Assembly: GCA_014804495.1 (NCBI GenBank)
Contig: JAAUZS010000013.1
Coordinates: 1-14,707, forward strand
Length of the DNA: 14,707 nt
Direction: 5' to 3'
Origin: Lachnospiraceae bacterium
GTDB taxonomy: Bacteria; Bacillota; Clostridia; Lachnospirales; Lachnospiraceae
The translations under genes were made by a program, and so were the position numbers. The first letter of the stretch is position 1. Each line of letters starts with the position of its first letter. This document shows, piece after piece, positions 1 to 14,707 of this stretch. A model generated the notes under the pieces. It searched no databases and was not told where the DNA came from. It worked only from the letters and a program-made list of their open reading frames with translations.

Positions 1-135
1 CGTCAGCCGTATCCACTCACTGTATTCAACCGGTTTATATGAATTCTGCTGAAACATATGCATGATATAAATTTCAAACCAAACGGCGCCAAGAAAATAA
101 GTGCCGAACCAGATAATCCACAAAATAATATCCAT
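1..135 (-). CDS. N-terminal part of a membrane protein, possibly a membrane-anchored MurF-like ligase (partial)
   Basis: The reading frame is open from an ATG at 135 to the window edge, giving about 45 residues. It begins with a hydrophobic helix (MDIILWIIWFGTYFLGAVWF) followed by a short cytosol-type segment containing HMFQQNSYKP. No strong ribosome binding site sits at the ideal distance; an AAAGG lies about 15 bases upstream. The frame is also open further upstream, so the start is not certain. The gene lies 58 bases after the alpha/beta hydrolase stop, so the two are probably cotranscribed. A hydrophobic start followed by a QQNSYK-type motif resembles the membrane-anchored Mur ligase (MurF-type) proteins of Lachnospiraceae as I remember them, but the ligase domain would lie outside the window and cannot be seen. 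The membrane segment is clear; the function is a guess. Confidence 0.55.
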   Translation of the reverse strand, partial: MDIILWIIWFGTYFLGAVWFEIYIMHMFQQNSYKPVEYSEWIRLT

Positions 136-193
136 AAATGAATTCCAGTTCCTTTCTTCGTTCACATGCAGGAAGCTTATACTCTCTGTTACA

Positions 194-958
194 TTATCCC
201 AAAAAAGCCTTCAATACGCCATGCACCTTAGCAGGCTGTTCCAAGAATGAATAATGCCCTGCTCCTTCGCACACAACAAGCCCTGCATCCGGTATCAACC
301 GTTCCATCAATTCCGCGTCCGATATAGGCGTTGCCGTATCCGCATCCCCCCATATCAGAAGTACAGGACAATTTAGTTTCGATACAAGAGGTTCCAAATC
401 TTCGTTGACAACCTTCACTAAAGTATTTCTCATAATCGGTGTTGCATTATTATAGTCTGCGGATCCTCTCTTTTTCCTCATATTTTCTACTGCATCAGGA
501 TAGAGAAAATGCAACACTTTGGTACTCATAATGCATCTTGCTGCCTTATATATCCGCAGACTTAACTTCTGTTTAAGAGTTTTCTTAGGCATAATTCCCG
601 CGCTGTCTATTAAAACAGCTTTATGAATAACAAATGGCAGTTCCTCCCTAACGTTCAGCTTAAATAATACCCTGCCGCCAAAAGAATGTACTAGAACGCT
701 GAATTCTTCTATATTCAGATAGTTAAGGAATTTGGTGATAAAATTCACATAGTCATCTACGCACCATGGTTCCGGAGGTTCAGACGTCTTTCCAAATCCC
801 GGCATATCCGGCGCAACGACTCGATGATTTGGCGAAAGAGTCTTAACAATACCGTCAAATAAAGTAATGTTAGACCCCCATCCATGTAATAATAGAATTA
901 CGTCTCCATCGCCCACATCTATATAGTTAACCGAGATATCGTCAATTTTGGTAACCAC
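194..958 (-). CDS. alpha/beta hydrolase
   Basis: This 254-residue protein has the full alpha/beta hydrolase signature. The oxyanion-hole HGWG is at about residues 25-28, the nucleophile elbow is VHSFGG with Ser92, the acid is probably Asp207 in WGDAD, and the catalytic His235 is in GAGHYSFLEQP. There is no signal peptide, so it should act in the cytosol. The start is GTG at 958, with AGGAG six bases upstream; no better start is available. The substrate cannot be read from sequence. The fold is shared by esterases, lipases, C-C hydrolases and haloperoxidase-like enzymes. Its downstream neighbour is a membrane protein that may belong to cell-wall synthesis, which hints at an envelope-related role, but this is inference from position only. 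Length and motifs are normal for the family. Confidence 0.9.
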   Translation of the reverse strand: MVTKIDDISVNYIDVGDGDVILLLHGWGSNITLFDGIVKTLSPNHRVVAPDMPGFGKTSEPPEPWCVDDYVNFITKFLNYLNIEEFSVLVHSFGGRVLFKLNVREELPFVIHKAVLIDSAGIMPKKTLKQKLSLRIYKAARCIMSTKVLHFLYPDAVENMRKKRGSADYNNATPIMRNTLVKVVNEDLEPLVSKLNCPVLLIWGDADTATPISDAELMERLIPDAGLVVCEGAGHYSFLEQPAKVHGVLKAFLG

Positions 959-995
959 ACAAAGCTCCTATCTTTATACATAATACCAAGTACAG

Positions 996-1004
996 ATTAT
1001 AACA
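996..1004 (-). promoter_or_regulatory. Candidate extended -10 promoter for the alpha/beta hydrolase
   Basis: On the minus strand the sequence TGTTATAAT gives a perfect TATAAT preceded by TGn, the extended -10 pattern. It sits about 37 bases upstream of the GTG start, leaving room for a leader with the AGGAG site. No good -35 hexamer is seen, which an extended -10 can tolerate. Prediction only. Confidence 0.4.
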
Positions 1005-1075
1005 TTATGACTGGTTATAATTTATTATATGCCATAAAACGCCTTTTAGATACTTATTGCCATGCATTGCGCATT

Positions 1076-2413
1076 TCATTCACAATGTTCCATTATACTT
1101 TCAACTATTTCAGGATATAAAAATGTCATATTCTGTCTCCTGAACAGCCCAAAGTTTTCTCCACTGCCGGAAAAAGAGTTATTATCCCATACGCAGCATG
1201 TAATTCCGCTTGCTCTTGCCGCCTCAATATAATATGCCGTGAAGTCTGTTCTTGCCTGTAAATTACCGCTTTTATCTCTGGCGCCATATTCACCGATTAC
1301 AACTCCCGTACCATTTTTAACAAAGGTATCATACAGCTGCTTCATCAAGTCATCTATATCCTTCGTACTCGAAGAGCTGGTCATATCAAATGCATCGGTA
1401 CTGCCGCTCTCCCCTTCTCCCTGCAAAGCAAAAGAATATGGCGTATAAGCATGAACGGAAACAAGAATTTTATTCTGATTATCTTCAGTGTCTGTCGGCA
1501 GACTAAAGTATGAATTCACCGCTCCCTGCAAGGACGCATCATATCCCGGTACCATCAGATATCTTGTCGCATTATTGCCGCCGGAGGAGCGTACTACATC
1601 TACAAACACCTGATTTATTTCGTTGATGCACTCTATGGAATCAATACATTCCTCATTCTGGAAATCAAGCCACCATTCATTATTAGACCCCACCATACGA
1701 GGCTCATTCATAGACTCCATGATCAGATGGTCGTCATAGTCTTTGAATCTATCCGCCACCTGTGTCCATATATCTGTAACGTATGTTTTAGACTGCTCTA
1801 AATATTCACTGGTAGGATATATGTAATCCGTGCTGAAATCATGATGAATATTGATAATAACATACATACCGTCGTCTATCGCATAATCCACAACTTCCTG
1901 CACTCTATTAAGCCATACTTCGCTTATAGTATGATTGTCATCTGTCAGATGATTATGCCACGAAACAGGAATACGAATTGTCTGAAATCCTGCCTCCTTA
2001 AGTGCATCTATCATTTCTTTGGTAGTAACAGTACCGCACCACATAGATTCATATTTTAGATCATTTCCTGAACTGCCGTTATCCGATGCGTCAAAAGTAT
2101 TCCCCAGATTCCAGCCTGTTTTCATATTTTGCACAAACACCAGCGCTTCCGAATCCGGCAGCTCTTTCTGCTCTATTTCAATTACAGGAGTCTGTATGCC
2201 ATTCGACTCGCCTTCTGAATTTTCTTCTCCCGCAGTTAAATTTGTGTCCGTTTCCGAATTCGTTCCCTCATCATTTCCTGCTGCATTCCCGGACTCATTT
2301 ACGTCTGCGTTTTCTTCCACAGTGCTGTCAGGAGCCGCCGTATTCCCTGCACAGCCGCTAAGCGCCATGACTGCTGCCATAATTAACGCCAACCTGCGAT
2401 ACTTCTTTCTCAT
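1076..2413 (-). CDS. Lipoprotein endoglucanase, glycoside hydrolase family 5 (cellulase)
   Basis: This 445-residue protein would cleave internal beta-1,4 links in cellulose, xyloglucan or mixed glucans at the cell surface. Residues 1-21 form a lipoprotein signal: a basic start, a hydrophobic core and an LSGC lipobox with Cys21 as the lipidation site. Residues 22 to about 88 are a low-complexity linker rich in Asn, Glu, Gly, Ser and Thr. The catalytic domain follows with GWNLGNTFDA (100-109), IRIPVSWHNH (146-155), HHD (190-192), the acid/base Glu237 in MNEPR, HAYTPYSFALQG, the nucleophile Glu375 in IGEYG, and VWDNN near the end. These motifs resemble subfamily GH5_4, although the subfamily needs a tree. 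No carbohydrate-binding module or dockerin is present, so it is a cell-anchored enzyme rather than a cellulosome part. The ATG has an AGGAGG eight bases upstream. No sugar transporter or regulator is next to it in the window. Confidence 0.93.
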   Translation of the reverse strand: MRKKYRRLALIMAAVMALSGCAGNTAAPDSTVEENADVNESGNAAGNDEGTNSETDTNLTAGEENSEGESNGIQTPVIEIEQKELPDSEALVFVQNMKTGWNLGNTFDASDNGSSGNDLKYESMWCGTVTTKEMIDALKEAGFQTIRIPVSWHNHLTDDNHTISEVWLNRVQEVVDYAIDDGMYVIINIHHDFSTDYIYPTSEYLEQSKTYVTDIWTQVADRFKDYDDHLIMESMNEPRMVGSNNEWWLDFQNEECIDSIECINEINQVFVDVVRSSGGNNATRYLMVPGYDASLQGAVNSYFSLPTDTEDNQNKILVSVHAYTPYSFALQGEGESGSTDAFDMTSSSSTKDIDDLMKQLYDTFVKNGTGVVIGEYGARDKSGNLQARTDFTAYYIEAARASGITCCVWDNNSFSGSGENFGLFRRQNMTFLYPEIVESIMEHCE

Positions 2414-2475
2414 TTCATAATCCTCCTATTCCATTATACAAAAGCATCAGCCTTCATATAAATATTGACAGATAT

Positions 2476-2504
2476 ATTTTATCTTATATGCTTGCCTTAA
2501 GCAA
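2476..2504 (-). promoter_or_regulatory. Candidate sigma-A promoter for the endoglucanase
   Basis: Read on the minus strand there is TTGCTT, a 17-base spacer and TAAAAT. The -35 matches consensus at 3 of 6 positions and the -10 at 5 of 6. It would give a leader of about 55 bases before the endoglucanase ATG. The -35 overlaps the stop codon of the small upstream protein. A TATAAT closer to the gene (2433-2438) would place the transcription start inside the AGGAGG site and was not preferred. Confidence 0.35.
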
Positions 2505-2607
2505 GATTCTCTTTAACATATTCTTCATAATCTGTCTCGCTCGCAAATAACATATAGCTCCCATTTACATATCCCATGTATCCGCTTTCAATTGCATATC
2601 CCTTCAT
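2497..2607 (-). CDS. Small 36-residue protein of unknown function
   Basis: The frame could be extended upstream to 69 residues, but the ATG at 2607 has an AAAGGAG eight bases before it, so the short form is the likely product. The 36-residue chain is rich in Tyr and Gly at its start (GYMGYVNGSYMLF) and acidic in its second half (SETDYEEYVKENLA). There is no signal peptide, membrane helix or cysteine. I have an impression of similar tiny proteins in Lachnospiraceae, but I cannot name a family or a function. It lies between mfd and the endoglucanase on the same strand. No convincing terminator separates it from mfd 130 bases upstream, so it may be cotranscribed with mfd or have its own promoter. 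The strong RBS and the compact, non-random composition are the main reasons to call it a gene. Confidence 0.65.
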   Translation of the reverse strand: MKGYAIESGYMGYVNGSYMLFASETDYEEYVKENLA

Positions 2608-2737
2608 AATGTTATCTCCTTTCAGAATCCATATCTTACTCTCCATTAAACTAAAGACGGTAAGTATTTTTTGTTCTGAAAACAGAATAACATTTATGCA
2701 GTCCAATAAAACGGTCTTTTATGAACAGTTGTTCTGG

Positions 2738-5700
2738 TTACGACAACAGCAATTCCTGCATATCGCGCAGCAGTCCCTCCGTAAGTGATAACAGTAGTTT
2801 TTCATCCTTCTCTACTATCCCATACTTTTTATAACGGAAGCGGAATGTCGGCTGCCCTTTTGGGTCAAATGAAAGCTTTCCTTTATATTTCTGTAGCAGC
2901 AGAGGGATATTTTCTATCTCTATCTGCGCATCCGGTCTGAAAATAAACTGAATCAATTCATTTTTTCCTTTTACCTCAGTCATATAAAGCGTATGGGCTT
3001 TCACCCTTATCATTGCAATTCGCAGAAGGTTCTCTGCGGATTTTGGGATTTCCCCAAAACGGTCCAGAAGTTCCTCTTTCATATCGTAGCATTCTTTGTC
3101 ATCTTCTATTCCTGCAATCCTCTTATAAATATCCAGCTTCTGAACTTCATTAACAATATAGGATGGCGGAATATAGGCGTCAACATCCAAATCTATACTC
3201 GTGTTAAAAGTCTCAACTGTAGTAATTCCTTTTATATTTTTTACTGCTTCATTCAGCATTTTACAATACAGGTCGTATCCTACCGCCTGCATATGCCCAT
3301 GCTGTTTCGCTCCAAGAATATTACCCGCACCACGAATTTCCAGATCGCGCATGGCAATCTTAAATCCGCTGCCTAAATCAGTAAATTCTTTTATAGCTTC
3401 CAAACGCTTCTCAGCTACTTCCTTTAACATCTTATCTCTTCTGTACATCAGGAAAGCATATGCGGTACGGTTAGAACGTCCCACGCGCCCACGAAGCTGA
3501 TAAAGCTGCGAAAGTCCCAGATTGTCAGAGTCATGAATAATCATAGTATTCACATTTGAAATATCCAAACCTGTTTCAATAATAGTAGTAGATACCAATA
3601 CATCAATTTCACCGGATATAAAATCGTACATTATGCGCTCAAGTTCTCTCTCATTCATCTGTCCATGCGCAAAAGCCACTTCTGCCTCCGGCACAAGTTT
3701 TTTAACTGCTGCCGCAATATCTGCAATATGATTGACCCTGTTATAAACATAATACACCTGTCCGTCTCTGGCCAATTCTCTTACGATGGCTTCACGCACC
3801 ATTTCTTCATTATATTCACAAACGAAAGTCTGAATCGGCAGCCTGTCGTTAGGTCCCTCTTCCAATATACTCATATCGCGTATACCAATAAGGCTCATGT
3901 GAAGAGTCCTTGGAATCGGCGTTGCGGTCAATGTCAGCACATCCACGCTTTCTTTCATCTTTTTGATTTTTTCCTTGTGCGTAACCCCAAACCTCTGCTC
4001 TTCATCAATAATCAGCAGCCCTAAATCTTTGTATCCCACGTCATTTGAGAGCACCCTGTGGGTTCCAATTACGATATCAACCATCCCTTTACGCAAATCC
4101 TCTATTGTTTTCTTCTGCTCAGCAGTCGTACGAAAACGAGACAATAGATCAATCCTCACAGGAAAATCCTTCATACGCTGAACAAAAGTTTGATAATGCT
4201 GCTGTGCCAGAATCGTGGTCGGAATCAGATATACTACCTGTTTTCCTTCCTGTACCGCCTTAAAAGCCGCGCGAATTGCTATCTCTGTCTTACCATAACC
4301 CACATCGCCGCATATCAGCCGATCCATAATCTTGGTACTTTCCATATCAGCCTTTGTGTCAGCTATAGCATTCAACTGGTCTTCCGTTTCCTCAAAGGGA
4401 AACATTTCTTCAAACTCTTTCTGCCAGACAGTATCTGCCCCATATTGATAACCGTTCTTCTGCTGCCTTATGGCATAAAGCTCCACCAGATCCTGAGCGA
4501 TTTCATTAACAGCGCTTTTCACTTTGGATTTGGTCTTAACCCATTCCTGAGTTCCCAATTTATTAAGTTTGGGCGCAGCAGCATCTGCTGATGCATATTT
4601 CTGTATCACATCAAGGCCTGTAGCTAAAACGTATAAATTGCCTCCATCACGGTATTCTATCTTGATATAATCCTTGACTATCTTTTCTACTTCTACCTTT
4701 TCAATGCCGCGGTAAATACCAAGCCCATGACTTTCATGCACTACATAGTCGCCAACCTTAAGTTCCGAAAAATCATTTATCTTCTGTCCCTCATATTGAC
4801 GTACCTTCTTCTTTTTCTTCTTTTGCACGCCGAAAATATCGCTTTCTGAAATCACCAGAAATTTTATAAGCGGATATTCAAAGCCCTTGATAACCCTTCC
4901 ATAATAAGTCATGACTTCTCCCGGCTGTACTTCTCTGTCAGGATTATCACTGTAAAATGCACTCAATCCCTCTTCCCTCAAATCCTCAGCCAGTCTCTCC
5001 GCTCTTGTTCTGGAACCCGACAGAAGCAGCACTCTATATCCGTTTTTCTTATATCTGTTCAAATCCTTTACCAGTGCTTCAAAACTGTTATTATATGAAG
5101 GTATGCTCCTTACCTGAACGGAAAATTTTTCATCTGTCTTAAATAACGGATTTTTTCCTTCCATCATTGCAAGTGCGACCACTCTACGGTTTGCCAGTTT
5201 TGCCGCCACTTCATCACTGCTGAAGAGAACATCCATCTGCCCCGGAATAATATAGCCCTTTTCTACACGGTGCATCATACTCTCTCGGAATTCCATCTCT
5301 ACTGCATCTGAATGTTCCTTGACGTGAGCAGGTTCGTCTACAAAGATACAACTTGACTCCGTTTCAAAAAAATCCAAAAAACCTGATAATTCAGAATAAA
5401 AATACCTAATATAGCTGTCCAGATTCACTGCACTCAGAGATACTCCAAGCTCCAATAATTGTTCTCGTAATTCCCTTATTTGTACCTCAATGCGGTGAGC
5501 CTCTTCAGTTTTCATCTCCGAACGCAGTTTTGCCGCATACTCCTTGCCTTCTTCTTCAATTTTACCTATACCGTTATGCAATTCTTCTTTGCTTAAGATA
5601 ATCTCTGCAGCCGGATAAACAGATATTGATTCAAGCTGTTCAACCGAGCGCTGGCTAAGAATATCAAAACTGCGGATAGACTCTACATCTTCCCCCCATA

Positions 5701-6274
5701 GCTCAATACGATATGGATTTTCTTCAGTTAAGTCAAAAATATCAACAATACCGCCTCTGATACTGAACTGGCCCGGTGCTTCTACCTGATAATTTTTCTC
5801 ATATCCAAGTTCTGTCAGTTTAACCGCAAGCTTATTTTCATCGATAGCAGTCTGCTTATTTATATGAATAACATTTTGCTTAAATATAGACAGTGGAATC
5901 TGCGGCGCCATAAGTGCATCAAAGGTCGTAATAATCGTTGTCGGTCTGCCTTCCATCAATCTGCGCAGACTTTTCATACGCTGCATAGTAAGCTGGTTGC
6001 CATGAATATCCGCCTGAAAGAAAATTAAATCCTTAGCCGGATAGAGCATTACATTTCTATCATAGAACTTATAGTCTTCATACAGCTCTTTTGCTTTCAA
6101 GGCACTAAAAGTTACGATGATTTTGTTACGGAAACCATCGCCAAGCCCATACACCATATGCAGCTTCTCAGAATCAATACAACCGCTAACCATAACTGCC
6201 CGATTCTTTCCAAGCGCTTTTTTAATTTCTTCATACTCCCCCAATTCCTCCAAGGGAGCAATCAATGCTCTCAC
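2738..6274 (-). CDS. mfd: Transcription-repair coupling factor Mfd
   Basis: This 1178-residue superfamily 2 DNA translocase removes RNA polymerase stalled at DNA lesions and recruits UvrA for excision repair. Length is typical of the family. In order: a UvrB-like N-terminal module (about 1-330), a middle region, a CarD-like RNA polymerase-interacting domain starting near residue 500 (VGDYVVHESHGLGIY), then the motor. Motor motifs are Walker A GDVGYGKTE near 658, DEEQRFG near 756, TATPIPRT near 785 and QLRGRVGRSNR near 928. The TRCF C-terminal domain occupies roughly the last 170 residues. A run of six lysines near 485 precedes the CarD-like domain. The start is GTG at 6274, directly preceded by an in-frame stop, with AAGGAG about 13 bases upstream, a slightly long spacing. 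It follows pth by 40 bases, the arrangement known from Bacillus and clostridia, so pth and mfd are probably one transcript. Confidence 0.98.
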   Translation of the reverse strand: MRALIAPLEELGEYEEIKKALGKNRAVMVSGCIDSEKLHMVYGLGDGFRNKIIVTFSALKAKELYEDYKFYDRNVMLYPAKDLIFFQADIHGNQLTMQRMKSLRRLMEGRPTTIITTFDALMAPQIPLSIFKQNVIHINKQTAIDENKLAVKLTELGYEKNYQVEAPGQFSIRGGIVDIFDLTEENPYRIELWGEDVESIRSFDILSQRSVEQLESISVYPAAEIILSKEELHNGIGKIEEEGKEYAAKLRSEMKTEEAHRIEVQIRELREQLLELGVSLSAVNLDSYIRYFYSELSGFLDFFETESSCIFVDEPAHVKEHSDAVEMEFRESMMHRVEKGYIIPGQMDVLFSSDEVAAKLANRRVVALAMMEGKNPLFKTDEKFSVQVRSIPSYNNSFEALVKDLNRYKKNGYRVLLLSGSRTRAERLAEDLREEGLSAFYSDNPDREVQPGEVMTYYGRVIKGFEYPLIKFLVISESDIFGVQKKKKKKVRQYEGQKINDFSELKVGDYVVHESHGLGIYRGIEKVEVEKIVKDYIKIEYRDGGNLYVLATGLDVIQKYASADAAAPKLNKLGTQEWVKTKSKVKSAVNEIAQDLVELYAIRQQKNGYQYGADTVWQKEFEEMFPFEETEDQLNAIADTKADMESTKIMDRLICGDVGYGKTEIAIRAAFKAVQEGKQVVYLIPTTILAQQHYQTFVQRMKDFPVRIDLLSRFRTTAEQKKTIEDLRKGMVDIVIGTHRVLSNDVGYKDLGLLIIDEEQRFGVTHKEKIKKMKESVDVLTLTATPIPRTLHMSLIGIRDMSILEEGPNDRLPIQTFVCEYNEEMVREAIVRELARDGQVYYVYNRVNHIADIAAAVKKLVPEAEVAFAHGQMNERELERIMYDFISGEIDVLVSTTIIETGLDISNVNTMIIHDSDNLGLSQLYQLRGRVGRSNRTAYAFLMYRRDKMLKEVAEKRLEAIKEFTDLGSGFKIAMRDLEIRGAGNILGAKQHGHMQAVGYDLYCKMLNEAVKNIKGITTVETFNTSIDLDVDAYIPPSYIVNEVQKLDIYKRIAGIEDDKECYDMKEELLDRFGEIPKSAENLLRIAMIRVKAHTLYMTEVKGKNELIQFIFRPDAQIEIENIPLLLQKYKGKLSFDPKGQPTFRFRYKKYGIVEKDEKLLLSLTEGLLRDMQELLLS

Positions 6275-6314
6275 TTATGCCACCATGCTCCTTCCAAATA
6301 TAAAACTATTTTCG

Positions 6315-6905
6315 CTAAGTTCTAGGTATTGGAATAGATTTCCTTTTATTGTAGTTATTCATTGCTGCATCAGGTCCGTCAGTTATCATTACTTCAATTG
6401 CCTCGGCAGCTTCTTTTACACTTGCTGCTATCAGCTTACTGTCTTGCTCGTCAAAACGTCCCAGAACATAATCTATCAGTTCATATTCCTGCGGCTTCTC
6501 ACCTACTCCCATACGTATTCTCTGAAATTCATCGTGTCCCAGATGCAGGATAATATTCTTAAGCCCATTATGCCCTCCCGCGCTTCCTCTTTTACGAATA
6601 CGTATTGCGCCGGCTTCCAAGCTAATATCATCTGAAATGACAATCAGCTCTGCCTTTTCATCTATTTTATAATAATCTATGACTTCCCGTATACTCTCTC
6701 CACTGAGATTCATAAAAGTCTGTGGTTTTACAAGAATCACTTTCTGACCACCAATAATTCCTTTTCCTATAAGCGCCTTGTGTTTTTTTTCGGTAACATT
6801 TATATTGTATTTTTCAGCAGCTTCATCAATCACCATGAATCCGGTGTTATGCCGTGTGTTCTCATATTCCCTGCCCGGATTTCCCAATCCTGCTATAATA
6901 TACAT
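6315..6905 (-). CDS. pth: Peptidyl-tRNA hydrolase
   Basis: This 196-residue enzyme releases peptides from peptidyl-tRNA that drops off the ribosome, recycling tRNA. All the family's key positions are visible: GLGNPG with Asn9, the catalytic His19 in TRHNTGF, Asn66 in TFMNLSG, Asp92 in the ISDDISLE strand, and Asn113 in GGHNG. These correspond to E. coli Asn10, His20, Asn68, Asp93 and Asn114. Length is normal. The ATG at 6905 has an AAAGGAG 12 bases upstream, a little far but the only candidate. mfd follows 40 bases downstream. The gene starts only 20 bases after the T-run of an intrinsic terminator, so its expression must come from read-through or from a promoter overlapping that hairpin. Confidence 0.97.
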   Translation of the reverse strand: MYIIAGLGNPGREYENTRHNTGFMVIDEAAEKYNINVTEKKHKALIGKGIIGGQKVILVKPQTFMNLSGESIREVIDYYKIDEKAELIVISDDISLEAGAIRIRKRGSAGGHNGLKNIILHLGHDEFQRIRMGVGEKPQEYELIDYVLGRFDEQDSKLIAASVKEAAEAIEVMITDGPDAAMNNYNKRKSIPIPRT

Positions 6906-6925
6906 AATTATACCCAGCTCCTTTA

Positions 6926-6954
6926 CAAAAGAAAAGGATGCTGTTGCATCCTTT
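6926..6954 (-). terminator. Intrinsic terminator after spoVG, just ahead of pth
   Basis: On the minus strand AAAGGATGC and GCATCCTTT form a perfect 9-bp stem around an AACA loop, followed at once by TTTTCTTTTG. This is a standard intrinsic terminator for transcripts coming from spoVG. Its T-run ends about 20 bases before the pth ATG and about 13 before the pth RBS. It could therefore also act as an attenuator for pth-mfd. Confidence 0.8.
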
Positions 6955-6986
6955 CCCTACAAGCATTCAATTACTCATATAAATCG

Positions 6987-7259
6987 TCACATGTCATTCG
7001 GTTCTAAAAGCGCTTTTTCATAGCTGTCCAAGATTATCTTCTGAATACGATTTCTGGTAACAGAATTAATCGGATGCGCAATGTCCCGATATTCACCGTC
7101 TGTCGCTTTCTTGCTTGGCATAGCAATAAAAAGTCCCTTTTCGCCCTCGATTACTTTAATGTCATGCACTACAAACTCGTCGTCAATGGTAATCGAGACG
7201 ATTGCTTTCATCTTGCTGTCTTGAGTCATTTTACGTACGCGGACATCAGTAATTCTCAT
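6987..7259 (-). CDS. spoVG: SpoVG family regulator
   Basis: This 90-residue protein belongs to the SpoVG family, small nucleic-acid-binding proteins. In Bacillus they affect septation during sporulation, and in other Firmicutes they act as regulators. The family core is clear: [10 protein letters not shown] at the start, [24 protein letters not shown] at about 42-65 (given as one motif region, key residues PSKK and DIAHPIN), then an amphipathic C-terminal helix. The frame is open upstream, but the ATG at 7259 has an AAGGAGG nine bases before it and gives the usual family N-terminus, so the longer form is rejected. It lies 127 bases after glgD and is followed by a strong terminator, so it may be a single-gene unit or the end of the glgCD transcript. 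I could not find a clear sigma-A or sigma-H promoter in front of it. Confidence 0.96.
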
Positions 7260-7285
7260 GAAGCTCAGCCTCCTTATCATATGAT

Positions 7286-7306
7286 ACCGGGCAGATTCCT
7301 GCCGGT
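7286..7306 (-). promoter_or_regulatory. Hairpin in the spoVG leader
   Basis: An inverted repeat, ACCGG-GCAG / CTGC-CGGT with a 4-base loop and one bulged base, lies about 27-47 bases upstream of the spoVG ATG and just before its RBS. No T-run follows it on the minus strand, so it is not an obvious terminator there. It may stabilise or regulate the leader RNA. Role unknown. Confidence 0.35.
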
Positions 7307-7386
7307 TTTCACAAGCTTTTCCACACAAGTCATACTCGTCAAGCCACGTAGCTTGTAATCAATAGCAACTTTTGTATTTATGTTAA

Positions 7387-8505
7387 CTAGATAACATATC
7401 TGTCATTATGCTCTACGACAATCTCAATACCATTTTCTCCCCTATAATATGAATTGGCACGAATTGTCCCCCTGCTCTCAACGATACAGTTTTCAATATG
7501 TGTATTATCTCCAATATATACATCATTCAAAATAATCGAATTTTTAATATAACAATTATTGCCTATATATGTTTTCTTAAAGATAATCGAATCCTCAACC
7601 GTACCGTTTACGATACAACCGCTTGAAATCAGACTGTTTCTGATTTTGGCCCCCACATTATATTTTGCGGGCGGATTGTCGTCTACTCTTGAGTATACAT
7701 CCGGATACTGCTTAAAGAAATAGTTTCTGATATCCGGTTTAAGGAAATCCATATTGGTTCTGAAATAATCGTCAACTGTTGCGATATTGCTCCAGTATTC
7801 CTTGATCTTATAACCAAATATTCTCTTCATATCCTTATAACGAATCAGAATATCCTTTACAAAATCATGGCGATCCTCTTCTGCGCTTTTTTCAATCATT
7901 TCAATCAACTGTCGCCTTCTGACAACATAGATACCGCAGGAAATTGTATTGGATTTTGCAACTATCGGCTTCTCTTCAAATTCTTCTATGCGGCTTTCTT
8001 CATTCATCTTGATTGTTCCGAAGCGTTCAACATTTGCCTCCGGTTCCATGTCCTTACACACAACCGTAATATCGGCCTTTTTATCAATATGATATTCCAA
8101 AACCTTATTGTAATCCATCTTATAGACACAATCACCGGAAGAAATAACAACATACGGTTCATGACTGTTCTTTAAAAATGCAAGATTCTGCGCTATAGCA
8201 TCCGCCGTACCACGATACCATGCATTGCTTTCCGCCGTTACTGCAGGTGTAAAGACAAACAGACCTCCCTGTTTCCTTCCGAAATCCCACCATTTGGAAG
8301 AACTTAGATGTTCATTCAGACTACCAGCATTATACTGAGTAAATACCGCAACCTTGTTAATATGCGAATTAGTCATATTACTGAGTGCAAAGTCAATCCC
8401 GCGATAGCTTCCTGCAATAGGCATGGCACAAACAGCTCGTTTCTGGGTCAATACCTTCATTCTGTGGTTATTACCACCGGCTAAAATAATTCCTATTGCT
8501 CTCAC
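7387..8505 (-). CDS. glgD: GlgD, GlgC-like subunit of glucose-1-phosphate adenylyltransferase
   Basis: This 372-residue protein is a divergent paralogue of GlgC. It keeps the nucleotidyltransferase fold (LAGGNNHRM at 8-16, [11 protein letters not shown] near 125, FEEKP) and a C-terminal left-handed beta-helix with hexapeptide repeats. The catalytic signatures are degraded: the GlgC GGQGSRL loop is replaced by GGNNHRM, the lysine of the AKP motif is lost, and GYWKDVGT is replaced by YWSNIATVD. This fits the known role of GlgD as a regulatory or stimulating partner of GlgC in Firmicutes. The start is GTG at 8505, with a GGTG-type site upstream. It overlaps the glgC stop in a GTGA junction, so the two are translationally coupled and should be made in matched amounts. 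It is shorter than GlgC (424 residues), as usual. Confidence 0.95.
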
Positions 8506-9776
8506 TGTTCATCACCTGCCTTAATCAATGTTCTACCACTTGGTAGATATCCATTATCATAATCCTGAGCGGTTGTAACGCCAAATACAACGGAATTCTT
8601 TCCAATGGATATATCTTTAGGAATAACGCTGTTTTCACCAATCGTTACTATACCATTATTATAAATATGAGGGTCTGTCTCATTAGGTTTTTCTTCTCCT
8701 ACACCCAGTTTAACATTATCGCTAATAACTACGTTCTCAGCAACAATTGCTTTGCTTATCTCACACCCACTCTGAATCGTTGTAGAATTCATAATAATAG
8801 AATCTCTGACAACGGTTCCCGCACCGATTACAACACCACAGCCAATCACGGAATTATATACCTGTCCGTAAACTTCCGTGCCTTCTCCTATGATGCTTCT
8901 CTCTATTACACTATCAGGCGCAAGATACTGCGGCGGAAGAATCTCACATTTAGTATAGATATTCCAGTATTCTTCATACAAATTGAATTCAGGAACAATA
9001 TCTATAAGCTCCATATTTGCTTCCCAATATGAGCTCAGCGTACCTACGTCCTTCCAGTAACCGTTAAATTCATATGCATAAAGAGGCGCCCCGTTTTTGT
9101 GGCAATATGGAATCACATGTTTTCCAAAATCTAACCCTGGCTGTTCCGCATTCAGAAGCAAGGCTTCCTTCAGGGTTTTCCAATTAAATATGTATATACC
9201 CATAGAAGCAAGATTGCTTCTTGGATGTTCCGGTTTCTCTTCAAAATCAACAATCTTATGATTTTCATCTGTAATCATAATGCCGAAGCGCTTAGCTTCT
9301 TCCATCGGAACCGGCATAACCGCAATTGTGACTTCCGCACCGTTCTGTTTATGGAAATTCAGCATCACTTCATAGTCCATTTTATAAATATGATCTCCAG
9401 AAAGAATCAGGACGTATTCCGGATTGAAGCTTTCCATATAAGCAATATTCTGATAAATAGCATTTGCGGTACCCGTATACCACTCACTGTTAGAGCTCTT
9501 CTCATATGGTGGAAGAACCGTAACACCACCGATGTTTCTGTCAAGATCCCACGGAATGCCTATGCCAATATGAGTATTTAGGCGAAGCGGCTGGTACTGA
9601 GTCAGAACACCTACCGTATCAACTCCTGAATTAATGCAGTTGCTCAATGGGAAATCAATAATTCTGTACTTACTTCCAAATGACACTGCAGGTTTGGCCA
9701 TTCTGGAGGTCAATACGCCCAATCTGCTTCCCTGACCGCCCGCTAGCAGCATGGCAATCATTTCTTTCTTAATCAT
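8502..9776 (-). CDS. glgC: Glucose-1-phosphate adenylyltransferase GlgC
   Basis: This 424-residue enzyme makes ADP-glucose from ATP and glucose-1-phosphate, the committed step of bacterial glycogen synthesis. The catalytic domain shows [20 protein letters not shown] (10-29), [19 protein letters not shown] near 127, FEEKP, and GYWKDVGT near 240. A C-terminal left-handed beta-helix with hexapeptide repeats ([12 protein letters not shown] onwards) follows. All expected catalytic residues are present, in contrast to GlgD. The ATG has an AGAGGTGA site close upstream. It is the first gene of a glgC-glgD unit with a promoter at 9873-9901. No glycogen synthase, branching enzyme or phosphorylase lies in the window, so these must be elsewhere. 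Confidence 0.97.
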
Positions 9777-9872
9777 ATTCTCACCTCTTGTTTCTATATC
9801 TACGCAGACAGTTCATAGCATAAAACCGTGCGCGTGTAAGCATACAACATACTATATAAAATCCTCACATAC

Positions 9873-9901
9873 AGTATAACACAATTAAATATGAAAGTGA
9901 A
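9873..9901 (-). promoter_or_regulatory. Sigma-A-type promoter for glgC-glgD
   Basis: On the minus strand TTCACT (4 of 6 matches), a 17-base spacer and TATACT (5 of 6) form a good vegetative promoter. The start point would lie near 9866, leaving a leader of about 90 bases before glgC. Confidence 0.55.
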
Positions 9902-10048
9902 TATTATTTACAAAATAATTATTATTTTATCGCGGTTGTCTTATTCATATATTATATTATTTCTGCAAATTTTGCGATTTTTTTGTCTATTTTTAATAAA
10001 AACAACTTTTTTTATCCCTTTTTTAGGCAAAAAAAATTGTAAATCTTT

Positions 10049-10091
10049 AATAAAATTTCTTACTCATATATTAATATTGGTTTTTACCATA
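10049..10091 (+). repeat. Copy 1 of a 43/45-bp repeat flanking the glycosyltransferase pair
   Basis: This segment runs from AATAAAATTT to ACCATA and aligns with 12503-12547. 38 of 43 aligned positions are identical, the only gap being two extra T in the second copy. The shared core is ATTAATATTGG, a T-run and ACCATA. Both copies are in the same orientation. This copy has the -35-like TTGGTT but no -10 at the right distance (CAGAAA instead). Confidence 0.6.
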
Positions 10092-10179
10092 CTTGATATC
10101 AGAAATTTTTGATTTCTTCTTTTACATATATTTGACCTGAAAAATAGAAAATAAAAAAATATAGAAAAATATAGATTCC

Positions 10180-10199
10180 CATGATACTATATAATCATG
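10180..10199 (+). promoter_or_regulatory. Candidate -10 box and overlapping dyad for the glycosyltransferase unit
   Basis: TATAAT at 10190-10195 lies about 65 bases upstream of the first glycosyltransferase start. It is embedded in an inverted repeat with arms CATGAT (10180-10185) and ATCATG (10194-10199), with 16 of 20 positions symmetrical. No good -35 is visible. The dyad is placed where a repressor would block the promoter, but no regulator gene is next to it. Confidence 0.4.
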
Positions 10200-10259
10200 A
10201 AAGTAAGTAAACACTATATATAACGAAGGCTATTAGGCCGATATGAGAGGGTAATGCAC

Positions 10260-11354
10260 ATGTCTGAACCGATAAGAGTTCTTCATATAGTTGGAGCTAT
10301 GTATCCGGGTGGAATAGAAAATTTTATTATGAATCTTTACGAAAAAACAGATAAAGAAAAGTTTCAGTTTGATGTTGCAGTTCACATGAGAAAACCCAAT
10401 GATTATATAGAAACAATAAAGCAAATGGGCGGAAAGATATTTGAGCTTCCCCGACTGACAAAAAGACCGATACAGAACCTCATTCAAATTTATCATATCG
10501 TGAAAGATAATCAGTATAAAATCGTCATAAGACACACCCCAAATGCGCTGGTCGCTCCTCAGCTGCTGATGGCCAGAATAGGAGGTGCGCATACCATATG
10601 CCATTCCCATAGTGAACAGGATTCGCAGAAACTTTTGCACAATTTAGGAAAATTATTGATGGGTGCAGCCGCTTCGGAGCGTTTTGCCTGTTCCGAAAAA
10701 GCCGGGCAATGGATGTATGGTAGAAAAAGCTTTCGGATAATTCATAATGCGATTAATATTAAAAAATTTATGTATAATGCAGAAGCTGCCAAAAAAGTAA
10801 GGGAAGAGTTTAATCTAGGAAAATGCCGGGTATATGGATATATTGCTAATTTTATTCCATCTAAAAATCATATGTATCTACTAAAAATATTCAAGGAAAT
10901 TTCCTTACTTGACGAGGACGCCCGTTTTTTTTGTCTGGGAGACGGCTTGCTAAGACCAGATATAGAATCCGAGATAAAGCGCCTTAAACTCGAAAATAAA
11001 GTAGTGCTCACAGGAATCAGGAAGGATGTGGAGAATTTTATGTCCTGTTTTGATGTTCTGATTTTTCCTTCTGTTTATGAAGGAATACCACTGACGCTTA
11101 TTGAAGCACAGGCGTCAGGTCTCACATGCCTGGTATCGGACACTGTTACAAAGGATATTATTGTATCTCAACATTTAGTGAGATATGAATCCATAGAAAA
11201 GGAACCGGAAGTATGGGCAAAAGAAGCAGTTATGATGGGAATCGACACCGATAGGAGTTGTCAGCATGAATCCATTTCCAAAGCAGGTTATGATATAGAA
11301 GCATTGGCAAAATGGTATGAGAACTACTTTGCGGATATTCTTAGTAAAAAATAA
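10260..11354 (+). CDS. Glycosyltransferase, GT4-type (GT-B fold), EpsF-like
   Basis: This 364-residue protein would move a sugar from a nucleotide donor to an envelope glycan or lipid-linked acceptor at the inner face of the membrane. The N-terminal half shows the acceptor-side pattern VLHIVGAMYPGGIENF. The C-terminal donor domain carries the retaining EX7E motif in EGIPLTLIEAQASG, near residues 274-282. The IEAQASG context resembles exopolysaccharide enzymes such as Bacillus EpsF. The ATG at 10260 is preferred over the one at 10254 because GAGAGGG is then at a proper distance. There is no signal peptide. A second glycosyltransferase follows after 16 bases. No polymerase, flippase or initiating transferase accompanies them, so the product is unknown. 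The coding strand is richer in G than in C, unlike plus-strand sequence around it. Confidence 0.9.
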   Translation: MSEPIRVLHIVGAMYPGGIENFIMNLYEKTDKEKFQFDVAVHMRKPNDYIETIKQMGGKIFELPRLTKRPIQNLIQIYHIVKDNQYKIVIRHTPNALVAPQLLMARIGGAHTICHSHSEQDSQKLLHNLGKLLMGAAASERFACSEKAGQWMYGRKSFRIIHNAINIKKFMYNAEAAKKVREEFNLGKCRVYGYIANFIPSKNHMYLLKIFKEISLLDEDARFFCLGDGLLRPDIESEIKRLKLENKVVLTGIRKDVENFMSCFDVLIFPSVYEGIPLTLIEAQASGLTCLVSDTVTKDIIVSQHLVRYESIEKEPEVWAKEAVMMGIDTDRSCQHESISKAGYDIEALAKWYENYFADILSKK

Positions 11355-11370
11355 CAATCGGAGAAGATAA

Positions 11371-12474
11371 ATGAAGATTTTATTCCACATAAACAGCATG
11401 GGACGCGGTGGCGCGGAGCGGGTAGTAAGCATTTTAAGTCATGCTTTTGTTCAGAAAGGGCATGAGGTAATACTTACAACACAATGGTATTCCGAAAACG
11501 AATATGAAACAGACAAACGAGTCAGGCGGATTTCTGTGGGGCTGACGGATAATGATATGAATCGAAACAGGCTTTTCAAAGCATGGCTTCGGTTTGCCAG
11601 GCTCAGAAAATGCATTCGTGAGGAAAAGCCGGATTTAGTAATATCATTTTGTAATAAGGCTAATTTCAGAAGTGCTTTTGCGATGTTTGGAATGAAAGTG
11701 CCTCTACTGATATCGGTAAGGAATGACCCTAAGAAAGATTATGCGCCGTACAGGATACCGACATGGTATATGGAAAGAAAGGCAGCCGGCTGCGTATTCC
11801 AGACACCTGATGCAATGAGTTTTTTTTCTAAAAGACTTCAAAAAAAGTCTCGTATTATATTTAACCCATTATCAGAAAAGTATTTGGCTTCAGAAGATAA
11901 AGTTCCACATTTAACGATAAGAAAAAAAGAAATTGTTACAGTGGGTCGTATAAGCAGGCAGAAAAACCAGCTGTTATTGCTGCGTGCATTCCAAATTATT
12001 TCAAAAAAATACCCTGAGTATATATTAAAAATTTACGGCGAAGTGCAAGAAAATGACTTTTACGAGGAACTTCAGAGGTATATTGCCAAAACCGGTTTAC
12101 AGGATAAAGTGCTTTTTATGGGGGTTACAGATACGCTGCGTGAGGAGATACAGAATGCAGCAGTCTTTGTATTGCCTTCGAATTATGAAGGAATGCCAAA
12201 TGCCCTTATAGAAGCGATGGTGCTTGGACTACCCTGCATTTCTACGGACTGTCGGTGTGGTGGGGCAGCGTTATTGATCCAGAATGAAATATCCGGCAAA
12301 TTAGTTCCCACCGGACAGGTGGCACCATTGCAGCAAGCTTTGGATGATATGCTTTCAAATCCGGAAAAAGCAGAGCTTATGGGAAAAAATGCAAAAAAAG
12401 TGTTGGAAAAGGTTCATCCGGATAGAATATGTAATGAATGGATAAAGTATATATCAGAAATAATGACTTCTTAA
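11371..12474 (+). CDS. Glycosyltransferase, GT4-type (GT-B fold)
   Basis: This 367-residue protein has the N-terminal glycine-rich loop HINSMGRGGAERVV at about 6-19 and the C-terminal EX7E donor motif in YEGMPNALIEAMVLG, near 270-280. These features are typical of retaining GT4 enzymes that build lipid-linked or capsular glycans, for example PglH/PglJ-like GalNAc transferases. The exact sugar cannot be predicted. GGAGA lies six bases before the ATG, and the gene is only 16 bases from the preceding glycosyltransferase, so the two form one transcription unit and probably add consecutive sugars. The coding strand is strongly G-rich (for example 23 G against 9 C in 11401-11460, hand-counted). There is no strong terminator after it; only a weak AT hairpin is seen. 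Confidence 0.9.
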   Translation: MKILFHINSMGRGGAERVVSILSHAFVQKGHEVILTTQWYSENEYETDKRVRRISVGLTDNDMNRNRLFKAWLRFARLRKCIREEKPDLVISFCNKANFRSAFAMFGMKVPLLISVRNDPKKDYAPYRIPTWYMERKAAGCVFQTPDAMSFFSKRLQKKSRIIFNPLSEKYLASEDKVPHLTIRKKEIVTVGRISRQKNQLLLLRAFQIISKKYPEYILKIYGEVQENDFYEELQRYIAKTGLQDKVLFMGVTDTLREEIQNAAVFVLPSNYEGMPNALIEAMVLGLPCISTDCRCGGAALLIQNEISGKLVPTGQVAPLQQALDDMLSNPEKAELMGKNAKKVLEKVHPDRICNEWIKYISEIMTS

Positions 12475-12502
12475 CAAATATATTTTGTATTTATTAATTT
12501 TC

Positions 12503-12547
12503 AATAAAATTTATTACACGCAAATTAATATTGGTTTTTTTACCATA
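12503..12547 (+). repeat. Copy 2 of the 43/45-bp repeat, overlapping the murC promoter
   Basis: This is the partner of 10049-10091, in direct orientation, with two more T residues in the T-run. It contains the TTGGTT that serves as the -35 of the murC promoter. The copy thus lies at the murC side of the glycosyltransferase pair. Confidence 0.6.
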
Positions 12548-12559
12548 AATGCGTATAAT
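12531..12559 (+). promoter_or_regulatory. Sigma-A-type promoter for murC
   Basis: TTGGTT, a 17-base spacer and a perfect TATAAT precede murC. The start point would fall near 12566, leaving a leader of about 37 bases. An upstream ATG at 12549 that could extend murC lies inside this promoter, which argues for the ATG at 12603 as the true start. Confidence 0.6.
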
Positions 12560-12602
12560 ACTTATAAAAGCATATTATTATATTCAGATAGGAAGTTATA
12601 CT

Positions 12603-13997
12603 ATGTATCAAATTGATTTTAAAAATCCGGTTCACGTATTTTTCATTGGAATAGGCGGCATCAGCATGAGCGGTCTGGCGGAGATACTTCTTTCGGAAGG
12701 TTTTAAGGTGTCAGGTTCCGACAGGCAGCAGTCTTCTCTCACTGAGGATCTTCTCCGCAAAGGCGCCTCCGTTTATTATGGACACAAAAAAGAAAATCTC
12801 ACTCCATGCCCCGATTTAATTGTATATACCAACGGCGCCATCAAAAACGATAATCCGGAGCTTGTAGCAGGCAAAGACCTTAATATACCTATTCTTACCA
12901 GGGCACAACTGCTTGGACAAATGATGAAAAATTATAAGATGCCCATTGCTATAAGCGGCACTCACGGCAAGACTACAACTACTTCCATGTTGTCCGGAAT
13001 TCTGCTTAAATCAGATACAGATCCTACTTTATCCATTGGCGGTATTTATAAAGAAATAGGTGGAAATTTCCGCCTTGGAAGTTCCGAATATTTTGTAACC
13101 GAAGCATGCGAATATACCAACAGTTTTTTAAATTTTTCCCCCAGAATAGGGATTATACTTAATATAGAAGAAGATCATCTTGACTTTTTCAAAGATATTA
13201 ATGATATTCGTAATTCCTTCCATGAATTTGCCAAGCTGCTGCCATCCGCAAATGATGGCGGAACGCTTATTATCAACGGGGATATTACCAATGTGGAAGA
13301 AATAACAGCTTCTCTCCATTGCCAAGTCATAACCTATGGTTCCTCCGCTTTTTGCGACTATATGCCTACAGATATAACATTTGATGAATTTGGACACCCT
13401 TCATTTATTCTGACAAAATCAGATGGTACAAATGAAGGCTCTTATTCTCTCAGTGTTCCAGGGCTCTATAATGTCTACAACGCATGTGCTGCCATTGCTG
13501 TCGCGAAGTTCCTTGGTATTGACAACGACATTATAAGCACGGCATTATCTGACTTTAAAGGAACAGACCGACGTTTTGAATATAAAGGTAAAGTAAATGG
13601 TTTCTCTATAATAGATGATTATGCACATCATCCTACAGAAATTACACAAACCTTAAAAGCTGCGAAGAATTACCCCCATAAAACCATTTGGTGTGTATTT
13701 CAGCCGCATACTTATACAAGAACCAAGGCATTTCTTTCTGAATTTGCTCAAGCCTTGACGTTCTCTGACAAGATTATTCTGGCAGACATATATGCCGCCA
13801 GAGAAAAGGACACTTTAGGAATCAGCTCAAAAACACTACAGGCGGAAATAGAGAAACTCGGACACGAATGTTATTATTTTTCTTCTTTTGAAGAAATTGA
13901 AAATTTCATTTTAAAAAATTGCACAAAGGATGATTTGTTGATAACTATGGGCGCCGGAGATGTCGTTAAAATAGGAGAAAACTTACTTAAAAAATAA
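12603..13997 (+). CDS. murC: UDP-N-acetylmuramate--L-alanine ligase MurC
   Basis: This 464-residue cytosolic ligase joins L-alanine to UDP-MurNAc using ATP, the first peptide-adding step of peptidoglycan synthesis. The N-terminal UDP-binding domain shows FIGIGGISMSGLAEIL (14-29) and GSD. The central domain has the P-loop GTHGKTTTT (119-127) with Lys123, then EACEYTNSF and the NIEEDHLDFF metal/nucleotide region. The C-terminal domain carries PGLYNVYNACAA and DDYAHHPTEI near 338. All family signatures are intact and the length is normal. The ATG at 12603 has AGGAAG seven bases upstream. The frame is open 18 codons further up, but that extension runs through the promoter. The gene has its own promoter and a strong terminator, so it is probably monocistronic. 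Confidence 0.98.
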   Translation: MYQIDFKNPVHVFFIGIGGISMSGLAEILLSEGFKVSGSDRQQSSLTEDLLRKGASVYYGHKKENLTPCPDLIVYTNGAIKNDNPELVAGKDLNIPILTRAQLLGQMMKNYKMPIAISGTHGKTTTTSMLSGILLKSDTDPTLSIGGIYKEIGGNFRLGSSEYFVTEACEYTNSFLNFSPRIGIILNIEEDHLDFFKDINDIRNSFHEFAKLLPSANDGGTLIINGDITNVEEITASLHCQVITYGSSAFCDYMPTDITFDEFGHPSFILTKSDGTNEGSYSLSVPGLYNVYNACAAIAVAKFLGIDNDIISTALSDFKGTDRRFEYKGKVNGFSIIDDYAHHPTEITQTLKAAKNYPHKTIWCVFQPHTYTRTKAFLSEFAQALTFSDKIILADIYAAREKDTLGISSKTLQAEIEKLGHECYYFSSFEEIENFILKNCTKDDLLITMGAGDVVKIGENLLKK

Positions 13998-14102
13998 TTT
14001 TCCACAATATCCACATAAAAAGAAGCTATTGTCGGTTCTTTTGATTGTGGATATTTTTTGCCGCTAATCCCACATATAGATTTGTTATCCACATTTTCCA
14101 CA
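13998..14102. promoter_or_regulatory. Cluster of five DnaA-box-like 9-mers between murC and the dnaD-like gene
   Basis: Compared with the consensus TTATCCACA: TTTTCCACA at 13998-14006, ATATCCACA at 14007-14015, its reverse complement TGTGGATAT at 14046-14054, a perfect TTATCCACA at 14085-14093, and TTTTCCACA at 14094-14102. The four imperfect sites each differ at one position. Four sites form two pairs of directly abutting boxes. The second and third also form the arms of the murC terminator stem, so they are not independent of each other. DnaA binding is inferred from sequence only. Confidence 0.55.
14006..14059 (+). terminator. Intrinsic terminator of murC
   Basis: AATATCCACA (14006-14015) pairs with TGTGGATATT (14046-14055), and inside it AAAAGAA pairs with TTCTTTT, giving a long two-part stem. 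A T-run (14054-14059) follows at once. It begins nine bases after the murC stop. The stem arms contain DnaA-box-like sequence. Confidence 0.75.
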
Positions 14103-14109
14103 TACATTA

Positions 14110-14123
14110 TGAACAAATGTTCG
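14110..14123. promoter_or_regulatory. Candidate LexA (SOS) box
   Basis: TGAACAAATGTTCG matches the Bacillus-type LexA consensus CGAAC-RNRY-GTTCG at 13 of 14 positions, the only difference being the first base. The central AAAT fits RNRY. It lies eight bases after the last DnaA-like box and about 50 bases upstream of the extended -10 of the dnaD-like gene. It would also lie at the start point of a weaker possible promoter (TTGTTA, 17 bases, CATTAT; 14082-14110). Confidence 0.45.
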
Positions 14124-14168
14124 TTTTCTCTTTCTGGCAAATTGACTATATCTTTTTAAATTTCCCCG

Positions 14169-14177
14169 TGCTATAAT
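14169..14177 (+). promoter_or_regulatory. Extended -10 promoter of the dnaD-like gene
   Basis: TGCTATAAT provides a perfect TATAAT with the TGn extension. A TTGACT upstream (14142-14147) is 24 bases away, too far for a normal -35. The start point would be near 14184, leaving a leader of about 85 bases. Confidence 0.5.
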
Positions 14178-14194
14178 TTGTCTTGCCTAAAAAG

Positions 14195-14233
14195 TGCATG
14201 AGTTGGCAATAACAACCGACTTTACATGATGCA
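14195..14233 (+). promoter_or_regulatory. Leader hairpin before the dnaD-like gene
   Basis: TGCAT and ATGCA form an outer stem, and AGTTGG with CCGACT (one G-T pair) an inner stem. TTTTCTT follows directly. The structure is weak but terminator-like and lies in the predicted leader, so it could attenuate transcription. Low confidence. Confidence 0.25.
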
Positions 14234-14270
14234 TTTTCTTATGGTATTAAAAAGAGGCGGGTTACAAAAT

Positions 14271-14519
14271 ATGAGCAATTTGACTATCTATCAGGATAAT
14301 TATACGGATGCAACGGTTATCTCTAACCGTTTTATTGACGAATATATGAAAGCAGCCAATGACGCACAGATAAAAATCTATCTGTATCTAACCCGTATGA
14401 TAAGCGCCAGACTTACTACGAGTGTTTCAGAAATTGCAGATATATTTAATTATACGGAAAAGGATGTCCTTCGTGCGCTAAAATATTGGGAGAAAAACCG
14501 TCTGCTCACATTGGATTAA
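14271..14519 (+). CDS. DnaD-like replication protein, N-terminal domain (ends at a premature stop)
   Basis: The 82 residues from the ATG at 14271 (MSNLTIYQDNYTDATVISNR onwards) form a winged-helix domain of the DnaD N-terminal type, including the pattern AQIKIYLYLTRM, SVSEIADIFNYTEKDVLRAL and YWEKNRLL. DnaD-like proteins help remodel the origin and load the helicase during replication start and restart. The frame continues 15 codons upstream, but the peptide there is not family-like. The RBS (GAGG, about 13 bases away) is moderate. The stop TAA at 14517-14519 comes exactly at a run of 16 A. The same frame carries on beyond it with DnaD-like linker sequence, so the gene appears truncated by this stop. 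In related clostridia the protein continues with a linker and a second DnaD/DnaB domain. Confidence 0.75.
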   Translation: MSNLTIYQDNYTDATVISNRFIDEYMKAANDAQIKIYLYLTRMISARLTTSVSEIADIFNYTEKDVLRALKYWEKNRLLTLD

Positions 14520-14533
14520 AAAAAAAAAAAAAA
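14518..14533 (+). repeat. Homopolymer of 16 A in the dnaD-like gene
   Basis: An uninterrupted run of 16 A begins inside the stop codon TAA. If translated in the gene's own frame it would encode four Lys codons and then an AAT. Such runs mutate easily and are error-prone in sequencing. Changing the number of A alone would not remove the stop, because GATTAA remains. Confidence 0.95.
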
Positions 14534-14707
14534 TCTGAAGGGTATTCATTTACTGGATTTGAACGCTTCTACAGTTCTTCCCGTACAGAATTCCACCGTC
14601 TCTACTCCAATATGCATCGTACCGATTTCATCAAAATTAAGCGCCGCAGACGGGGAAATATCAGAAGATGACCCTTATGAAAAGCCGTCATATACATTAG
14701 ATCAGTT
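14520..14707 (+). pseudogene. In-frame continuation of the dnaD-like gene after the stop (partial)
   Basis: In the same frame as the preceding 82-residue segment, translation after the stop reads KKKKN and then LKGIHLLDLNASTVLP, followed by a Ser/Pro-rich linker and ISEDDPYEKPSYTLDQ at the window edge. The absence of further stops and the linker-like composition show this was one reading frame. There is no good start codon with an RBS here, so it is unlikely to be made as a separate protein. The second DnaD/DnaB domain would lie beyond the window. It may be a genuine disruption or a sequence error next to the poly-A run. Confidence 0.6.

Follow-up and report, generated by a model that had tools for sequence, protein, structure and literature searches.

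A real and deeply conserved DnaA-box locus lies between murC and a dnaD-like replication gene in the genome examined here, that of a gut bacterium of the Lachnospiraceae, and this locus is not the main origin of replication. Sequence comparisons make binding of DnaA to the cluster likely, and we give a probability of about 0.6 to the reading that this DnaA-binding locus, widespread in the order, doubles as a DnaA-responsive upstream region of dnaD-dnaC. The cluster would then probably tie the starter protein DnaA to the supply of its helicase-loading helpers. Throughout the text, the window refers to the whole analyzed stretch of 14,707 nucleotides, whose relevant features are the following:

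12604-13997, + strand: murC, with Mur_ligase, Mur_ligase_M and Mur_ligase_C domains
13936-13944, - strand: in-gene DnaA-type box TTATCAACA, within one mismatch, inside the 3' end of murC
13998-14006, + strand: box A1, TTTTCCACA, immediately following the stop codon of murC (13995-13997)
14007-14015, + strand: box A2, ATATCCACA, abutting A1; left hairpin arm
14006-14055, + strand: hairpin with a T run behind it, resembling a terminator at the end of murC; the outer arms of the hairpin are boxes A2 and A3
14046-14054, - strand: box A3, ATATCCACA; right hairpin arm
14085-14093, + strand: box B1, TTATCCACA, a perfect match
14094-14102, + strand: box B2, TTTTCCACA, abutting B1; last box before the promoter
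14111-14122, no strand assigned: LexA/SOS-type palindrome GAAC-AAAT-GTTC, lying after box B2 and before the promoter
14169-14177, + strand: extended -10 promoter element TG-C-TATAAT, a conserved alignment block
14271-14707, + strand: dnaD-like gene, running past the end of the window; DnaB_2 domain present twice in the relative L109

The box cluster, its neighbors and the origin

The name murC was given from the Mur ligase domains of the product and the position of the gene, and its start at 12604 was picked by eye within the open reading frame 12549-13997. The dnaD-like protein matches the solved DnaD structure 8ojj in sequence, and the DnaB_2/DnaD type read in L109 upholds the view of the first-pass annotation that the downstream gene encodes a replication-initiation protein. 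It is followed by a gene for an IstB/DnaC-type ATPase and then by a ribose-phosphate pyrophosphokinase-type gene. In the window, the dnaD-like frame is interrupted by a run of 16 A (14518-14533). This run is probably an assembly artefact, because an equal-length stretch at the same position reads open in the near-identical L109 and because many N occur in the contig just downstream of the window. Slippage or frameshifting at the run, or a pseudogene, was considered and found unlikely, given that same open stretch. An Rfam scan of 13800-14500 returned no family at gathering score, and no match to the DnaA C-terminal domain was obtained in the window's own assembly, which is listed as 93.97% complete.

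The five 9-mers within one mismatch of the DnaA-box consensus, one of them perfect, that had been described in 105 bp (13998-14102) are all present. The extent given to the cluster was too small: it begins at 13936 inside murC, the in-gene site TTATCAACA having proved to belong to it. The excess of boxes was also correctly judged to be strong, since the richest 105-bp stretch in each of 600 dinucleotide shuffles of the window held zero, one or two boxes (7, 522, and 71 shuffles, respectively) against five in the window itself. The expected spacing has to be revised, from one site per 4.7 kb by simple counting to about one per 2.9 kb by dinucleotide shuffles; the whole window contains 11 sites within one mismatch versus 5.05 +/- 2.20 in 200 such shuffles, two of which reached 11. 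In the 3,748,572-bp assembly, the exact tandem double box WTWTCCACAWTWTCCACA occurs twice, both times at this cluster, with 17 further sites at up to two mismatches (3 for the reversed control pattern), and the perfect 9-mer occurs 58 times (20 for its reversed control). Since it groups several boxes more tightly than chance would give, the locus is a candidate DnaA-box cluster outside oriC. The murC coding region contains further recurring 9-mers that differ from the consensus by at most one mismatch, both in the window (13619-13627) and in relatives. These sites, among them TTATGCACA over the D-Y-A-H-H codons, were taken by eye as protein conservation and left out of the cluster.

Dense DnaA boxes adjoining primosomal genes are what a second or alternative replication origin might look like. 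The first-pass annotation had thought a main origin less likely for want of a nearby dnaA or dnaN, and neither was found as a neighbor of the cluster. In a closed relative (G035, 2.77 Mb), the GC skew crosses from negative to positive values at dnaA (1.43 Mb) and keeps its positive sign across the locus (1.676 Mb), 240 kb from dnaA; the skew check that had been suggested, run on this one closed genome in 20 stretches of 20 kb, thus gave no sign change at the locus. Together with the location away from dnaA, this skew supports the earlier judgment and leaves an alternative origin hardly credible. In 6 of 10 relatives, those with a computed same-contig distance, the locus lies 101-668 kb from dnaA (about 3-23% of the genome); of the other four, G102 has both on the same contig with no computed distance and three have them on different contigs. 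The position is origin-proximal on the basis of these six relatives, not of the window's own genome. Boxes of the same type surround dnaA itself in all 10 relatives (4-10 in roughly 3 kb). A strict DnaA-trio was present in none of 181 intergenics, yet also in none of the 10 dnaA loci used as positive controls, and a relaxed trio, whose count of 27/181 versus 14.6 in shuffles is to be read with these negative strict-trio controls, was found as well.

Conservation of the boxes and the coding end of murC

An alignment of relatives had been proposed as a check, and the 9-mers are indeed kept upstream of the dnaD-like gene. In 78 of 80 named loci, which come from close relatives mostly labeled Lachnospiraceae, at least four boxes (up to one mismatch, in-gene site counted) occur in the 400 bp upstream of the dnaD-like start, and the remaining two have only 194 and 73 bp upstream before the contig ends. 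The intergenic part alone contains three to seven boxes in the 78 named loci with a readable murC end. Over the 1.398 Mb of named loci, there are 79 clusters of at least four boxes, 78 of which lie at the murC-dnaD junction (77 within the limits of the script, plus L152, where the cluster starts 469 bp upstream); the single cluster away from the junction is in L115. Thirty of the named loci, including the window, were aligned. Block A of this alignment consists of two successive boxes right after the murC stop, a variable loop and an inverted box, often followed by T's, and block B of two or three abutting boxes, partly degenerate in some rows, which precede a conserved promoter-like block. 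Box A2 is conserved in this alignment, in which A3 and B1 are also seen.

The dnaD-like gene was found in 148 of the 150 family genomes drawn. We surveyed 89 of the 147 matching genomes besides the window's own, namely the 29 best-matching relatives, all of which have at least four boxes in 450 bp, and 60 more distant ones (about every second of the remaining family genomes), with at least three boxes per 700 bp in 50 and fewer in 10. The reversed consensus, searched as a control in the 60 regions of 700 bp, gave no match in 46 and a single one in 14. Among 83 of the 89 genomes (L081 and five without a readable murC end being omitted), 66 have at least three intergenic boxes, 17 have fewer, and 69 have the exact in-gene box.

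The in-gene box TTATCAACA falls in the L-I-T codons (TTG-ATA-ACT) of the murC motif L-I-T-M-G-A-G-D. Among the 183 loci whose murC end could be read, 156 carry precisely this sequence. The 183 are drawn from a set of 190, without L104, L116, L060, L195, L220, L229, and L251, whose murC end motif was unreadable; the set includes neither L081 nor the window's own copy, L052. The three residues are encoded by TTG in 157/176, ATA in 171/178, and ACT in 163/182 loci, as against shares of 8, 20, and 22% for the same residues further upstream in these murC genes; after the box, the codons for G, A, G, and V are more variable. In the wider family set, the counts are 69/79, 75/80, and 67/83. The p values attached to the codon counts treat the loci as independent, though the loci are related. 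Mere protein conservation was rejected as an explanation of the in-gene box, the codon counts being far off the murC baseline, and these comparisons indicate that its codons are under strong synonymous constraint, which looks like coding sequence held by a DNA-binding protein. The spacing to the intergenic boxes is also recurrent, with the first + strand box 62 bp from the in-gene box in 136/183 loci and directly after the murC stop in 114/183. At the level of the class, the 16-mer TGTTGATAACTATGGG was detected in 15 of 393 genomes (13 of 20 in the family, one of three others in the order, and 1 of 370 in the rest), and its sole match outside the order (L444) lies outside murC.

These data bear on the possibility that AT-rich sequence, codon choice and a terminator hairpin together produced the boxes incidentally, without any DnaA binding. 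Two of the sites are indeed hairpin arms, a third is part of a coding sequence, the region is rich in A and T, and DnaA binding is a prediction. Such an origin of the boxes nonetheless appears very improbable: it fits neither the ceiling of two boxes per 105 bp in shuffles nor the zero or one reversed-consensus match per 700 bp in 60 genomes, nor the departure of the in-gene codons from their baseline. It is equally at odds with a class sample (the best 30 of 121 matching genomes, 4 of them of the family), in which the 26 loci of other families, including one from the same order, have only zero to three boxes at their dnaD-like genes.

The second and third intergenic boxes pair in one hairpin (14006-14055), as had been noted. 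A + box and a - box stand 20-60 bp apart after murC in 108/183 loci; in the other 75, no inverted pair was counted. Compared with its own shuffles, the sequence between inverted boxes has the more stable fold (mean z -3.25; 88% of 101 distinct sequences reach p<=0.05; the window's own has p=0.05), and the pair is followed by T's (median 6 of 10). In the alignment, the hairpin arms largely keep their letters, whereas inner stem letters change with the stem kept. A simple terminator scan, limited to loops of 3-8, found no terminator. In loci that have a murC terminator, its arms thus seem to be formed by DnaA boxes. One could therefore imagine a DnaA-dependent terminator or roadblock, with DnaA on the in-gene and hairpin boxes stopping murC read-through into the next gene. 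The boxes that form the arms, the stem kept despite its changing inner letters and the first box set directly against the stop codon would all suit this scheme, and a passage in the literature reports a possible DnaA-dependent attenuator of the Escherichia coli his operon (PMC10989985). We consider it improbable, because it leaves block B unexplained and finds no inverted pair to act upon in 75 of the 183 loci.

The promoter side, the LexA-type box and known DnaA loci

A sigma-70 scan gave one weak site, and the extended -10 element emerged from the alignment. The motif TGnTATAnT is present in 141 of 162 intergenics, a count that omits 21 order loci, versus 5.5% of mononucleotide-shuffled ones. 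The gap between the end of box B2 and the -10 hexamer measures 69 bp in the window. For the 61 of 88 loci of the wider family set in which the last box could be measured against the -10, 21 have a gap of 67-71 bp, 13 one of 77-80 bp and 27 some other value. Over the 141 loci, 633 boxes lie upstream of -60 (29.5 per kb), six in the core promoter from -60 to +10 (0.61 per kb) and one in the leader (0.16 per kb). The boxes are thus found at a preferred, variable distance from a conserved putative promoter, and their pattern fits an upstream control region better than steric blocking, activation not being proven by the pattern. Distances from block B to the -10 gather near 59, 69, and 79 bp. Helical phasing of block B to the promoter was considered and set aside, the best period (9.1-9.3 bp) being that which a 9-bp box repeat would give.

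Between the last DnaA box and the promoter, close relatives of the window carry a LexA-type site, a feature absent from the first-pass annotation. Among 79 intergenics of close relatives, 24 contain strict GAAC-N4-GTTC (0.1 in shuffles) and 39 a relaxed version (2.1 in shuffles), which in 37 of the 39 lies 48-51 bp before the -10. The wider set of 104 has no strict site and five relaxed ones (1.8 in shuffles). Of 15 lexA loci of the same genus, 13 have the strict motif within 350 bp upstream of lexA, and no other strict site occurs in the 68,020 bp of 22 lexA loci; the LexA match in the window's own assembly was weak and below the cut-off. GAAC-N4-GTTC is thus the motif of the putative operator at lexA itself, and LexA binding at the window's palindrome is predicted on this ground. 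The motif is in print for Bacillus subtilis, as is GAAC-N4-GTTT/C for Clostridioides difficile (passages in PMC4234289), and the main text of that C. difficile LexA paper contains neither "dnaD" nor "dnaC". In eight loci of other genera (L062, L074, L076, L197, L198, L203, L213, and L227), we observed a conserved CCCTTGATTTTACTGG-like 15-16-mer upstream of the dnaD-like gene, possibly the site of a putative second factor; it lies 43-44 bp before the -10 in the six of eight measured, near the position of the LexA box in the window's clade.

Under the favored reading, DnaA would bind the in-gene box, block A (the abutting pair after the murC stop) and block B (the second tandem array), and this binding would probably be cooperative, as it is on the box arrays of B. 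subtilis. In genomes with dnaD-dnaC next after murC, block B would stand at its preferred distance upstream of the extended -10 promoter, and DnaA occupancy would set transcription of the helicase-loading operon. Because the boxes avoid the core promoter and leader, an activating or looping effect would be expected rather than simple steric repression. The bound locus would also hold DnaA away from oriC, and in the window's clade the LexA box between block B and the promoter would add an SOS input. It is from sequence patterns that we infer the binding of DnaA and LexA, the use of the promoter, the direction of regulation and the titration of DnaA.

Several known systems resemble parts of this scheme. 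The DnaA-box clusters of B. subtilis are reportedly those of Okumura et al. 2012. Passages in three papers describe them as likewise grouping several boxes outside oriC, title them oriC-proximal and give the proposal that they hold DnaA and so delay initiation (PMC5295017; PMC13220808; PMC11019786). Unlike these clusters, the present one is a single locus that recurs widely in the order at the murC end, has an in-gene box under apparent synonymous constraint and is linked to dnaD-dnaC. The rows available from a table of the top 20 DnaA sites in B. subtilis name no murC, dnaD or dnaB site, and the same source describes the DnaA-activated sda promoter, where a box array also lies upstream of the promoter and DnaA acts as a transcription factor (PMC4447404, in part). 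Unlike at sda, the target here would be the helicase-loading operon. Caulobacter crescentus is a distant bacterium by phylum. Its DnaA regulon, in the part of the source available, includes control of the replication genes dnaQ and dnaB helicase, with predicted DnaA boxes upstream of the replicative helicase gene dnaB (PMC8203912); in contrast, the locus described here precedes primosome/loader genes and not the helicase, and differs in its array and conservation. DnaA and LexA sites likewise share one promoter region at E. coli uvrB, per a passage in PMC6015884, but uvrB is a repair gene, whereas here a helicase-loading operon would be concerned and the strict LexA site is restricted to the window's clade. 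Non-origin DnaA-box loci that act on DnaA also include E. coli datA and DARS (PMC5295017, in part); a review passage describes B. subtilis as lacking IHF (PMC13220808).

Our search, with subscription journals mostly outside it, recognized no paper on DnaA boxes in Lachnospiraceae or at murC-dnaD; PMC11019786, in the part available, mentions murC and dnaD in other connections. A passage in a paper on the C. difficile origin states that how this species regulates DnaA activity is unknown (PMC7561715). DnaA regulation in Clostridia is thus open at least in part, and the locus is a concrete candidate, which recurs widely in this order, some of whose members are gut bacteria, and which could hold DnaA and set the supply of its downstream helpers.

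Distribution in the order and the murC end as probable anchor

Among 66 further order genomes outside the family with a dnaD-like gene, 28 have at least three boxes per 300 bp before dnaD. Where murC was matched upstream, this holds for 26 of 38 genomes, and where it was not, for 2 of 28. In total, 47 of 85 order genomes outside the family have the cluster at dnaD and 38 lack it; it is widespread in the order, not universal. The array is dispensable, because 17 of the 83 family genomes have fewer than three intergenic boxes and 12 of the 38 order genomes with murC upstream fewer than three per 300 bp.

For 25 of the 28 order genomes lacking a murC match upstream of dnaD, we also looked for murC elsewhere. 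It was matched in all 25, with a readable end in 24. The exact in-gene box is retained in seven of these 24 murC genes, each of which is followed within 400 bp by one to five boxes; among the remaining 17, this stretch is free of boxes in 13, has one box in three and three boxes in one. Of the 17 boxes that follow the seven genes in this interval, 13 are no more than about 65 bp from the stop; the promoter-proximal second array (block B) is therefore mainly a feature of the dnaD arrangement. The gene that follows is a TetR-like frame in one case (by eye), with convergent frames in others, and we noted murC-end boxes upstream of an EF-P-like gene (by eye) in L413, L414, and L421. Because this smaller cluster, with its in-gene box, persists away from dnaD in 7/24, the anchor of the cluster seems to be the 3' end of murC, and we rejected the idea that the boxes belong to dnaD alone. 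The murC end by itself can thus carry the element, in which case control of dnaD would be an additional use and not its sole role.

The first-pass annotation had offered two readings, DnaA control of the dnaD-like gene and a DnaA-titrating cluster. Parts of both fit, and sequence cannot separate them. Taken strictly, titration would make this a locus that titrates or inactivates DnaA, in the manner of the B. subtilis clusters or of E. coli datA, with dnaD adjacent by descent and no regulatory link. The smaller cluster kept at the murC end in 7/24 genomes without dnaD there, in some before convergent genes, agrees with this, as does the distance of 101-668 kb from dnaA in the six genomes where it was computed, and passages in two papers report that deleting B. 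subtilis clusters outside oriC leads to early initiation (PMC5295017; PMC13220808). Titration with no regulatory link nevertheless strikes us as rather unlikely, given that, where dnaD follows, a second array has a favored spacing to a conserved promoter-like element and boxes are nearly absent from the core promoter and leader. The reading of a DnaA-binding locus that doubles as an upstream region of dnaD-dnaC accommodates both sets of observations. It can be extended, tentatively and with somewhat less than even odds in our estimate, to a dedicated DnaA-sensing locus across the coding end and terminator of murC, through which active DnaA (and, in one clade, SOS/LexA) would set the supply of helicase loader while DnaA is buffered. 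If true, such a locus would be a feed-forward device of initiation control, of a type that we did not find described for this order.

The exact tandem box TTATCCACATTATCCACA is present in 29 of 97 order genomes, at 40 places, 30 of which were examined: 21 are between murC and dnaD (19 of them outside the family), 2 are beside dnaA, and 7 are elsewhere. In L290 and L300, from two different families of the order, exact tandem boxes lie near position 1500, upstream of a hibernation-promoting-factor-like gene (by eye), possibly a second recurring DnaA locus. In L282, also near 1500, they lie near a ParB-like frame (by eye), with another frame between.
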